NCBI RefSeq assembly: GCF_002001105.1
Contig: NZ_MUNP01000040.1
Location: 1 to 64,000 of the forward strand
Direction of reading: 5' to 3'
From: Rhodanobacter sp. C06
GTDB taxonomy: Bacteria; Pseudomonadota; Gammaproteobacteria; Xanthomonadales; Rhodanobacteraceae
DNA: 64,000 bases
The position numbers and the translations under genes were made by a program. The notes beneath the pieces are model-generated. The model ran no database searches. It was not told where the DNA came from and was given only the letters and a program-made list of their open reading frames with translations. Shown one piece after another: positions 1 through 64,000 of the stretch; within the stretch, counting starts at the first letter, position 1, and each line of letters begins with the position of its first letter.

Positions 1-254
1 GGGGGAGGCGGCGGAGGAACGTCGGTCTCATCTTCGTCATCCCCATGGCCTGGTGCTTGCATCTGGGGTGCCTCCTCCACCCGATATATGCCCAGTTCCA
101 CACGCAGCGGCGCACCGTCACCCAACTCCACTGCCAGCTTGAGCTCGACACTCGCTTGCGCCTTCCCCAGCACGCACTTCAGCTCCTCGGGCGAGGCATA
201 GCGCAGCGACGCATCGCTGCCGATGGTTGCCAGCAACTTGATCGTATCGGTCAT
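1..254 (-). CDS. Candidate split-borosin precursor peptide, 3' end beyond window
   Basis: Reading starts at the ATG at 254 and stays open to the window edge, so at least 84 residues are visible and the C-terminus is missing. A good ribosome site (AAGGGG, 6 bases before ATG) supports the start. The N-terminal half is predicted helical and contains the pattern IGSDASL ... EELKCVL ... ELGDGAPLRVELG, which resembles the borosin-binding domain of OphMA and SonA-type precursors (Ax-D-x-L, then GD-x3-L-x3-LG). After residue ~60 the sequence changes to an acidic linker (GDDEDETD) and an oligoproline run (VPPPPPP) at the edge. It lies 55 bases downstream of, and on the same strand as, an OphMA-like N-methyltransferase, so I infer it is that enzyme's substrate. 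The core peptide itself is probably outside the window. Alternative: an unrelated conserved small protein. Confidence 0.7.
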   Translation of the reverse strand, partial: MTDTIKLLATIGSDASLRYASPEELKCVLGKAQASVELKLAVELGDGAPLRVELGIYRVEEAPQMQAPGHGDDEDETDVPPPPP

Positions 255-309
255 GTTGTTCCCCTTGCCTCCATGTTCGGGCGACACCGGCGTGCCGTGC
301 CGTCCTGCT

Positions 310-1146
310 TCAGGCCGCTGTGGCGGCCCGTCCCCTCGCATCCAGCGCTTGCAGCCGCTCCAGCATGGCACGGTTCGGCTGCAAGGCCGCGGCCGGCGGC
401 AGTACCACGGTTTCCTCGGCGGTCACCGATGCCTCGGCCAGCTCGCGCAAGGTCATGTGCCGGATGCGCGGTCGCTCGATGGGCAAGGTGGCACCACGGT
501 AGACGATGACCTCGTGGCTTGGCGGGTAGTCCTGCTCCAGCCGCTCCACCAGCAGGGCGCGATACGAGGGGCCGTCGTCGAATCGCCCCACGGAGCGGTT
601 GCCGACCACCCCCACCTGCCACAGCACCAGGTAGCCCGCGGGGTCGATGCGCCGCTCGCAGTACAGCAGCTGGCTGGCTTCGAAGTGCTGGCAGCCGTAA
701 CGGCCGGGGTCAAAGCCGAGGTCGGCGTAGAGGCAGTCCTCGGCGGAAATGCCCGGTTCCATGTGCGCCTCGTAGCCTTCCGCGCGCGCCTGTTCGATCA
801 CCTTGTGCGGCGACCAGGCGAAGATGCCGGGGTGGCCGTAGAACACGCCGCAGACCCGCTTGCCGGCGCGCAGCTCGGCCATCATCAGCGCCACCCATTC
901 GCGGTAGGTCTTGATGCGCGGCTTGCCCTCGGCGTAATTGGGCTGCAGGCTGCGCACGTCCAGGTGCATGCGCTTCAACCACTCTTCCGCGATGGCGTCG
1001 GAAAGCGCCGCGAACACCACGTCCGCCTGCTCGATATGGCTGCGCGCCAGCGGGGTGAGGTGGGAGCCCAGGGTCATGCCCAGGCCCACGCAGCTCAGGC
1101 TGCCGCGGCGGGTTTCGTGCAGGGATGGCAAGGCGGTCGGTGGCAT
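310..1146 (-). CDS. Borosin-type peptide backbone alpha-N-methyltransferase (OphMA/SonM-like)
   Basis: Predicted SAM-dependent methylase of the tetrapyrrole-methylase fold, 278 aa from ATG 1146 (a TTG at 1164 is an alternative). The order of motifs follows the borosin methyltransferases: RRGSL-x2-VG near the N-terminus, EGKPR-x3-TYRE (the catalytic Arg and Tyr region of OphMA), GVFYGHPGIF, EPGISAEDCLYADLG, LVLWQVG, LLVERLEQDY and a final VLPP. These motifs separate it from cobalamin and sirohaem methylases. In fungal OphMA the substrate is fused at the C-terminus; here the protein stops soon after the catalytic domain, and a short precursor-like gene follows on the same strand, the arrangement known as split borosin (for example SonM/SonA of Shewanella). 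Its expected reaction is iterative N-methylation of backbone amides in the partner peptide, in the cytoplasm. Confidence 0.88.
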   Translation of the reverse strand: MPPTALPSLHETRRGSLSCVGLGMTLGSHLTPLARSHIEQADVVFAALSDAIAEEWLKRMHLDVRSLQPNYAEGKPRIKTYREWVALMMAELRAGKRVCGVFYGHPGIFAWSPHKVIEQARAEGYEAHMEPGISAEDCLYADLGFDPGRYGCQHFEASQLLYCERRIDPAGYLVLWQVGVVGNRSVGRFDDGPSYRALLVERLEQDYPPSHEVIVYRGATLPIERPRIRHMTLRELAEASVTAEETVVLPPAAALQPNRAMLERLQALDARGRAATAA

Positions 1147-1186
1147 CGCGCGATGATAGGGCAAGTCCGGGTGGCGCCAGCGTCCG

Positions 1187-1207
1187 GTGAACGAAATTTT
1201 CCTTCAC
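1187..1207. promoter_or_regulatory. 21-bp palindrome, possible operator of the borosin and S10 genes
   Basis: The sequence reads GTGAA-c-GAAA-T-TTTC-c-TTCAC, two 10-base arms around a central T with only the sixth base unmatched. It lies 40 bp upstream of the methyltransferase ATG and about 108 bp upstream of the divergent S10 peptidase start, and its A/T-rich centre stands out from the surrounding GC-rich DNA. The cognate regulator is not evident. Confidence 0.5.
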
Positions 1208-1314
1208 GCTCGCGGCACCGAATGCACGCGCCGTGCCAATCCATGCCTAAAGGCACGGTTGCGCGCTGCCCCGGCTCGCTAGGCTTGGAGCTTTTCCCCC
1301 GCGAGGAATGACCC

Positions 1315-2820
1315 GTGCGCAAGCCGCTGCAGACGAGCTTGCTGGCAGCCCTGCTGCTGGCCGGTTTCCACCATCCGGCGCTGGCCGCCGACAACAAGCC
1401 GCCCGCCGCGGCGGAGGCGCCGGGCGCCAGTGACGGCTTCCAGCTGCCACCCTTCCCCGCCGACGCGCACGTCGCCCAGTCCACCTCGGCGGACGGCCGC
1501 ACGCTGAAGTACACCGCCACGGTGGGCTCGCTGCCGGTGCGCGACGAGAAGGGCAAGGTGATCGCGCAGGTGATGTTCACGGCCTACACCATGCCCGGCA
1601 AGAACCGTCCAGTGACCTTCGCGCTGAACGGCGGCCCCGGCGCCTCGTCGGTTTACCTCAACCTCGGCGCGATCGGTCCGAAGAAGGTGAAGTTCGGCGT
1701 GGAGGGCGACAACCCCTCCGACCCGGCCGTGCTGCACGACAACCCCGGCACCTGGCTGGGCTTCACCGACCTGGTGTTTATCGACCCGGTGGGCACCGGC
1801 TTCAGCCGCGCGCTGGTGGATGACAAGGAAGCGACCAAGCAGTTCTACAGCACCGACAGCGACATCCAGTACCTGTCGCGCATCGTCTACGACTGGCTGG
1901 TGAAGAACGGCCGCATGGAGTCGCGCAAGTACCTGGTGGGCGAAAGCTACGGCGGCTTCCGCGGCCCGCGCATCACCGACTACCTGCAGACCCAGCTCGG
2001 CGTGGCGATGAACGGCGTGGTGCTGCTGTCGCCCTACCTCGACCCGGCGGCGTCGGACGACGAGAACGTCTCGCCGCTGCCGTGGATGCTCACCCTGCCG
2101 TCCATCGCCGCCGCCCACCTGGAGCGCGAGCACAAGCTCACGGCCGAAGCGATGCAGCCGATCATCGACTACACCCGCACCACCTACGCCACCACGCTGA
2201 TGGAGGGCCGCAGCAACCCGGCCGCCACCGCGGCGATGATCAAGAAGGTGACCGAGCTGACCGGACTCGATCCGCTGTTCGTGAAACGCTCCGGCGGTCG
2301 GCTGGAAACCCAGGCCTACCTGCGCGAGGTGTACCGCGCCGAGGGCAAGGTCGGCAGCCGCTACGACTCCAACGTCACCGCCTGGGACCCGTTCCCCTAC
2401 GCGCCGCACCAGCGCTCGGGCGACCCCATCCTCAACGGCATCATCGCCCCCACCACCACGGCGATGGTGAACTTCGTCACCCGGACCGTGGGCTGGAAAT
2501 ACGACGGTCGCTACAACGCGCTGAGCTACGAGGTGAACCGGCTGTGGCACGAGGACGACGACGCGCGCCTCGGCTCGACCAAGCAGTTGCGCGAGGCGGT
2601 GGCGAACGATCCGGGCCTGCGCGTGCTGATTGCCCACGGCTGGGACGACCTCTCCTGCCCGTTCATGGCCTCGGTGCTGATCGTCGACCAGATGCCGGCG
2701 ATGGGCGACCCGACTCGCGTGCAGGTGAAGGAATACCCCGGCGGCCACATGTTCTACGCCCGCCCGGACAGCCAGGCCGACCTGCTGCGCGACGTGAAGT
2801 CGCTGTACGGCGTGCAGTGA
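1315..2820 (+). CDS. Secreted S10-family serine carboxypeptidase-like peptidase
   Basis: A 501-aa protein starting at GTG 1315 behind GAGGAA. Residues 1-24 form a signal peptide ending in ALA, so it is exported, probably to the periplasm. The S10 (carboxypeptidase Y) features are visible: NGGPGASS near 105-112 (oxyanion region), GESYGG with nucleophile Ser211, an Asp around 444-445 in HGWDD, and His478 in PGGHMF. It should remove C-terminal residues from peptides. It is transcribed divergently from the borosin methyltransferase across a palindrome. A role in maturing or degrading the borosin product is possible but unsupported; such peptidases also occur alone in Xanthomonadales. Confidence 0.9.
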   Translation: MRKPLQTSLLAALLLAGFHHPALAADNKPPAAAEAPGASDGFQLPPFPADAHVAQSTSADGRTLKYTATVGSLPVRDEKGKVIAQVMFTAYTMPGKNRPVTFALNGGPGASSVYLNLGAIGPKKVKFGVEGDNPSDPAVLHDNPGTWLGFTDLVFIDPVGTGFSRALVDDKEATKQFYSTDSDIQYLSRIVYDWLVKNGRMESRKYLVGESYGGFRGPRITDYLQTQLGVAMNGVVLLSPYLDPAASDDENVSPLPWMLTLPSIAAAHLEREHKLTAEAMQPIIDYTRTTYATTLMEGRSNPAATAAMIKKVTELTGLDPLFVKRSGGRLETQAYLREVYRAEGKVGSRYDSNVTAWDPFPYAPHQRSGDPILNGIIAPTTTAMVNFVTRTVGWKYDGRYNALSYEVNRLWHEDDDARLGSTKQLREAVANDPGLRVLIAHGWDDLSCPFMASVLIVDQMPAMGDPTRVQVKEYPGGHMFYARPDSQADLLRDVKSLYGVQ

Positions 2821-2828
2821 GCCTTTCT

Positions 2829-2854
2829 CCCCTCCCCCGCCCGCGGGGGAGGGG
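2829..2854. repeat. GC hairpin downstream of the S10 gene
   Basis: A perfect 12-bp stem (CCCCTCCCCCGC with its complement) and a 2-base loop start 8 bases after the peptidase stop. No clean T run follows, so it is either a weak terminator or one arm of a dispersed G/C-tract repeat like the one near 14.3 kb. Confidence 0.5.
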
Positions 2855-2980
2855 CAAGGGGGGAGAGAGCCGCTTTTCCTTCACCTCTCGTGCTGCCCGG
2901 CTGGCCGATGATTGCGCACGGTGCCCCCGCGACGCACCATTGCGATGCGATCCGCCACATCCGCTGATGAGGTGTTCCCC

Positions 2981-3430
2981 ATGAAATCCGCCCTGACCGG
3001 CCTGTTCGCGCTGTCGTTCGTGCTTGCCGCGAACGCCGCAGCCGCCCAGACGAAATCCAAAGCCCCTGCCTACACCCCGCTGCGCCCGGTCGCCGACTGC
3101 CTGCGCACCGACCGCATCAACGAGTGGCACATCGTGGACCCGCGCACCGTCACGGTGCGTACCGGCCCCGACCGCTACCTGGTGAAACTGCAGGTCGCCT
3201 GCCCCAGGCTCAGCTACGGGCCGCCCACCCTGCTGTTCCACTCCAATCCGGCGAACCAGGCGGTGATCCCGTTCAGCATCTGCGGCGAAGCCGGCGAATC
3301 GGTGCGCGCGCTGCACCAGCCACCTTGCCCGATCCAGTCGGTGCGCAAGATCGACAAGGCCGAATTCGACAAGCTCAGCGCGCACGCCAGCCGCAGCGGC
3401 AGCGGCGCGGACCAACCCACCCAGCCCTGA
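2981..3430 (+). CDS. Small exported protein, DUF6491-like
   Basis: A 149-aa protein beginning at ATG 2981, with a clear signal peptide (residues 1-22, ending ANAAAA). The mature part contains two pairs of cysteines and the block CLRTDRINEWHIVD ... RYLVKL ... CPRL ... FSICGEAGES, which I recall as the pattern of the DUF6491 family of proteobacterial exported proteins (from memory, not a search). The stop is followed by a strong bidirectional terminator, so it is probably a single-gene unit. No biochemical function is known to me. Longer starts upstream lack a signal peptide and are rejected. Confidence 0.75.
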   Translation: MKSALTGLFALSFVLAANAAAAQTKSKAPAYTPLRPVADCLRTDRINEWHIVDPRTVTVRTGPDRYLVKLQVACPRLSYGPPTLLFHSNPANQAVIPFSICGEAGESVRALHQPPCPIQSVRKIDKAEFDKLSAHASRSGSGADQPTQP

Positions 3431-3450
3431 ACCCGTTGCTCCACCGAACG

Positions 3451-3479
3451 AAAAAGCCCGGCCAGTGGCCGGGCTTTTT
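3451..3479. terminator. Bidirectional rho-independent terminator
   Basis: AAAAAGCCCGGCC-agt-GGCCGGGCTTTTT: a fully paired GC stem with an A run on one side and a T run on the other, between two convergent genes. It should end transcription from both. Confidence 0.93.
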
Positions 3480-3499
3480 CGTGGGAGCGGTGTCGATGA

Positions 3500-3934
3500 T
3501 CAGTCGCCGTCGTAACCGTCGTCGCGCACATAGCGCGTCGGACCGTCGTCGTACACCACCGTGCGGGTGACCACGCGACGCGTCACCACCGGTGCGTCTT
3601 CGTAGACCACCGTGGGCGGCCCATAGACCACCGGGGCCGGTCCGTAATACACCGGTCGCGGCGCCAGCGCATCGCTGACCACGCCAGCCACCACACCGGT
3701 GACGATCGCGCCGGCGATCCAACGGCCGCCGCTCCAGTAGCCGCCGCCATGACGGTAGTAACCGCCGTGATAGCCGCCGCGGCCCCAACCGCCGTCGTGC
3801 CAGCCGTGATGGCCCCAACCGCCACCATGGCCCCAGCCATCGTGATCGTGCGCAGAGGCGCTCAGCGGCATCGCCACCGCGGCGGCCACGGCCAGACCGA
3901 TCGCCATCCACTTGCCGACATTGCGCTTGGACAT
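3500..3934 (-). CDS. Exported Gly/His/Trp-rich small protein
   Basis: A 144-aa protein starting at ATG 3934 with a strong GGAGG site. Residues 1-28 are a signal peptide (cleavage after SASA). The segment after it is rich in Gly, His, Trp and Asp (HDHDGWGHGGGW and similar), then come a hydrophobic stretch near 73-85 (IAGAIVTGVVAGVVSDAL) and a Pro/Tyr/Val-rich tail ending DDGYDGD. The His/Asp clusters could bind metal and the hydrophobic segment could sit in the outer membrane, but neither is shown. Similar low-complexity exported proteins are frequent in Xanthomonadales and have no assigned function. Confidence 0.75.
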   Translation of the reverse strand: MSKRNVGKWMAIGLAVAAAVAMPLSASAHDHDGWGHGGGWGHHGWHDGGWGRGGYHGGYYRHGGGYWSGGRWIAGAIVTGVVAGVVSDALAPRPVYYGPAPVVYGPPTVVYEDAPVVTRRVVTRTVVYDDGPTRYVRDDGYDGD

Positions 3935-4016
3935 GACAGAAACCTCCGTTGATTGCGGGATGGATGCTGGGCCCGATGCGCTTAATCCGCACTGAAGGAT
4001 TGGCCTAAGCAAAACC

Positions 4017-6196
<2,180 letters not shown>

Positions 6197-6200
<4 letters not shown>

Positions 6201-6715
6201 GCCAGTGCTCCCAGCAGGATGCCGAACTGCGCGGCGATCGTGTCCATGCTGGCCAGCAGCCGATGGTCGTCGTCCAGCAGCAGCAGGGGCAGCCGGCGAC
6301 GCGCGGCGAAGTCCTGCACGCCTTCCACCGGACACAGCTCGTCGCGCCAGCCGTGGATCAGCAGCGTGGGCACGTTGGCCCGAAGCTCGAGCGCCTGCGC
6401 GCAGCCGGGGACCGCCGGCGGCGTGGCGAGCAGGAACAGCGCCGCGACCGGCACTTCCAGCGAGGCCAGCGCGGAGGCGAATGCGCCCATGCTGGAACCC
6501 ACCAGCACCGGCGGCGCCTCGCATGCGGCGATGACCTCGCACAGTTGCGCCACGCGCGGCGCCACCGCCGCGGCGTAACCGCGGCCGTCGTGCGCGCGGA
6601 AGTCCGGCCGCTGCGTGCGCCAGCCCATCGCCTCGGCCCAGTCGGCCAGCGCGCTGATCTTGGTGGCGCCCGGACCGGAATCCGAACCGTGCGAAAGGAT
6701 GATCTGGCCGCGCAT
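6197..6715 (-). CDS. Small alpha/beta hydrolase
   Basis: A 172-aa protein of the compact alpha/beta hydrolase type. Visible elements are the oxyanion strand LSHGSDSGPG, the nucleophile elbow GSSMG, the acid in HGWRDELCP and the His in DDDHRLL, giving a complete Ser-Asp-His triad in a minimal fold without a lid. Its substrate cannot be inferred. It precedes rlmL with a 4-base ATGA overlap and so shares its transcript. It is divergent from the amidase gene, with 63 bp between the starts. Confidence 0.82.
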
Positions 6716-6778
6716 GGCGGTCTCCGGTACGGGCTGCAAGGCGCCCATGATAACCGGCCACCGTGCGAGACTTCGCGC

Positions 6779-7369
6779 ATGCCGACCATCCATGACCAGC
6801 TCCTGCCCTACGCGGCGAAACTGCCCGAGCGCCCCGCCTCCGCGGTAACCCTGGTGGTGATCCACTGCACCGAGCTGCCCGACCTCGCGACGGCCCGCGA
6901 GTACGGCGAAAAGGTGCTGTACGACAGCGGCGCCGGCAACGGCGGCCACTACTACGTCGACCGCGACGGCACCACGTACCGCTACGTGCCCGGCACCCGC
7001 GTGGCGCACCACGTGCGCGGCTGGAACCCGCAGTCCATCGGCATCGAACTGGTGAACACCGGCCGCTACCCCGACTGGTTCGACTCGCGCCGGCAGACCA
7101 TGACCGAGCCCTACCCTGCCGCGCAGATCGATGCCCTGCGCGCGCTGCTGGCGCAACTACGCGAGGAATTCCCGGGCCTGCACGACATCGCCGGCCACGA
7201 GGACCTGGACACCGCCCGGGTGGCGGCCAGCGACGACCCCGCGCGAACCGTGCCGCGCAAGCTCGATCCCGGCCCGCTGTTTCCGTGGGACGCCATCGTT
7301 CCCGCCTGCGGCCTGGAGCGGCTTCGCCAGACTGCGCCGAACTCGCCCCGGCTCGCGCCGCATGCCTGA
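6779..7369 (+). CDS. N-acetylmuramoyl-L-alanine amidase (amidase_2/AmpD-like)
   Basis: A 196-aa protein with the amidase_2 pattern: VIHCTE near residue 28 (first zinc His), GGHYYVDRDGTTYRYV, VAHHVRGWN, SIGIELVN, IAGHEDLDT (second His) and RKLDPGPLFPW (third ligand Asp and family signature). It cleaves the amide between N-acetylmuramic acid and L-Ala in peptidoglycan fragments. There is no signal peptide, so a cytoplasmic AmpD-like role in wall recycling fits. The stop overlaps the start of the AraC gene by 8 bases. Substrate (anhydro-muropeptide or other) is inferred. Confidence 0.9.
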   Translation: MPTIHDQLLPYAAKLPERPASAVTLVVIHCTELPDLATAREYGEKVLYDSGAGNGGHYYVDRDGTTYRYVPGTRVAHHVRGWNPQSIGIELVNTGRYPDWFDSRRQTMTEPYPAAQIDALRALLAQLREEFPGLHDIAGHEDLDTARVAASDDPARTVPRKLDPGPLFPWDAIVPACGLERLRQTAPNSPRLAPHA

Positions 7370-8207
7370 GTTCACCGTCCAGCCGCTGCTGCAGTCGGCC
7401 ACTGTCTCGGCGCACGACGTGCATTGCCGTGGCGAGTGCCGCCATCGCAGTGCCGAGGAATGCGCAAGCGCGACCCAGCTCGTATTTCCCTACCGCGGCC
7501 TGTTCCTGCGCCACGTGGGCAGCACGCAGTCGGTGGCCGACGCCAACCATGTGCTGTTCTTCAACGCCGGCCAGGGCTATCAGGTCAGCCATCCCGCGAC
7601 CGGCGGCGACGCCTGCCTGTCGCTGTCGATCTCGCAGCCGCTGCTGCGCGAACTGGCGCCGGCCGAGCTGCTGCAGCGGCGCGACATCCCCGTGTTCCAC
7701 GGCCAGTCGCTGCGCATCGACGAACGCGCCCAGGTACTGGTGGCGCTGCTGCGCCACAGCCTGCACAACGGCGCCATCGAGCCACTGGAGGCCGAGAGCC
7801 TGGCCTTGACCCTGGTGTGCCGCAGCCTCGGCCCGCGCACCACCCACGCGCCCGGCGCCACCCACGCACGGCAACGGCTGGTGGACCGGGCCAAGCTGCT
7901 GCTGGCCAGCGACCTCACCCGGCGCTGGACGCTGGCGGAGATCGCGGCGGAAGTCGGCGGCTCGCCGGTCTACCTCACCCAGGCCTTCCAGCAGGTCGAG
8001 GGCTTGCCGCTGTACCGCTACCACCTGCGGCTGCGGCTGGCGCGCGCGCTGGACCTGGTGGCCGACTGTGAAGATGTCGCCGCGCTGGCGCTGGACCTGG
8101 GCTTCTCCAGCCACAGCCACTTCAGCGCCGCGTTCCGCCAGGCCTATGGGCGCACGCCCAGCGAGTTCCGCCAGGCTACGCTGGCCCCGGGCGCCGCGAA
8201 GAGCTAA
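7362..8207 (+). CDS. AraC-family transcriptional regulator
   Basis: A 281-aa protein with an N-terminal sensor-like half and a C-terminal pair of helix-turn-helix motifs (about residues 180-270): WTLAEIAAEVGGSPVYLTQ and ALDLGFSSHSHFSAAFRQ followed by the family-typical YGRTPSEFR. The unusual N-terminal stretch has a Cys/His group (CRGECRHRSAEEC) that could bind metal or sense redox. It overlaps the amidase gene and lies 75 bp upstream of the 8283-10506 operon, which is its most likely target by position. The effector is unknown. Confidence 0.88.
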   Translation: MPEFTVQPLLQSATVSAHDVHCRGECRHRSAEECASATQLVFPYRGLFLRHVGSTQSVADANHVLFFNAGQGYQVSHPATGGDACLSLSISQPLLRELAPAELLQRRDIPVFHGQSLRIDERAQVLVALLRHSLHNGAIEPLEAESLALTLVCRSLGPRTTHAPGATHARQRLVDRAKLLLASDLTRRWTLAEIAAEVGGSPVYLTQAFQQVEGLPLYRYHLRLRLARALDLVADCEDVAALALDLGFSSHSHFSAAFRQAYGRTPSEFRQATLAPGAAKS

Positions 8208-8282
8208 AGATCCTGACAGCCGCCAACGGCGGCCCATGGTCTCCTGTGCCTGCCCGATCACGGGCATCACCGGAGCACCACC

Positions 8283-8426
8283 ATGCAAACGAAAGAAGCC
8301 ACCTGCGCCGCCTGTGACTACCCGCTCGACGGCAACGCCATCGAGGTGACCATCGGCGGCCGCACCGTCGAGGTCTGTTGCGAGGAATGTGCGCAGAAGC
8401 TGCGCGAGGCGGCAGCACAGTCGTGA
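8283..8426 (+). CDS. 47-aa Cys-rich TRASH/YHS-like protein
   Basis: The gene runs from ATG 8283 (GGAG 8 bases upstream) to TGA 8424-8426, and its stop overlaps the GTG start of the next gene as GTGA. The peptide has Cys8-x2-Cys11 and Cys32-Cys33-x2-Cys36, separated by a beta-like IEVTIGGRTVEV segment and followed by a short helix. This spacing is that of TRASH/YHS-type metal-binding domains, which hold a soft metal or zinc. Translational coupling to a Tat-exported hydrolase suggests a shared job, perhaps metal handling. It is short enough to be missed by automatic calling. Confidence 0.75.
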   Translation: MQTKEATCAACDYPLDGNAIEVTIGGRTVEVCCEECAQKLREAAAQS

Positions 8427-9457
8427 ACGGCGAAATCCTTTTGCCCGCCGCACAACCCGCGGCGCCGGACCTTGGCCGGCGCCGCTTCCTCGCCCTGGCC
8501 ACGGTCGCCTGCGCGACCGGCATCGCCGGCTGTGCCCGCTGGCCGCGCGCCGCCGCAACCGCAACCGCAGCAAGCGCCTCGGCGATGGATGCCGCGGCGT
8601 TCCACGCCGCACGCCGCTACACGCGCACCGCGTTCGGCGACATCGCCCACGTCGAGCGCGGCAGCGGGCCGGCGGCGCTGTTCCTGCACGGCTTCCCGCT
8701 CAACAGCTTCCAGTGGCGCGGCGCGCTGGCAAGGCTGGCTCCGTACCGGCGTTGCATCGCGCCGGACTTCCTCGGCCTGGGCTACACCCGGGTGGCCGAG
8801 GGGCAGTCGTGCGCACCCGCCGCGCAGGTGGCGATGCTGGTCGCCCTGCTCGACGCGCTGGGCATCGGGAGCGCCGACGTGGTCGCCAGCGACAGCGGCG
8901 GCGCGGCGGCGCAATTGCTGGTTGCCCACCACCCGGAGCGCGTGCGCAGCCTGCTGCTGGCCAACTGCGACACCGAGCAAGATTGTCCGCCGCCGGCCAT
9001 GCTGCCGGTGATCGAGCTGGCCAAACAGGGGCGCTTCGTCGACGACTGGCTGGGCCACTGGTATCGCGACCACGCCCTGGCGCGCTCGGCCGCCGGCATC
9101 GGCGGCATGTGCTACGCCGATCCCGCGCATCCCACCGACGAGGCCATCGACACGTATTTCGCACCGTTGCTGGCATCGCAGCACAGCCGCGACCTGGCGC
9201 ACGCCTACGCCATCGCGCTGGGGCACAACGCGCTGGCCGGCATCGGCTCCGCGCTGGCGCGCACCCGCATGCCGGTGCGCATCGTCTGGGGCGACGCCGA
9301 CACGATCTTTGCCCCCGGCAACGCCGGCTTCCTCGACCGCGCTTTCGGCCACTCGCAGGGCGTGCGCCGGCTGCCCGACAGCAAGCTGTTCTGGCCCGAG
9401 GAACGTCCGGACGTGATCGCCGAAGAAGCACTCGAACTCTGGAGGGAACACGCATGA
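8423..9457 (+). CDS. Tat-exported alpha/beta hydrolase, possible lipoprotein
   Basis: A 344-aa protein from GTG 8423. Residues 18-42 carry a twin-arginine signal (RRRFLALA) ending in TGIAGC, which would also serve as a lipobox, so it may be a lipid-anchored periplasmic protein. The catalytic domain has HGFPLNSFQW (oxyanion), the elbow SDSGGA, in which an Asp sits where serine hydrolases have Ser, and a late acid in VWGDADTIF. An Asp nucleophile is the feature of haloalkane dehalogenase and epoxide hydrolase relatives. The canonical late His is not obvious (RRLPDSKLFWPEE). The substrate is unknown. The stop overlaps the next gene as ATGA. Confidence 0.8.
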   Translation: MNGEILLPAAQPAAPDLGRRRFLALATVACATGIAGCARWPRAAATATAASASAMDAAAFHAARRYTRTAFGDIAHVERGSGPAALFLHGFPLNSFQWRGALARLAPYRRCIAPDFLGLGYTRVAEGQSCAPAAQVAMLVALLDALGIGSADVVASDSGGAAAQLLVAHHPERVRSLLLANCDTEQDCPPPAMLPVIELAKQGRFVDDWLGHWYRDHALARSAAGIGGMCYADPAHPTDEAIDTYFAPLLASQHSRDLAHAYAIALGHNALAGIGSALARTRMPVRIVWGDADTIFAPGNAGFLDRAFGHSQGVRRLPDSKLFWPEERPDVIAEEALELWREHA

Positions 9458-10506
9458 ATGCCGCCCGCCCCGATCGCATCGCGGTATACGGCGCCTACGG
9501 CCACACCGGCCGCTTCGTGCTGCACGAACTGCGCCGCCGCGGCTTCGTGCCGGTGGCCTGCGGGCGAGACGCGGCGAAGCTGGCGGCGCTGGCCGAAGCC
9601 GCCGGCGTCGAAACCCGCGTCGCCGGCGTCGACGATCCCGCCGCGCTGGACGCCGCCTTCGCCGGCACTGCCGCCGTGCTGCTCTGCGCCGGACCCTTCA
9701 TGGACACCTCGGCACCGGTGCTCGACGCAGCGCTGCGCGCGCGCATCCACTATCTCGACGTGGCGGCCGAGCAGCGCGCGGTGGCCGACACCCTCGCCCG
9801 CGACGCCGAGGCGCGGGCCGCGGGCGTGACCGTGCTGCCCGCGATGGCCTTCTACGGCGGCCTTGCCGACCTGCTGGCCAGCGCCGCGCTCGATGGCGCC
9901 ACCGACGCAGACGCACTGGACATCGCCGTCGCGCTCGATGGCTGGCACCCCACGCGCGGCACCCGCATCACCGGCGAACGCAACCGGCATCCGCGCAGCT
10001 ACATCGAGCACGGCCGCACGCTCCACCTGCCCGACCCGGCGCCGGTACGCACCACGGACTTCCCGGCGCCGTTCGGACGGCAGGAAACCGTGCTGCTCAC
10101 GCTGTCCGAGGCGGTGCTGGTGCCGCACCACATCGCCTGCCGCAACCTGCACGCATGGATGAACCTGGCCCCGTTGCGCGACCTGCGCGATCCGGCCACG
10201 CCGGCGCCGGTCGCCACCGACGACAGCGGACGCTCCGCGCAGCGCTTCATGGTCGACGTGCGTGTGCGCCGTGGCGCGCACCAGGGCCGCGCCACGGCCA
10301 GCGGGCGCGACATCTATGCCGTCACCGCGCCGCTGCTGGCCGAGGCGCTGCAGCGCATCCTCGACGGCCGGGTCCGCGGCAGCGGGGCGCTGGCCGCCGG
10401 GCAGGCGTTCGACGCGCGCGATTTCCTGGCTGCGTTGACGCCTGCCGGCGTCGCGGTGGCACTGGAGGTCGCTAGCGGGGCAGAGCCGGCCGCGTCCGTC
10501 TCCTGA
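9454..10506 (+). CDS. Saccharopine-dehydrogenase-like NAD(P)-binding oxidoreductase
   Basis: A 350-aa protein with an N-terminal Rossmann segment (IAVYGAYGHTGRFVLHEL, residues 9-26; GxxGxTG nucleotide loop) and the saccharopine-dehydrogenase-like order VLLCAGPF, HYLDVAAEQRAV, then PAMAFYGGLADLLA. The family includes trans-acting enoyl reductases and many uncharacterised reductases. GGAGGG lies 7 bases before the ATG. It is the last gene of a three-gene coupled operon with the Cys-rich peptide and the Tat hydrolase, so it may act on the product of that hydrolase, although one works in the cytoplasm and the other outside it. Confidence 0.82.
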   Translation: MNAARPDRIAVYGAYGHTGRFVLHELRRRGFVPVACGRDAAKLAALAEAAGVETRVAGVDDPAALDAAFAGTAAVLLCAGPFMDTSAPVLDAALRARIHYLDVAAEQRAVADTLARDAEARAAGVTVLPAMAFYGGLADLLASAALDGATDADALDIAVALDGWHPTRGTRITGERNRHPRSYIEHGRTLHLPDPAPVRTTDFPAPFGRQETVLLTLSEAVLVPHHIACRNLHAWMNLAPLRDLRDPATPAPVATDDSGRSAQRFMVDVRVRRGAHQGRATASGRDIYAVTAPLLAEALQRILDGRVRGSGALAAGQAFDARDFLAALTPAGVAVALEVASGAEPAASVS

Positions 10507-10561
10507 CGCGGCCCCGGCGGGCGCCCCGGTATACTGGCCAATCCCCCGCCAAGGACCCGCC

Positions 10562-11428
10562 ATGCGCGAAGCACATGTCAACGAACTGGTCGAGCTGCTG
10601 CAGCTCGAACGGCTGGAGGACAACCTGTTCCGCGGCCAGAGCCGCGACATCGGCACGCGCTTCGTGTTCGGTGGTCAGGTGCTGGGGCAGGCGCTGTCGG
10701 CGGCGCAGCGGACCGTCGACCCGTCGCGCGAGGCGCATTCGCTGCACGCCTATTTTCTGCGCGCGGGCGACATCGACGCACCGATCGTCTACAGCGTGGA
10801 GCGCGCCCGCGACGGCGGCTCGTTTTCGTCGCGCCGGGTGCTGGCGATCCAGCACGGCCAGCCCATCCTGAACGGCTCGATCTCGTTCCAGGTGCCGGAA
10901 AAGGGCTTCGAGCACCAGACCGCGATGCCGGAAGTGCCCGCGCCGGAAGACGTGGAGCCGATGCGCCCGCTGCCGCCGGAAGAGTTGGCCAAGCTGCCGG
11001 TGAAGCTGCAGCGCTGGCTGGGCATCGACGGCCCGTTCGAGTTCCGCCTGGTGTGGCCGCGCGACGAGATGCATCCGGTGAAGCGGCCGCCGATCCAGCA
11101 CATCTGGTTCCGGCTCACCGCACCGGTCGCGGACTCGGCGGTGCTGCACCGCGCCCTGCTCGCCTATGCCTCGGATTTCCACCTGATCGGCACCGCCACG
11201 CTGCCGCATGGGATTTCCTACATGACCCACAACGTGCAGATGGCCAGCCTCGATCACGCGCTGTGGTTCCACCGCCCGTTCCGGGTGGACGAGTGGCTGC
11301 TGTACTCCTTCGACAGCCCCACCGCCCAGGGCGGTCGCGGCCTGGCACGCGGGCAGATCTTCAGCCGCGACGGCCGGCTGGTCGCCTCCACCGCGCAGGA
11401 AGGCCTGATCCGCCTGCGCGGCGAATAA
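10562..11428 (+). CDS. tesB: Acyl-CoA thioesterase II
   Basis: A 288-aa double-hotdog thioesterase that hydrolyses medium- and long-chain acyl-CoA. N-terminal features are FGGQVLGQAL and SLHAYFLRAGD; the C-terminal hotdog holds Asp205 (YASDFHL), Ser229 (MASLDHALWFH) and Gln279 (STAQEGL), which match the Asp204/Thr228/Gln278 catalytic set of E. coli TesB, with Ser replacing Thr. Length is the usual one. It stands 13 bp before a small membrane protein gene on the same strand. Confidence 0.95.
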   Translation: MREAHVNELVELLQLERLEDNLFRGQSRDIGTRFVFGGQVLGQALSAAQRTVDPSREAHSLHAYFLRAGDIDAPIVYSVERARDGGSFSSRRVLAIQHGQPILNGSISFQVPEKGFEHQTAMPEVPAPEDVEPMRPLPPEELAKLPVKLQRWLGIDGPFEFRLVWPRDEMHPVKRPPIQHIWFRLTAPVADSAVLHRALLAYASDFHLIGTATLPHGISYMTHNVQMASLDHALWFHRPFRVDEWLLYSFDSPTAQGGRGLARGQIFSRDGRLVASTAQEGLIRLRGE

Positions 11429-11440
11429 GCAGGTACCGAC

Positions 11441-11833
11441 ATGCGCCAGATCTACACCTCGCCCCGCCCCGAAAACATCGACCGCGTGGTCGCCCTGATG
11501 GCCGAACACGGCATCGAGGCCACGGTGGAGAACCGCTCCAGCTGGCGCAAGCCCGGCCACCGCCGCTTCAGCTACCAGGAGCCGGACACCGACCGCAGCA
11601 ACTGGGAGCAGGTGTGGATCGCCCGCGCCGACGACTACACCCGCGCCCGGGCCCTGCTGCGCGAGCTGGGCATCGAACCGGTGATCCGCCACGGCCAGGA
11701 GCTGGCCGAGGCACGCAATCCCTCGCCGCAGGCACGGCGCCGGAGCACGGTGACGCGGGTGCGCCGCATCATGCTGCTGGCCATCCTGGGCATCATCGCG
11801 GTGATGACGCTGCGTTATCTGCACGTGATCTGA
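11441..11833 (+). CDS. DUF2007-like protein with C-terminal membrane anchor
   Basis: A 130-aa protein. Residues 1-80 look like a small alpha/beta ferredoxin-like domain (IYTSPRPENIDRVVALMAEHGIEATVENR) of the DUF2007 kind (family name from memory). Residues 108-127 are a single membrane helix (IMLLAILGIIAVMTLRYL) preceded by a basic stretch (ARRRSTVTRVRR), which places the folded domain in the cytoplasm. It follows tesB closely and may share its transcript. No function is known to me. Confidence 0.72.
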   Translation: MRQIYTSPRPENIDRVVALMAEHGIEATVENRSSWRKPGHRRFSYQEPDTDRSNWEQVWIARADDYTRARALLRELGIEPVIRHGQELAEARNPSPQARRRSTVTRVRRIMLLAILGIIAVMTLRYLHVI

Positions 11834-11897
11834 GCACACGCAAGGGTTTGCGTCCCTGCGGCGTGCGCACGCCGCGACTCCAGCCTAGAATCGGGCC

Positions 11898-12602
11898 ATG
11901 CGCTCCGAACACGTCCGCCTGTTCCAGACCCTGCCGCACGCCTGCGGCTACTTCGCCGAGCGCACGGCGCAGAACCTGGTGATCGATCCGGCCGCGCCGC
12001 AGCTGGACCGGCTGTACGGCCCGGCGCTGGAACGCGGCTTCCGCCGCGCCGGCGGGCACCTGTACTTCCCGCACTGCCCGGAATGTCGCGCCTGCACGCC
12101 CTGCCGCATCGACGCGCTGCACTTCGAGGCCGACCGTTCGCAGCGGCGCTGCCTGAAGCGCAATGCCGACCTGGTGGTGACCGAATGCCAGGCCGGCTAC
12201 AACGCCGAGCGCCATGCCCTGTACGAAAACTACCTGCGCCGGCGCCACCCCGGCGGCGGCATGGACGAGGCCGACGCCAGCGACTTCCGCCGCTTCCTCA
12301 CCGCGCCGTGGAGCCCCACCGTGTTCCTGGAATTCCGCCTGCGCGAGCGTCTGCTCGGCGTGGCGGTCACCGACGTCTGCCGCAGCGGCCTGTCGGCGGT
12401 CTACACCTTCTACGACCCCGGCGAGGAAGCACGCGGCCTCGGCACCTTCGCCATCCTCAAGCAGGTGGAACTGGCCCGTCGCCGCAACCTGCCCTGGGTG
12501 TACCTGGGCTTCTGGATCGAAGGGCATCCGAAGATGGACTACAAGCGGCGCTTCCGGCCGCTGCAGCTGCGCACGGCCGAGGGCTGGCAGGCGATGCCTT
12601 GA
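11898..12602 (+). CDS. bpt: Aspartate/glutamate leucyltransferase (L/F-like, Bpt)
   Basis: A 234-aa protein of the bacterial Ate1-related family. It transfers leucine from Leu-tRNA to proteins starting with Asp or Glu, marking them for ClpS/ClpAP. Diagnostic segments are LPHACGYFAERTAQNLVIDP, FRRAGGHLYFPHCPECRACTPCR (Cys cluster), RRHPGG and YLGFWIEGHPKMDYKRRF near the C-terminus. Length and start agree with the family. A large inverted repeat follows the stop. Confidence 0.95.
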   Translation: MRSEHVRLFQTLPHACGYFAERTAQNLVIDPAAPQLDRLYGPALERGFRRAGGHLYFPHCPECRACTPCRIDALHFEADRSQRRCLKRNADLVVTECQAGYNAERHALYENYLRRRHPGGGMDEADASDFRRFLTAPWSPTVFLEFRLRERLLGVAVTDVCRSGLSAVYTFYDPGEEARGLGTFAILKQVELARRRNLPWVYLGFWIEGHPKMDYKRRFRPLQLRTAEGWQAMP

Positions 12603-12609
12603 CGTGGGG

Positions 12610-12722
12610 GCGCACCCCCGGATCAAGTCCGGGGCAGGCTCTGTGCGCGATTGTTCCTGCTTCGATCAAGCACCAGAGCCATCGGGCACAGAGCCTGCCC
12701 CGGACTTGATCCGGGGGTGCGC
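12610..12722. repeat. Intergenic inverted repeat with perfect 37-bp arms
   Basis: Arms at 12610-12646 and 12686-12722 are exact reverse complements (starting GCGCACCCCCGGATCAAG), with a 39-base centre. The centre contains TGCTTCGATCA, the complement of a core found in two other elements in this window. It sits between convergent genes and may act as a terminator or as a non-autonomous REP/MITE-type element. Confidence 0.9.
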
Positions 12723-12732
12723 TCCTGCGGAT

Positions 12733-14241
12733 TCAGGTCTTGCGTATTTCCGGATACGGAAACAGCTTCACCAGCGGCACCGAGATGCCGTCGTCGCCGA
12801 CCACGCGGCAATGCGTGCGGTCGAGCTGGCGCGGGTCGTCGACGCCGCAACTGTGGGCGATGATGCCGACCTCGTGCATCACGTTGCGCGCGTAGTTCGC
12901 CACCTTCTCGCTCTTGTCGGTGACCACCAGGCCGCGCTGCAGTTTCGGATCCTGCGTGGTGATGCCGGTGGGGCAGGTGTTGCGGTTGCACTGCAGCGAC
13001 TGGATGCAGCCCAGCGCCAGCATGAAGCCGCGCGCGGAGTTCACGAAGTCCGCACCTACCGACAGCGCCCACGCCACGTCGTAGGCAGTGATGCGCTTGC
13101 CAGAGCAGATCACCTTGATGCGCTCGCGCAGACCCTTGGCGATCAGCGTGTCGAGCAGCGCGGGCAGCGCCTCGTGCAGCGGCAGGCCCACGCCTTCCAT
13201 CAGGGTCTGCGGCGCGGCGCCGGTGCCCCCTTCGGAGCCGTCCACGATGATGAAGTCCGGCGCGCTTTCGAGGCCGCGCTTGTGCACCTCGTCGCACAGC
13301 TCCTCGATCATGCGCATGTCGCCGAACACCGCCTTGAAGCCGGTGGGCTTGCCGGTGAGCTCGCGGATGTGATGGATGGCGTCCATCAGTTGCGCCACGT
13401 TCGCGATGTCGAGATGGCGGTTCGGGCTCTGCGAATCCTGTCCCTCCGGGATGCCGCGGATCGCGGCGATCTCGGCCGTCACCTTGGCCGCGGGCAGCAG
13501 GCCGCCCATGCCGGGCTTGGCGCCCTGGCCGAGCTTGATGCTGACCATCTTCACCTGCGGGTGCGCGCAGATCGCCGCAAGCTTGCCGTCGTCCAGCTTG
13601 CCGTCAGGCGTGCGCACACCGTACTTGGCGGTGCCGATCTCGAACACGATGTCGCAACCGCCTTCGAGGTGGTAGGGCGCCAGTCCACCTTCGCCGGTGT
13701 CCATCCAGATCCCGGCCTTCGCCGCGCCGTGCGACAGCGCACGCACTGCCGGCGCGCCCAGCGCGCCGAAGCTCATCGCGGAGATGTTGAAGAACGCGGC
13801 GTGATCGTAGGGTTTGCGCGCATGCGGGCCGATGCGCACCGGCTTCGGTTCCACGTGGTGGTCGCCCAGCGCGGGAAACGCCGCGTTGACGAAGAACGGC
13901 ACCCCCTCGCCGCGCAGGTCGCGGGTGGAGCCGAACGCGTTGGTGTTCTCCGCGTTCTTCGCCGCGCGGTACACCCACACGCGCTGGGCGCGGTTGAACG
14001 GCAGTTCCTCGCGATCGCTGGAGAACAGGTACTGGCGGAAGAACTCGCCCAGGCGCAGGAAGCCGTAGCGGAAGTGGCCGATCACCGGGAAGTTGCGCAA
14101 CACCGCGTTGGCGGTCTGGTTGCGATCCACCACCCACACCGCCGCGACCACCACCACGGCCATCGCCAGCAGCAGCAGGAACAGCGCCGCGAACGTTTCC
14201 ACCAGCACCACCAGCCAATGCGCGAAACCCGTCGATTCCAT
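12733..14241 (-). CDS. Membrane-anchored FMN-binding glutamate-synthase-like protein
   Basis: A 502-aa protein. Residues 8-38 are a membrane helix; the rest matches the FMN/iron-sulphur central domain of glutamate synthase (archaeal-type GltB). Visible motifs are FFNISAMSFGALG, GEGGLAPYH, IKLGQGAKPGMGG, FIIVDGSEGGTGAAP, and Cys412-x5-Cys418-x4-Cys423 in CIQSLQCNRNTCPTG, the 3Fe-4S ligands. The amidotransferase domain of true glutamate synthase is absent, so its electron donor and actual substrate are uncertain. Proteins of this build are common in proteobacteria and usually described only as glutamate-synthase-related. It is transcribed in the direction of purT but separated by a repeat. Confidence 0.9.
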   Translation of the reverse strand: MESTGFAHWLVVLVETFAALFLLLLAMAVVVVAAVWVVDRNQTANAVLRNFPVIGHFRYGFLRLGEFFRQYLFSSDREELPFNRAQRVWVYRAAKNAENTNAFGSTRDLRGEGVPFFVNAAFPALGDHHVEPKPVRIGPHARKPYDHAAFFNISAMSFGALGAPAVRALSHGAAKAGIWMDTGEGGLAPYHLEGGCDIVFEIGTAKYGVRTPDGKLDDGKLAAICAHPQVKMVSIKLGQGAKPGMGGLLPAAKVTAEIAAIRGIPEGQDSQSPNRHLDIANVAQLMDAIHHIRELTGKPTGFKAVFGDMRMIEELCDEVHKRGLESAPDFIIVDGSEGGTGAAPQTLMEGVGLPLHEALPALLDTLIAKGLRERIKVICSGKRITAYDVAWALSVGADFVNSARGFMLALGCIQSLQCNRNTCPTGITTQDPKLQRGLVVTDKSEKVANYARNVMHEVGIIAHSCGVDDPRQLDRTHCRVVGDDGISVPLVKLFPYPEIRKT

Positions 14242-14282
14242 GTGCGACTCCTGTGTGTTGCGTGGAAATGCCGTTCATTGTG

Positions 14283-14422
14283 CCCCTCCTCTCCTCTTTG
14301 GGGAGAGGATCGAGGTGAGGGGGCGGGGCTTGTGATGTCGCTGATCGAAGCGTGCTTCGATGAGGTGACGCCGCCAGTGCGGCCCCTCACCCCAGCCCTC
14401 TCCCCAAAGGGGAGAGGGAGGG
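14283..14422. repeat. Composite imperfect inverted repeat between the GOGAT-like gene and purT
   Basis: Arms at about 14283-14325 and 14381-14422 are reverse complements at roughly 85% (both contain CTCTCCCCAAAG and CCCCTCAC). The right arm has its own hairpin (CTCTCCCCAAAGGGGAGAG). The centre reads TGATCGAAGCGTGCTTCGATGA. It fills most of the 186-bp gap and could end purT transcription. Confidence 0.75.
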
Positions 14423-14427
14423 AAGCG

Positions 14428-15609
14428 TTACAGCTCCACGCGCAACTGCGCCGACGCACGCACGGCCTTCGCGCGCGCCGCCTCGATGTCGGCGTCGCGC
14501 GCCAGCGTTACCGCCATGCGCCGGCGGCCCTTCACCTCGGGCTTGCCGAACAGGCGCAGCTGGGTATCCGGCTCGGCCAGCGCCGCCGCCACGCCGTGGT
14601 AGCGCGGCGCGCGGCCCTCGCCTTCCACCAGCACCGCGCACGAAGCCGAGGGGCCCAGCTGGCGGATCACGGGAATCGGCAGGCCGAGGATGGCCCGCGC
14701 ATGCAGCGCGAATTCGGACAGGTCCTGCGAGATCTGGGTGACCAGGCCGGTGTCGTGCGGGCGCGGGCTGACCTCGGAGAAGATCACCGCATCGCCCTTG
14801 ACGAAGAACTCCATGCCGAACACGCCCCAGCCGCCCAGCGCGTTCGACACCGCCGCGGCCTGGCGCTGCGCCTCGGCCAGCGCCTGGTCGCTCATGGCCT
14901 GCGGCTGCCACGACTCGCGGTAGTCGCCGTCCTCCTGGCGATGGCCGATCGGCGCGCAGAAACTGGTGCCGCCCTGGTGGCGCACGGTGAGCAGGGTGAT
15001 CTCGTAGTCGAAATCGACGAAGCCTTCCACGATCACCCGCCCCTGCCCCGCGCGACCGCCGGACTGCGCATAGTCCCAGGCGTGCTGCAGCTCCGACTCC
15101 TTGCGCACGATGCTCTGGCCCTTGCCCGAGGAGCTCATCACCGGCTTGATCACGAACGGGTAGCCGATGTCGGCCACCGCGCGGCGGTAATCGGCTTCGT
15201 TGTCGCAGAAACGATAGGGCGAGGTGGGCAGTTCCAGTTCCTGCGCGGCCAGCCGGCGGATGCCCTCGCGATCCATCGTCAGCCACGCGGCGCGCGCGGT
15301 GGGGATCACGTGCAGGCCTTCGCGCTCCATCTCCACCAGGGTGGGCGTGTGGATCGCCTCGATCTCCGGCACCACCAGATCGGGATGCTCGGCCTCGATC
15401 ACGCGGCGCAGCGCGACGCCGTCCAGCATGTCGATCACGTGGCTGCGATGCGCCACCTGCATCGCCGGCGCGTCGGCGTAGCGATCCACCGCGATCACCT
15501 CCACCGCGTAGCGCTGCAGCTCGATCGCCAGCTCCTTGCCGAGCTCGCCGGAACCCAGCAGCAGCACGCGCACGGCATGGTCGGAATGGGGCGTGCCGAA
15601 GGGTTTCAT
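14428..15609 (-). CDS. purT: Formate-dependent GAR transformylase
   Basis: A 393-aa ATP-grasp enzyme that makes formylglycinamide ribonucleotide from GAR, formate and ATP in purine synthesis. Characteristic parts are [19 protein letters not shown] at the N-terminus, [22 protein letters not shown] (ATP-grasp loop), [22 protein letters not shown] and [12 protein letters not shown]. Length is that of the E. coli enzyme. The start ATG at 15609 has GGAG only a few bases upstream on its strand. It faces away from the transglutaminase-like gene. Confidence 0.97.
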
Positions 15610-15753
15610 GGAGGTGCTCCGTCGTTGGGCGGGAGCGCATTGTAGGCGGTGCGCCGTGGCTGTCGCGTCGGCGCAAGATTTTGCTGCGCCGCGCATTGAC
15701 GGCGCCCGCGCCGCGGCTTCCACTGGCCGCACCCGTCCCCGCGGAGCCGTCCC

Positions 15754-17328
15754 ATGGGTCGTCCAAGCGCCTTGTTCCGGCTGGCGCTGTGCCTTGCCTG
15801 CGCGTTCGTCGCGCCGACCCGCGCGCAGGCTCCCGCCACCAGCGCGGCAAGCAGCCCGACAACCAGCCCGATAACCCGCGAAGACACCTGGATGAGCGTG
15901 CTGCTCGGTGGCCGCAAGATCGGCAGCCTGCACGTCGAGCGCCAGCGCGACGGGCAGGCGGTGACCACCACCCAGACGCTGTCCATCCTGCTGACCCGCA
16001 ACGGCAAGAGCATCCCGCTGGGCAACACCATCCGCAGCGTGGAAACGCCGGATGGCCAGCCGCTGGGCTTCGGCGCGCGCACCACGATGTCGGCGATGGA
16101 CAGCGTGGTCGAAGGCACGCGCCTGCCCGACGGCCGGTTCCGCGTCGACATCACCGTGGGCGGCGCGACGCGGCAGGAAATCATGGACTGGGCCGCCGGC
16201 GCCCTGCTCGCCGAGGGTCAGCGCCTTGCCATGCTGGACGCCAGCCGACAGCCCGGCCGGCACTACCGGCTGGCTATGTTCGACCCGGCCAGCCGGCAGG
16301 TGATGGACGTCGACACCGAGGTGCTCGGCGAGGAAACGGTGCAACTGCCGGGCGGCGCGGAACGACTGAGCCACCAGCGCCAGGTGCTGCGCCAGACGCG
16401 CGGCGAGCAGGTGCTGGACCTGTGGCTGGATGCGCAAGGCCGGGTGCGCAAGGGGCTGCTCGGCATGCTGGGCAGCCGCATGGAAATGCTGGCCTGCGAC
16501 CGCGCCTGCGCGCAGGCGCCGGCACAGGGCGTGGACATGTTCCGCGCGGCGATGGTGGACTCGCCGCGCGCGCTGACGCCGAACCTGCGCACCACCTCGC
16601 TGCGCTACCGCGTGCACGTCGACGGCGATGCGACGCAGCCGTTCATCGATACCGACGAGCAACGCGTCATCGCACTCGGCCATGGCGACTGGCAGATCGA
16701 CACCGGCGGCCCCCACCTGCACGGGCAACCACCGCCGCAGCCAGGCGACCTCGCGGCCAACGCCTGGCTGCAATCCGATGCCCCGCTGATCCGCGAGCTG
16801 ACCGCCGCGGCGATCGGCGACGCCGGCACGCCCGTGCTGAAGATGCGCCGGCTGCGCAACTTCGTCAGCGGCTACATCACCCAGCACGGCCTCGACGTGG
16901 GTTACGCCTCGGCGCTGGAAGTGGCAAACAACCGCCAGGGCGATTGCACCGAATTCGCCGTGCTGCTGGCGGCGATGGCGCGCGCCGCAGGCGTGCCCGC
17001 GCGCGTGGTCACCGGCATGGTCTACACCGACCGCTACGGCAACGCCGCGCGCGTGTTCGTGCCGCACGCCTGGGTGCAGGCGTGGACGGGCAGGCGCTGG
17101 CAAAGCTACGACGCCGCGCTGCGGCACTTCGACAGCACCCACGTCGCGCTGGACAGCGGCGACGGCGACCCCTGGCACTTCTACGGCGTCACCGACCTGT
17201 TCGGCCGCCTGCGCATCGACAGCGTCAAGTCGGTCACCGAACTCTTCGACGCACCGATCGACAGCGCCCCCGCCTCGCCCGCGGGCACCGTCGGCAACGG
17301 CGTCGGTTCCAGCGGCGGCAACGGCTGA
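15754..17328 (+). CDS. Secreted transglutaminase-like protein
   Basis: A 524-aa protein with a signal peptide (residues 1-24, ending TRAQ). The N-terminal ~320 residues form an unassigned beta-rich region. The C-terminal transglutaminase-like domain has the cysteine-protease-like triad in the expected order: Cys398 (QGDCTEF), His438 (VPHAWVQ) and Asp453 (YDAAL). The last 25 residues are a flexible Gly/Ser/Ala tail. Such exported proteins are often linked to peptidoglycan or peptide modification, but the substrate here is unknown. It is followed by small genes on the opposite strand. Confidence 0.88.
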
Positions 17329-17354
17329 TGCGGCGGCACGCCCGGCATGCCCGC

Positions 17355-17717
17355 TCAATGCGTGCCGGACATCGCCACCGTCAGCTGCGGCAAGCGGAGT
17401 TCGCTGCGCCTCCCGTCGTCGCCCACCACGTACAGGCGGCCGTCGCGCCGGGCCAGGGTGGCGATGTCGCCCACCGTGCGGGCGTCGAGCCGGTGCAGCA
17501 GGCGGCCGTCGGCCGCGTCGAACACGCTCAGCTGGTCGGCCTCGTCGTCGGCGGCCAGCAGCCAGTCGTGGCCGGCATCGTGCCAGCGCATCAATTGCCC
17601 CGAGCCCGGTGGCGGATGCGCCAGGCCGAAACCGCCCAGCACGATCGCCAGCAGGCCCGCCCACAGGCCGAGGGCAGGCCACCAGGAGCGCAGAGGTGAA
17701 GGGGCGACGGCAGGCAT
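17355..17717 (-). CDS. Membrane-anchored small protein with PQQ/beta-propeller-like repeat
   Basis: About 120 aa from ATG 17717 (an ATG at 17741 would add eight residues; neither has a clear ribosome site). Residues 12-32 are a membrane helix or uncleaved signal. The periplasmic part ([31 protein letters not shown], described by parts: a strand pair, then [23 protein letters not shown]) looks like two blades of a PQQ-type propeller, too few to form a closed one. It follows the DUF423 gene on the same strand. No function assigned. Confidence 0.6.
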
Positions 17718-17766
17718 GCCGGCATGCTCGCGCCCCGGCATGACAGGCGCATGACGCCCGACCGGG

Positions 17767-18147
17767 CTACGCCCCGCGCCGGCGCAGCGAGAGCCCCAAC
17801 GCGACCCAGCCGACCACGAAGGCCACGCCGCCGAACGGCGTGACGATGCCGGTCCAGCGCGGTGCGCCCAAGGCCAGCGCATACAGGCTGCCGCTGAACA
17901 GCACGATGCCGCATGCGAAGGCAATCACCGCACAACGACCCGCACGTCCCGCACCGAGTCCCACCACGAGCACCAGCGCCAGCGCATGCCATGCGTGGTA
18001 TTCCACCGCGGTGTGCCACAGCTCGCGATGGGCGGGATCGAGCGCATTGCGCAAGGCATGCGCGCCGAACGCACCGAGCAATACCGCGCTGGCTCCGGCG
18101 ATGCCGGCGAGCAGGCCGGCGCGTGATCGGGCAGTTTGTCGCAGCAT
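17767..18147 (-). CDS. DUF423 family membrane protein
   Basis: A 126-aa protein with four predicted membrane helices and the DUF423 signature elements: GLLAGIAGASAVLLGAFGAHAL at the N-terminus, WHTAVEYHAWHALAL, and near the C-terminus PFGGVAFVVGWVAL. The family (YwdK-like) is widespread and uncharacterised. The gene is divergent from the SCO1 gene with 66 bp between starts, so the two promoters probably overlap. Confidence 0.88.
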   Translation of the reverse strand: MLRQTARSRAGLLAGIAGASAVLLGAFGAHALRNALDPAHRELWHTAVEYHAWHALALVLVVGLGAGRAGRCAVIAFACGIVLFSGSLYALALGAPRWTGIVTPFGGVAFVVGWVALGLSLRRRGA

Positions 18148-18213
18148 GGCCGGACTCCGGTAACTGATGGTCGCGCAGCGTATGCTTGGGCGCTTGATGC
18201 CACGGATTCTCGC

Positions 18214-18828
18214 ATGAAGTTCCCACGCCTCCTGCGTCTCGCCCTGCTCCTGCTGCCGCTGGCCGGCGCCCTGTTGCTCACTGCCTGCCATCGCGATGCG
18301 CCGCCGTTCAAGCTCACCAACATCAGCGGGCACATGCCGGACCTGCAATTCCAGCTCACCGACGACAACGGCAACGCGGTGAGCGCCGCGGATTACCGCG
18401 GCAAGGTGCTGCTGCTGTACTTCGGCTACACGCACTGCCCCGACGTCTGCCCGCTGACCCTGGCCCAGCTGCACGTGACGCTGCAGAAGCTGGGCAAGCC
18501 GGGCGACGACGTGCGCATCCTGTTCGTCAGCGTCGACCCCGCGCGCGACACACCGGCGGTGCTGCACGCCTATGTCAACGCCTTCGACAAGCGCGCAGTG
18601 GGCCTCACCGGCAGCCCCCGCGCGATCGAGGCGCTGAGCAAGCGCTACCGCTCGGCGTTCACCCGCGAGCCTTCCGGCAAGGACGGCAACTACGAGGTCA
18701 CCCACAGCTCGGCGATCTACGTGTTCGACCGCGACGGCCGCGCCCGCGTGCTCTCCACGCCCGGCACGCCGCAGGACGACCTGGTGCACGACCTGCAGCT
18801 GCTGCTGGGCGCGGGGACTTCCGCATGA
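18214..18828 (+). CDS. SCO1/SenC family copper chaperone lipoprotein
   Basis: A 204-aa protein with a lipoprotein signal (LLTAC, lipid-modified Cys25), so it is tethered in the periplasm. The thioredoxin-like fold holds the copper site Cys75-P-D-V-Cys79 and His164 (EVTHSS). SCO proteins deliver copper to, or reduce thiols of, the CuA site of cytochrome c oxidase. The stop overlaps the PCuAC start as ATGA, and the oxidase assembly gene ctaG converges on this pair, so the three form a copper-delivery neighbourhood. Confidence 0.93.
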   Translation: MKFPRLLRLALLLLPLAGALLLTACHRDAPPFKLTNISGHMPDLQFQLTDDNGNAVSAADYRGKVLLLYFGYTHCPDVCPLTLAQLHVTLQKLGKPGDDVRILFVSVDPARDTPAVLHAYVNAFDKRAVGLTGSPRAIEALSKRYRSAFTREPSGKDGNYEVTHSSAIYVFDRDGRARVLSTPGTPQDDLVHDLQLLLGAGTSA

Positions 18829-19274
18829 AGCGCGTCGTCCTGCCGCTGCTGTTCGCCGGCCTGCTCGGCACCGGCCTCGCGCATGCCGCTCCCGGGCATG
18901 TGACCGCGAGCCACGCCTGGATCCGCGTGCTGCCCGGCGATCTGCCTGCAGGTGCCTACGTGATCCTGCGCAACGACAGCGACCGCGCGGTCTCGCTGAC
19001 CGGCGCCAGCAGCCCAGCCTATGGCGAGGCGATGCTGCACGAAAGCTCCAGTGCCGGCGGCATGAACCGCATGACCATGGTCGATGCGCTGGGCATTCCC
19101 GCCCACGGCACGCAGGCGCTCAAGCCGGGCGGCTACCACCTGATGCTGATGCACGCGAAACATCCCGTGCAGCCCGGCGATACGGTGCGCGTGGTGCTGG
19201 AATTCGGCGACGGTTCCACGCTGCCGGTGGATTTCACCGCACGGCCGGCGAACGCGCTGGACGACGGCCGTTGA
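18825..19274 (+). CDS. PCuAC-type periplasmic copper chaperone
   Basis: A 149-aa protein with a signal peptide (cleavage after AHA, about residue 21). The Cu(I) motif of the family is fully present with exact spacing: His72-x10-Met83-x21-His105-x-Met107. PCuAC passes copper to the oxidase CuA centre together with SCO proteins, and it is translationally coupled to one here. Confidence 0.94.
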   Translation: MKRVVLPLLFAGLLGTGLAHAAPGHVTASHAWIRVLPGDLPAGAYVILRNDSDRAVSLTGASSPAYGEAMLHESSSAGGMNRMTMVDALGIPAHGTQALKPGGYHLMLMHAKHPVQPGDTVRVVLEFGDGSTLPVDFTARPANALDDGR

Positions 19275-19275
19275 A

Positions 19276-19408
19276 CCTTTGCGATCGTCCCTGATCGCGA
19301 GAATCAAATGAGCGGCCATCCCTGGCCGCACTCTTCAATGATCCCTTGCGATCGTCCTCGATCGTGAAGATCGAACGGGCAGTCATGCGTGGCCGCCCTT
19401 TTCAATCA
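19276..19408. repeat. Imperfect tandem duplication, 67-bp unit
   Basis: Two copies (from 19276 and 19343) begin TTGCGATCGTCC and end TGGCCGC-x-CT-x-TTCAAT. Each contains a GCGATCG...GATCGTG/GCG hairpin. The second copy runs over the last codons and stop of ctaG. It lies between convergent units and could work as a double terminator. Confidence 0.7.
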
Positions 19409-20256
19409 AGCGCAGCCCGGCGCGGCGGCTGCCAGGTCTTGCGCGGCAGCCGCCCGCTGCGCGACAGCCGCAGCCACTGGCGCAGCGCCAGCAGGCCGCC
19501 GAGCGACTCCAGCAGCGCCGCCGGCACCCAGGTGATCACGCCGCCGATCATCTGCCCGGTGAGCACGTTGAAGCTGAACGCACGGCCGCAGATCTCGAAG
19601 ATCGGATAGAGGTCGCTGCGCGAGAACGTGACAATGGCGCCGGCAAGGATCTGCGGCGCCATCGTGATGCCCGGCGACAGCACGCGCATGCCCGCGCCCA
19701 TGCGTCCCGGCGGGTGCGGCCGGTGGTCGAGGATCAGCGACCAGTAGACGAAGCCCGAGAGCAGCATCGTCCAGTTCATGAAGCGGTAGACGCGCCAGTC
19801 CAGCATGGCCAGCGTCTGCGCCCACGGCACCAGCCAGATCAGCACGAAGAACACGAACAGGATCGACGCCAGCAACGGCTGGAACAGCACGCCGCTGACG
19901 GCACGCCACGGCCACGAGCCCCGCAGCGGCTTCAGCCAGCGCAGCCGCCAGCGCCGCGGCAGGCCCGCGCGCAGCACGCTGGCGGGGAACGAGGCGCAGA
20001 TCAGCAGCGGCGCGAGGTGGTGCAGCAGCAACTGCTGCAGGCGATGCACGAAGAACTCGTGCTCGGCGTAGAAATCCAGATAGGTCTGCAGCGTGAGCCA
20101 GATGATCGCCATGCCGACCCAGAACGCCGCGCGGCGGGCGCGACTCACGCGCAGGCGCCGGCTGCCGCGCCAGTACAGCACGCCGGCCAGCAGGAAGCTC
20201 GCGAGAAACACCCACGAGAACTCCCACGGCACGATCCATTTCAGCAACGTTGCCAT
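19402..20256 (-). CDS. ctaG: Cytochrome c oxidase assembly factor CtaG (caa3 type)
   Basis: A 284-aa integral membrane protein with about seven helices. It matches the caa3-type CtaG family (COX assembly), not the Cox11-type CtaG: YLDFYAEHEFFVHRLQQLLLHH, APLL, FMNWTMLLSGFVYWSLILDHRPHP and a helix with ITMAPQILAGAI are typical segments, and the repeated His residues within membrane helices are candidate copper ligands. It converges on the SCO1/PCuAC pair across a tandem repeat. Confidence 0.88.
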   Translation of the reverse strand: MATLLKWIVPWEFSWVFLASFLLAGVLYWRGSRRLRVSRARRAAFWVGMAIIWLTLQTYLDFYAEHEFFVHRLQQLLLHHLAPLLICASFPASVLRAGLPRRWRLRWLKPLRGSWPWRAVSGVLFQPLLASILFVFFVLIWLVPWAQTLAMLDWRVYRFMNWTMLLSGFVYWSLILDHRPHPPGRMGAGMRVLSPGITMAPQILAGAIVTFSRSDLYPIFEICGRAFSFNVLTGQMIGGVITWVPAALLESLGGLLALRQWLRLSRSGRLPRKTWQPPRRAALD

Positions 20257-20323
20257 CAGTCCAGCATAGCGCCGGCAGCGGCGCGCCCATTGCGGCGGAT
20301 TGCCGCTCGCGGCGCCGGCATGT

Positions 20324-22237
20324 TCACGGCCGCCGCCGGTTGCGGCGGGTGCGACGCCAGCCGTACAGCAGGCCCAGCAGCGCCACCAGCGCAGGCACCA
20401 CCACGATGTTGATCACCTTCAGGCGCAGGCCCAGCGCGTCGATCTCGGCGTTGAGCTGGTGCTGCACGTCGCGCAGCTCCTTGTTGATCGCCAACTGGCG
20501 CTGGCGGAACTGCTCGATCTCGCGCCGCTGCTCGGTGCTGACGTTGCCGCCGTGGCCGCCCTTGCCCGGCTGCAGCTCCTCCAGCCGCTGCCGCGTTTCG
20601 GCCAGCTCGCGTTCCAGCTCCTGCTCCTTCTGCAGGAATTTCTGGTCGGCCACGTTGCGCAGTGCCTCCACGCGGGTGAACGGCCGCTGCGAGGTGGAAC
20701 GGCCGCGGACCGACAGCAGCGCCGAGGAACCGCTGAGGTTGTCCACCAGGTTGCTGACGAACTCGCCGTTGTTCGCGAACGGCTGCATCATGACCTGGCC
20801 CAGGATGGTCTGCGGCTCCACCCACAGTCGGTCGCTGAGCAGGTCGGTGTCGGCGACCAGGATCACCTCGTCGCCGGCGGCCGAGCGCGCCAGGTGGCCG
20901 GGCTGTTTCGCGCGCTCGGGAAACGCGCTGGCGAAGCCGCCGCGCAGGCGCGCGGCGAACACGTAGTTGGTGTTGTCCGGCTTGTAGTCCTGCAGCAGCA
21001 GGGCCGGGTTGTCGATGGCCTGGAGCACCCGCACCACCGGCACCGCCTCGGCATCGGCGCTGCTCTGCAGCAGCGGGATCAACCGTGCGCTCGCGTTCGG
21101 GGTGAGGTCGAAGTGGCCGGCGGTGGACAGATCGATGCGCTGCAGGCTCGCGGTGACCACGTCGCCGTGGTTGAGCTGCTGCGCGTCCAGCCCCAGCATC
21201 GCCGGATGGCTGACGTTGTTGCCGTTGAGCTCGATGGTCAGCGCGTGCGCGCGGTCCAGCACCACCTCGTGCGGGTCGTAGCGCACGCCCCAGGCCGCGA
21301 ACAGCCGCGGCAGGTTCGAGCTGTGGTCGGGCAGCGTGCCGCTGGCGGGATCGCCCGGCGTGTCGTCCAGTTCTGCATCCGGGTCGACGAACACCACCAG
21401 GTGGCCGCCGCGCAGCACGTACTGGTCGATCGCGTACAGCGCGTCCGCCGGCAGGTTCTTGGGATGGATCAGCAGCAGCACGCGGATGTCCGCGCCGACC
21501 TGCTTGAGCTGACCGGGATCGATCGTCTTCACCTCGAACAGCTGGGCCAGCTGCTGCATCGCCACCCAGGGCTGCTGGCCCAGCACCGGGTTGCCCTCCA
21601 CCGGCAGCGAACTGATCACGCCGATGTGCGGCTTGTTGACCTGGTTGAGTTCGTACAGCAGCTTGGCGATGTCGTATTCGAGGAAGGATTCGCGCGCCGG
21701 ATCGAAGAACGGGATCGCCAGCATGCGCTCCGGCGCGGCCTCGACCGTCTCGCTGTCGGCGCCGCCGGGCAGTACGCTGCCGGCCAGGCCGAAGAACACC
21801 CGCTCGCCGTTGCTGCCGCCGCTGGCCGAGGTGAGCCCCGCGCCTTCGGCGCTGGCCTCGTCGTCGGAGTACGGCACCGGATCGACCACCACGAGTTTCA
21901 CGCGCCCGTGGGAGCGGGCCGCGATCTCCTGCAGCATGTCGCGCACGCGCTGCTCGTAGCTGCGCAGCTTGGGCAGGTCGCGGGTGGCGTGCTCGGAGAA
22001 ATAAAGCGTGAGGCGCAGCGGCCGCTGCAGGTGGTCGACGATCTGCAGGGTGCCGGACGAGAGCGTGTACAGCCGGTCGGCGGTGAGGTCGATGCGCCGC
22101 GTGCGCAGCCAGTGTCCGCTCGACACGATCAGCGACACGAAGACCAGGGTCAGCAGTACCAGCGCCGCGTACAGCGTGGCGCGCCGGTTCCAGCGCAGCG
22201 GCGTGGTGAATACAGCGGGAAGGCGCAGACGGGCCAT
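20324..22237 (-). CDS. GldG-like auxiliary subunit of an ABC exporter
   Basis: A 637-aa protein with an N-terminal membrane helix (24-41), a large extracytoplasmic part resembling the DUF7088/GldG region (RIDLTADRLYTLSSGT, then a flavodoxin-like domain with VLLLIHPKNLPADALYAIDQYVLRGG and VFVDPDAE), a coiled coil at about 540-610 (QKEQELERELAETRQRLEEL) and a C-terminal helix (618-630). This is the composition of the GldG subunit that accompanies GldF/GldA in Bacteroidetes gliding, but the family also occurs in non-gliding proteobacteria. It is the last gene of a three-gene operon; its start is 3 bp after the permease stop. Confidence 0.88.
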   Translation of the reverse strand: MARLRLPAVFTTPLRWNRRATLYAALVLLTLVFVSLIVSSGHWLRTRRIDLTADRLYTLSSGTLQIVDHLQRPLRLTLYFSEHATRDLPKLRSYEQRVRDMLQEIAARSHGRVKLVVVDPVPYSDDEASAEGAGLTSASGGSNGERVFFGLAGSVLPGGADSETVEAAPERMLAIPFFDPARESFLEYDIAKLLYELNQVNKPHIGVISSLPVEGNPVLGQQPWVAMQQLAQLFEVKTIDPGQLKQVGADIRVLLLIHPKNLPADALYAIDQYVLRGGHLVVFVDPDAELDDTPGDPASGTLPDHSSNLPRLFAAWGVRYDPHEVVLDRAHALTIELNGNNVSHPAMLGLDAQQLNHGDVVTASLQRIDLSTAGHFDLTPNASARLIPLLQSSADAEAVPVVRVLQAIDNPALLLQDYKPDNTNYVFAARLRGGFASAFPERAKQPGHLARSAAGDEVILVADTDLLSDRLWVEPQTILGQVMMQPFANNGEFVSNLVDNLSGSSALLSVRGRSTSQRPFTRVEALRNVADQKFLQKEQELERELAETRQRLEELQPGKGGHGGNVSTEQRREIEQFRQRQLAINKELRDVQHQLNAEIDALGLRLKVINIVVVPALVALLGLLYGWRRTRRNRRRP

Positions 22238-22239
22238 CG

Positions 22240-22974
22240 TCAGCGCACCCGCTTCAGTTCGAGCAGCAGCACGCCTGCGATCAGCCAGCCGACGATGCTG
22301 AGCACGAAGTAGGCCAGGTCGCGCAGGTCGAGCACGCCGCGCGCGATCGCCTCGAAGTGCCGCAGCATGCTGAGGTAGGCCAGCGCATTGATCAGCCGGC
22401 GCGGCAGCGCGCCGGAGAAGAAGTCCAGCACCTGCGGCTGGCCGGCCAGGATCAGCAGCACGCACACCGTGGCGGTGAGCACGAACGCCACCACCTGGCT
22501 GCGGGTCAGCGCTGACAGGCAGGCACCGATCGCCACGAAGCTGCCGGCCATCAGCCAGCTGCCCAGGTAGCCCGCGAAGACCACCCCGTTGTCGGGCGAA
22601 CCGAGGTAATTCACGGTGAGCCAGATCGGGAAGGTCAGCGCCAGCGCCAGCCCGATGAACAGCCACGCGGCGAGGAACTTGCCCAGCATCGCCTGCCACA
22701 GCGTCAGCGGCAGGCTCAGCAGCAGTTCCAGCGTGCCGCCCTTGGCCTCCTCCGCCCACATGCGCATGGTCACCGCGGGCACCAGGATCAGGTACAGCCA
22801 GGGATGCACCACGAAGAACGGCTGCAGGTCGGCCTGGCCGCGCTCGTAGAAGTCGCCCGTGTAGAACGTGAGGATGCCCGCCAGCACCAGGAAGATGACC
22901 AGGAACACGTAGGCCATCGGCGTCACGAAGAAGCTGCGCAGCTCGCGCCGCAACACCGCGTTGACCGGGCTCAT
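22240..22974 (-). CDS. ABC-2 type transporter permease (GldF-like)
   Basis: A 244-aa permease with six predicted helices. The N-terminal segment VLRRELRSFFVTPMAYVFLVIFLVL and the conserved MRMWAEEAKGGTLELLLSLPL loop are diagnostic of the Gld-type ABC-2 permeases. It is coupled to the ATPase gene by an ATGA overlap and directly followed by the GldG-like gene. The exported substrate cannot be read from the sequence. Confidence 0.9.
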   Translation of the reverse strand: MSPVNAVLRRELRSFFVTPMAYVFLVIFLVLAGILTFYTGDFYERGQADLQPFFVVHPWLYLILVPAVTMRMWAEEAKGGTLELLLSLPLTLWQAMLGKFLAAWLFIGLALALTFPIWLTVNYLGSPDNGVVFAGYLGSWLMAGSFVAIGACLSALTRSQVVAFVLTATVCVLLILAGQPQVLDFFSGALPRRLINALAYLSMLRHFEAIARGVLDLRDLAYFVLSIVGWLIAGVLLLELKRVR

Positions 22975-23912
22975 GCGCTCGCCCCCATCGCGTCCTGCGC
23001 GGTGGTGATCTGGCGGAACACCTCGTCCAGCCGCCCGCGTTCGAGCTGGATCTCGGAAACCTCCAGCCCCTGCTCGCGCAGCAGCTGCTCCACCGGTTCC
23101 AGGATGCGGGCGCCCGGCCTCGGAAACACGGTGATGCGCCCGTCCAGCGGATCCACCTCGATCGAAGCCACCTGCGGCAGCCGACCCAGCATCTCCTGCG
23201 AGACCCCGCTGCCCGGCGCGCTGAACGACACCGCGCCGTGGTAGCGCGAACGCGCCTCCAGCTCGGCGGGCGTGGCGTCGGCCAGCAGCTTCCCGCGCGC
23301 GACGATTACCACGCGGTTGCACAAGGCGTGCACTTCCTCCAGCAGGTGCGTGGAGATCAGGATGGTGCGCTCGCGCGCCATCGCGTCGATCAGCTGGCGC
23401 ACGGTGTGCTTCTGGTTGGGGTCGAGGCCATCGGTGGGTTCGTCCAGCATCAGCACCGGCGGATCGTGCAGGATCGCCTGGGCCAGCCCCACGCGCCGGC
23501 GCAGTCCCTTGGACAGCGTGTCGATGCCGGCCTCCAGCACGTCCTCCAGCTGCAACCAGCCCACTACCTCGTCGAAGCGGCGATGCCCCACCTCGGCGGT
23601 GAGCTTGCGCATGCGCGCGATGAACACCAGGAACTCGCGCACCGTCATCTCGCCGTAGCTGGGTGCGCCCTCGGGCAGGTAGCCCAGCGCACGGCGCGCG
23701 GCAAGCGGCGCGCGCTGCACGTCGTACCCGCAAACCCGCGCGGTGCCGCTGGTGGGCGCGAGGAAACCCGCGATCATGCGCATTGCGGTGGACTTGCCGG
23801 CGCCGTTCGGCCCGAGCAGGCCCAGCACCTGGCCGGGTTCGGCGCGGATGCTCAGCGCGTCCACCGCGGTGAGCTGGCCGTAGCGGCGGGTGAGTCGTTC
23901 GGTCTCGATCAT
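22971..23912 (-). CDS. ABC transporter ATP-binding protein (GldA-like)
   Basis: A 313-aa ATPase with Walker A GPNGAGKST (about 35-43), the signature LSKGLRRRVGLAQ and Walker B VLMLDEPTDGLD, followed by the His loop in STHLLEE. The C-terminal ~90 residues form the accessory domain usual for GldA/CcmA-type ATPases. It is the first gene of the exporter operon (ATPase, permease, GldG-like subunit). Confidence 0.93.
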   Translation of the reverse strand: MIETERLTRRYGQLTAVDALSIRAEPGQVLGLLGPNGAGKSTAMRMIAGFLAPTSGTARVCGYDVQRAPLAARRALGYLPEGAPSYGEMTVREFLVFIARMRKLTAEVGHRRFDEVVGWLQLEDVLEAGIDTLSKGLRRRVGLAQAILHDPPVLMLDEPTDGLDPNQKHTVRQLIDAMARERTILISTHLLEEVHALCNRVVIVARGKLLADATPAELEARSRYHGAVSFSAPGSGVSQEMLGRLPQVASIEVDPLDGRITVFPRPGARILEPVEQLLREQGLEVSEIQLERGRLDEVFRQITTAQDAMGASA

Positions 23913-24070
23913 GGATGAGCGGGCGGCGGGAACACCTGCAATGTACCGCAAGCGTGCGGGAAGGTTCCGGCGCATCGGCAGCGGTCCAAGCACAAAACGC
24001 CAGGACTGCCGTTTTGCACGTCCGCAGGACGCCCGCGAGGGTGGCGCGCACGGATGTGCGCCATGAAAAC

Positions 24071-24098
24071 GAAAGGCCCTTCCGGAGAAGGGCCTTTC
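24071..24098 (-). terminator. Rho-independent terminator of the SRPBCC gene
   Basis: GAAAGGCCCTTC-cgga-GAAGGGCCTTTC is a perfect 12-bp stem. On the minus strand it is followed by GTTTTC. It sits 21 bases after the stop of the upstream minus-strand gene. The rest of the 206-bp gap to the ABC ATPase start shows no gene. Confidence 0.85.
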
Positions 24099-24118
24099 GA
24101 TGGAACGACAAGCGGGGC

Positions 24119-25480
24119 TCAGTGGCTGCTGGCGGGTGCCGGGGCGGTGCTCGCCGGGGCCGGCGCGCTGCCGGCGGCGGCCGGGCCTTGCACTTCCAGC
24201 GTCGGCTGCTTGATGCCGGCGGCCTGCTCCGGGGTCTGGTCCGGCGCGTTGGTGATCGGCAGGTACACGTCGAATTCGGCGTAGCTGGTGATGTTGCCCT
24301 GCGCATCCTTCAGTTCGGGCTTGGCCAGGATGTCGTACATGCGGTTCACCACGTCGTCGAACTTGTAGCCGTGGGTCAACGCATAGGCCTTCAGCATGTC
24401 GCGGGTCTGCGGCACGCCGGCGGCGGTACCGTTCCACACGCCTTCCAGCGCGGCGCCGCCGAACGCCAGGGTGGCGCGCACGTCGCCGTCGACGATCAGG
24501 CGGCCGAACTTGTCGTGGTCGCCCGGGTTCAGCGCCGCCGGGGCGGCGGGAGCCGCAGCGGTGCCGGCATCGGCCGGGGCGCTGCTGTCCAGCGCGGGCG
24601 GCGTCGGCGCGGTGAGCTGCTGGGTCTGGCCGTTGACATTGACGGTGCTGGAATCGATCGGCATCGCCACGTCGAAGGTGTAGGTGGTGTCGCCGTAGTT
24701 GGTGGTGAAGATGATGCGCGGGCCGGTGACGTTCACACCCAGCTTCTTCGCCGTGGCCTGGATTTGCGCCACCGCCTTGTTGACGGTGTCGGCCAGGCCC
24801 TCGATGCCGTCCTTGCGCTGGATCGAGGCCGGCACCAGCAGCACCGGGGTCTGCTCGGTCTGGCGGATGTACGGGATCAGGTCGCCGTAGTTGACGTTCG
24901 GCACCGAGGCCAGCACGTTCTGCAGGCTGTTCAGGCCGAACTCGATGAACGAGTCGGGATCGCCGTGGATGTACAGGTTGGCGAAGCGGTTCACCAGGTT
25001 CCAGCCGTACTTCACGTCATACGACCAGGTGATGTTGGTGAGCTGGTTGCGGCTGCCCTGGCGTTCCAGGTCGAGGGTGAAGGTCTTGTCGTAGCCCTTC
25101 CAGCCGTTGTCCAGGTCCCACACGATCTTCGCGCTCTTGGCGGTGCCGTCGACCTTGTTGAAATCCGGGGTGGCGCTGTCGATGGTCAGCGAGCCGCTGC
25201 CCGCGCGGGGATCGCTGCTGGTCCAGCTCACTTCGGCACCGGGGCCGAAAGCCTTGCCGGACCAGTTGTACTTGATGTGCGCATCGTACGAGTTCAGCAC
25301 CGAGAACTCGGGCAGGCGACGGAAGTTCGCGAGCACGTCGTAGACCTGGCGCATGTCCTTGCCGACCACCAGCGAACGCTCGATGTGGCCGCTGCCGGGC
25401 ATGATCACCGCGGCCAGCACGCCGATGCCGATGACGATGGCGCACGCCATCAGAAATTCAAGAACACGAACACGCATCAT
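24119..25480 (-). CDS. Membrane-anchored SRPBCC (polyketide-cyclase-like) protein
   Basis: A 453-aa protein starting at ATG 25480 or the adjacent ATG 25477. Residues 5-27 are a membrane anchor. Residues 33-180 match the START/SRPBCC fold as used in polyketide cyclase-like proteins (HIERSLVVGKDMRQVYDVLANFRRLPEFSVLNSYD, seen as separate blocks). The second half has GyrI-like character (DILAKPELKDAQGNITSYAEFDVYLPI). A low-complexity Ala/Pro segment lies between the halves and another ends the protein. It would bind a hydrophobic ligand outside the membrane. It forms its own unit with a terminator. No partner is evident. Confidence 0.75.
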   Translation of the reverse strand: MMRVRVLEFLMACAIVIGIGVLAAVIMPGSGHIERSLVVGKDMRQVYDVLANFRRLPEFSVLNSYDAHIKYNWSGKAFGPGAEVSWTSSDPRAGSGSLTIDSATPDFNKVDGTAKSAKIVWDLDNGWKGYDKTFTLDLERQGSRNQLTNITWSYDVKYGWNLVNRFANLYIHGDPDSFIEFGLNSLQNVLASVPNVNYGDLIPYIRQTEQTPVLLVPASIQRKDGIEGLADTVNKAVAQIQATAKKLGVNVTGPRIIFTTNYGDTTYTFDVAMPIDSSTVNVNGQTQQLTAPTPPALDSSAPADAGTAAAPAAPAALNPGDHDKFGRLIVDGDVRATLAFGGAALEGVWNGTAAGVPQTRDMLKAYALTHGYKFDDVVNRMYDILAKPELKDAQGNITSYAEFDVYLPITNAPDQTPEQAAGIKQPTLEVQGPAAAGSAPAPASTAPAPASSH

Positions 25481-25747
25481 TCCAGGGTCTCCGAACGTCT
25501 GTACGCGGTACTCAGGTGTTGCCCCAGCCGTCGCGCGGGCCTTGGCTGCGGCTCGATCGCGGGGAGATGACCGGGGGTCGGCAAACGCCGAAGGACTGGA
25601 TGTTACTTGCTCATGCGCCGGAACGCCATCGGGTTTCGGCAAGCCGTATGGACGGCTGCAAGACCTTGTTGCGGCAGGCTTGTCGGACCGCGCCGGACGC
25701 TGCGCCGCAGCATCCGCGGGCGCATGGATGCATCGGCGCGCCGCGGC

Positions 25748-26389
25748 TCAGACGATGCCCAGCTCCAGCGCCTTCAGCACGGCGCGGGTGCGGTCGCGCA
25801 CGCCCAGCTTGGAGAGGATGTTGGAGACGTGGTTCTTCACCGTGCCCTCCGCCACCTTCAGCGAGTTGGCGATCTCCTTGTTGGAGTAGCCGCCGGAGAG
25901 CAGGCGCAGGATCTCGGTCTCGCGTTCGGTCAGCGGATCGGGCTGCTCCAGGCTGGTGAACTGGTTCTGCATGCGCCCCACCCCGGCCAGCAGGCGCTGG
26001 GTGACCATCGGCGCCACCAGCGAGCCGCCCGCGGCCACGGTGCGCACCGCCTCCACCAGTTGCTCCAGCGAGACATCCTTCAGGAGATAGCCGCGCGCGC
26101 CGGCCTTCAGCCCCTGCAGCACCAGTTGGTCGTCGTCGAAGGTGGTGAGGATGATGGTGGGCGGCAGCTCGTTGCGCGCGGCGAGCGCCTGCAGCACCTC
26201 CAGCCCGCTCATGTTCGGCATGCGCAGGTCCAGCAGCACCACGTCGGGCTTGACGCGGGGGATCTCCTGCACCGCCTGCGCGCCGTCGGCGCACTCGGCC
26301 ACCACGCGGATGTCCTGGGCCAGATCGAGCAGCGAGCGCACGCCCTGGCGCACCAGGTTCTGGTCGTCGACGAGACAGACGGAAATCAT
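25748..26389 (-). CDS. NarL/FixJ-type response regulator
   Basis: A 213-aa protein with an N-terminal receiver (acidic pair DD at 8-9, phosphoacceptor Asp54 in VLLDLRMPN, Thr at about 83, Lys at about 104 in GYLLKD) and a C-terminal LuxR helix-turn-helix (LTERETEILRLLSGGYSNKEIA and VKNHVSNILSKLGV). GAGGAT precedes ATG 26389. It lies 121 bp downstream of the sensor kinase on the same strand, forming a two-component pair. The 267-bp gap downstream (25481-25747) holds nothing that I can identify. Confidence 0.94.
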   Translation of the reverse strand: MISVCLVDDQNLVRQGVRSLLDLAQDIRVVAECADGAQAVQEIPRVKPDVVLLDLRMPNMSGLEVLQALAARNELPPTIILTTFDDDQLVLQGLKAGARGYLLKDVSLEQLVEAVRTVAAGGSLVAPMVTQRLLAGVGRMQNQFTSLEQPDPLTERETEILRLLSGGYSNKEIANSLKVAEGTVKNHVSNILSKLGVRDRTRAVLKALELGIV

Positions 26390-26510
26390 CGCGGATCCTC
26401 GAAGCGGTCGTCGTTCCGGTGCGGCATCGAACGACAGGGGAAACAATGCGGTGTCCGAACCGATGCATTCTGGCATGCGAAAAGCGCGTGGCGCGAACTC
26501 ATAGTGAGCA

Positions 26511-27746
26511 TCACGGCACACTCAGCGCGGGCGGTTCGAGCCGCGAAGGCGCATGCGCCAATTCCGGCTGCTCGCCCAGCGGTAGGCGCACGGTGAGCGC
26601 GAAGCCCTCGCCCGGCGCGGTTTCCAGCACCAGGCTGCCGCCGAACTCGGCCAGCCGCTCGCGCATGCCCGACAGGCCGTTGCCCGCCTCCGGCTGGGTG
26701 GCGCCGCGGCCGTCGTCGCGCGCATGCAGGCCCAGCAGGCTCGGCCCGGCGTAGGCGAAGGTCAGCCACAGGTTGCGTGCGCCGGCGTGCCGCGCGGTAT
26801 TGGTGATGATCTCCTGCGCGCAGCGCAGCAGCACCTGGGCGCGGCGCGGATCCTCCACGCTGAAGCGCGGCGGCATGCTCACGTGCACCTTGAGTCCCGG
26901 CACGCCTTCGGTGAGGCTGCGCAGCGCCTGGGTGAGGTCGATCGCGTCGTCCTGGCGCAGCTCGCTCACCGCCTCGCGCACGTCGGTCAGCAGGTGCTTG
27001 GCGGTGGCCTGCGCCTTGCGCACGTGCGCGACGGCGTCCTCGTTGCAGACGTGGCTGGCCACTTCCAGGTTCAGGCTCAGCGCGGTGAGGTGGTGGCCGA
27101 TCAGGTCGTGCAGCTCGCGCGCGATGCGCATGCGCTCGGCCAGCCGGCTGGACTCGGCCAGCAGCGCGCGGGTGGCACGCAGCTCGGAGTTGAGCCGGCG
27201 GAGCGCCTCGCGCTCCTCGGTCTGCTGGCTGGCCACCACCGAGGCGATGAACGCCAGCGCGCAGATGCCCAGGTAGATGATGGTCTGCAGGATCACCTTG
27301 ATGAAGCTGTGGCCGAACTCGGGAAAGTGCACGAACACCGCGATCAGGCTGAGGTACTGCAGCACGATGCAGAACACGCCGAGCCAGAGCGGCAGCAGCC
27401 AGGGCAGCACCAGCGACGTCACCGCGAACAGCATCGCGACCAGGCCGCTGTGGCTGTACCAGCCGACGGCCACCGCCGCGGCGCTCATCACCAGGACACC
27501 CACCAGCCGCAGCCCCACGTGGCGGCGCGAACCGAGGTCGTAGGTCACCGCCCAGTACAGCACTCCGAACGACAGGTAGCACAACGTCCAGATCAGCAGC
27601 GAGAACCCGGGACGATGCAACTGGCTCAGGCGGTCGGGCGCCCACTCGGTGAGCAGCGGCGTCCCCACGCACAGATAGGTGAACAATCCGGCGAAGCGCA
27701 GCAGCCGGATATGGCTGAAATTGACCTGAGGCATGCCGCACATCAT
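26511..27746 (-). CDS. NarL-type sensor histidine kinase (HisKA_3)
   Basis: About 411 aa from ATG 27746 (27734 is also possible). Residues 15-172 contain six membrane helices with short loops and no periplasmic sensor domain, so the signal is probably sensed in the membrane. The HisKA_3 motif is ELHDLIGHHLTALSLN with phosphoacceptor His213; the ATPase domain has EIITNTARHAGA (N box), DDGRGA and NGLSGMRERL. The architecture resembles DesK-type kinases that monitor membrane state. Its partner is the regulator at 25748-26389. Confidence 0.92.
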   Translation of the reverse strand: MMCGMPQVNFSHIRLLRFAGLFTYLCVGTPLLTEWAPDRLSQLHRPGFSLLIWTLCYLSFGVLYWAVTYDLGSRRHVGLRLVGVLVMSAAAVAVGWYSHSGLVAMLFAVTSLVLPWLLPLWLGVFCIVLQYLSLIAVFVHFPEFGHSFIKVILQTIIYLGICALAFIASVVASQQTEEREALRRLNSELRATRALLAESSRLAERMRIARELHDLIGHHLTALSLNLEVASHVCNEDAVAHVRKAQATAKHLLTDVREAVSELRQDDAIDLTQALRSLTEGVPGLKVHVSMPPRFSVEDPRRAQVLLRCAQEIITNTARHAGARNLWLTFAYAGPSLLGLHARDDGRGATQPEAGNGLSGMRERLAEFGGSLVLETAPGEGFALTVRLPLGEQPELAHAPSRLEPPALSVP

Positions 27747-27875
27747 TGGACACGCGCCCGGCTCGCGCAATGCGCGGGAAGTCATCCCTGCCGAAAGGCA
27801 TGCGACTGCTTTACAGCGTCTTTACATGTGGCGGCGCGAGGTGTGCGGGTGGCGGGGGCATGCCATAATGTGACA

Positions 27876-27906
27876 TTGACGCGAGGCCACGCCGGCCTCC
27901 TATAAC
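27876..27906 (+). promoter_or_regulatory. Weak candidate promoter of the GNAT-min operon
   Basis: TTGACG (27876) and TATAAC (27901) are separated by 19 bases, longer than ideal, and a CATAAT lies at 27864 as another possible -10 element. GGAG follows, 7 bases before ATG 27924. Confidence 0.3.
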
Positions 27907-27923
27907 ACTTTGCGGAGCAACGA

Positions 27924-28544
27924 ATGGCCCTTGCCATCCGCGACGTCAGCGAGCACGACCTGGACGCCGTGCTGGCCCTCAACAACGCTGCCGGTCAATC
28001 CATCATCGCCCTCGACGCCGCGCAGCTGCGCTACTTCTTCGAGCGCGCGGACTATTTCCGCGTGGCCGAGATCGACGGCCATATCGCCGGCTTCCTGATC
28101 GCGCTGCGCGAAGGCGGCGACTACCACAGCCCGAACTACGTGTGGTTCAGCGAACACTACCCCGCGTTCGTGTACATCGATCGCATCGTGATCGCCAATG
28201 CCTACCGCCGCCACGGCCTCGGCCGCATCTTCTATTGCGACGTCACCAGCTACGCCGAGGTGCGCGTGCCGCTGCTCACCTGCGAGGTGTTCCTGGAGCC
28301 GCGCGACGACGTGGTCGTGCTGTTCCACGGCACCTACGGCTTCCAGGAAGTGGGCCAGCAGCGCATGGGATCGAGGAAGGCGCGCCAGGTGAGCCTGCTC
28401 GCCAAGGATCTGCCCAGCTACGCCTACGTGCGCGAAACCTGGCTCGAACACGGCGGCCTGCCCGAACTGCCGTGGCTGGCCGAGCGTCGGCGCCCGGCAC
28501 CGGCCTCCAGCCCGCTTCGGCAGGCCGGGGAGCGCCACGCATGA
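27924..28544 (+). CDS. GNAT-family N-acetyltransferase
   Basis: A 206-aa protein with the GNAT fold: EHDLDAVLALNNAA at the N-terminus, YIDRIVIANAYRRHGLGRIFY (acetyl-CoA binding R/Q-x2-G-x-G/A equivalent, RRHGLG) and a C-terminal YGFQEVGQQ. The acceptor substrate is unknown. The start has GGAG. Its stop overlaps the minC start as ATGA, so it is the first gene of the min operon in this genome. The last 20 residues are Pro/Arg-rich and look unstructured. Confidence 0.88.
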   Translation: MALAIRDVSEHDLDAVLALNNAAGQSIIALDAAQLRYFFERADYFRVAEIDGHIAGFLIALREGGDYHSPNYVWFSEHYPAFVYIDRIVIANAYRRHGLGRIFYCDVTSYAEVRVPLLTCEVFLEPRDDVVVLFHGTYGFQEVGQQRMGSRKARQVSLLAKDLPSYAYVRETWLEHGGLPELPWLAERRRPAPASSPLRQAGERHA

Positions 28545-29314
28545 CCGCCGCATTGGATGCAACCGACGCCTGCGACCTGCGCTTCGGTCAGGTGGGCATC
28601 GCCAACGTGCGCATCAAGCGCGTGGACGCCGCCGCGCTGTGCGAGGAACTGGAGCGACGCGTGCGCTCCGCGCCGCAGCTGTTCGCCCGCTCCGCCGTGG
28701 TGCTGGACCTCAGCCACCTGCTGAACCTGCCCGACGACGGCGCGGTCGACGCGCTGCTGGAGGCCGTGCGCAGCGCCGGCATGCTGCCGGTGGGGCTGGC
28801 CTACGGCACCAGCGAGACCGAGGCGCTGGCCCGCCGCATGGGCCTGCCGCTGATCGCCAAGTTCCGCGCCGCCTATGAGCCGGCAAGCGGCGCCATCGCG
28901 CCACCGGTCGCTCCCGAACCGGCGGCCGCGCCGGCATCGACACCGGCACGCGAGGCGCCCGCCGCCGACCCCGCGCCCGAACGGGCGCAAGGCTCGCTGC
29001 ACCACGACGGCACCGTGCGCTCCGGCCAGCAGATCTACGCGCGCGACCGCGACCTGGTGGTCACCGGCACCGTCGCCAACGGCGCCGAGGTGATCGCCGA
29101 CGGCGACATCCACGTCTACGGCGGCCTGCGCGGCCGCGCCATGGCGGGCGCCCAGGGCAGCGCCGACGCGCGCATCTTCGTGCACGACTTCCGCGCCGAG
29201 CTGGTGGCGATCGCCGGCCACTACCGCGTGTTCGAACAGATACCGAAAGACCTCGAAGGCCAATCCGTGCGATGCTGGCTCGAAGGCGAAAAACTGCTGC
29301 TGGCCCGGCTGTAA
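28541..29314 (+). CDS. minC: Septum site-determining protein MinC
   Basis: A 257-aa inhibitor of FtsZ polymerisation. The N-terminal domain (1-110) is followed by a Pro/Ala linker (about 118-150) and the C-terminal beta-helical domain with VRSGQQIYARDRDLVV, GAEVIADGDIHVYGGLRGRAMAGA and FRAELVAIAGHYR, which binds MinD. It is coupled to the upstream GNAT gene and followed by minD and minE in the usual order. Confidence 0.97.
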   Translation: MTAALDATDACDLRFGQVGIANVRIKRVDAAALCEELERRVRSAPQLFARSAVVLDLSHLLNLPDDGAVDALLEAVRSAGMLPVGLAYGTSETEALARRMGLPLIAKFRAAYEPASGAIAPPVAPEPAAAPASTPAREAPAADPAPERAQGSLHHDGTVRSGQQIYARDRDLVVTGTVANGAEVIADGDIHVYGGLRGRAMAGAQGSADARIFVHDFRAELVAIAGHYRVFEQIPKDLEGQSVRCWLEGEKLLLARL

Positions 29315-29362
29315 CCGGGCGCTTCAACCACAACGACAAGAACGTTCCCGGGAGATGGTTAC

Positions 29363-30178
29363 TTGACTGCTGAAATCATTGTTGTCACCTCGGGCAAGGG
29401 CGGCGTCGGCAAGACCACGACCAGCGCCTCGCTCGCCACCGGCCTGGCGATGGCCGGCAAGAAGGTCGCGGTGATCGACTTCGACGTCGGCCTGCGCAAC
29501 CTCGACCTGATCATGGGCTGCGAGCGCCGCGTGGTGTACGACTTCGTCAACGTCGTGCACGGCGAGGCCACGCTCAAGCAGTCGCTGATCAAGGACAAGC
29601 GCCACGACAACCTCTACGTGCTGGCTGCAAGCCAGACCCGCGACAAGGACGCGCTGACCCAGGAAGGCGTGGAAAAGGTGCTCGACGGCCTGTCCGAGGA
29701 CGGCTTCGACTACGTGGTGTGCGATTCGCCCGCCGGCATCGAGAAAGGCGCGCACCTGGCGATGTACTTCGCCGACCACGCCGTGGTGGTGGTGAACCCG
29801 GAAGTCTCCTCGGTGCGCGACTCTGACCGCATCCTCGGCTTGCTCGCCAGCAAGACCCGGCGCGCCGAGCGCGGCGACGGCGCGATCAAGCAGCACCTGC
29901 TGCTGACCCGCTACAGCCCGGTGCGCGTCGCCAACGGCGACATGCTCAGCGTGAAGGACGTCGAAGATATTCTCGGCATCAACGTGGTGGGCGTGATCCC
30001 CGAATCGGAACAGGTGCTGGCCGCGTCCAACTCCGGCGTGCCGGTGATCCTCGACGAGAATTCGCAGGCCGGCCAGGCCTACCACGACACCGTCGCCCGC
30101 ATCCTCGGCGAGGAGCGCGCCCTGCGCTTCCTCGATGTGCCCAAGAAGGGCTTTCTCCAGCGCGTATTCGGAGGCTGA
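29363..30178 (+). CDS. minD: Septum site-determining ATPase MinD (TTG start)
   Basis: A 271-aa deviant-Walker ATPase that positions MinC at the membrane. It shows [18 protein letters not shown] (Walker A with signature Lys), [14 protein letters not shown], and the C-terminal amphipathic membrane-targeting helix ([10 protein letters not shown]). The start is TTG 29363: the only nearby ATG (29355) is followed after two codons by TGA, and GGGAG at 29350 is well placed for the TTG. Confidence 0.97.
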
Positions 30179-30183
30179 TCGCG

Positions 30184-30462
30184 ATGGGCATTCTCGACTT
30201 CCTGAAGCGCAAGCCCGAGCCCACCGCCGGCATGGCCAAGGAGCGTCTACGCATCATCGTGGCGCAGGAGCGCTCCGACCGCGGCGCACCGGACTACCTG
30301 CCGCTGATGCGCCGTGATCTGCTCGAAGTCATCAAGAAATATATCCACGTCGACATCGAGGCGATCAACATCAACCTCGAACGCGACAGCGGGCACGAGA
30401 TACTGGAGCTGTCGGTGGCGCTGCCGGAAGTCAAGCAGGCCGCCGCCACGCCGGCCACCTGA
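30184..30462 (+). CDS. minE: Cell division topological specificity factor MinE
   Basis: A 92-aa protein beginning [10 protein letters not shown], the membrane-binding N-terminal helix, followed by the MinD-stimulating segment [16 protein letters not shown] and the dimerisation domain ([16 protein letters not shown] and [12 protein letters not shown]). It starts 5 bp after minD and is the last gene of minCDE. A short GC hairpin (GCCCCGGC-cc-GCCGGGGC) follows at about 30473-30490. Confidence 0.97.
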
Positions 30463-30500
30463 GCGCCGCGCTGCCCCGGCCCGCCGGGGCGGCGTCATCC

Positions 30501-31016
30501 ATGTCCGCCATCGCTACCGCTCCCGGCGTGCTGCGCCTCGCCGACCTCGGCGAGACCGCGCCGATCGCCCTGCTCGCCCGTCACGGCCTCGCGCTGCAAC
30601 GCGTGGCCGACGACGCGCCCATTCCCGGCAGCTACTGGGGCGACGAGGAGGCCGGCATCATCGGCCACACGGTGTACGCGCGCAGCGACACGCCGGTGCA
30701 TTCGCTGCTGCACGAGGCCTGCCACCTGATCGTGCTGCCACCGGAACGGCGCGCCGCCGTGCACACCGACGCCACCGACTCGATCGAGGAGGAGGACGCC
30801 ACCTGCTACCTGCAGATCGTGCTGGCCGACGAACTCCCCGGCGTGGGCCGCGCACGGCTGATGGCGGACATGGACACCTGGGGCTACAGCTTCCGGCTCG
30901 GCTCCACCCGCGCCTGGTTCGAGCAGGACGCCGGGAATGCGCGGCGCTGGCTGGTCGAGCGCGGCCTGCTCGGGCCCGACGGCACACTTCCCGTGGCGGC
31001 CGACGCGGCCGCCTGA
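30501..31016 (+). CDS. Putative zincin-like metallopeptidase
   Basis: A 171-aa protein with His71-Glu72-A-C-His75 (HExxH) in a predicted helix, preceded by HTVYARSDTPVHSLL, and an acidic stretch EEED at 96-99 which could supply the third ligand as in gluzincins. There is no signal peptide, so it would be cytoplasmic. A cysteine inside HEACH is unusual. It lies 38 bp after minE on the same strand and may be cotranscribed. It is conserved-looking but I know no characterised relative. Confidence 0.7.
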   Translation: MSAIATAPGVLRLADLGETAPIALLARHGLALQRVADDAPIPGSYWGDEEAGIIGHTVYARSDTPVHSLLHEACHLIVLPPERRAAVHTDATDSIEEEDATCYLQIVLADELPGVGRARLMADMDTWGYSFRLGSTRAWFEQDAGNARRWLVERGLLGPDGTLPVAADAAA

Positions 31017-31044
31017 CCCAACCCTCACGTTACGCAGGCCCGCC

Positions 31045-32124
31045 GTGGCGCGAACCCCGCACGAAGCTTTCGACCTCGACCATCTGCGCCGCCGCGTGGC
31101 GCGCGGCTTGATGCGCCTGCTGTTCGGCAAGCCCGCCGAGCCCAGCGGCGAGCCGCTGCCGCGCCGAAACATTTATCGCATCCTCGTCTGCCACATCAGC
31201 CACACGCTGGGCAATGCGCTACTGCTGACGCCGCTGATCCAGGAACTGGAAGCCACGTATCCCGGCGCCCAGATCGACATCGTCACGCGCAGCCAGGTCG
31301 GGCGCGAGCTGTATGGCCACTACGACCGCGTCAGCGAAGTGTTCCAGATGCCCGCACACGGCTTCGGTCATCCGCGCCAGTGGCTGCGCGCCCTGCGCGG
31401 CATGCGCAAGGCGCATTACGACCTCGCGATCGACGTCGATCCGCAATCGCAGACCGGCCGCCTGCTGCTGCTGAAGGCACGTGCCACCTGGACGCTGGGC
31501 TTCAGCGGGCCGAAGAAGAGCGGCAGCGTGACCCACGCGGTCGAGGTGCCCGAACACGTGCAGAACAAGGGCCAGCGCCCGGTCTACCTGCTGCGCCAGG
31601 CGCTGGGCGATCACAGCGAGGCCGACTACCCCGTGCCCGACATCCGCCTCGACGAGGCCGAGCTTGCACGCGGCCGGCGCGTGCTGGACCGCGTGCTGAC
31701 CGCGGCCCCGGCCGACGCTCGGCACCGCAAGACCATCGGCGTGTTCGCCAACGCCACCGGTCCCAAGCTGCTGGGGACCGACTGGTGGAGCCCGTTGCTG
31801 GCCACGCTGGAACAGTTGCGTCCGGATTGCCGGCTGGTGGAGATCGTGCCGATGAACGGCCGCTCCATGCTGGACTCGCGCTACCCGAGCTATTTCTCCA
31901 CCGACCTGCGTCAGCTCGGCGCCGTGCTCGCCAACCTCGACGGCTACCTCAGCCTCGACTGCGGCATCATGCACCTGGCCTGCGCCTCGTGCGTGCCCAC
32001 GCTGGGCATCTTCACCACCACCCGCGCCGACGAATGGGGTCCCTACGGCCCCGGCAACCATGTGATCCACGCCTACGGCCTCGCGCCCGAGGCAGTGGCG
32101 CACGAACTCGCCGCACGGCTGTAG
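31045..32124 (+). CDS. Glycosyltransferase family 9 (heptosyltransferase-like) protein
   Basis: About 359 aa from GTG 31045 (an ATG at 31111 is the alternative). The fold signature of ADP-heptose:LPS heptosyltransferases is present: ILVCHISHTLGNALLLTPLIQELEATYPGAQIDIVTR at the N-terminal half (seen as blocks), a central FANATGPKLLG sugar-nucleotide region, and LSLDCGIMHLACASCVPTLGIF close to the end, where the family usually has D-T/S-G-x-MH. It probably adds a sugar to lipopolysaccharide core. The TAG stop lies inside the first bases of an inverted repeat, so the present C-terminus may be set by the repeat. Confidence 0.88.
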   Translation: MARTPHEAFDLDHLRRRVARGLMRLLFGKPAEPSGEPLPRRNIYRILVCHISHTLGNALLLTPLIQELEATYPGAQIDIVTRSQVGRELYGHYDRVSEVFQMPAHGFGHPRQWLRALRGMRKAHYDLAIDVDPQSQTGRLLLLKARATWTLGFSGPKKSGSVTHAVEVPEHVQNKGQRPVYLLRQALGDHSEADYPVPDIRLDEAELARGRRVLDRVLTAAPADARHRKTIGVFANATGPKLLGTDWWSPLLATLEQLRPDCRLVEIVPMNGRSMLDSRYPSYFSTDLRQLGAVLANLDGYLSLDCGIMHLACASCVPTLGIFTTTRADEWGPYGPGNHVIHAYGLAPEAVAHELAARL

Positions 32125-32192
32125 GAGCGCACCCTGTGCGCGAATGCTCTGATCGAAGCATCGGAGCATTCGCGCACAGGGTGCGCTCCTAC
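32121..32192. repeat. Inverted repeat with perfect 29-bp arms (GTAGGAGCGCACC type)
   Basis: Arms 32121-32149 and 32164-32192 are exact complements; the 14-base centre begins TGATCGAAGCA. It starts inside the stop codon of the glycosyltransferase. The outer GTAGGAGCGCACC sequence is a dispersed hairpin that I associate with Xanthomonadales and pseudomonads. It can act as a terminator. Confidence 0.92.
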
Positions 32193-32274
32193 ACTGCCCC
32201 ATGCTGCGCTAGTCTTCCCGTGTCACCGCGCCGCCACCTGCGGATGCGACCCATCACGCCACAGGAAAACCTCG

Positions 32275-34059
32275 ATGAAGCCGCTGACCCGGATCGCCTG
32301 TGCCTTCGCCCTCGCCTTGCCGCTGGGCGGCAGCGCCCTCGCCATGCAGGCCGCGCCCGCGGCCACGACCACCACGGCCTCGGCCGCCGACCAGGCCTTC
32401 ACGCAGCTGGCCGACCAGTACTTCGACGACTACTACTTCCCCGCCAACCCCAGCGTGGCTACCGCCGATGGCCTGCACGCATGGGACGGCAAGCTGGAGG
32501 ACTACTCGCGCGCCGGCGTCGACGCCAACATCAAGGCTCTCAAGCAGTGGGAAGCGCGCATCGCCGCGACGGACCCGAAGGCGCTCGGCGAGTTCGTGCA
32601 AGGCGATCGCGAACTGGTGCTCAACAACATCCGCAGCACCCTGCTCACGCTGGAAGCGATACGGCCGTGGCAGAAGAACCCGGACAGCTATTCCAGCGGC
32701 ATCACCAGCAGCGCGTTCACCCTGATGGAGCGCAAGTTCGCGTCGCCGGAAACGCGGCTGCGCGCGCTGATCGCTCGCGAAAAGCTGATGCCGGCGGTGC
32801 TGGCCGAGGCGCGCAAGAACCTCGACAACCCGCCGGAGATCTACACCGAGATCGCGCTGGAACAGCTGCCCGGCCTGGTGAGCTTCTTCCAGCACGACGT
32901 GCCCGCGGCCTTCGCCGAGATCACCGACGCGGACCTGAAGCAGCAGTTCGCCGCCAGCAACGACGCGGTGACCAAGGCGCTCGAGGACTACCAGGCGTGG
33001 CTGAAGACCGATTTGCTGCCGCGCTCGCACGGCGACTTCCGCATCGGCGCGCAAGCCTTCCGCGACAAGCTGAAGTACGACGAGATGGTCACCCTGCCGC
33101 TGGACCAGCTGGTCGCGATCGACACGGCGAACATGCGCGCGAACCAGCAGCAGTTCGCCAAGGTGGCGCACGAGCTCGACCCGACGAAGACGCCGCAGCA
33201 GGTGCTGGCCGAACTGGCCGCCGATCACCCGCCGCGCGACAAGCTGCTCGACACCTTCCGCGGCAGCTTCGGCCAACTGGTCGCCTTCATCCGGCAGAAG
33301 CAGATCATCACCATCCCCTCCGACGTGCGGCCAATCGTGGAGGAAACGCCGCCGTTCATGCGCGCCACCACCTTCGCCTCGATGGATACGCCGGGGCCGT
33401 ACGAGACGGTGGCGAAGGAGGCCTACTTCAACGTCACCCTGCCCGATCCCGGCTGGAACAAGCAACGCACGCAGGAGTTCATGGCGCAGTTCAGCTACCC
33501 GGTGATCAACAGCGTGGCCACGCACGAGGCCTATCCCGGCCACTACATCCAGTTCCTGTGGATGCACCACCTCGACGACCGCGTGCGCAAGCTCCTGGGC
33601 GCGAACACCAACGTGGAAGGCTGGGCGCACTACTGCGAGCAGATGATGCTGGACGAGGGCCTGGCGCAGTTCCTTTACCCGCACGACCGCCGCCAGCAAC
33701 TGCTGCTGCGCCTGGGCCAGCTGCAGGACGCGCTGTTGCGCAACGCGCGCTTCATCGTGGGCATCAAGCTGCATACCGGCCAGATGACGATGGCGCAGGC
33801 GGTGGACTTCTTCGTCAAGCAGGGCTACCAGTCGCGCGCCGTGGGCGAGGTGGAAACCAAGCGCGGCACCGCCGACCCCACCTACCTCTACTACACGCTG
33901 GGCAAGCTGGAGATCCTCAAGCTGCGCGCGGATCTCGAAAAGAAGCAGGGCAAGGACTTCAACCTCGAACGCTTCCACGACGCCTTCATGCAGCAGGGTT
34001 TCGCGCCGATCGCGATCGTGCGCAAGGCGATGCTGGGCGACGACTCGCCGGTGCTGTAA
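32275..34059 (+). CDS. Secreted DUF885 family metallopeptidase-like protein
   Basis: A 594-aa protein with a signal peptide (residues 1-24, ending ALA). It is largely helical. The active-site-like motif is VATHEAYPGHYIQF (HExxPGH, typical of DUF885), with a downstream acidic helix EGWAHYCEQMMLDEG that supplies the next zinc ligand. This arrangement relates it to M3/M32-like zincins. A periplasmic peptidase role is likely; the substrate is unknown. It has its own unit after the repeat. Confidence 0.88.
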   Translation: MKPLTRIACAFALALPLGGSALAMQAAPAATTTTASAADQAFTQLADQYFDDYYFPANPSVATADGLHAWDGKLEDYSRAGVDANIKALKQWEARIAATDPKALGEFVQGDRELVLNNIRSTLLTLEAIRPWQKNPDSYSSGITSSAFTLMERKFASPETRLRALIAREKLMPAVLAEARKNLDNPPEIYTEIALEQLPGLVSFFQHDVPAAFAEITDADLKQQFAASNDAVTKALEDYQAWLKTDLLPRSHGDFRIGAQAFRDKLKYDEMVTLPLDQLVAIDTANMRANQQQFAKVAHELDPTKTPQQVLAELAADHPPRDKLLDTFRGSFGQLVAFIRQKQIITIPSDVRPIVEETPPFMRATTFASMDTPGPYETVAKEAYFNVTLPDPGWNKQRTQEFMAQFSYPVINSVATHEAYPGHYIQFLWMHHLDDRVRKLLGANTNVEGWAHYCEQMMLDEGLAQFLYPHDRRQQLLLRLGQLQDALLRNARFIVGIKLHTGQMTMAQAVDFFVKQGYQSRAVGEVETKRGTADPTYLYYTLGKLEILKLRADLEKKQGKDFNLERFHDAFMQQGFAPIAIVRKAMLGDDSPVL

Positions 34060-34087
34060 TGGACATTCGAAAATCACGCTTCTTTGG

Positions 34088-34483
34088 ATGAGCCCCATGA
34101 CAAAACACGCGAACGCAGAGAAGCTGAGATTTTCCGCGAAGCTGCTCTTCCAATTTCGCGTGGTGAATGAAGGCAGGCCCAATGTCATGCGCTTGTGCGA
34201 GGAACGCATCATCGTCATTCAGGCACCGACTGCGCGCAATGCACTTGCGCTGGCCAAGCGCCGCGGGAAGTCCGTAATGCATAGCTACAAAAATGACGCG
34301 GGGTCCATGGTCCACTTTGAGTTTGTAGGAATCATGGACTTGCTCCATCTGGGAGCCGAATGCGATGAGGACGAAGTCTGGTACGACATCGTGCAGCGCA
34401 AGCTACCCATGGAACGCGCCGGATCCATCCTCCCTCCTGAAAACAAGCTCAACGCGATCCGTGAGTTTGATCTCAAGCTTTGA
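34088..34483 (+). CDS. DUF4288-like small protein
   Basis: A 131-aa protein from ATG 34088 (ATG 34097 is also plausible). The order FSAKLLFQFRV ... CEERIIVIQAPTARNALALAKRRGK ... VHFEFVGIMDLLHL ... DEVWYDIVQR matches the DUF4288 pattern as I remember it. The DNA is visibly lower in G+C than its neighbours and uses more A/T-ending codons, consistent with recent acquisition. DUF4288 proteins are often found in polymorphic toxin or immunity surroundings, which is suggestive because a DUF2235 protein follows. Confidence 0.7.
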   Translation: MSPMTKHANAEKLRFSAKLLFQFRVVNEGRPNVMRLCEERIIVIQAPTARNALALAKRRGKSVMHSYKNDAGSMVHFEFVGIMDLLHLGAECDEDEVWYDIVQRKLPMERAGSILPPENKLNAIREFDLKL

Positions 34484-34551
34484 GCGGCATAAACCGCAAG
34501 ATCAGCTGACATCCCTAGCAGGGGATCTTTCACTCCGCCGCGGAGACTGAA

Positions 34552-35658
34552 ATGACTGTGCGCCGACTGGTGGTTCTGTTCGACGGCACCTGGAACAAGC
34601 CCGAGTCGAACACCAACGTGGAACGCCTGCGCCGGCTGATCGCGCCACGCGATGCGGCCGGCGCCGAACAACTCGTCAACTACATCCCCGGCGTGGGCGT
34701 GGCGTCCGGCATGCCCCACCTGCTCGGCGGCGCGTTCGGCTACGGCCTGTCCGGCAACGTGCAGGACGGCTATCGCTGGCTGTGCCGGGAGTGGCAGCCC
34801 GGCGACGAGATCTGGCTGTTCGGCTTCAGCCGCGGCGCCTACAGCGCGCGCAGCCTCGGCGGACTGATCCGCAAGTGCGGCATGCTGCGCCGTGACGCCG
34901 GCGGCACCGTCGGCAGCGATGCGGTCACGAACGCCTACACGTTCTACCGCGATACCGCGATCAAGCCGGGCGACCCCGAGGCCGTGCGTTGGCGCGCTAC
35001 GCGCTCGACCGAAACGAACATCCATTTCATCGGCGTGTGGGATACCGTGGGCTCGCTGGGCATCCCGGACACCGCTTCGTGGTTTCCGTTCGCCGGTTCG
35101 CGTTACCAGTTCCACGACACCGATCTCAGCTACATCGTCAAGCACGCCTACCAGGCGCTGGCACTGGACGAGCACCGCGCCGACTTCGCGCCGACCAAGT
35201 GGACGCGCAACCCCGACATGCTCGCCCCCGGCGAATCGCCCACCGCGAAGAAGGCCGAGCAGGTCGAGGTGGAGCAGCGCTGGTTCATCGGCGCGCATGC
35301 CGACGTGGGCGGCGGCAATGACCACGACGGCGCCGGCCGCGCGCCCGATCCGCTGCCGGAGCTCGCGCTGGCCTGGCTGCAGCGCAAGGCGATGGCGGCC
35401 GGGCTGGCCTGCAGCGAACTCTGCGTGCCGGCGCCCGATGCCGCCACAGGCGTGCCGCGCGACTCCTACGGCGAATTCATGTACGGCATCTACAAGACGT
35501 TCAAGCCGCCGTTCGACCGGGTGATCGGCAACGGCGTCAACGAGACCGTGGACGAGTCGGTGTGGCGGCACGGCCGGCTCGCCGACGACTACCGCTCGCC
35601 CACGCTGGCGCGCGCGCTGCGCGACGACGTGATCGCCGCACCGCCCGGCGTCGCCTGA
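34552..35658 (+). CDS. DUF2235 alpha/beta hydrolase (Tle1-like phospholipase family)
   Basis: A 368-aa protein with the DUF2235 pattern: LVVLFDGTWNKPESNTNVERL at the N-terminus (as blocks), the nucleophile motif GFSRGAYSAR with Ser93, GVWDTVGSLG (acid) and FIGAHADVGGG (catalytic His). Tle1 effectors of type VI secretion carry this domain, but there is no VgrG, PAAR or secretion gene nearby and no signal peptide, so a housekeeping lipase or esterase role is equally possible. It follows the lower-GC DUF4288 gene by 68 bp, with a CGGAG ribosome site. Confidence 0.85.
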   Translation: MTVRRLVVLFDGTWNKPESNTNVERLRRLIAPRDAAGAEQLVNYIPGVGVASGMPHLLGGAFGYGLSGNVQDGYRWLCREWQPGDEIWLFGFSRGAYSARSLGGLIRKCGMLRRDAGGTVGSDAVTNAYTFYRDTAIKPGDPEAVRWRATRSTETNIHFIGVWDTVGSLGIPDTASWFPFAGSRYQFHDTDLSYIVKHAYQALALDEHRADFAPTKWTRNPDMLAPGESPTAKKAEQVEVEQRWFIGAHADVGGGNDHDGAGRAPDPLPELALAWLQRKAMAAGLACSELCVPAPDAATGVPRDSYGEFMYGIYKTFKPPFDRVIGNGVNETVDESVWRHGRLADDYRSPTLARALRDDVIAAPPGVA

Positions 35659-35710
35659 GCTTGCGCGCTTGACCGCCGCCCCCGCGCATCGGCTAGCATG
35701 CCGATGCATG

Positions 35711-35789
35711 AGGGAGATGGCATGCCTCCCGCTCCAGCCATGGAGCGAACCGCCGAAGTGCAGCCGCACCGACGCTAATGATGCCTGCA
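35711..35789 (+). ncRNA. Fluoride riboswitch aptamer (crcB motif)
   Basis: The leader of crcB contains the elements of the crcB RNA: a first hairpin GGGAG-ATGGCATGC-CTCCC, an internal GAACCGCCG segment, a second hairpin, and the conserved 3' strand CTAATGATGCCTGC, whose ATGCC can pair with GGCAT in the first loop to form the pseudoknot that binds fluoride. The gene downstream encodes a fluoride exporter, as expected. The extra GCTCC-agccat-GGAGC hairpin in the first junction is a variation. Confidence 0.85.
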
Positions 35790-35815
35790 CCACCGGATTC
35801 CGGCGGCGCAGGCAT
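35781..35815 (+). promoter_or_regulatory. Switching hairpin of the fluoride riboswitch
   Basis: ATGCCTGC at 35781 belongs to the aptamer 3' strand but also begins a 16-bp stem (two mismatches, loop ATT) with GCAGGCAT ending at 35815. Aptamer pseudoknot and hairpin are mutually exclusive. There is no T run, so control may act on downstream structure, or by factor-dependent termination, before the AGGAG site of crcB. Confidence 0.6.
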
Positions 35816-35861
35816 GCCTGTCGTCGCGGATGCCTCGATTCGCGGACAGGAGACATGACAC

Positions 35862-36248
35862 GTGAACCTCAACGGATTCATCGCGGTGGGCCTGGGTGGC
35901 GCCATCGGCTGCTGGCTGCGCTGGCTGCTCGGCATCGCGCTCAACCCGATCTTCCCCACCGTGCCGCTGGGCACGCTGGCGGCGAACCTGCTCGGTGGCC
36001 TGATCATGGGCTGCATGATGGGCATCTTCGAGCACTTCCAGACCCTGCCGCCCGAGCTGCGGCTGTTCGTGCTGACCGGCTTTCTCGGCGGCCTCACGAC
36101 CTTTTCCACATTCTCCGCCGAGGCCGACACGCTGCTGCTGCGCCAGCAATACCTGTGGTTCGGCGGCCACGTGGCGATGCACCTGGTCGGTACGCTGGGC
36201 ATGACCATCGTGGGCATCGCGCTCACCCGCGGCCTGCTGCGGCATTGA
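35862..36248 (+). CDS. crcB: Fluoride-specific ion channel CrcB/Fluc
   Basis: A 128-aa protein with four membrane helices. The family motifs GGAIGCWLRW, VPLGTLAANLLGG and GFLGGLTTFSTFSAE (the TTFSTFS segment lines the pore) are intact. It acts as an antiparallel dimer that lets F- leave the cytoplasm. It starts at GTG 35862 behind AGGAG and is preceded by the fluoride aptamer, so it should be induced by fluoride. A DUF190 gene follows, a common pairing. Confidence 0.96.
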   Translation: MNLNGFIAVGLGGAIGCWLRWLLGIALNPIFPTVPLGTLAANLLGGLIMGCMMGIFEHFQTLPPELRLFVLTGFLGGLTTFSTFSAEADTLLLRQQYLWFGGHVAMHLVGTLGMTIVGIALTRGLLRH

Positions 36249-36261
36249 GGAGCAAGCGTCC

Positions 36262-36609
36262 ATGAGCACGGAAATCTCGATCGACGGCGTGCAGCTGCGC
36301 TTCTACGTGCACATGCACGCGCGCCACGACGGCCTGCTGGTGTCCCAGTGGCTGCTGGAGCTGGCGAAACGGCACAAGCTCGGCGGCGGCTCGGTGTTCC
36401 GCGCCATCGCCGGTTTCGGCCGCCACGGCGTGCTGCACCAGGAAGCGTTCTTCGAACTCGCCGACGACCTGCCGGTGGCGGTGGAATTCCTGCTGCGCGA
36501 GAGCGAGGCGGAAACCCTGCTGCAACTGGTGCGCGCGGCCGGCGTGGAGCTGGTGTACGCACGCATCCCCGCGCGCTTCGGCGTGCTCGGCAACGAGGAA
36601 ACCCGATGA
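36262..36609 (+). CDS. DUF190 family protein, CrcB partner
   Basis: A 115-aa protein of the DUF190 family, a ferredoxin-like fold related to PII proteins: LRFYVHMHARHDGLLVSQWLLELAKRHKLGGGSVFRAIAGFGRHG is split into the expected blocks. It lies 13 bp after crcB and overlaps cfa by ATGA, so it is within the riboswitch-controlled transcript. It is presumed to help or regulate fluoride export; the mechanism is unknown. Confidence 0.9.
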   Translation: MSTEISIDGVQLRFYVHMHARHDGLLVSQWLLELAKRHKLGGGSVFRAIAGFGRHGVLHQEAFFELADDLPVAVEFLLRESEAETLLQLVRAAGVELVYARIPARFGVLGNEETR

Positions 36610-37724
36610 GCCAGGATTCATTGAAGCAGCGCGCGGAAGGCCTGCTGCAACACGCCGGCATCCGCATCGACGGCGACGCACCCACCGACGTGCGCGTGCA
36701 CGACGAGGACCTCTACGCCCGCGTGTTCGCGCATGGCTCGCTGGGCCTCGGCGAGGCTTACATGGACGGCTGGTGGGACGTGGACGACCTGCCCGGCTTC
36801 ATGACGAAGCTGCTGTCCTCGCACCTGGACGAGCACCTCAAGACCCTGGACACCTTGATCGCCCACCTCAAGGCGCGCTTCATCAACCTGCAGCGCGGCG
36901 AGCACGCGTTCGAGATCGGCAAGGCGCACTACGACCTCGGCAACGATCTGTTCCACGCCATGCTGGGCAAGCGGCTGGTGTACTCCTGCGGCTACTGGGC
37001 CGAGGCGGGCAACCTCGACGACGCGCAGGCCGCCAAGCTCGACCTGGTCTGCCGCAAGCTGCAGCTCAAGCCCGGCCAGCGCGTGCTGGACATCGGCTGC
37101 GGCTGGGGCGAGGCGCTGAAGTACGCCGCTGAGAAATACGGCGTCAGCGGCGTGGGCATCACCGTGTCCGAACAGCAGGCCGAGTTCGCCCGCGAGTTGT
37201 GCAAGGGCTTGCCGATCGAGATCCGCCTGCAGGACTACCACGAGATCGACGAGCCGTTCGACGCGGTGTATTCCATCGGCATGTTCGAGCACGTGGGCGG
37301 CAAGAACTACCGCGCCTACTTCGAGACCGTGCGGCGCTGCCTGAAGGAGGACGGCCTGTCGCTGCTGCACTGCATCGGCAGCAACGGCACGCCAGCCCAA
37401 CCCGACCCGTGGATCGAGAAATACATCTTCCCCAACTCGATGATCCCGGCCGCCAGCCAGGTCACCGCCGCGCTGGAAGGCCTGTTCGTGGTCGAGGACT
37501 GGCACAACTTCGGCACCGACTACGACCGCACGCTCAGCGCCTGGCGTGCGAACTTCGACGCCGCCTGGCCGGAGCTGTCGAAAAACTATGACGACCGCTT
37601 CCGCCGCATGTGGCACTACTACCTCGGCGCCTCCGCCGCGGTGTTCCGCAGTCGCCGCGACCAGCTCTGGCAACTCACGCTGAGCCCGAATGGCGTGCCG
37701 GGCGGTTTGCGCGTGCCGCGCTGA
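36606..37724 (+). CDS. cfa: Cyclopropane-fatty-acyl-phospholipid synthase
   Basis: A 372-aa SAM-dependent enzyme that adds a methylene bridge to unsaturated acyl chains of membrane phospholipids. Key parts are the N-terminal lipid-binding domain (LGLGEAYMDGWWD), HYDLGNDLF, YSCGYWA, the SAM loop VLDIGCGWGEAL, SIGMFEHVGGKNY and a C-terminal HNFGTDYDRTL with FRRMWHYYL. Its start overlaps the DUF190 stop (ATGA), so it seems to be translated from the fluoride-controlled message, which is unusual. Confidence 0.95.
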   Translation: MSQDSLKQRAEGLLQHAGIRIDGDAPTDVRVHDEDLYARVFAHGSLGLGEAYMDGWWDVDDLPGFMTKLLSSHLDEHLKTLDTLIAHLKARFINLQRGEHAFEIGKAHYDLGNDLFHAMLGKRLVYSCGYWAEAGNLDDAQAAKLDLVCRKLQLKPGQRVLDIGCGWGEALKYAAEKYGVSGVGITVSEQQAEFARELCKGLPIEIRLQDYHEIDEPFDAVYSIGMFEHVGGKNYRAYFETVRRCLKEDGLSLLHCIGSNGTPAQPDPWIEKYIFPNSMIPAASQVTAALEGLFVVEDWHNFGTDYDRTLSAWRANFDAAWPELSKNYDDRFRRMWHYYLGASAAVFRSRRDQLWQLTLSPNGVPGGLRVPR

Positions 37725-37741
37725 GCGTCGACTCCGGCGGG

Positions 37742-38728
37742 TCAGTCGATGCCGGCGACAGCGTGCGGCACGTAAGGCGCTTCGAGCGCGGCGGCCTCGG
37801 CATCCGGCAAACGCACGGGCAGCGCCGCCACGGCCTCCTCCAGATGGTGCGGCCTGGTGGCCCCGACGATCGGCGCGGTGACCGTCGGCTGGCGCAGCAG
37901 CCAGGCCAGCGCCACCTGCGCCCGCGGGACGCCCAGCTTCTCCGCGACCTCGCCGACGCGATCGACCACGACCTTGTCCACCGCCGTGCTCGCGGCATAG
38001 ACCCCGTCGCCCCAGGGATCGGAGCCGCCGCGCACCGTCGTGGGCCGGTCTTCCCAGGCACGCGTCAGGCGGCCGCGGGCGAGCGGGCTCCACGGCACCA
38101 CGCCGATGCCTTGGTCCGCGCACAGGCCGAGCATCTCGCGCTCCTCCTCGCGATAGAGCAGGTTGTAGTGCGGCTGCATCGAGACGAAGCGCGTCCAGCC
38201 ATGCCGGTCGGCGGTGTACAAGGCCTTGGCGAACTGCCACGCCATCATCGACGAGGCGCCCAGATAACGCGCCTTGCCCGCCTTCACCACGTCGTGCAGC
38301 GCCTCCAGCGTTTCCTCGATCGGCGTGGCGTCGTCCCAGCGGTGGATCTGGTAGAGATCGACGTAGTCGGTGCCCAGCCGGCGCAGGCTGGCGTCGATCT
38401 CGGTCATGATCGCCTTGCGCGACAGGCCGCCACCGTTGGCGTCGGAGCGCATCGGATAGAACACCTTGGTCGCGATGACGACCTCCTCGCGCCGGGCGAA
38501 GTCGCGCAACGCGCGTCCCAGCACCAGCTCGCTGCCGCCGCCGGAGTACATGTTCGCGGTGTCGAAATAATTGATGCCCAGTTCGAGCGCGCGGCGGATG
38601 AACGGTCGGCCGTGCTCCTCGTCCAGCGTCCATGGCCTCGCCTCGGTGGGCTCGACCGAATAGCTCATGCAGCCGAGGCAGATGCGCGAAACCTTGAGTC
38701 CGGATTTTCCGAGTCGTGCGTAATCCAT
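37742..38728 (-). CDS. Aldo/keto reductase
   Basis: A 328-aa NADPH-dependent reductase with the (beta/alpha)8 fold. It shows [19 protein letters not shown], the catalytic set Asp in [10 protein letters not shown], Tyr in the same segment, Lys in ATKVFYP, and His in YQIHRWD, then [17 protein letters not shown] and [11 protein letters not shown]. The sequence is closest to the YajO/IolS-like subgroup (from memory). The substrate is not predictable. It is convergent with cfa and precedes nothing obvious on its strand. Confidence 0.93.
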
Positions 38729-38766
38729 GGGTCACCTCGCTGTCGTTGCGTGGATTCGGCCTGGTC

Positions 38767-39666
38767 TCATTGCCGTGCCTCGTGGTGGATCGCGATGCCG
38801 GCGGCGACCAGCGCAATGCCGATCGTCTCCGTCCGGCCGGGCAGCTGGTGCAGCACGACCGCGCCGACCATACATGCCGTGGCGGGCAGCAGGGCCAGCA
38901 GCGTGGCGAAGGTGGCCCGCGGCAATCGCGCCATCGCCAGCTGGTCGCACACGTACGGTATGACCGATGAGGTCACGCCCACGCCTGTGCCCGCGGCGAG
39001 CAGCGGCAGGCTGAGCAGCGCCGGCGCAGCCGGACGGATGCCGATCAGCGTGACCACCACCAGCGCCACCAGCATCGCCGCGGCCAGGCGATCGATCGCG
39101 TTGCCGCCGCCATCGTTCGCCACCCGATGGCCGAGCACGATGTACAGCGTGAACAGCGCGCAGTTGGCAAAGGCGAACACGAAGCCGAGCGGCGTGCCGG
39201 CGAGGCGCAGGCGGGTCAGCAGCCACACGCCGGCAACCACCAGCGCGAGCGCCACGATATTGCGCTGCGTGCGCAACCCGGCCAGCGCCAGCCCGATCGG
39301 GCCGAGAAACTCGATCGCGCCGACCGTCGCCAGCGGCAGGCGGTCGATCGCCAGATAGAAGCAGGCATTCATGCCACCGAGCACCACGCCCAGCCCCGCG
39401 ATGTTCCATCGCGTCGCCGCATTCAGCTGCGAAACGCGACGCCACGGCCGACGCCATGCGGCGAAGATCAATGCCGCGCTGGCGATCCGCAGCCAGGCGA
39501 CGCCCAAGGGTTCCACGCGCGCGAACAGCAGCACCGCGAAAGCGGGGCCGAGGTAGTGGAAAACCGCACTGGCCACGAAATACAGCGGCGGCGGCAGCCG
39601 GCCTGCAGCGGTCGCGGGCGGCGATGATGGCCGGTCGGCCACGGGAAGGTCGGAGCGTGCATCCAT
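38767..39666 (-). CDS. EamA/DMT-superfamily transporter (RhtA-like)
   Basis: A 299-aa protein with about ten predicted helices arranged as two EamA repeats (first about 20-140, second about 150-290). Segments such as YFVASAVFHYLGPAFAVLLF, AWLRIASAALIFA, AIEFLGPIGLAL and the second repeat's VTSSVIPYVCDQLAMARLPRATFATLLALLPA resemble the threonine/homoserine exporter RhtA. It is divergent from an AsnC-type regulator across a palindrome, which supports a role in amino-acid export. The start at 39666 is chosen over 39714, which would add 16 non-membrane residues. Confidence 0.88.
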   Translation of the reverse strand: MDARSDLPVADRPSSPPATAAGRLPPPLYFVASAVFHYLGPAFAVLLFARVEPLGVAWLRIASAALIFAAWRRPWRRVSQLNAATRWNIAGLGVVLGGMNACFYLAIDRLPLATVGAIEFLGPIGLALAGLRTQRNIVALALVVAGVWLLTRLRLAGTPLGFVFAFANCALFTLYIVLGHRVANDGGGNAIDRLAAAMLVALVVVTLIGIRPAAPALLSLPLLAAGTGVGVTSSVIPYVCDQLAMARLPRATFATLLALLPATACMVGAVVLHQLPGRTETIGIALVAAGIAIHHEARQ

Positions 39667-39690
39667 GACTCCACTTTTGCAGACAAGTGG

Positions 39691-39705
39691 TGCATGATCC
39701 ATGCA
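39691..39705. promoter_or_regulatory. Palindrome TGCATG-atc-CATGCA, candidate AsnC/Lrp operator
   Basis: Perfect 6-bp arms lie in the A/T-rich 93-bp space between the divergent EamA and AsnC genes, flanked by TTGCA (39677) and TTGCAA (39709). The position suits autoregulation plus control of the transporter. Confidence 0.5.
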
Positions 39706-39759
39706 TAGTTGCAAGAAATAACAACCGATATATCAGTTTTTGAAGGTCATGTGGTCGAT

Positions 39760-40236
39760 ATGCCTCAGATTTCCACTCTGCTGTCCGATCCGCGCAACAT
39801 CGAGCTGCTGCAGGCCCTGCTGGACGATCCCCGCCAGCCGGTGACCAAGCTCGCCCAACGCATCGGCATGTCCGCGCCCGCGGTGAAGGAGCGCATGAAC
39901 CGGTTGGAGGAAGCCGGCGTGATCCGCGGCTACCGGCTGGAGCTGGAACCGAAGGCGCTGGGTTGGCCGATCACCGCCTACGTGCGTGTGCGCCCGGCTC
40001 CCGGCCAGCTACCGAAGATCGCCGAACTGGCGCAGAAGATGCCGCAGGTCGCCGAATGCCATCGCGTCACCGGCGAGGATTGCTTCGTCATCAAGGTGCA
40101 CCTGGACGCGCTGGAAAACCTCGACCAGATCCTCGACCGCTTCCTGCAATACGGCCAGACCACCACCTCGATCGTGCAGTCCACGCCGGTGCCGCTGCGC
40201 GCCCCGCCGCTGCCGAAAGTCCCGAAACGGCGCTGA
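39760..40236 (+). CDS. Lrp/AsnC family transcriptional regulator
   Basis: About 158 aa from ATG 39760; GTG 39751, nearer to GAAGG, is an alternative. The N-terminal winged helix (NIELLQALLDDPRQPVTKLAQRIGMSAPAVKERMNRLEEAGVIRGY in the expected order) is followed by a RAM effector domain (AYVRVRPAPGQ, VAECHRVTGEDCFVIKV, LDQILDRFLQYGQTTTSIVQS). It should bind an amino acid and regulate the divergent EamA exporter. Confidence 0.92.
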   Translation: MPQISTLLSDPRNIELLQALLDDPRQPVTKLAQRIGMSAPAVKERMNRLEEAGVIRGYRLELEPKALGWPITAYVRVRPAPGQLPKIAELAQKMPQVAECHRVTGEDCFVIKVHLDALENLDQILDRFLQYGQTTTSIVQSTPVPLRAPPLPKVPKRR

Positions 40237-40344
40237 CGCGCCATCCGCACGAACCCGGCTGCGCCGCAAGCTGTCCCGGCGCCGCCCGTTCTGGCACCAT
40301 CGCCCGGTTATCCGCGCGAATCGCGCGCCTGTCGACGCATCTGC

Positions 40345-42582
40345 ATGAACCTGCAAGCCAATTACGAACAGATCCCGCTCAAGGAATACGCCGAGCGGGC
40401 GTATCTCGACTACTCGATGTACGTGGTGCTGGACCGCGCCCTGCCCTTCGTGGGCGACGGCCTGAAGCCGGTGCAGCGGCGCATCGTCTACGCGATGAGC
40501 GAGCTGGGCCTGGCCGCTTCGGCGAAGCCGAAGAAATCCGCGCGCACGATCGGCGACGTGATCGGCAAGTTCCATCCGCACGGCGACAGCTCCTGCTACG
40601 AAGCCATGGTGCTGATGGCGCAGCCGTTCTCGTACCGCTATCCGCTGGTGGACGGCCAGGGCAACTTCGGCTCGCCGGACGACCCCAAGAGCTTCGCGGC
40701 GATGCGCTACACCGAGAGCAAGCTCAGCCCGATCGCCGAGGCGCTGCTCGGCGAGCTGGGCCAGGGCACGGTGGACTGGGTGCCGAACTTCGACGGCACG
40801 CTGGAGGAACCCTCGTGGCTGCCCGCGCGCGTGCCGCACGTGCTGCTCAACGGCTCGATGGGCATCGCGGTGGGCATGGCCACCGACATCCCGCCGCACA
40901 ACCTGCGCGAACTGGTGACCGCCTGCATCCGCCTGCTGGACGAACCCGAAGCAACCGTCGCGCAATTGTGCGAGCACGTGTTGGGCCCGGACTATCCCAC
41001 CGAGGCGGAGATCATCACTCCGCGCGCGGAACTGCTGGCGATGTACCAGAACGGCATCGGCTCGGTACGCGCCCGTGCAGTGTTCCAGCGCGAGGAAGGC
41101 AACATCGTCATCACCGCGCTGCCGCACCAGGTCAGCCCGTCGAAGATCCTCGAACAGATCGCCGCGCAGATGCGCGCGAAGAAACTGCCGATGATCGAGG
41201 ACCTGCGCGACGAATCCGACCACGAGAATCCGATCCGCCTGGTGCTGGTGCCGCGCTCCAGCCGCGTCGACGCCGACGAGCTGATGCCGCACCTGTTCGC
41301 CACCACGGACCTGGAAAAGAGCTTCCGCGTCAACCTCAACATGATCGGCCTCGACGGCCGTCCGCAGGTGAAGGATCTGAAGAAGATCCTCGGCGAATGG
41401 CTGACGTTCCGCACCTCGACGGTGACGCGCCGCCTCAACCACCGCCTCGCCAGGGTCGAGCGTCGCCTGCACCTGCTGGAAGGCCTGCGCATCGCCTACC
41501 TCAACCTCGACGAGGTGATCCACATCATCCGCACCGAGGAGGAGCCGAAGGCCAAGCTGATGGCGCGCTTCGGCCTCAGCGAGGAACAGACCGACTACAT
41601 TCTCGAAACCCGCCTGCGCCAGCTGGCGCGGCTGGAGGAAATGAAGATCAACGGCGAGCGCGACCAGCTCGAAGAGGAGCGCGCGCGCATCAACGTGCTG
41701 CTGAAGTCGCCCGCCAAGCTGAAGAGCCTGATCAAGGACGAGCTGCGCGCCGACGCGGAAAAATACGGCGACGCCCGCCGTTCGCCGCTGGTCGAGCGCG
41801 AGGCCGCGCAGGCACTGGACGAGAGCGCGCTGGTGGCCAGCGAGCCGGTCACCGTGGTGCTCAGCCGGAAGGGCTGGATCCGCGCGGCGAAGGGCCACGA
41901 CATCGACGCCGAAGGCCTGAGCTACCGCGAAGGCGACGGCCTGCTCGCCACGGTGAAGGCGCGCACCACGCAGCAGATCGCGGTCATCGACGCCACCGGC
42001 CGCAGCTATTCCACGCCCGCGCACACCCTGCCTTCCGCGCGCGGCAACGGCGAACCGCTCACCGGCCGCTTCACGCCACCGGCCGGCGCCAGCTTCGACG
42101 CGCTGACCGCCGGCGACAACGACACCCGCCTGATCCTCGCCACCGATTTCGGCTACGGCTTCGTCACCCGCTTCGAGGCGCTCACCGGCCGCAACAAGGC
42201 CGGCAAGCAGATCATCAGCCTCAGCGACGGCGCCAAGGTGCTGGCGCCGCAGGCCAGCGCCGACCCCGCGCGCGACCGCATCGTGGTGGTCACCACGGAA
42301 GGCCACCTGCTGATGTTCTCGGTGGCCGAGCTGCCGGAACTCGACAAGGGCAAGGGCAACAAGCTGATCGAGATTCCGAAGAAGCAGCTGACGGAAGGCG
42401 AGCGCGTGGCCGGCGTGGCCGTGGTCGCCGAAGGCAAGGGCGAAGTCACCATGTACGCCGGCGCCCGCAAGCTCACCCTGCGCTGGGCCGACCTCGTGGA
42501 ATACGGCGGCAACCGCGCCACCCGCGGCGGCCTGCTGCCGCGCGGCCTGCGCCGGGTGGAACGGATCGAAACCACGGCGTAG
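40345..42582 (+). CDS. parC: DNA topoisomerase IV subunit A
   Basis: A 745-aa type IIA topoisomerase subunit that, with ParE, unlinks daughter chromosomes. The catalytic Tyr122 is in MRYTESKLS. The quinolone-resistance region [15 protein letters not shown] has Ser82 and Glu86, equal to Ser80 and Glu84 of E. coli ParC, so no resistance substitution is seen. Downstream are the tower and coiled-coil region ([22 protein letters not shown]) and a C-terminal set of beta-pinwheel repeats, shorter than in GyrA and without a GyrA box. A hairpin repeat follows the stop. Confidence 0.97.
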
Positions 42583-42585
42583 GGC

Positions 42586-42637
42586 GGGTTTCATCCCGAC
42601 ATGGGCATCACGGCAAGCTGATGTCGGGATGAATCCC
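42586..42637. repeat. Inverted repeat GGGTTTCATCCCGACAT after parC
   Basis: Arms 42586-42602 and 42621-42637 match at 16 of 17 positions around an 18-base centre. It begins 4 bases after the parC stop. It has the look of a dispersed intergenic hairpin and may end parC transcription. The rest of the gap to 42742 shows nothing else. Confidence 0.85.
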
Positions 42638-42741
42638 GAGCCACAAGAGCTACGGGGAACCTCGCGCCGCCGGAGCCGTCAAACGTCGGTACACGCCGTC
42701 GCCACTCATGCGTTGAAGACGGCATTCCCCGGAGCAAGCCC

Positions 42742-43176
42742 ATGAAGTCGCTCGTCCTCATCGTTGCCTGCCTGCTCGCCGCCCCTGCCTGGGCGCAAAG
42801 CGCCAGCCAGCCGCTCAACCTCAAGCTGCCGCCGCAGAGCGACATGCCGCCGACCGACCTGCCCGCCCGCAGCGCCAGCACCACCAAGCCCGCCAGCAGC
42901 ACGCCCGGCATGTACTACGGCGACACCAGCGGCAGCACCAGCCATGCCGACGAGCGCAGCGCCAGCCTGCAGCGCTGCGACGACTCCACCTACAACCAGG
43001 CGCAGATGCACGGCAGCGTGGGCATGGGCGTGGTCGCCGGCAACCACACCAGCGGCAACTACCAGACCGGCGCGGTGAACATCAGCAAGAACCTCGGCGA
43101 CTGCGACCACCCCAGCGGCTCCGTCAACTTCTCGATCGGCGTGGGCCAGGGCCACTTCCACGGCCGCGGCTGGTAA
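42742..43176 (+). CDS. Exported small protein of unknown function
   Basis: A 144-aa protein with a signal peptide (residues 1-19, ending AWAQ). The mature part is Ser/Thr/Pro-rich at first, then contains two cysteines (LQRCDDSTYNQ and GDCDHP), probably disulphide-linked, and a Gly-rich beta segment (MHGSVGMGVVAGNHTSGNYQTGAVNIS). The C-terminus is Gly/His-rich (GQGHFHGRGW). GGAGC lies 7 bases upstream of the ATG. I do not recognise the family. Confidence 0.75.
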   Translation: MKSLVLIVACLLAAPAWAQSASQPLNLKLPPQSDMPPTDLPARSASTTKPASSTPGMYYGDTSGSTSHADERSASLQRCDDSTYNQAQMHGSVGMGVVAGNHTSGNYQTGAVNISKNLGDCDHPSGSVNFSIGVGQGHFHGRGW

Positions 43177-43241
43177 CGCGGCGCCGCGCTAAAATCGCGA
43201 CTTCCGTTCCGGCACGGCCGGACGCCACGGATACGCACGCG

Positions 43242-43532
43242 ATGCACGGCGAATACAAGATGCCAGGCGGCAAGCTGGTAGTGGTCGACCTCGACCTGCG
43301 CGACGGCCGCTTCGCCGGCGTGCGGCTGAGCGGCGACTTCTTTCTCGAACCCGACGCGGCGCTGCCGGTGATCAATGCCGCGCTCGAAGGCCAGCCCACC
43401 GGCATTGACGACGCCACGCTGGTCGCCGCCATCGACGCCGCCCTGCCCGCGGGCACCACGATGTACGGCATCTCCAGCGCAGCCATCGTCGTCACGCTGC
43501 GCCGCGCCCTGCACGAAGGAGCGCCCGCATGA
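43242..43532 (+). CDS. Accessory subunit of a bipartite lipoate-protein ligase (LplB-like)
   Basis: A 96-aa protein corresponding to the C-terminal accessory domain of LplA: MHGEYKMPGGKLVVVDL, then FLEPDAALPVINAALEGQP and a helical LVAAIDAALPAG. In E. coli this domain is part of one LplA chain; in Thermoplasma it is a separate LplB needed for lipoate activation. Here it is a separate gene whose stop overlaps the catalytic subunit start as ATGA. I infer that both are needed to make lipoyl-AMP. Confidence 0.85.
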   Translation: MHGEYKMPGGKLVVVDLDLRDGRFAGVRLSGDFFLEPDAALPVINAALEGQPTGIDDATLVAAIDAALPAGTTMYGISSAAIVVTLRRALHEGAPA

Positions 43533-44305
43533 GCCGCAGCGACTGGCGCGACCACGACTGGCAGCTGATCCATGCCGCGCCGCAGCCGCCACTGCTGCAC
43601 ATGGCGCTGGACGAAGCCCTGCTCGACGCGGTCGGCGCGGGCCGCCGCCCGCCCACGCTGCGCCTGTGGGAATGGGCGTCCCCCGCGGTGGTGATCGGCC
43701 GCTTCCAGTCGCTGCGCAACGAGGTGGACTTTGATGCCGCGCAACGCCACGGTATCGAGGTGGTGCGGCGCATCTCCGGCGGCGGCGCGATGTTCATCGA
43801 GCCGGGCAACACCATCACCTATTCGATCTATGCGCCGTTGGCCATGGTCGAGGGCCTCAGCTTCCAGGAATCCTATGCGCTGATGGACGCATGGGTGCTG
43901 GAGGCGCTGCGCGAACTGGGCATCGAGGCGTGGTACCAGCCGCTCAACGACCTCGCCTCCGCCGCAGGCAAGATCGGCGGCGCCGCGCAGACTCGTCGCG
44001 GCGGCGCGCTGCTGCACCACGTCACCATGGCCTACGACATCGATGCGGCGAAGATGCTGGACGTGCTGCGCATCGGCCGCGAGAAACTCTCGGACAAGGG
44101 CACGGCCAGCGCCGCCAAGCGCGTCGACCCGCTGCGCAGCCAGACCGGCCTGCCGCGCGCAGGCGTGGTGGAACGCATGCTGGCCACGTTCCGCCGCCTG
44201 CACGGGCTCGCCGACGACCGGCTGCGCGAGGAAGAGCTCGCGCAGGCGCAGGCGCTGGTGCGTGACAAGTTCGGCACCGCGGCCTGGATCACGGACGTGC
44301 CTTGA
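43529..44305 (+). CDS. Lipoate-protein ligase catalytic subunit
   Basis: A 258-aa BPL/LplA-type catalytic domain. It has ALDEALLDA, RLWEWASPAVVIGRFQS, the lipoate-binding VRRISGGGAMFIEPGN and the lysine motif AGKIGGAAQ with catalytic Lys148. It attaches lipoate to lysines of E2 subunits and GcvH. The long LplA C-terminal domain is absent and is supplied by the overlapping upstream gene. LipM-type octanoyltransferases carry a catalytic Cys that I do not see, so ligase is the better call. Confidence 0.87.
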   Translation: MSRSDWRDHDWQLIHAAPQPPLLHMALDEALLDAVGAGRRPPTLRLWEWASPAVVIGRFQSLRNEVDFDAAQRHGIEVVRRISGGGAMFIEPGNTITYSIYAPLAMVEGLSFQESYALMDAWVLEALRELGIEAWYQPLNDLASAAGKIGGAAQTRRGGALLHHVTMAYDIDAAKMLDVLRIGREKLSDKGTASAAKRVDPLRSQTGLPRAGVVERMLATFRRLHGLADDRLREEELAQAQALVRDKFGTAAWITDVP

Positions 44306-44362
44306 GGCCCAGACGCCCTCCCACGAACCCGTGGAGCGAAACCCCAGCTCGAGTCGTTGATC

Positions 44363-44494
44363 TCAATCCCGCAGCCTGCTCGCTATCGAGCGCAGAAAAG
44401 CCATCGCCTCCGTCGCCCGCCCGCCCGCCACCAGATGGTCAGCGGTGCGCCAATCGAGCTCGGCGATGGGTGTTTCCCGGTACCACGCCAGCAC
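44363..44494 (-). pseudogene. Possible remnant of a MbcA/ParS (DUF2384)-like C-terminus
   Basis: On the minus strand, from GTG 44494 to TGA 44363, the frame reads VLAWYRETPIAELDWRT, then ADHLVAGGRATEAMAFL and RSIASRLRD. This resembles the C-terminal toxin-binding helix pair of Xre/MbcA/ParS antitoxins. The frame is open upstream to the TGA beside the retropepsin stop but has no ATG, while an ATG in another frame at 44592 overlaps that stop. A frameshifted gene or a chance open frame are both possible. Nothing else is seen in the 285-bp gap. Confidence 0.35.
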
Positions 44495-44590
44495 ACGTCC
44501 CGGGTCTGCGTCGGCTGCGCCCGCCCGCAAGCCTGTGCGCGATCGCAGCCCGTGCGCCGCGACAGGAGCGACTGGCCGCTTGGGTCGTGC

Positions 44591-45946
44591 TCATGGCACG
44601 ACCTTCGCCAACGCCTGCTTGCGCTTCGGCGGCCCCAGCTCCAGCCGCATCCTGCCGAAATCGACCGACCACCAATCGAACGCGCCCAGCACATCCTCGC
44701 CCAACACGTTCGGCGCAATGCCCGCGCCATCGGCCAGCTCCACGTCGAGCCCGGCCAGCGTTGTCGTGCGCTCACCCACGGACACGCGCACATCGGGCCA
44801 GGTCGCCGTGCGCCGTTCCACCGCGCCGCCCGCGCCCGCCACGCGCGCACGGCGCGACGACAGGCCTTTCAGCAAGCCGACATGGCGTCGGGCGAAACTC
44901 GCGGAAAGCGCCGAACCCGCCGCACCGCTGTCCAGGTGCATCACGACGGGAACGCCGCCGACGTTCGCCTGCGCGTACATGTCGTTGCCGACCATCAACA
45001 GGTTTCCTTTGCCGGCATCCGCAGGACTCGCAGCCGACAGGGACGGCAACAACCGGCCGGCGGCGGTGATGCGGAAACGCTGCAAGGCCCGCAGCACGGG
45101 AAAGCCGAGGATGGCGTCGATCCGGTAACCACCCGGCACCGGCATGGCCAGTTGCGCGTCGTCCAGCACCAGGAAAGGCACGTCATGCAAGGTGAGCCCG
45201 GCGAAGCGCAGGGTATCGGCCAGGCCCAGCCGCACGGCCACCGCGTCGCGGCTGGAACTGCCCACGCTGGCGTCGCCCCGCTGCAGATGCAGGCCCAGCC
45301 GGCGCGCGGTCGACAACGACACCACCGAGAGGTTGGCGCCGGTATCCAGCACCGCCTCCTGCGCATGATCGTCGATGTTCACCGAAACCCGCGGCAGGCC
45401 CACCTTGTCCCTGCGCACCGGCTCCGCCTGCGGTTGGTACGCAACGATCCGCTGCGCCGGCAACGCGGCCAACTGCGTGGCCATCGCCGCCGTCTGCGCG
45501 GCACCGGCCTGTTCCGTCCCATCGGCCGCGGACGCCGCCAGCGCGGCTTGCAACTGCCGTGCCGCCTTCGAAGCGCGCGCGTAATCGCCGTCCGCGAAGG
45601 CGGCGTCGGCGGCGATCTCCCAGGCGATCGCGCGTTGCCGCGGACTGGAGGCGTTGCCAGCGAGAAACTGCTCCACCAGTCGCATGGCTTCCGCATCGTC
45701 CAGCCGCCCTGCCGCGAGCCGCGCGCGCGTCAGCAGCGCCAGCTCAGGCGTATCGACCCGCGGCAACGCGGCACGCAGCGCGAAGATCTCCTGCGCCGGT
45801 GCGGCCAGCATCGCCTCCACGCTGGCGGCAGGCGGCGGTTGCGTCTGCGCCTGTGTGGCGACGGCGCTTGCGCAGCCCAGCGACAGCAGCCCGACGAAGA
45901 ACCCCATCCCTTGGCGGAGCCTGGGTCGAATGACTCGGTGCGGCAT
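44591..45946 (-). CDS. Exported retropepsin-like aspartyl protease, two-lobed
   Basis: A 451-aa protein from ATG 45946 (AGGA upstream). A signal peptide covers about residues 13-35. Residues 50-180 form helical, TPR-like hairpins (DAEAMRLVEQFLAGNASSPRQRAIAWEIAADAAFADGDY as blocks). Two retropepsin-type lobes follow, each with a catalytic-type motif: VLDTGANLS with Asp201 and HLDSGAAGS with Asp339. Bacterial proteins of this type (gag-asp_proteas) are periplasmic. Two lobes in one chain would allow a pepsin-like monomer. The start lies 53 bp from the divergent DUF2975 gene. Confidence 0.85.
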   Translation of the reverse strand: MPHRVIRPRLRQGMGFFVGLLSLGCASAVATQAQTQPPPAASVEAMLAAPAQEIFALRAALPRVDTPELALLTRARLAAGRLDDAEAMRLVEQFLAGNASSPRQRAIAWEIAADAAFADGDYARASKAARQLQAALAASAADGTEQAGAAQTAAMATQLAALPAQRIVAYQPQAEPVRRDKVGLPRVSVNIDDHAQEAVLDTGANLSVVSLSTARRLGLHLQRGDASVGSSSRDAVAVRLGLADTLRFAGLTLHDVPFLVLDDAQLAMPVPGGYRIDAILGFPVLRALQRFRITAAGRLLPSLSAASPADAGKGNLLMVGNDMYAQANVGGVPVVMHLDSGAAGSALSASFARRHVGLLKGLSSRRARVAGAGGAVERRTATWPDVRVSVGERTTTLAGLDVELADGAGIAPNVLGEDVLGAFDWWSVDFGRMRLELGPPKRKQALAKVVP

Positions 45947-45998
45947 GCTAGATTCATCCTGTCTCATGAACATAATTTATCGTATAACAGAAAATATT

Positions 45999-46514
45999 AT
46001 GCAATCAACAGCAAACAAAAGCATCATCCGGACTGCCCGCGCCCTGCGCGTGGCCGCTTGGACGGGAGCCGCCGCCTGCGTGCTCGTCACCCTCCTTGGC
46101 GTGCTGACGCCACCGGATGGCTCGACCGGGATCGCCGCCACCTTGTCCAGCGGCGACCTGCCGCGCGCCTGGGCGGCAGGCATCGCGCTGGTGCTGGCCC
46201 TGGTCAGCGCCGCCGCCCTTATCGAGCTGGCGCGCATGCTGGGGCGGGTGCGGGAGCACGCGCTGTTCGCCCCCGCGGGGACGCGCCACTTCCGCCACTT
46301 CGCGGGCCTGCTGGCGCTGGCGGCCGGGTTGCGCGTGGCGCTGCCGCCGCTCGCCACCGTAGCCGTGGCCTGGCAGGCGGGCCGCCACGCCACTTACCTG
46401 ACGTTCGACGGCGGCGACCTGCTGGCGCTGCTGCTCACGGCGGTGTTCTTTCTCGTGGCCCGGTTGTTCGACGAGGCGGCGCGCCTCGAAGACGACAGCC
46501 GCTCGATCGTTTGA
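45999..46514 (+). CDS. DUF2975 family membrane protein
   Basis: A 171-aa protein from ATG 45999 (ATG 45966 is an alternative). It has four membrane helices: about 17-36, 55-78, 101-125 and 143-160. The layout and the ALFAPAGTRHFRHFAGLLALAAGLR segment fit DUF2975. Such proteins are typically encoded directly before a small XRE regulator, as here (8 bp gap). The upstream ~50 bp are strikingly A/T-rich. Function unknown; possibly a signalling membrane partner of the regulator. Confidence 0.85.
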   Translation: MQSTANKSIIRTARALRVAAWTGAAACVLVTLLGVLTPPDGSTGIAATLSSGDLPRAWAAGIALVLALVSAAALIELARMLGRVREHALFAPAGTRHFRHFAGLLALAAGLRVALPPLATVAVAWQAGRHATYLTFDGGDLLALLLTAVFFLVARLFDEAARLEDDSRSIV

Positions 46515-46521
46515 GGCACCG

Positions 46522-46755
46522 ATGGCCATCGTCGTCCGACTCGATGTGATGCTCGCGCTGCGCAAGGCCCGCTCGCGCGACCTGGCCCGCTACGTGGGCA
46601 TCACCGAATCCAACCTGTCGCTGCTCAAGTCCGGGCACGTGCGCGGCGTGCGCTTCGAGACGCTGGGCAAGATCTGCGAGTTCCTGCAGTGCCAGCCCGG
46701 CGACCTGCTCGCCTGGGTACCCGACGAGGAAACGGTCAAGAATGACGGCGATTAG
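46522..46755 (+). CDS. Small XRE-family (YozG-like) helix-turn-helix regulator
   Basis: A 77-aa single-domain regulator: LDVMLALRKARSRDLARYVGITESNLSLLKSGHVRGVRFETLGKICEFLQCQPGDLL covers one HTH in the Cro/CI style, with ARYVGITESNLSLLK as turn and recognition helices. It belongs to the subgroup paired with DUF2975 proteins. The last 20 bp overlap the 3' end of the convergent Nudix gene. Confidence 0.9.
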   Translation: MAIVVRLDVMLALRKARSRDLARYVGITESNLSLLKSGHVRGVRFETLGKICEFLQCQPGDLLAWVPDEETVKNDGD

Positions 46756-47167
46756 GGGAGCCCGCCCAGCGCCCCGACAGCGGCAGGATGTGCTCGAAAC
46801 TCAGCTGCGCCACCGGCACGCCGGGTGCGGCGGGGGCGACCCAGCGCAGCTCGGCGATCTCCGCCTGCACGCGCGGTTGGCCATCCACCTCGACGACACA
46901 GGCCTCGGCTTCCACCACATGGCCGCGCTCGTTCGTGGCCGGCGCGCTGGCGCGGCACAGAAAGCACGCCGAGCCGGGCAGCAACGTGCAAGCCAGTTCC
47001 TCGCGCAGTTCGCGCGCCAGCGTGGCCAGATCATCCGCATCGTTTGCATCGCGCTTGCCGCCGGGTTGCTGGAACACCGTGGCGCCGTGCTTGCGCACCA
47101 GCAACGTCCGACCCGCCTCGTCGCGGATCACCGCGGCGACGATGCGGGTGCGCGGCGCTTCGCTCAC
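46736..47167 (-). CDS. Nudix hydrolase
   Basis: A 143-aa protein from GTG 47167, overlapping the stop of the second Nudix gene as GTGA. The Nudix box is PGGKRDANDADDLATLARELREELA: the REx2EE half is intact, but the first Glu of the box (usually G-x5-E) is not in its usual place, with Asp residues nearby and a longer spacing. It should cleave a nucleoside diphosphate-X compound. The overlapping pair suggests cotranscription. The 3' end overlaps the XRE gene. Confidence 0.8.
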   Translation of the reverse strand: MSEAPRTRIVAAVIRDEAGRTLLVRKHGATVFQQPGGKRDANDADDLATLARELREELACTLLPGSACFLCRASAPATNERGHVVEAEACVVEVDGQPRVQAEIAELRWVAPAAPGVPVAQLSFEHILPLSGRWAGSPNRRHS

Positions 47168-47652
47168 AGCCGGCTGTACGACCACGACTGCATGCGCCCC
47201 TCCCGGTACGGCATCACGCCGTGGAACGGCCGCGGGTCCGCGTCGAACACCAGCGGCAGGAAGTGGCGGTCGCCTTCCCACATCGGCAGTTCCATCAGCC
47301 GCTCGCGCGCCACCCATTCCAGCGTGCCTTCGGGGTTGCGTTCGAGCGGCGTGCCGTCGTAGCGGTCGATCAGGAAGATGAAGCCCAGCCAGTCCTCGCC
47401 CTGCTTGCCGAAGCCGGGCCAGTTCAACGTGCCGCGCAACTGCATCGAGGTGCACTCGATGCCGGCTTCCTCGCGGATCTCGCGGCGCATGCAGGCGGCG
47501 ATGTCCTCGCCCGGCTCCATCTTGCCGCCGAGGCCGTTGTACTTGCCCAGGTGCTGGTCGTCGGGGCGCGCATTGCGGTGGATCATCAGCACCTCCGTGC
47601 GGTCGGGCGAGAGCACGTAACCGAGCGTGGCGACGATGGGGGTGTAGGGCAT
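47164..47652 (-). CDS. MutT-like Nudix hydrolase (8-oxo-dGTP diphosphatase type)
   Basis: A 162-aa protein with a complete Nudix box, GGKMEPGEDIAACMRREI-REEAGIE (G-x5-E-x7-REUxEExGU). The segments YVLSPDRTEVLMIHRN, KYNGLGGK and the ending FHGVMPYREGRMQSWSYSR resemble the human MTH1/8-oxo-dGTPase-like bacterial subgroup, so cleaning of oxidised nucleotides is likely. The start at 47652 is 97 bp from the divergent glycosidase gene. Confidence 0.88.
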   Translation of the reverse strand: MPYTPIVATLGYVLSPDRTEVLMIHRNARPDDQHLGKYNGLGGKMEPGEDIAACMRREIREEAGIECTSMQLRGTLNWPGFGKQGEDWLGFIFLIDRYDGTPLERNPEGTLEWVARERLMELPMWEGDRHFLPLVFDADPRPFHGVMPYREGRMQSWSYSRL

Positions 47653-47748
47653 GGCGAAACGGCCGCGGAAAGCGTCGATTGTAACGGTGCCGGCCACGCC
47701 CCAGCCGCGGACTTGCATCGACCCGTACCGGGCGGCGACCATCGGCGG

Positions 47749-48561
47749 ATGCGCATGATGCTTCGCCCATCCTCCGAGCCTCGCACTCGCCGCTGGCGCT
47801 GGCTGCCACTGCTGGCGCTGCTCGCGGGCGCGGCCGGCTGCGGCGCCTCGACGCGTGCGCCGCACAGCCGCGAGCTGAGCTTCGACGGCCAGACCTACCG
47901 CGTGGTGACGCTGGACCTGAAGCACGATCCGCTCAGCCTGCACTGGCGCGATCCGGCCAACGGCGAAGCCTACGGCGACATCGAGACCCTGCAGCAATGG
48001 GGCGAGACGCACGGCCAGCGCCTGCTGTTCGCCACCAACGCCGGCATCTACGACCGCAAGGCCGCGCCGCTGGGCTTGTACGTGGAGAACGGCAAGACCC
48101 TGGTGCCGCTGAACATGGCGCACGGCAACCCCGCCTCCGGCAACTTCTCGCTGCTGCCGAACGGCGTGTTCGCGATCTACCCCGACGGCCACGCCGCGGT
48201 GCGCACCAGCGCCGCGTTCAAGGCCGACGGCAAGCCGGTGCGCTGGGCCACCCAGTCCGGCCCGATGCTGGTCATCGACGGCCAGCTCAACCCCAGTTTC
48301 GTGGACGATTCCGGCAGCCTGAAATGGCGCAGCGGCGTCTGCGCGAAGACTCCGCACGAAGTGGTGTTCGCGGTGAGCGAGGTGCCGGTGAACTTCCACG
48401 GCTTCGCCCGGCTGTTCCGCGACAAGCTGGGCTGCCGCGACGCGCTGTACCTGGACGGCAGCATCTCGCAGGTCTTCGTCGACGGTGAAGGCTACGCCGG
48501 CGCGCCGGCGTTCCTGGTCAAGCCCTACGCGGGCATCTTCGCGGTGTTCGTGCCGCAATGA
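47749..48561 (+). CDS. Phosphodiester glycosidase family (NAGPA/DUF2233) lipoprotein
   Basis: A 270-aa protein from ATG 47749 (or 47755). A lipoprotein signal ends LLAGAAGC. The NAGPA-like domain shows FATNAGIYDRKAAPLGLYVENG, GNFSLLPNGVFAIYPDG, WATQSGPMLV, FAVSEVPVNF and ALYLDGSISQVFV, the conserved phosphodiester glycosidase segments. It probably removes phospho-linked sugars from an envelope polymer. The stop overlaps the acylase-family gene by ATGA. Confidence 0.88.
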   Translation: MRMMLRPSSEPRTRRWRWLPLLALLAGAAGCGASTRAPHSRELSFDGQTYRVVTLDLKHDPLSLHWRDPANGEAYGDIETLQQWGETHGQRLLFATNAGIYDRKAAPLGLYVENGKTLVPLNMAHGNPASGNFSLLPNGVFAIYPDGHAAVRTSAAFKADGKPVRWATQSGPMLVIDGQLNPSFVDDSGSLKWRSGVCAKTPHEVVFAVSEVPVNFHGFARLFRDKLGCRDALYLDGSISQVFVDGEGYAGAPAFLVKPYAGIFAVFVPQ

Positions 48562-50978
48562 TCCGGCGCCGGTTCCGCTGGCTGCGCGGCTTGCTGCTCG
48601 CGGTGCCGGTCGTGCTGCTGGCCGCGCTCGGCACCGGCTGGTACCTGCTCGCCGGCAGCCGCGCGCAGCTGGACGGCCGCGTGCGCACCGGCGGCGTGCA
48701 GGCGCCGGTGGAGATCCAGCGCGACGCGCTGGGCACGGTCACGCTCACCGGCAAGAGCCGCGGCGACCTCGACTACGCGCTGGGCTACGTGCACGCCCAG
48801 GAACGCTATTTCGAGATGGACCTGACGCGCCGCACCGCCGCGGGCGAGCTGGCCGAACTGGTCGGCCCGGCCGCACTGACTACCGATCTGAACCATCGCC
48901 GCCACCGCCTGCGCGCGGTGGCCGTAGCGGCCTATGCGCAACTGCCACCCACGCAGCAGCAGGAACTCGACCGCTACCGCGACGGCGTCAACGCCGGACT
49001 CGCCGCGCTGCGCGTGCGGCCCTGGACCTACCTGTTGCTGGGCGCGAACCCGAAGCCGTGGCGCTCCGAGGACACTTTGCTGGTGATCGCGGCGATGTAC
49101 CTCGACCTCAACCACGACGGCCGCAACACGCGCGAACTGCGCATCGCCGAGATGCGTGCGGCATTGCCCGGCGCACTGGTGGATTTCCTGCTCGCACCCG
49201 ATCCCACCTGGGAAGCGCCGCTCGAAGGTCCACTGTCGCCGCAGCCGGTGCCCCCCGACGCCAACGTGTTCGACCTGCGCACGCTGCCCGCGACCAAACC
49301 CGTCGCCGACCTTGCCGCCGTGCTCGCACCCAGCCATGACGCGCGCCGCCCCGGCAGCAACAACTTCGCGGTCGCCGGCGCGCTCACCGGCACCGGCGCG
49401 GCGATGCTGGCGAACGACATGCACCTGGCGCTGCGCGTGCCGAACATCTGGTTCCGCACCCGCCTGCGCTACCCCGATCCCGCCGCGCCGCATGGCGAGC
49501 GCGATGTGGTCGGCGTCAGCCTGCCCGGCACGCCGGCGATGATCGTGGGCTCCAACGGCCAACTCGCCTGGGGCTTCACCAACAGCTACGGCGACTGGAT
49601 GGACTGGGTACGCGTGATCCGCGATCCGCACGATCCCGCACACTACAAGGTGCCCGGCGGCTGGGCGACGCTGCAGACGCACGAGGAAACCATCCGCGTG
49701 AAGGGCGAGGCGCCACGCACGCTGAAAGTGGAGGACACGCGCTGGGGCCCGATCATGGCGCGTGACACCGACGGCACGCCGCTGGCGCTGGCCTGGATCG
49801 CCCAGCAACCGCGCGGCTACAACCTCGGCCTGATCCAGCTGGAACGCACCGCCAGTGCGGCGGCGGCGCTCGATCTCGCGCCCACCTTCGGCATGCCGCC
49901 GCAGAACCTGCTGGTGGCCGACAGCGCGGGCCACATCGGCTGGACCATCGCCGGCAACGGCGTGCCGCTGCGCGGCGATCACAACCCGCGCCTGCCCGCC
50001 GACTGGTCGCAACCCGGTTCGGGTTGGACCGGCTGGGCCGCGCCGGCGCAGTACCCGCACGTGCTCGACCCCGCCGGCGGCCGGCTGTGGACGGCGAACA
50101 ACCGCGTGGTGGGCGGCGAGGCGCTGGCCCTGCTCGGCCACGGCGGCCACGACCTCGGCGCGCGCGCGCAGCAGATCCGCGACGACTTGTTCGCCCATGC
50201 GGACTTCACCCCCGGCAACTTGCTCGACATCCAGCTCGACGACCGCGCCGTCTTCCTCAGCCGCTGGCAGCAGTTGCTGCAGCAGACCCTGGCCGGCACG
50301 CAGGAGCCGGCGCTGCGCCAGTTGCGCGAGCTCACCGCCGCCTGGCGCAACCGCGCCGACCCGGACAGCGTGGATTACCGGCTGGTGCGCGCGTTCCGCG
50401 ACGCGGTGCACGACGCCGTGCTCGCTCCGTTCGCCGCGCGCGTCGTGGCGAAATACCCCGACTTCGCCTGGCCCGGCCTCGGCGATCCGGAGGCCGCGGT
50501 GTGGATGCTGGTGCAGCGCCAGCCGCCGAACCTGCTGGCCCCGGCCTACCCGGACTGGCATGCGCTGCTGCTGGCCGCCGCGCGCCATGTGACCGACACC
50601 TTGGGCGGGCAGCCCGGCGGCCTCGCCGCACGCCGCTGGGGCGAGATCAACCGTGCCGGGATCGATCACCCGCTGTCGCGCGCCCTGCCCGGCTTCGTGG
50701 CGCACTTCCTCGACATGCCGGACGACGAACTGCCCGGCGACGACGACATGCCGCGCGTGGCGCGCCCCGGCTTCGGCGCCTCCGAGCGCCTGGACGTGTC
50801 GCCCGGCCACGAGGCGCAAGGCGTGCTGGAAATGCCCGGCGGCCAGAGCGGCCATCCGCTGTCGCCGTACTACGGCGCCGGCCACGGGGACTGGGTGCAC
50901 GGCCGCCCCACCCCGCTGCAGCCCGGCCCCGCGCAGCACACGCTGATGCTGGAACCTGGGACCGTGGACGCCAAATAA
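48558..50978 (+). CDS. Penicillin acylase family Ntn-hydrolase
   Basis: An 806-aa protein with an N-terminal signal/anchor (residues 10-32), an alpha-chain region (DALGTVTLTGKSRGDLDYALGYVHAQERYFEMDLTRR in blocks), a spacer, and the beta-chain start at Ser267 in RPGSNNFAVAG, the autocatalytic cleavage and nucleophile site. Further family blocks are AMLANDMHL, IVGSNGQLAWGFTN and TANNRVVGG. It hydrolyses an amide such as an acyl-homoserine lactone, beta-lactam or lipopeptide; which one is unknown. It is coupled to the upstream glycosidase. A CRP-type site begins at its stop codon. Confidence 0.92.
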   Translation: MIRRRFRWLRGLLLAVPVVLLAALGTGWYLLAGSRAQLDGRVRTGGVQAPVEIQRDALGTVTLTGKSRGDLDYALGYVHAQERYFEMDLTRRTAAGELAELVGPAALTTDLNHRRHRLRAVAVAAYAQLPPTQQQELDRYRDGVNAGLAALRVRPWTYLLLGANPKPWRSEDTLLVIAAMYLDLNHDGRNTRELRIAEMRAALPGALVDFLLAPDPTWEAPLEGPLSPQPVPPDANVFDLRTLPATKPVADLAAVLAPSHDARRPGSNNFAVAGALTGTGAAMLANDMHLALRVPNIWFRTRLRYPDPAAPHGERDVVGVSLPGTPAMIVGSNGQLAWGFTNSYGDWMDWVRVIRDPHDPAHYKVPGGWATLQTHEETIRVKGEAPRTLKVEDTRWGPIMARDTDGTPLALAWIAQQPRGYNLGLIQLERTASAAAALDLAPTFGMPPQNLLVADSAGHIGWTIAGNGVPLRGDHNPRLPADWSQPGSGWTGWAAPAQYPHVLDPAGGRLWTANNRVVGGEALALLGHGGHDLGARAQQIRDDLFAHADFTPGNLLDIQLDDRAVFLSRWQQLLQQTLAGTQEPALRQLRELTAAWRNRADPDSVDYRLVRAFRDAVHDAVLAPFAARVVAKYPDFAWPGLGDPEAAVWMLVQRQPPNLLAPAYPDWHALLLAAARHVTDTLGGQPGGLAARRWGEINRAGIDHPLSRALPGFVAHFLDMPDDELPGDDDMPRVARPGFGASERLDVSPGHEAQGVLEMPGGQSGHPLSPYYGAGHGDWVHGRPTPLQPGPAQHTLMLEPGTVDAK

Positions 50979-50996
50979 TGTGATGTGCATCACATT
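50977..50996. promoter_or_regulatory. CRP/Clp binding site TGTGA-N6-TCACA
   Basis: AATGTGATG-TG-CATCACATT: 9-bp perfect arms containing the exact CRP consensus TGTGA-N6-TCACA. Xanthomonadales carry a CRP homologue, Clp, with the same consensus. It lies 136 bp upstream of the TIR gene start; TGCTATTGT near 51002 may be a -10 element. It therefore probably controls the TIR operon. Confidence 0.8.
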
Positions 50997-51131
50997 TCTG
51001 CGTGCTATTGTCCCGCTGCGAGGGTCGTGACACGCCGTATCACCATGATTGTTCGGCGCCCGATTCCCGATCGGCGGTTGGGGATTTCCCGGCAAGGGAA
51101 TGCATCACCTCGTGCGGGAGCGCGGTGCGCC

Positions 51132-53351
51132 ATGACACCAGCCTCCGCGATGCCGGATTTCCGGTACCGCGCCTTCATCAGCTACAGCCACCAGGACAAG
51201 TCCTGGGCGGACTGGCTGCACAAGGCGCTGGAAACCTACGCGATCCCGCGACGGCTGATCGGCCAGACCACGCTGGCCGGCGTGGTGCCCGCTCGGCTTG
51301 CGCCGATCTTCCGCGATCGCGAGGAACTGGCCAGCGCCACCGACCTCGACCGCAAGGTCAACGAGGCGCTGGCGCAGTCCGCGAATCTGATCGTGATCTG
51401 CTCGCCGCGCTCGGCGGCCTCGCGCTGGGTCAACGAGGAAGTGCTGGCGTTCAAGCGGTTGGGTCGCGGCGAGCGCATCTTCTGCCTGATCGTGGAAGGC
51501 GAGCCGAACGCCGGCAACGTGCCCGGAGCGGATGCCCGGGAGTGTTTCGCGCCTGCGCTGCGCCACACGCTGGGCGCCGACGGCCAGCCGGGCGCGCAGC
51601 GCTGCGAACCGGTCGCCGCCGACGCGCGCACCGGCAGGGATGGCAAGGGCAACGCGAAACTGAAGCTGATCGCCGGCCTGCTCGACCTCGACTACGACCG
51701 ACTCAAGCAGCGCGAACTGAAGCGGCGCAACCGGCGGCTGGCCGCCATCGCAGCCGGGGCGCTGGTGGTGACGACGCTGACCACCACCCTCGCGATCGCC
51801 GCGCTGTTCGCCCGCCACGCCGCCGTCGTCGCCCGGCTGGACGCCGAACGCCGGCAGAAGCAGGCCGAGAACCTGGTCGGCTTCATGCTCGGCGACCTCA
51901 ACGACAAGCTGGCCCAGGTCAAGCGCCTCGACATCATGGAGGCGGTCGACGACAAGGCGATGGCCTATTTCGCCTCGCTGCCGACTGGCGACGTCACCGA
52001 GCAGGCCCTGATGCAGCGCGCCAAGGCACTGGAAAAGATCGGCAGCGTGCGCCAGGAACAGGGCCACCAGTCGGCCGCGCTGCTGGCCTACCAGGCCGCC
52101 GCGAAGCTGGCCGGCACGCTGGCCCGCGAGGCGCCCCGGGACACGCCGCGGCAGATCGCCTGGTCCCGCACACTGGCCTATGTCGGGATGACCTATTGGT
52201 ACCAGGGCCGGCTCGACGATGCGCAGCGGGCATTCGAAGCCGCACAGCAGGCCCTGCAGGGCGCCAGGGTGAGGGGCACCCGCGACCCGGCCCTGTTCTT
52301 CCAGCTGAGCGTGATCGACAACAATATCGGCCACGTGCTCGAAGCCCGTGGCCAGCTGGACCAGGCCGCCCCCCAGTACGAACAGATGCTGGCCCTGATG
52401 CAGCAGCTGACGGCCGCGCGACCCGACGATACGGAATGGGCCGTGCAACTCGGGCAGGCCGAAAACAACCTCGGCAAGCTGGCGCTGCTGCACGGCGACC
52501 TCGCCATGGCCGTTGCCCGCTACGCCGCGGACGACGCGATCGAGTCGAGACTGGCCGCACGCGACCCGCGCAACAACAGCCAGCAGGACAACATGCTGGT
52601 CGTGCGCGCCATCCTGGGGCGCATGCTGGCTCTGACCGGCGACGACGACGCCGGCATGCGCCGCCTGCAGCAGGCCGTCGACACCGCCGCCGCACTGGTG
52701 CAGGTCGACCCGCACAACGACGGTATCCGCGAGGATCTCGCACGCTACGCCTCGCAGCTCGCCAGGCTGCGCCGCCTCAACGGCGACCCCACGGCGGCGC
52801 AGGCGTTGCTGGCCCGCGCGCTGGCCATCCTGGGCGAGCATGCGCGGCAGGATCCCGCCGACACCGAGATCCGGCGCGAGCTCGCCGAGGCGCGGACGGA
52901 ACAGGCCGCCCAACTCCTGGCGGGCGGACAAAGGGAGGCCGCGCGCATCCAGGCGCAATCCGCGCTGGACCAGCTCGACCCGCTGCTGGCGCAGCAACCG
53001 CAGGACCGCGCCACGCTGCTGTCCGCCACCGACGCCCGCCTGCTGCTGGCCGAGGCCAGTCCCGACCCACGCACCGCGCTGCAACTGCGCCGCGACGCAC
53101 TGGCCGCGCTGCAGGGTCAGTCACACGGACGCAACGACCCCCGCCTGCTGGCCTTGCAGGTGCAGGCGCTGCTGGCGCTGGGCGACAAGGCCGCCGCACG
53201 GCCGCTGATACGGCAACTGTGGGGCAGCGGCTATCGCGATGCGCAACTGCTGGCCACCGTGCTGCACGCGCACATGAGCTATCCACCCAATGCCGGTTTC
53301 CAGAAACAACTGCTGGCGACCAGCGCCGGCATCGCAGGCCTGCCGCACTGA
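51132..53351 (+). CDS. TIR domain protein with membrane helix and TPR repeats
   Basis: A 739-aa protein. Residues 11-130 are a TIR domain: FISYSHQDKSWADWLHKALE (strand A and BB-loop start), IFRDREELAS, NLIVICSPRSAASRWVNEEV with candidate catalytic Glu102/Glu103 in the place of the NADase Glu, and GERIFCLIVEG. A basic stretch (QRELKRRNRRL) and a membrane helix (203-227) follow. Residues about 300-700 are TPR-like (AALLAYQAAAKLAGTL, LDDAQRAFEAAQQAL, LDQAAPQYEQMLALM and more), lying on the other side of the membrane. TIR domains cleave NAD+ or make cADPR-type signals. It is the first gene of an operon behind a CRP site. Confidence 0.88.
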   Translation: MTPASAMPDFRYRAFISYSHQDKSWADWLHKALETYAIPRRLIGQTTLAGVVPARLAPIFRDREELASATDLDRKVNEALAQSANLIVICSPRSAASRWVNEEVLAFKRLGRGERIFCLIVEGEPNAGNVPGADARECFAPALRHTLGADGQPGAQRCEPVAADARTGRDGKGNAKLKLIAGLLDLDYDRLKQRELKRRNRRLAAIAAGALVVTTLTTTLAIAALFARHAAVVARLDAERRQKQAENLVGFMLGDLNDKLAQVKRLDIMEAVDDKAMAYFASLPTGDVTEQALMQRAKALEKIGSVRQEQGHQSAALLAYQAAAKLAGTLAREAPRDTPRQIAWSRTLAYVGMTYWYQGRLDDAQRAFEAAQQALQGARVRGTRDPALFFQLSVIDNNIGHVLEARGQLDQAAPQYEQMLALMQQLTAARPDDTEWAVQLGQAENNLGKLALLHGDLAMAVARYAADDAIESRLAARDPRNNSQQDNMLVVRAILGRMLALTGDDDAGMRRLQQAVDTAAALVQVDPHNDGIREDLARYASQLARLRRLNGDPTAAQALLARALAILGEHARQDPADTEIRRELAEARTEQAAQLLAGGQREAARIQAQSALDQLDPLLAQQPQDRATLLSATDARLLLAEASPDPRTALQLRRDALAALQGQSHGRNDPRLLALQVQALLALGDKAAARPLIRQLWGSGYRDAQLLATVLHAHMSYPPNAGFQKQLLATSAGIAGLPH

Positions 53352-53418
53352 ACACCGGACCCGGAGCAGCATCCGGCCGGAGTTGCCGTCGTCGACCCTC
53401 AAACCCTGGGAGCACGCC

Positions 53419-53829
53419 ATGAACCAAGACCTCGTCATCGAAGTCACCCTCAACACGGACCTGCCCGGCCACTGCTACCTCGTGGTCAACAACGGCAGAC
53501 ACCTGCACGAGTTCAACCAGCACCCCGAGGGTCAGGGCATCTGCTGGACCCTAGTCGGCAACGCCAGCCACGGCGAATTCTGCGCGCTCGACGAGTTCGA
53601 CCCGGGCTTCCGATGGTCCGTCAGCACACCACCCGAAGGCATCTTCCGATCCTTCTCGAGGCCCGCCCCCCACCAGCTCAAGGTGATGAACCACCACACC
53701 GGCAACGGGAGCCGGGGCCACTGGCCATACCTGTTGTTCGCACGCTTCGGCGACCGGGTGTACCAGACGCCGTGGGCGGCCACGAACGGCCCCTCCAACA
53801 CGGCCAATCCCACGATCAAGAACACCTGA
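53419..53829 (+). CDS. Small protein of unknown function in the TIR/SLOG operon
   Basis: A 136-aa protein from ATG 53419 with GGGAG 7 bases upstream. It is predicted mostly beta: LVIEVTLNTDLPGHCYLVVNNGRHLHEFNQ (blocks), ICWTLVGNASHGEFCAL, FRSFSRPAPHQLKVMNHHT and WPYLLFARFGDRVYQT. There is no signal peptide. Longer upstream starts overlap the TIR gene and lack support. I do not recognise the family. It sits between the TIR and SLOG-TM genes on the same strand, so it may be the third component of their system. Confidence 0.7.
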   Translation: MNQDLVIEVTLNTDLPGHCYLVVNNGRHLHEFNQHPEGQGICWTLVGNASHGEFCALDEFDPGFRWSVSTPPEGIFRSFSRPAPHQLKVMNHHTGNGSRGHWPYLLFARFGDRVYQTPWAATNGPSNTANPTIKNT

Positions 53830-53961
53830 CACGGGCCCGTGGCCGGGCCGGCCGACATGCCCGGAACCGGTGGAGTGCTGTGCGCGGCTGCGCTACGGCG
53901 CCTCCGCCATATCCACCGCTAGTGCGCCCCTGCCTGCCCCGCAACCTTCTGGTCGAGGCCG

Positions 53962-55686
53962 ATGCGTATCCAAGAAACCACTACTCCGATCATCGTGCCC
54001 CTGGTCATCGGCGTCACCAGCCACCGCAATCTTGCCGCGAGCGAGATCGAACCGATCCGGCAACGCGTGCGGAGCTTCCTTGCGCGATTGCAGCGCGAGT
54101 ATCCCGGCTTGCCGCTGCTGCTGCTGTCGGCACTGGCCGAGGGCGGCGACCGGCTGGTGGCGCACGAGGCGCTTGCCGCCGGGGCGAAGTTGCTGGCGCC
54201 GTTGCCGTTGCCGCGCGAACTGTACGAGGACGACTTCACCGACCCGGCGTCGCGCGCCGAATTCGATGCCTTGTGCGCCCAGGCCGAAGTCATGGAATTG
54301 CCGCTGCACGCAGACCAGCCGCTGCATGAGGTCGGTTCGCCCGGCACCGCGCGCGACCGCCGCTACGCGCAGGCCGGCATCTACATCGCCAGCCATTGCC
54401 ACATCCTGCTGGCGATCTGGGACGGCAAGCCCTCGACGCGGATCGGCGGTACCGCCCAGATCGTGTCATATCACCTGGACGGCGCGCTGCCCGGACATCC
54501 CAGCCGGCGTCGGCGCGCGCGCCATGCGCTGGGCACCGGCGACGAGCGCCTGCTCTACCACATCGTCTGTTCGCGGGATGCGGCCGACGGCATGCCCGCC
54601 GCCGGCCTGCAGCCGCTGCAGACCGTGTGGCGCAGCGCCGCCACCGCGGTGGCGGCGGATCCGGACAAGCCGGCCGAATTCCAGCGGATGTTCGCGCACA
54701 TGGCCGGATTCAATGCCGACTGCGCCAAATACGCCGCGGCCATCGAGGCCGCCACGGCGGCGCAGCGGCAGGCCCGGGCGAGCGCCGTGGCGGGCATCGA
54801 CCGCCTGTTCCACGCGGCCGACTGGCTGGCCGTCCATTTCCAGCGTCGGGTGCTGCTGGCGTTGCGTTCGACCTATACGCTGGCCGCGCTGATGGGCATC
54901 GCCTTCGCCTGCTACGCGCACCTGCCGGGGCAGAACTACATGATCTACCTGTTCCTGCTGCTGTTCGCGCTCGGTGCCTACGTAGCCGTGCTCGCCCATC
55001 ATCGCGAATGGCATCGCAAGTACCTGGACTACCGCGCGCTGGCCGAGGGCCTGCGCATCCAGTCGTACTGGCGGCGCGCGAACATATCGCTGGGCGGCGA
55101 ACACGAATTCGCGCACGACAACTTCCTGCAGCGGCAGAACGTCGAACTTGGCTGGATCCGCAACGTGATGCGCGTTTCCGCGCTGTACCCGTCGGCCGCC
55201 CCGGCTGCATCCGAGGAAGCCGAGCTGGCCAGCGTCGTCGCGGAATGGGTGGGCGAATCGGGCAAGTCGGGGCAGCTCCATTACTACGAGCACAAGACCG
55301 CCGAGCATGCCGGCCTGCATCACGTCACCGAAACCATCGGGTCGATCAGCCTGTGGGGCGGCATCGCGATCAGCGTGTTTCTCGCCGTGTTCGTGTTCAG
55401 GCTTTCAGACGCGCAGAAGACCGTGCTGGTGACGATGATGGCGGCACTGTCGATCATCGCCGCCGTGCGCGAGGCCTACGCCTACCGCAAGGCCGACAAG
55501 GAGCTGATCAAGCAGTACCGCTTCATGCAACGCATCTTCACCAGCGCGCGAGTGGCGCTCGACCGGACGCACGATCCGGAGGAACAACGCGAGATCCTGC
55601 TTTCGTTGGGCGATGCGGCACTGACCGAACACGCGGAATGGACGCTGATGCAGCGCGAGCGGCAGGTGGAACACGGCAAGCTGTGA
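53962..55686 (+). CDS. SLOG-like nucleotide-sensing protein with four membrane helices
   Basis: A 574-aa protein. Residues 10-150 resemble a SLOG/LOG Rossmann domain: VIGVTSHRNL, LLLLSALAEGGDRLVAHEAL (GGDR at the nucleotide loop), LLAPLPLPRELYEDDF and HCHILLAIWDG. Four helices follow in two hairpins (about 304-320 with 327-346, and 458-480 with 485-502). The segment YLDYRALAEGLRIQSYWRR is typical of SLATT-type two-TM effectors of nucleotide-signalling systems. I infer ligand sensing by SLOG and membrane action by the helices. It follows the TIR and small genes by 132 bp. Confidence 0.78.
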   Translation: MRIQETTTPIIVPLVIGVTSHRNLAASEIEPIRQRVRSFLARLQREYPGLPLLLLSALAEGGDRLVAHEALAAGAKLLAPLPLPRELYEDDFTDPASRAEFDALCAQAEVMELPLHADQPLHEVGSPGTARDRRYAQAGIYIASHCHILLAIWDGKPSTRIGGTAQIVSYHLDGALPGHPSRRRRARHALGTGDERLLYHIVCSRDAADGMPAAGLQPLQTVWRSAATAVAADPDKPAEFQRMFAHMAGFNADCAKYAAAIEAATAAQRQARASAVAGIDRLFHAADWLAVHFQRRVLLALRSTYTLAALMGIAFACYAHLPGQNYMIYLFLLLFALGAYVAVLAHHREWHRKYLDYRALAEGLRIQSYWRRANISLGGEHEFAHDNFLQRQNVELGWIRNVMRVSALYPSAAPAASEEAELASVVAEWVGESGKSGQLHYYEHKTAEHAGLHHVTETIGSISLWGGIAISVFLAVFVFRLSDAQKTVLVTMMAALSIIAAVREAYAYRKADKELIKQYRFMQRIFTSARVALDRTHDPEEQREILLSLGDAALTEHAEWTLMQRERQVEHGKL

Positions 55687-55763
55687 TGGACGGAACTCCG
55701 GGGCGCCTGGCGCGCCCGCCGGATCGTCACGCCTGCCCGTCGCGCCGGTGATCCGGAAGCTGC

Positions 55764-56150
55764 CTACGGCAGCGCATACTCGAACGTGTACGAGTGGCCG
55801 CCCTGCGCGTCGATGTGGATCGCCAGCGTTCCGCTGAGCCCGGCCAGTCCGTCCGTGCCCGAATCCGGCACCACGTTCACCACCAGCACGGCCGCTCCGC
55901 GATCCATCGTGCCCGAATGCTGCAGCACGAAGCCGCCGCGCCGGCCATGCAGCGCACCCACCACGCGCTCCATCGCCACGTAGCCGGCCGAGCCGTCCAC
56001 CGCGCTGCGGTAGGCCAGCATCTCGCCGAGGCTGTGCGCGTCGAGATCGCCGCTGAACTGCTTGTCGAGGCTCATCCGACCCAAGCCGCTGTCGACGGAC
56101 GCGGGCTGCTGCGGCTCCAGTTTCACCGTGAAGGTGCCGGTAGCTTGCAT
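55764..56150 (-). CDS. DUF3224 family protein
   Basis: A 128-aa protein from ATG 56150, preceded by GGAG at 8 bases (ATG 56156 is close by). It matches DUF3224: ATGTFTVKLEPQQP, then MSLDKQFSGDLDAHSLGEMLAYRS, GYVAMERVVGALHGRRGGFVLQHSGTM (blocks) and the C-terminal SGTLAIHIDAQGGHSYTFEYALP. The fold is an allene-oxide-cyclase-like barrel. Function unknown. It is divergent from an AraC gene with 77 bp between starts. Confidence 0.88.
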   Translation of the reverse strand: MQATGTFTVKLEPQQPASVDSGLGRMSLDKQFSGDLDAHSLGEMLAYRSAVDGSAGYVAMERVVGALHGRRGGFVLQHSGTMDRGAAVLVVNVVPDSGTDGLAGLSGTLAIHIDAQGGHSYTFEYALP

Positions 56151-56227
56151 GTGCATTTCTCCATGGGTCATTGACCAAGCCTCTGCGATGATCGCGGCTT
56201 GCGCCCGCGCATTCCAGCACTGCCGCC

Positions 56228-57064
56228 ATGCCGATGATTGGAAAAACACGACACGATCCCGCCATGCCCGCTGACGCACCCCGCGGCGTGCTCCGCGCGC
56301 GGCTGGGCGAAGGCGCGTTCGAGCATGCGCGGCAGGCGCCTGCGCCGGCGCTGGCCGGCTTCGTCGAGCATTACTGGTGCGTACGCTGGGATCTGCTTGG
56401 CCAATCGCCACGCCTGCAGGAAACGCTGCCACACCCGAACGTGCACATGGTGGTCGAGCACGGCGAAGCACGCGTGTGGGGCGTGCACGACGGCCGCTAC
56501 CGCCGCATGCTGGAAGGCCGCGAAACGGTGTTCGGGGTGAAGTTCGCGGCAGGCGGCTTCCGCACCTTCCTGCGCGGCCCGGTGGCGGCGCTGGCGAATC
56601 GTTCGATGCCGGCGCACGAGGTGTTCGGCACCGGCATCGATGCCATCGTGCCGGCCATTCCTGTCTGTGCTGACATCGCCGCGATGGCGGGATTGGTCGA
56701 ACCATTGCTGCTGGCGAAGTTGCCGCTGGCCGATCCGCAGGCGGCACAAGCCCGCGCGCTGGTGGCGCTGGCGGCGAGCGACCGCGAACTGCTGCGCGCC
56801 GAACAACTGGCCGAGCACGCGGGCATGGGCCTGCGCGCACTGCAGCGACTGTTCCGCGACTACGTGGGCGCCAGCCCGAAATGGGTGATCGCGCGCTATC
56901 GCCTGCACGAGGCGGTGGCGCAGTTGCAGACAGGCCATGAACTGCCGTGGGCCGAGCTGGCGCTGGCGCTCGGCTACTACGACCAAGCCCATTTCATCCG
57001 CGACTTCCGCCGCCTGGTCGGTTGCGCGCCGGCGGATTACGCGCGACGCCAGCACGTGCGTTGA
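56228..57064 (+). CDS. AraC-family regulator (DUF6597-type N-terminus)
   Basis: Up to 278 aa from ATG 56228; ATG 56264 is an alternative start. The N-terminal half (LAGFVEHYWCVRWDL, LPHPNVHMVVEHG, FGVKFAAGGFRTFL) is the beta-sandwich found in AraC members of this subgroup. The C-terminal HTH pair is LLRAEQLAEHAGMGLRALQRLFRDYVG and LALALGYYDQAHFIRDFRRLVG. It is divergent from DUF3224, its likely target. Its stop is one base from the end of the convergent MBL gene. Confidence 0.9.
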   Translation: MPMIGKTRHDPAMPADAPRGVLRARLGEGAFEHARQAPAPALAGFVEHYWCVRWDLLGQSPRLQETLPHPNVHMVVEHGEARVWGVHDGRYRRMLEGRETVFGVKFAAGGFRTFLRGPVAALANRSMPAHEVFGTGIDAIVPAIPVCADIAAMAGLVEPLLLAKLPLADPQAAQARALVALAASDRELLRAEQLAEHAGMGLRALQRLFRDYVGASPKWVIARYRLHEAVAQLQTGHELPWAELALALGYYDQAHFIRDFRRLVGCAPADYARRQHVR

Positions 57065-57065
57065 A

Positions 57066-58442
57066 TCAAACCTCGAGCTGCATGCCCGGCTGCGACAACG
57101 TCACCTCGACGCCGTAGCGCTGCTTCAACACCGCCGCCAGCGCCTCGCGCGCCGGGTTCTCGCCATGCGCCAGCGCCACCGGCGGATGGTTGGGGCTGGC
57201 ACCGTACCAGTCCAGCAGGCCTTGCTGGTCGGCATGCGCGGACAGGCCGCCCACGGTGTGGATCTGCGCGCGCACCGGAATCTCCTCGCCGAACAGGCGC
57301 ACGCGCGGCACGCCGTTGACCAGCAGCCGGCCCAGCGTGCCGGCGGCCTGGTAGCCCACGAAGACCACGTGGTTGCGCGCGAACGCGAGGTTGTTCGCCA
57401 GGTGATGACGCACGCGTCCGCCGTTGGCCATGCCCGAGCCGGCAATGATGATGGCGCCGCCGTGGATGCGGTTGATCGCCTTGCTGTCGTCCACGCTCTC
57501 GCTGACGCGCAGGTTCGGCAGCTGGAACGGCTTGATGCGCCCGCGCCATACCGCGGCGGCCTCGGCGTCGAACAGCTCCTCGTGGTGGTCGTAGACCGCC
57601 ATCACCTTGGCCGCCATCGGGCTGTCGAGGAAGATCGTCCACGGCGCGAGGTTCCAGTCCTCGAAGTGCTCCGCGAACCAGTACAGCAGCTCCTGGCTGC
57701 GCCCCACCGCGAACGCGGGGATCACCACGTTGCCGCCGTCGGCGCGTGCCGCGGCGAGGATCTGCCCCAGCTCGGCCACCGTGGCGGCGCGATCCTTGTG
57801 GTTGCGGTCGCCGTAGGTCGATTCCATCAGGATCAGGTCGGCGCGCGGCGGCGGCGCGGGATCGCGCAGGATCGGCGTGCCGCGCATGCCGACGTCGCCG
57901 GTGAACAGCATGCTGCGGCCGTCTGCACGCAATTCGATCATCGCCGAACCGAGGATGTGCCCCGCCTCGTGCAGGCGCACCGTCACGCCCGGCAGGATGG
58001 TCGTGTCGGCTTCGTAAGCGAGCGGGTGCAGCTGCTTCTGCGCGACGACGACGTCCGCCGCCGTGTACAGCGGCCGAACTTCCGGCTCGCCGGGCTTGCG
58101 CTCGCGGTTCTCGCGCTCGGCGTCGCGCTCGGCCAGCGAGGCCGCATCGAGCAGCATGATGGGAAACAGGTCGCTGGTGGCCGCCTGCGTCCAGATCGGT
58201 CCCTTGAAGCCGCGCTTGACCAGCAGCGGCACACGGCCGATGTGGTCGATGTGCGCGTGGCTGAGCGCCAGCGCGTCGATGGAGGCGGGATCGAACGCGA
58301 ACGGCTCGGCGTTGCGCGCCTCCGCGTCGCGGCCGCCCTGCACCATGCCGCAGTCGAAGAGGATGCGCCGGCCGGCGACCTCGATGAGATGGCAGGAACC
58401 GGTGACTTCACCGCCTGCCGCACCGTGGAATTCGATCCGCAT
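57066..58442 (-). CDS. Beta-CASP MBL-fold hydrolase (RNA-processing type)
   Basis: A 458-aa protein with the metallo-beta-lactamase motifs LSHAHIDHIG (HxHxDH), HEAGHILGSA and FTGDVG, followed by the beta-CASP insertion: IPAFAVGRSQELL and the C-terminal GGLSAHADQQGLLDWY. Metal-binding His and Asp are all present. The family includes CPSF-like RNases; bacterial examples are called exonucleases of the beta-lactamase fold, but activity is inferred. It lies 23 bp downstream of dapE on the same strand. Confidence 0.92.
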   Translation of the reverse strand: MRIEFHGAAGGEVTGSCHLIEVAGRRILFDCGMVQGGRDAEARNAEPFAFDPASIDALALSHAHIDHIGRVPLLVKRGFKGPIWTQAATSDLFPIMLLDAASLAERDAERENRERKPGEPEVRPLYTAADVVVAQKQLHPLAYEADTTILPGVTVRLHEAGHILGSAMIELRADGRSMLFTGDVGMRGTPILRDPAPPPRADLILMESTYGDRNHKDRAATVAELGQILAAARADGGNVVIPAFAVGRSQELLYWFAEHFEDWNLAPWTIFLDSPMAAKVMAVYDHHEELFDAEAAAVWRGRIKPFQLPNLRVSESVDDSKAINRIHGGAIIIAGSGMANGGRVRHHLANNLAFARNHVVFVGYQAAGTLGRLLVNGVPRVRLFGEEIPVRAQIHTVGGLSAHADQQGLLDWYGASPNHPPVALAHGENPAREALAAVLKQRYGVEVTLSQPGMQLEV

Positions 58443-58465
58443 GGCCCGCTCCCTTCGTGGTGAAT

Positions 58466-59617
58466 TCAGCCCGCCAGCATCCGTTCGCAAATCGCCTGGT
58501 ACAGATCAGGCAGGCGCTCCAGCTCGGCCACGTCCACGCATTCGTCCACCTTGTGGATGGTCGCGTTGACCGGCCCCAGTTCCACCACTTCGGCGCCCAG
58601 CGGCGCGATGAAGCGGCCGTCCGACGTGCCACCACCGGTGCTCTGCTCGGGCTCCGTGCCGCACAGCTCGCGGCACACGGCCACCACCGTCTCGCGCAGC
58701 TTGCCGCCGGGCGGGGTGAGGAAGGGCTCGCCGGAGAGGTTCCACTCCAGCGCGAAGTCCAGCCCGTGCCGTGTGAGGATCGCCTCGGTACGCGCGCGCA
58801 GATCCTCGGCACGGCTCGCGGTGCAGTAGCGGAAGTTGATCAGCGCGACGAGCTCGCCCGGGATCACGTTGTTCGCGCCGGTGCCCGCATTGAGGTTGGA
58901 GACCTGGAACGAGGTGGGCGGAAAATCCGCGTTGCCTTCGTCCCAGCGCTCGGCGGCGAGTTCCGCCAGCGCGGGCGCGAAGGCGTGGATCGGGTTCAGC
59001 GCCTTCTCGGGATAGGCCACGTGGCCTTGCACGCCGCGCACCGCGAGCGTGCCCGAGAGCGATCCGCGCCGGCCCACGCGGATCAGGTCGCCCAGCGTCG
59101 CCTTCGCCGAGGGTTCGCCCACCACGCACCAGGCCATGCGCTCGCCGCGGGCGCGGAAACCCGCGGCCACCTTGCGCACGCCGTCGAGGTTGGTCGGGCC
59201 TTCCTCGTCGCTGGTGAGCAGCAGCGCCACGCGGCCGGGATGATCGGGATGCGCCGCCACGAAACGTTCCAGCGCCACCGCCATCGCCGCCACCGCGCCC
59301 TTCATGTCGGCGGCGCCGCGACCAAACAATTTCCCGTCGCGAACCACCGGCTCGAACGGCGGGCTCTGCCAGCGATCTTCCGGCCCGCTGGGCACCACGT
59401 CGGTATGGCCGAGGAAGGCCAGCGTGGGGTCCGGCTCCGATGAGGCATGCCCTCCATGCACCGCCCACAGGTTGTCCACCTCGCCATGGCGCTGGTGCTC
59501 GATGCGGAACCCGGCGCGCTGCAACCGTTCCGCCAAGAGCGCCTGGCAACCAGCGTCGTCGGGCGTCACCGAGCGGCGGCGGATCAGTTCGCGGGCGAGA
59601 TCGACGACGTCGGACAT
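58466..59617 (-). CDS. dapE: Succinyl-diaminopimelate desuccinylase
   Basis: A 383-aa M20 metallohydrolase of lysine and diaminopimelate synthesis; it frees LL-DAP from its N-succinyl form. Zinc ligands are in [20 protein letters not shown] and TSDEEGP, with the dimerisation domain in the centre ([22 protein letters not shown]) and [11 protein letters not shown] near the C-terminus. dapD is encoded 2.6 kb upstream on the same strand, with three other genes between them. Confidence 0.96.
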
Positions 59618-59684
59618 GCGGGAAGCTGGAGATCGGTGATGACGCAGCATATCAGGCGGACGGGTCAGCTCATGGATCGCCGCC

Positions 59685-59709
59685 ATATAGTTGACTAAGT
59701 CAACCATAT
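59685..59709. promoter_or_regulatory. 25-bp MarR-type operator
   Basis: ATAT-a-GTTGAC-taa-GTCAAC-c-ATAT: perfect 6-bp inner arms and matching ATAT ends, 36 bp before the MarR-GNAT start and 68 bp before dapE on the other strand. The form is typical of MarR dimer sites and suggests autorepression. Confidence 0.75.
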
Positions 59710-59744
59710 CGCTAGCATGATGAACTCCAGACAGGAGGCGTGTC

Positions 59745-60680
59745 ATGCCGAAAACCGTCCCGGCCACCCATGTAGAAGCGCTTCGCGCATTCAACCGCTC
59801 TTATACGCGCAGCATTGGCGTACTCGAGGAAGGCTTGTTGTCCAGCCCGTTCTCGCTCACCCAGGCCCGCGTCCTGTTCGAGCTGGCGCAACGCGGCCAG
59901 ACCGGCGCCAACGAGATCGGTGACCACCTTGGGCTCGATGCGGGCTACCTCAGCCGCATCATCCGCGGCTTCGCGAGCGGAGGATTGATCGCACGCAAGC
60001 CATCCTCGCAGGATCGCCGACGCATGCTGCTGTCGCTCACCGCCGCCGGCCAGCGCGCCTTCGCGGAGCTGGATCGCCGGTCCCGGGCCCAGGCGGCGAC
60101 CATGCTGGGCAAACTGTCCAGCACGGACCGCGAACGCTTGCTTGGCAACATGCTCGCCATGCGCGGGGTGCTGGAACCGCCAGCGGAACGCGGCGGGCGC
60201 CTCGTGGTCCGCACCCATCGCCCCGGTGACATCGGCTGGGCGATCGAGCGCCATGGGAGGCTGTACGCGGACGAATACGGCTGGAATCAGGAGTTCGAGG
60301 CGCTGGTGGCCACGCTGTTCGCCGACTTCGCCACCCGCCACGATCCCGCCCGTGAACGCATGTGGATCGCCGAACTCGACGGCATGCGCGTGGGCTGCGT
60401 GTTCGTGGTGCGGAATGCGGACGATCCCGAAATCGCGCAACTGCGCTGCCTGCTGGTCGATCCCGCCGGGCGCGGCCGCGGTGTCGGCCGAAGGCTGGTG
60501 GAACGGTGCATCGCCTTCGCCCGCGACGCCGGCTATCGGGGCATGACATTGTGGACGAACGACGTCCTGCTGGCCGCACGGCATATCTACGAGGCGGCGG
60601 GATTCGCGTTGGCGAAGGAGTACCACCACCACAGCTTCGGCCACGATCTGGTCGGCCAGATCTGGTCGCGCGACATCTGA
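59745..60680 (+). CDS. MarR-GNAT fusion protein
   Basis: A 311-aa two-domain protein. Residues 1-145 are a MarR winged helix ([40 protein letters not shown] in blocks, wing [15 protein letters not shown]); residues 155-311 are a GNAT acetyltransferase ([25 protein letters not shown]-x-G-V-G acetyl-CoA loop). Such fusions are found widely in bacteria as uncharacterised acetyltransferases with their own DNA-binding unit. A clear palindrome overlaps its promoter. Target and acceptor are unknown. Confidence 0.93.
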
Positions 60681-60689
60681 TCCGGCCGC

Positions 60690-61754
60690 TCAACCGGCGA
60701 CCACCGCGCCCAGCACATGCCCCACGCCCCAGGTGATCGCCGCCGCGGCCACGGTAATGGCCAACTGCCGCGCAATCGAGAACAGCACGCTGCGGCCGGT
60801 GAACAGCGATGTGCCGGTGCCGATCAGCGCCAGCCCCACGACGGTAGCGGCCATGCTGCCCAGCATCGCCGTGTGGCCGTGCAGGAACAGGTAGGGCGCC
60901 ACCGCGAACGCCGCGCCGAACGCAAACAGGCAGAACGAGGACAACGCCGCGCTCCATGCCGAACCGCCCAGTTCGGCGGGATCGATGCCCAGGTCCTCGC
61001 GCACCACGGTGTCCAGCGCGGTGCGCGGCGTCTCGGCGAGATGCTCGGCTAGGTGCTCGGCCTCGGCACGACCCAGGCCCTTGTCGCGGTAGATGCCGGC
61101 GATGTGGCGCACACCGTCCTCCGGCGCCACCGCGAGCCGCTCGGCGCGCTCGGTGATCTGCGCCTGGTAGAACTCGCGCGAGCTGTTCACGCTGAGCCAT
61201 TCGCCCAGCGCCATCGAGCAGGCACCGGCGACCAGGCCGGCGAGGCCGGCGAGCAGCACGGCGCGGTCGCTGGCGGCAGCGCCGGCCATGCCCATCACCA
61301 ACGAGGCGTTGGAGACCAGGCCGTCGTTCGCGCCCAGCACGGCGGCGCGCAGCGTGTTGCCGCTCTGCGCACGATGGCTGTGGCCGCGGGCGCTGCGCAG
61401 CTGCGGCGACACGAAGTGGTCGCGGTGGCCGCTGCGGTCCACCGGCGTGGCATCGTGGTCGGCATGTTCCAGCCGCACCACGGTGGGCATCACGAACTCG
61501 GTACCGAAGGCGCGTGCGAACCGACCCAGCACACGCACGCGCAGGCCGATGCGCGGCGGCGGCACGGCGGCGCCCGCCTCGCGCAGGTGCGACTCCCAGA
61601 ACGCCGCGTTGGCCTGCTCGCCCTCGGCGATGCGCCGGTACGCGCGCGCCAGCCGCGCATCGGCGGCCAGCTCGGCCAGCCGCGCGTACAGCGCGGCGTT
61701 GTCGCGCTCGATGCGCAGGTTGATGCGGTAACGGCGGACGTTGCTGGTCGTCAT
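60690..61754 (-). CDS. VIT1/CCC1-family transporter with ferritin-like N-terminus
   Basis: A 354-aa protein. Residues 8-60 form a helix pair like half a ferritin/rubrerythrin domain (IERDNAALYARLAELA and RRIAEGEQANAAFWESHL). The His expected in the second E-x2-H motif is Asn here, so diiron binding is doubtful. Residues 130-354 are the VIT1 membrane domain with about five helices (LRAAVLGANDGLVSNASLVMGMAGA and GLVAGACSMALGEWLSVNSSREFYQAQ). The family carries Fe2+ or Mn2+ out of the cytoplasm. It lies 9 bp from the convergent MarR-GNAT gene. Confidence 0.87.
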   Translation of the reverse strand: MTTSNVRRYRINLRIERDNAALYARLAELAADARLARAYRRIAEGEQANAAFWESHLREAGAAVPPPRIGLRVRVLGRFARAFGTEFVMPTVVRLEHADHDATPVDRSGHRDHFVSPQLRSARGHSHRAQSGNTLRAAVLGANDGLVSNASLVMGMAGAAASDRAVLLAGLAGLVAGACSMALGEWLSVNSSREFYQAQITERAERLAVAPEDGVRHIAGIYRDKGLGRAEAEHLAEHLAETPRTALDTVVREDLGIDPAELGGSAWSAALSSFCLFAFGAAFAVAPYLFLHGHTAMLGSMAATVVGLALIGTGTSLFTGRSVLFSIARQLAITVAAAAITWGVGHVLGAVVAG

Positions 61755-61845
61755 GCAGGTTCGGCGGGCAGGCGGTGGCGCGCAGCCTAGCAACGAAGCC
61801 CCGATGCGGGTGAGGACGGATCGCGTTCCGTCGGTGCGGTGGAGC

Positions 61846-62202
61846 TCAACGCGGAAACAGTTTCTTGAAACCGTTGTCGCTGAAGCCGACGCTGACGCTG
61901 CCGTCCTCCTTGAGCACCACCGGGCGACGGATCAGCGCCGGGTATTCCTTCAGCAGCAAGGTCCACTCCGGATCGCTGCCGGGGTTCTTGCGCTGCGGCA
62001 GCAGGTTGCGCCAGGTGGTGGAGGACTTGTTCACCAGCGCCTCCCAGCCACCGAGCTGCTGCGCCCACAGCTTCAGCGTGGCCGCCGGCACCGGGTTCGC
62101 GCGGTAGTCCACGAACATGTACGGCACCGCGAAACGGTCCAGCCAGTTGCGCGCCTTGCGGCAGGTGTCGCAGGTGGGCAAGCCGTAGAGGATGACGCTC
62201 AT
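61846..62202 (-). CDS. ArsC/Spx-like protein (YffB type)
   Basis: A 118-aa thioredoxin-fold protein with [18 protein letters not shown]-x2-C near the N-terminus, and [10 protein letters not shown] and IRRPVVL in the usual places. True arsenate reductases have a single N-terminal Cys and an Arg triad; the CxxC and the position beside dapD match the YffB-like group found next to dapE in other genomes. The role is unknown; arsenate reduction is not supported. The stop codon of dapD overlaps its start by ATGA. Confidence 0.88.
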
Positions 62203-63026
62203 TCGCCGCTCCGCAGCAGCTCGTTGATCGAGGTCTTGCCGCGGGTCTTCTCGTCCACCTGCTTCACGATCACCGCGGCGTACAGGCTGTGCGAGTCATC
62301 CTTCGCGGGCAGGCTGCCGGCCACCACCACGCTGCCGGCGGGGATGCGGCCGTAGCTGATCTCGCCGGTGGCGCGGTTGTAGATGCGGGTGGACTGGCCG
62401 AGGAACACGCCCATGCCGATCACGCTGCCGCGCTCCACCACCACGCCCTCGACCACTTCCGAGCGCGCGCCGATGAAGCAGCCGTCCTCGATGATGGTGG
62501 GGTTGGCCTGCAGCGGCTCCAGCACGCCGCCAATACCGACGCCGCCAGAGAGGTGCACGCCCGCGCCGATCTGCGCGCAGGAACCCACCGTGGCCCAGGT
62601 ATCGACCATGGTGCCGGCGCCAACGTGCGCGCCGATGTTGACGTAGCTGGGCATCAGCACCGCGTCCTTGGCGATGTGCGCGCCGCGGCGCACCAGCGCG
62701 CCAGGCACCACACGCGCGCCCAGGCCTTGCAGTTCCGCGTCGTCGCCGTGGGCGAAGCGCAGCGGCACCTTGTCGAAGGCCAGCGCCGGGCCGCCGTCGA
62801 CCACGCGGTTGCCGTTGATGCGGAAGTACAGCAGCACCGCCTTTTTCAGCCACTGGTTGACCTTCCAGCCGCCCTGCCCGTCCGGCTCGGCCACGCGGCG
62901 CTCGCCGGATTCGAGCAGGTCGAGCACCTGGCCCAGCGCGGGGCGCAGGTGGGTCTCGATCTCGGCCTGGGTCAGTTCGTTGCGACGCTCGAACGCGTCG
63001 TCGATCAGGGATTCGATGCTTTGCAT
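62199..63026 (-). CDS. dapD: 2,3,4,5-tetrahydropyridine-2,6-dicarboxylate N-succinyltransferase
   Basis: A 275-aa trimeric acyltransferase of the DAP pathway. The N-terminal helical domain is followed by a left-handed beta-helix of hexapeptide repeats ([65 protein letters not shown] in blocks). It produces N-succinyl-2-amino-6-ketopimelate, whose later product DapE processes. The 3' end overlaps the ArsC-like gene by 4 bases. Confidence 0.96.
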
Positions 63027-63051
63027 GGGGAATGGACGTCCAAATCAGTTA

Positions 63052-63319
63052 AGAGCCTGTTTATGCTCCCCAAGCACTCCGCGCCGGGATCTGTTTGCGC
63101 GCAGGCCAAGAAAGAACGAAGGAGTGGACGTCGGTCCACGACTGAGTGATGACACAGGGATGCGGGCAAACAGACCCGGCCCTGCGGGTTGCCATCGGGC
63201 GGCCGCCATGCGGCAGCGCGCGGCTTGACCTGCCAGCCAGGCAGGCGCTGCGCCACGCACTACCACCTGACGGCCACCCGATGACAACGCGAAGTGTTTG
63301 GGGAGCATAAACAGGCTCT
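63052..63319. mobile_element. MITE-like element with 27-bp terminal inverted repeats
   Basis: Ends 63052-63078 and 63293-63319 are reverse complements at 26 of 27 positions (outer AGAGCCTGTTTATGCTCCCC), and pairing continues into the element. A nested inverted repeat (63084-63103 with 63161-63179) and a central hairpin GTGGAC-gtcg-GTCCAC (63124-63139) lie inside. No convincing ORF or target duplication is seen. The remaining part of the 63027-63477 gap shows no gene. Confidence 0.8.
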
Positions 63320-63477
63320 GAGGAGAGCCCCGCCATTGTGCCCGCCCGCGCCGCACGGGGGAACCGCCGGCGCCTTGAAGCCCGCGCCCACGCGAAGGGC
63401 GACCGGCGGACACCAAATGCTTGCGCCACGATTCGCCTGCGGATCGGCAGGGCCGGCAAGCGCCTTTCCGGTACGCG

Positions 63478-63960
63478 CTAAACCAGCGCAAGCAGGATCG
63501 GCGCGGCGATGCCGGCGAGGAAGATCGCGAGGATGCGCCCCCCGTGCCGCGTGTATTTCCAGGAGAGATACAGCCCGGTCAGGGTCGACAAGGCCAGCGC
63601 GAACGCGACCAGCGCGACGAAGATCTTCAGCGGCAGCGGGTTCTTCGCCCGCGGCGCGGCCGCTGCGGCCGTGGCACGCGTAGCCAGGGCCGGCATCGCG
63701 CTCGCCGGCTTCCCTGCCGCCGCGGCGGCCGGCGGGCGCAGCTTGGCCGGCGGCACGGCCATGTCCTGCTTCTTGTGCAGTTGCCCCGCCACCGCCAGCC
63801 ACTTCGGCGGCACGTAGCTGCTGCCGCGGCTGGTCTCGTGCAGGCCGAAGGTCTGCAGGCCGCCGGTGATGGCGAAGAACAGCAGGGCCGGCGCGGTGAA
63901 CACGCCTAGGTAGAGGTGCACCAGGCGGCAGCCTTTGAGGACACGGTGGGTCAATGACAT
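63478..63960 (-). CDS. PepSY-associated membrane protein
   Basis: A 160-aa protein with an N-terminal membrane helix (about 12-33), a Pro/Ala-rich loop (75-105) and two C-terminal helices (about 108-132 and 140-160). The start RVLKGCRLVHLYLGVFTAPALLFFAITGGLQTFGLHE is the typical opening of PepSY-TM proteins that accompany TonB-dependent siderophore receptors. A Fur-box-like sequence directly upstream supports iron regulation. The upstream neighbour is beyond the window. Confidence 0.8.
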   Translation of the reverse strand: MSLTHRVLKGCRLVHLYLGVFTAPALLFFAITGGLQTFGLHETSRGSSYVPPKWLAVAGQLHKKQDMAVPPAKLRPPAAAAAGKPASAMPALATRATAAAAAPRAKNPLPLKIFVALVAFALALSTLTGLYLSWKYTRHGGRILAIFLAGIAAPILLALV

Positions 63961-63973
63961 GCGGCAACTTCGC

Positions 63974-63994
63974 AAATGAGAATCGATAGCATTT
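63974..63994. promoter_or_regulatory. Fur-box-like site
   Basis: AAATGAGAATCGATAGCATTT has the AATGAGAAT ... CATT layout of Fur boxes (consensus GATAATGATAATCATTATC) and lies 14 bp upstream of the PepSY gene start, next to the window edge. Confidence 0.6.
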
Positions 63995-64000
63995 AATCAG

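Follow-up and report, generated by a model that had tools for sequence, protein, structure and literature searches.

Two minus-strand genes at the very start of contig C9 of Rhodanobacter sp. C06 raise the question of what a split borosin is made for. Split borosins have been described in terms of chemistry and structure, and the accessible parts of three reports (PMC8429565, PMC11395268 and PMC11285071) give no biological role for them. The pair opens the window, the whole stretch of 64,000 nucleotides that was analysed, and a first-pass annotation had read it as an OphMA-like N-methyltransferase followed by a separate precursor, that is, as a backbone-methylated RiPP pathway in a Xanthomonadales bacterium.

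Searching the predicted enzyme against the PDB with phmmer returned SonM (7ltc) as the top match (E 1.9e-66); OphMA-type proteins followed at about 1e-46 to 1e-50, and no corrin methylase did better than 2.1e-5. The enzyme, whose 278 aa are counted from the ATG at 1146 (an alternative TTG start is possible at 1164), is 43.7% identical to SonM over 254 aligned residues. The alignment also revealed that the equivalents of SonM Y58, R67, Y71 and Y93 are all kept; these are active-site residues mutated in the SonM study, as far as its accessible text goes (PMC8429565). SonM being the best PDB match and all four residues being present, the earlier call of a borosin methyltransferase holds. Two of the motifs listed for it, VFYGHPG and PGISAEDCLYADLG, stand exactly as given, but the first motif reads EGKPR-x2-TYRE, and the x3 pattern originally proposed gave no match. 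The assignment as a borosin-type backbone N-methyltransferase, nearest to SonM and with methylation predicted, is supported by these sequence comparisons, and the host order fits the distribution of the enzyme among Rhodanobacter relatives.

Pfam assigned the window enzyme to the TP_methylase superfamily only (7.3e-22), a wide placement of the kind that a borosin enzyme would be expected to give. The genome has three further TP_methylase places, and the window enzyme is the weakest match among the four. A tetrapyrrole (cobalamin or sirohaem) methylase with an unrelated small ORF beside it could draw on this superfamily placement and on a weak likeness to YabN (4.7e-9) and CobJ-type models, yet it is scarcely conceivable, as the PDB match to SonM is about 60 orders of magnitude better than that to any corrin methylase, 78 of 80 loci have a SonA-type partner after the enzyme, and no NCBIfam cobalamin or sirohaem model reached its cut-off against the window enzyme (best 35.7 bits, cut-off 525). 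The last of these searches had been proposed in the first-pass annotation itself and placed the enzyme in neither methylase group. A corrin or sirohaem methylase was rejected on the PDB ranking and the NCBIfam cut-offs.

Divergent from the methyltransferase, positions 1315-2820 of the window encode a serine carboxypeptidase (Pfam S10, 3.8e-21), which is absent from the families recurring around the enzyme and was not adopted as a leader peptidase. Open frames of 550-560 aa in two related loci (L092 and L094) had the appearance of an enzyme fused to an upstream domain; they were not counted, because by eye the extra residues look like the upstream gene read out of frame.

The small gene begins 55 bp after the enzyme, a gap that the annotation had given and that was confirmed from the enzyme stop to the precursor ATG. 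Its ORF runs from 254 to 3 without a stop, the C-terminus being lost at the contig edge. In 78 of the 80 related loci the next gene after the enzyme is a precursor of this family, and the other two loci end at most 133 bp from the enzyme match. When a profile of 47 precursors, headed by that of the window, was compared with the PDB, SonA chains were the best seven sequences (best E 4.9e-4). A model of the 84 visible residues (pLDDT 74.6) contained helices at 2-13, 15-18, 22-31, 36-44 and 48-54, followed by coil, and its first three Foldseek matches were SonA chains, none of them significant (best E 1.7, prob 0.66). The borosin-binding-domain-like N-terminus annotated earlier is thus borne out by the profile match, with which the Foldseek result agrees without reaching significance; both motifs cited for it are present, ASL as such and GD-x3-L-x3-LG as GDGAPLRVELG. 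The gene is supported as a putative borosin precursor with a SonA-type leader, and enzyme and precursor together support the proposed backbone-methylated RiPP pathway, in which methylation itself is predicted.

In the accessible part of PMC8429565, SonA is laid out as a five-helix borosin-binding domain (residues 1-53), a linker (54-61) and a core (62-71). We infer the core boundary of the window precursor from this layout and from alignment with relatives (Table 1). The predicted core region is polar and acidic and the tail, cut by the contig edge, acidic and Pro-rich. Known borosin cores are mostly hydrophobic. A second precursor group has CC(L/M)LVP-like cores (L087, L092, L094 and L097), and in L087, L092 and L097 such a core is repeated inside one precursor.

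Table 1. Features of the split-borosin locus at the start of the window
Feature	Positions	Strand	Basis
Split-borosin alpha-N-methyltransferase, SonM-like, 278 aa	310..1146	minus	PDB phmmer, Pfam and SonM alignment
Borosin precursor gene (putative), first 84 codons	3..254	minus	ORF; family common to 78/80 related loci
Leader, residues 1-54, borosin-binding domain, 5 predicted helices	93..254	minus	Profile and model
Linker, predicted core (PQMQAPGHG), start of acidic Pro-rich tail	3..92	minus	Alignment with relatives and SonA layout
Purine-rich stretch, candidate ribosome-binding site of precursor	261..272	minus	Read from sequence

A third partner came from the neighbourhood survey of 82 loci, comprising the 80 related loci, the window and L003 of the window genome. 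One family was outstanding near the enzyme, a protein of about 590 aa encoded on the same strand in 72 of the loci surveyed and predicted to consist of a signal peptide, a helical TPR-like domain, one membrane helix and a GGDEF cyclase. This sensor was found in 72 of the 80 related loci overall. Where at least 2.8 kb of downstream sequence was present (69 named loci), profile annotation gave the order methyltransferase-precursor(s)-sensor in 65 loci, and the sensor was missing in four. The distance from precursor stop to sensor start has a median of 12 bp and is below 60 bp in 68 of 72 cases. No shared transporter or peptidase was found near the enzyme, no ORF family beyond the cassette genes and antisense shadows occurring in more than 12 of the 82 loci, by a grouping that misses short genes (it grouped the precursors, present in 78/80 loci, in only 28 and 11). 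An acidic tail was considered as a strict mark of sensor-linked precursors and rejected: beyond residue 55 the precursors of the four loci without a sensor have 1-5 acidic residues and those of the 72 loci with one a median of 10, but the lowest count among the 72 is 0.

Both the GG[DE]EF signature and an RxxD I-site are found in 88 of 91 sensor copies, the remaining three being cut by contig ends. Under simple, looser rules, a signal-peptide-like start was found in 80/86 sensors and a membrane segment before the GGDEF domain in 88/88; a stricter topology scan, requiring an N-terminal hydrophobic segment and exactly one later membrane segment, passed 56/91. The model of the L034 sensor (pLDDT 88.0, pTM 0.57) shows helical repeats at 35-316, a long helix at 320-419 and the GGDEF domain at 429-578. 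Among the matches listed by Foldseek for this model (best 50), all were of GGDEF type, so the TPR part was not confirmed in this way. The sensors of the window genome did not reach the cut-off of the Pfam TPR models, which 5/7 GGDEF relatives, 3/3 kinase relatives and 2/5 fusions exceeded (see below). All 41 aligned sensors have a pair of cysteines, spaced 30 residues apart, in the N-terminal part, and the pair recurs with the same spacing in 4/4 SonM-type sensors, as would be expected of a periplasmic disulfide.

The window genome has such sensors beyond the contig edge. Contig C81 of the same genome, outside the window, opens with a TPR-GGDEF sensor, and C9 and C81 appear to be adjacent, because in an alignment to the relative L034, taken in gene direction, the end of C9 reaches base 11142 and the start of C81 begins at base 11167. 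Farther on, C81 carries 45 codons left over from a methyltransferase C-terminus, another precursor, this one complete (L003:2139-2396), and two additional sensors. The three sensors of this genome all have GGEEF and an I-site (Pfam GGDEF 5.8e-39 to 7.4e-41).

Such arrays recur: of the 80 named loci, 13 have at least two sensors (L044, for instance, reads RRMpRpRpR). Ten between-cassette gaps were searched for enzyme remains. C-terminal scraps of the enzyme were found in all four gaps preceding secondary precursor-sensor pairs in L003, L036 and L044 (two gaps), and the gap of L106 gave a weak N-terminal methyltransferase match (E 0.003); no enzyme remains were found in the gaps of L087, L089, L120, L121 and L122. 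The scraps indicate that whole cassettes were duplicated and that the enzyme then decayed while precursor and sensor stayed. A sensor search of six genomes of one or two contigs each, at a threshold of 1e-40, returned 16 matches, of which 13 belong to arrays with the enzyme, one neighbours an orphan precursor (L130) and two stand alone (L123 and L128).

These arrays bear on an account in which the sensor answers some other periplasmic cue and times borosin production or release through c-di-GMP, the peptide being an ordinary product that is secreted and whose target lies outside. Biosynthesis genes often have a sensor gene beside them for regulatory reasons, and the spacing of precursor and sensor is tight, but secondary cassettes keep precursor and sensor while losing the methyltransferase, and L130 holds an orphan precursor-sensor pair. 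We consider this account possible, though not probable; the loss of the methyltransferase and the orphan pair fit a ligand and its receptor better than a regulator of biosynthesis.

Association of enzyme and sensor was also evident at the genome level. Among 233 genomes of the family, 162 have the enzyme and 158 the sensor domain: 157 have both, five the enzyme only, one (86% complete) the sensor only, and 70 neither, counts that are not independent events because the genomes are related. The five enzyme-only genomes belong to one genus. The four of them that were read encode a single TPR-GGDEF-methyltransferase protein of 821-870 aa, and in the fifth, G034, the enzyme lies within an 893-aa open frame. 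Pfam found GGDEF and TP_methylase along one ORF in all five fusion proteins from four genomes (L152-L155), and a SonA-like ORF precedes the fusion genes (profile E 2.6e-5 to 5.7e-3). None of the five fusion proteins has the I-site, and the TYRE motif is gone from one copy (L154:7400-9922). Separately, two contigs labelled Candidatus Eremiobacteraeota and Bordetella (L099 and L110) encode enzymes 64-65% identical to that of the window, and are perhaps mis-binned.

Outside the family the enzyme is less common: sampling across the class found it in 9 of 369 genomes and sampling across the phylum in 15 of 398, the family itself included in both samples. All 20 outside loci were retrieved. A GGDEF protein is adjacent to the enzyme in 11, being downstream on the same strand in nine (L132, L134-L138, L140, L141 and L146), divergent in L133 and immediately upstream in L139. 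In three more (L142-L144) the precursor is instead followed by a protein that combines TPR repeats with HisKA, HATPase_c and two receiver domains, and neither sensor type is present in the remaining six (L145 and L147-L151). The precursor profile scored in 5 of the 11 GGDEF-linked loci (L132, L134, L135, L136 and L146, in the last about 3 kb upstream), and small ORFs were read by eye in some of the others. The enzymes of L135, L140 and L141, each with a TPR-GGDEF gene downstream, are 67-77% identical to SonM, indicating that the sensor accompanies close relatives of the published SonM/SonA as well. Comparison of sensor-domain profiles aligned 353-374 columns and gave 9e-26 for family against SonM-type, 7.8e-12 for family against kinase and 4.3e-18 for SonM-type against kinase, scores that TPR-like repeats can inflate.

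Several outside loci have features of their own. L147:8174-8929 encodes a methyltransferase homologue with none of the four SonM active-site residues, and L145:6842-10363 a 1174-aa protein whose only part recognised by Pfam is a borosin-type methyltransferase close to the N-terminus. L149 and L150, with a small ORF upstream of the methyltransferase, a transporter-like protein (by eye) downstream and no GGDEF or kinase sensor, are a different kind of cluster. In L134, where the precursor is acidic-tailed, an aspartyl peptidase that is pepsin- or shewasin-like by eye (DTGSS motif) is encoded upstream of the enzyme (L134:6783-8183); a search made without a positive control found no match to it in any of 21 relatives of the window genome. 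Shewasin A reportedly cleaves a borosin precursor.

With fusions and output domains in hand, two further accounts can be weighed. The enzyme-precursor complex might dock on the GGDEF protein in the cytoplasm and modulate the cyclase, the peptide never being exported. This would suit the fusion of the methyltransferase to the cytoplasmic GGDEF end (five proteins, four genomes), the nearly touching sensor and methyltransferase genes of L139 and the lack of a conserved exporter; it is nevertheless unlikely, as what the cyclase and kinase versions have in common is the predicted periplasmic TPR domain and not the cytoplasmic output. Alternatively, the locus could be an ordinary borosin cluster whose GGDEF neighbour reflects historical linkage without functional meaning. 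The loci in which the sensor is missing (6/20 outside, 4/69 within the family) speak for such a coincidence, which is nonetheless quite improbable given an association that outlasts families, rearrangement, fusion and a swap of output domain.

The kept gene order, the co-occurrence, the fusions and a sensor domain that stays the same on two types of output argue that precursor, enzyme and sensor cooperate, and a ligand with its receptor would be the simplest reading of their association. The presence of the sensor as a neighbour in most relatives suggests that the peptide is a signal and not an ordinary antibiotic-like product. In the mechanism we propose, the methyltransferase would bind the precursor leader and N-methylate backbone amides of the core, as its homologues imply. 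A peptidase would then cut the core from the leader and the core would reach the periplasm, where backbone methylation may aid membrane crossing without a dedicated exporter. There the core would bind to the periplasmic TPR domain of the neighbouring sensor and shift the output of the diguanylate cyclase or, in some relatives, of the histidine kinase. Tandem precursor-sensor pairs served by one methyltransferase may then form separate ligand-receptor channels. That the locus is a three-part split-borosin operon whose core is recognised by the periplasmic TPR domain and so governs c-di-GMP has, in our estimate, close to an even chance. Weighing against it are the polar and acidic predicted core, the absence of a peptidase or exporter known to go with the cassette, the loci in which the sensor is missing and the TPR scores below cut-off in the sensors of the window genome. 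We hold more tentatively the general proposition that N-methylated ribosomal peptides are ligands of periplasmic TPR sensors driving c-di-GMP or phosphorelay signalling, with duplicated pairs acting as channels under one methyltransferase.

Coevolution of the proposed partners was analysed by a mirror tree of 59 loci. The partial correlation of core and TPR domain, allowing for enzyme, leader and GGDEF distances, was 0.317, and that of core and GGDEF domain 0.106. With clustered shuffles (cut 0.25) the core-TPR value was reached by 0/1000 and the core-GGDEF value by 821/1000; with coarser clusters (cuts 0.3 and 0.35) the core-GGDEF value, too, was reached by only 9/1000 shuffles. The signal is not specific to the core, because the leader tracks the TPR domain (partial correlation 0.416) above the methyltransferase (0.269). 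The mirror tree thus gives weak support for core-TPR pairing, and the signalling role is put forward as a hypothesis with good comparative support.

Among known systems, SonM/SonA, the type IV split borosin of Shewanella oneidensis (PMC8429565, accessible part; PDB 7LTC), has a separate enzyme and precursor as in the window and shares with it the Y58, R67, Y71 and Y93 positions and a helical binding domain; compared with SonA, whose core is short, the precursor here is longer, its core being polar and its tail acidic and Pro-rich. OphMA-type borosins (types I-III) have a homologous methyltransferase domain, but there the precursor is fused to the enzyme. A GGDEF-sequence-containing domain is among the borosin architectures in the legend to Figure 1 of PMC11395268, so the sensor link is not wholly new; the fusions described above (L152-L155) may be this GGDEF type. 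The accessible text of PMC11395268 mentions no TPR sensor, separate three-gene operon or histidine-kinase version, as present here, and that of PMC11285071 mentions neither GGDEF nor signalling. A text search of the literature returned no paper tying borosins or backbone N-methylated peptides to a diguanylate cyclase or c-di-GMP.

A parallel in arrangement is offered by the RRNPP receptors. These cytoplasmic proteins have a helical TPR-type domain that binds a processed, unmodified peptide encoded alongside. The present sensors likewise combine a helical, TPR-like domain with a candidate peptide ligand encoded next door. Unlike RRNPP receptors, they join the sensor domain to a GGDEF or kinase output and are predicted to expose that domain to the periplasm, the peptide being predicted to be N-methylated; the signal-peptide-like starts (80/86) and membrane segments (88/88) differ from the cytoplasmic location that defines an RRNPP receptor.

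Judged from comparative evidence, the locus is a real split borosin of ordinary chemistry, with methylation predicted, and is notable for its sensor partner. A conserved sensor, kept through duplication, fusion and a swap of output domain, offers a testable role and a candidate receptor for split borosins, and Shewanella, Rhodanobacter and Dyella are simple laboratory systems for testing the signalling role. If true, the proposal would add a modified-peptide input to c-di-GMP signalling and would give a biological role to many split borosins, including relatives of SonM/SonA.
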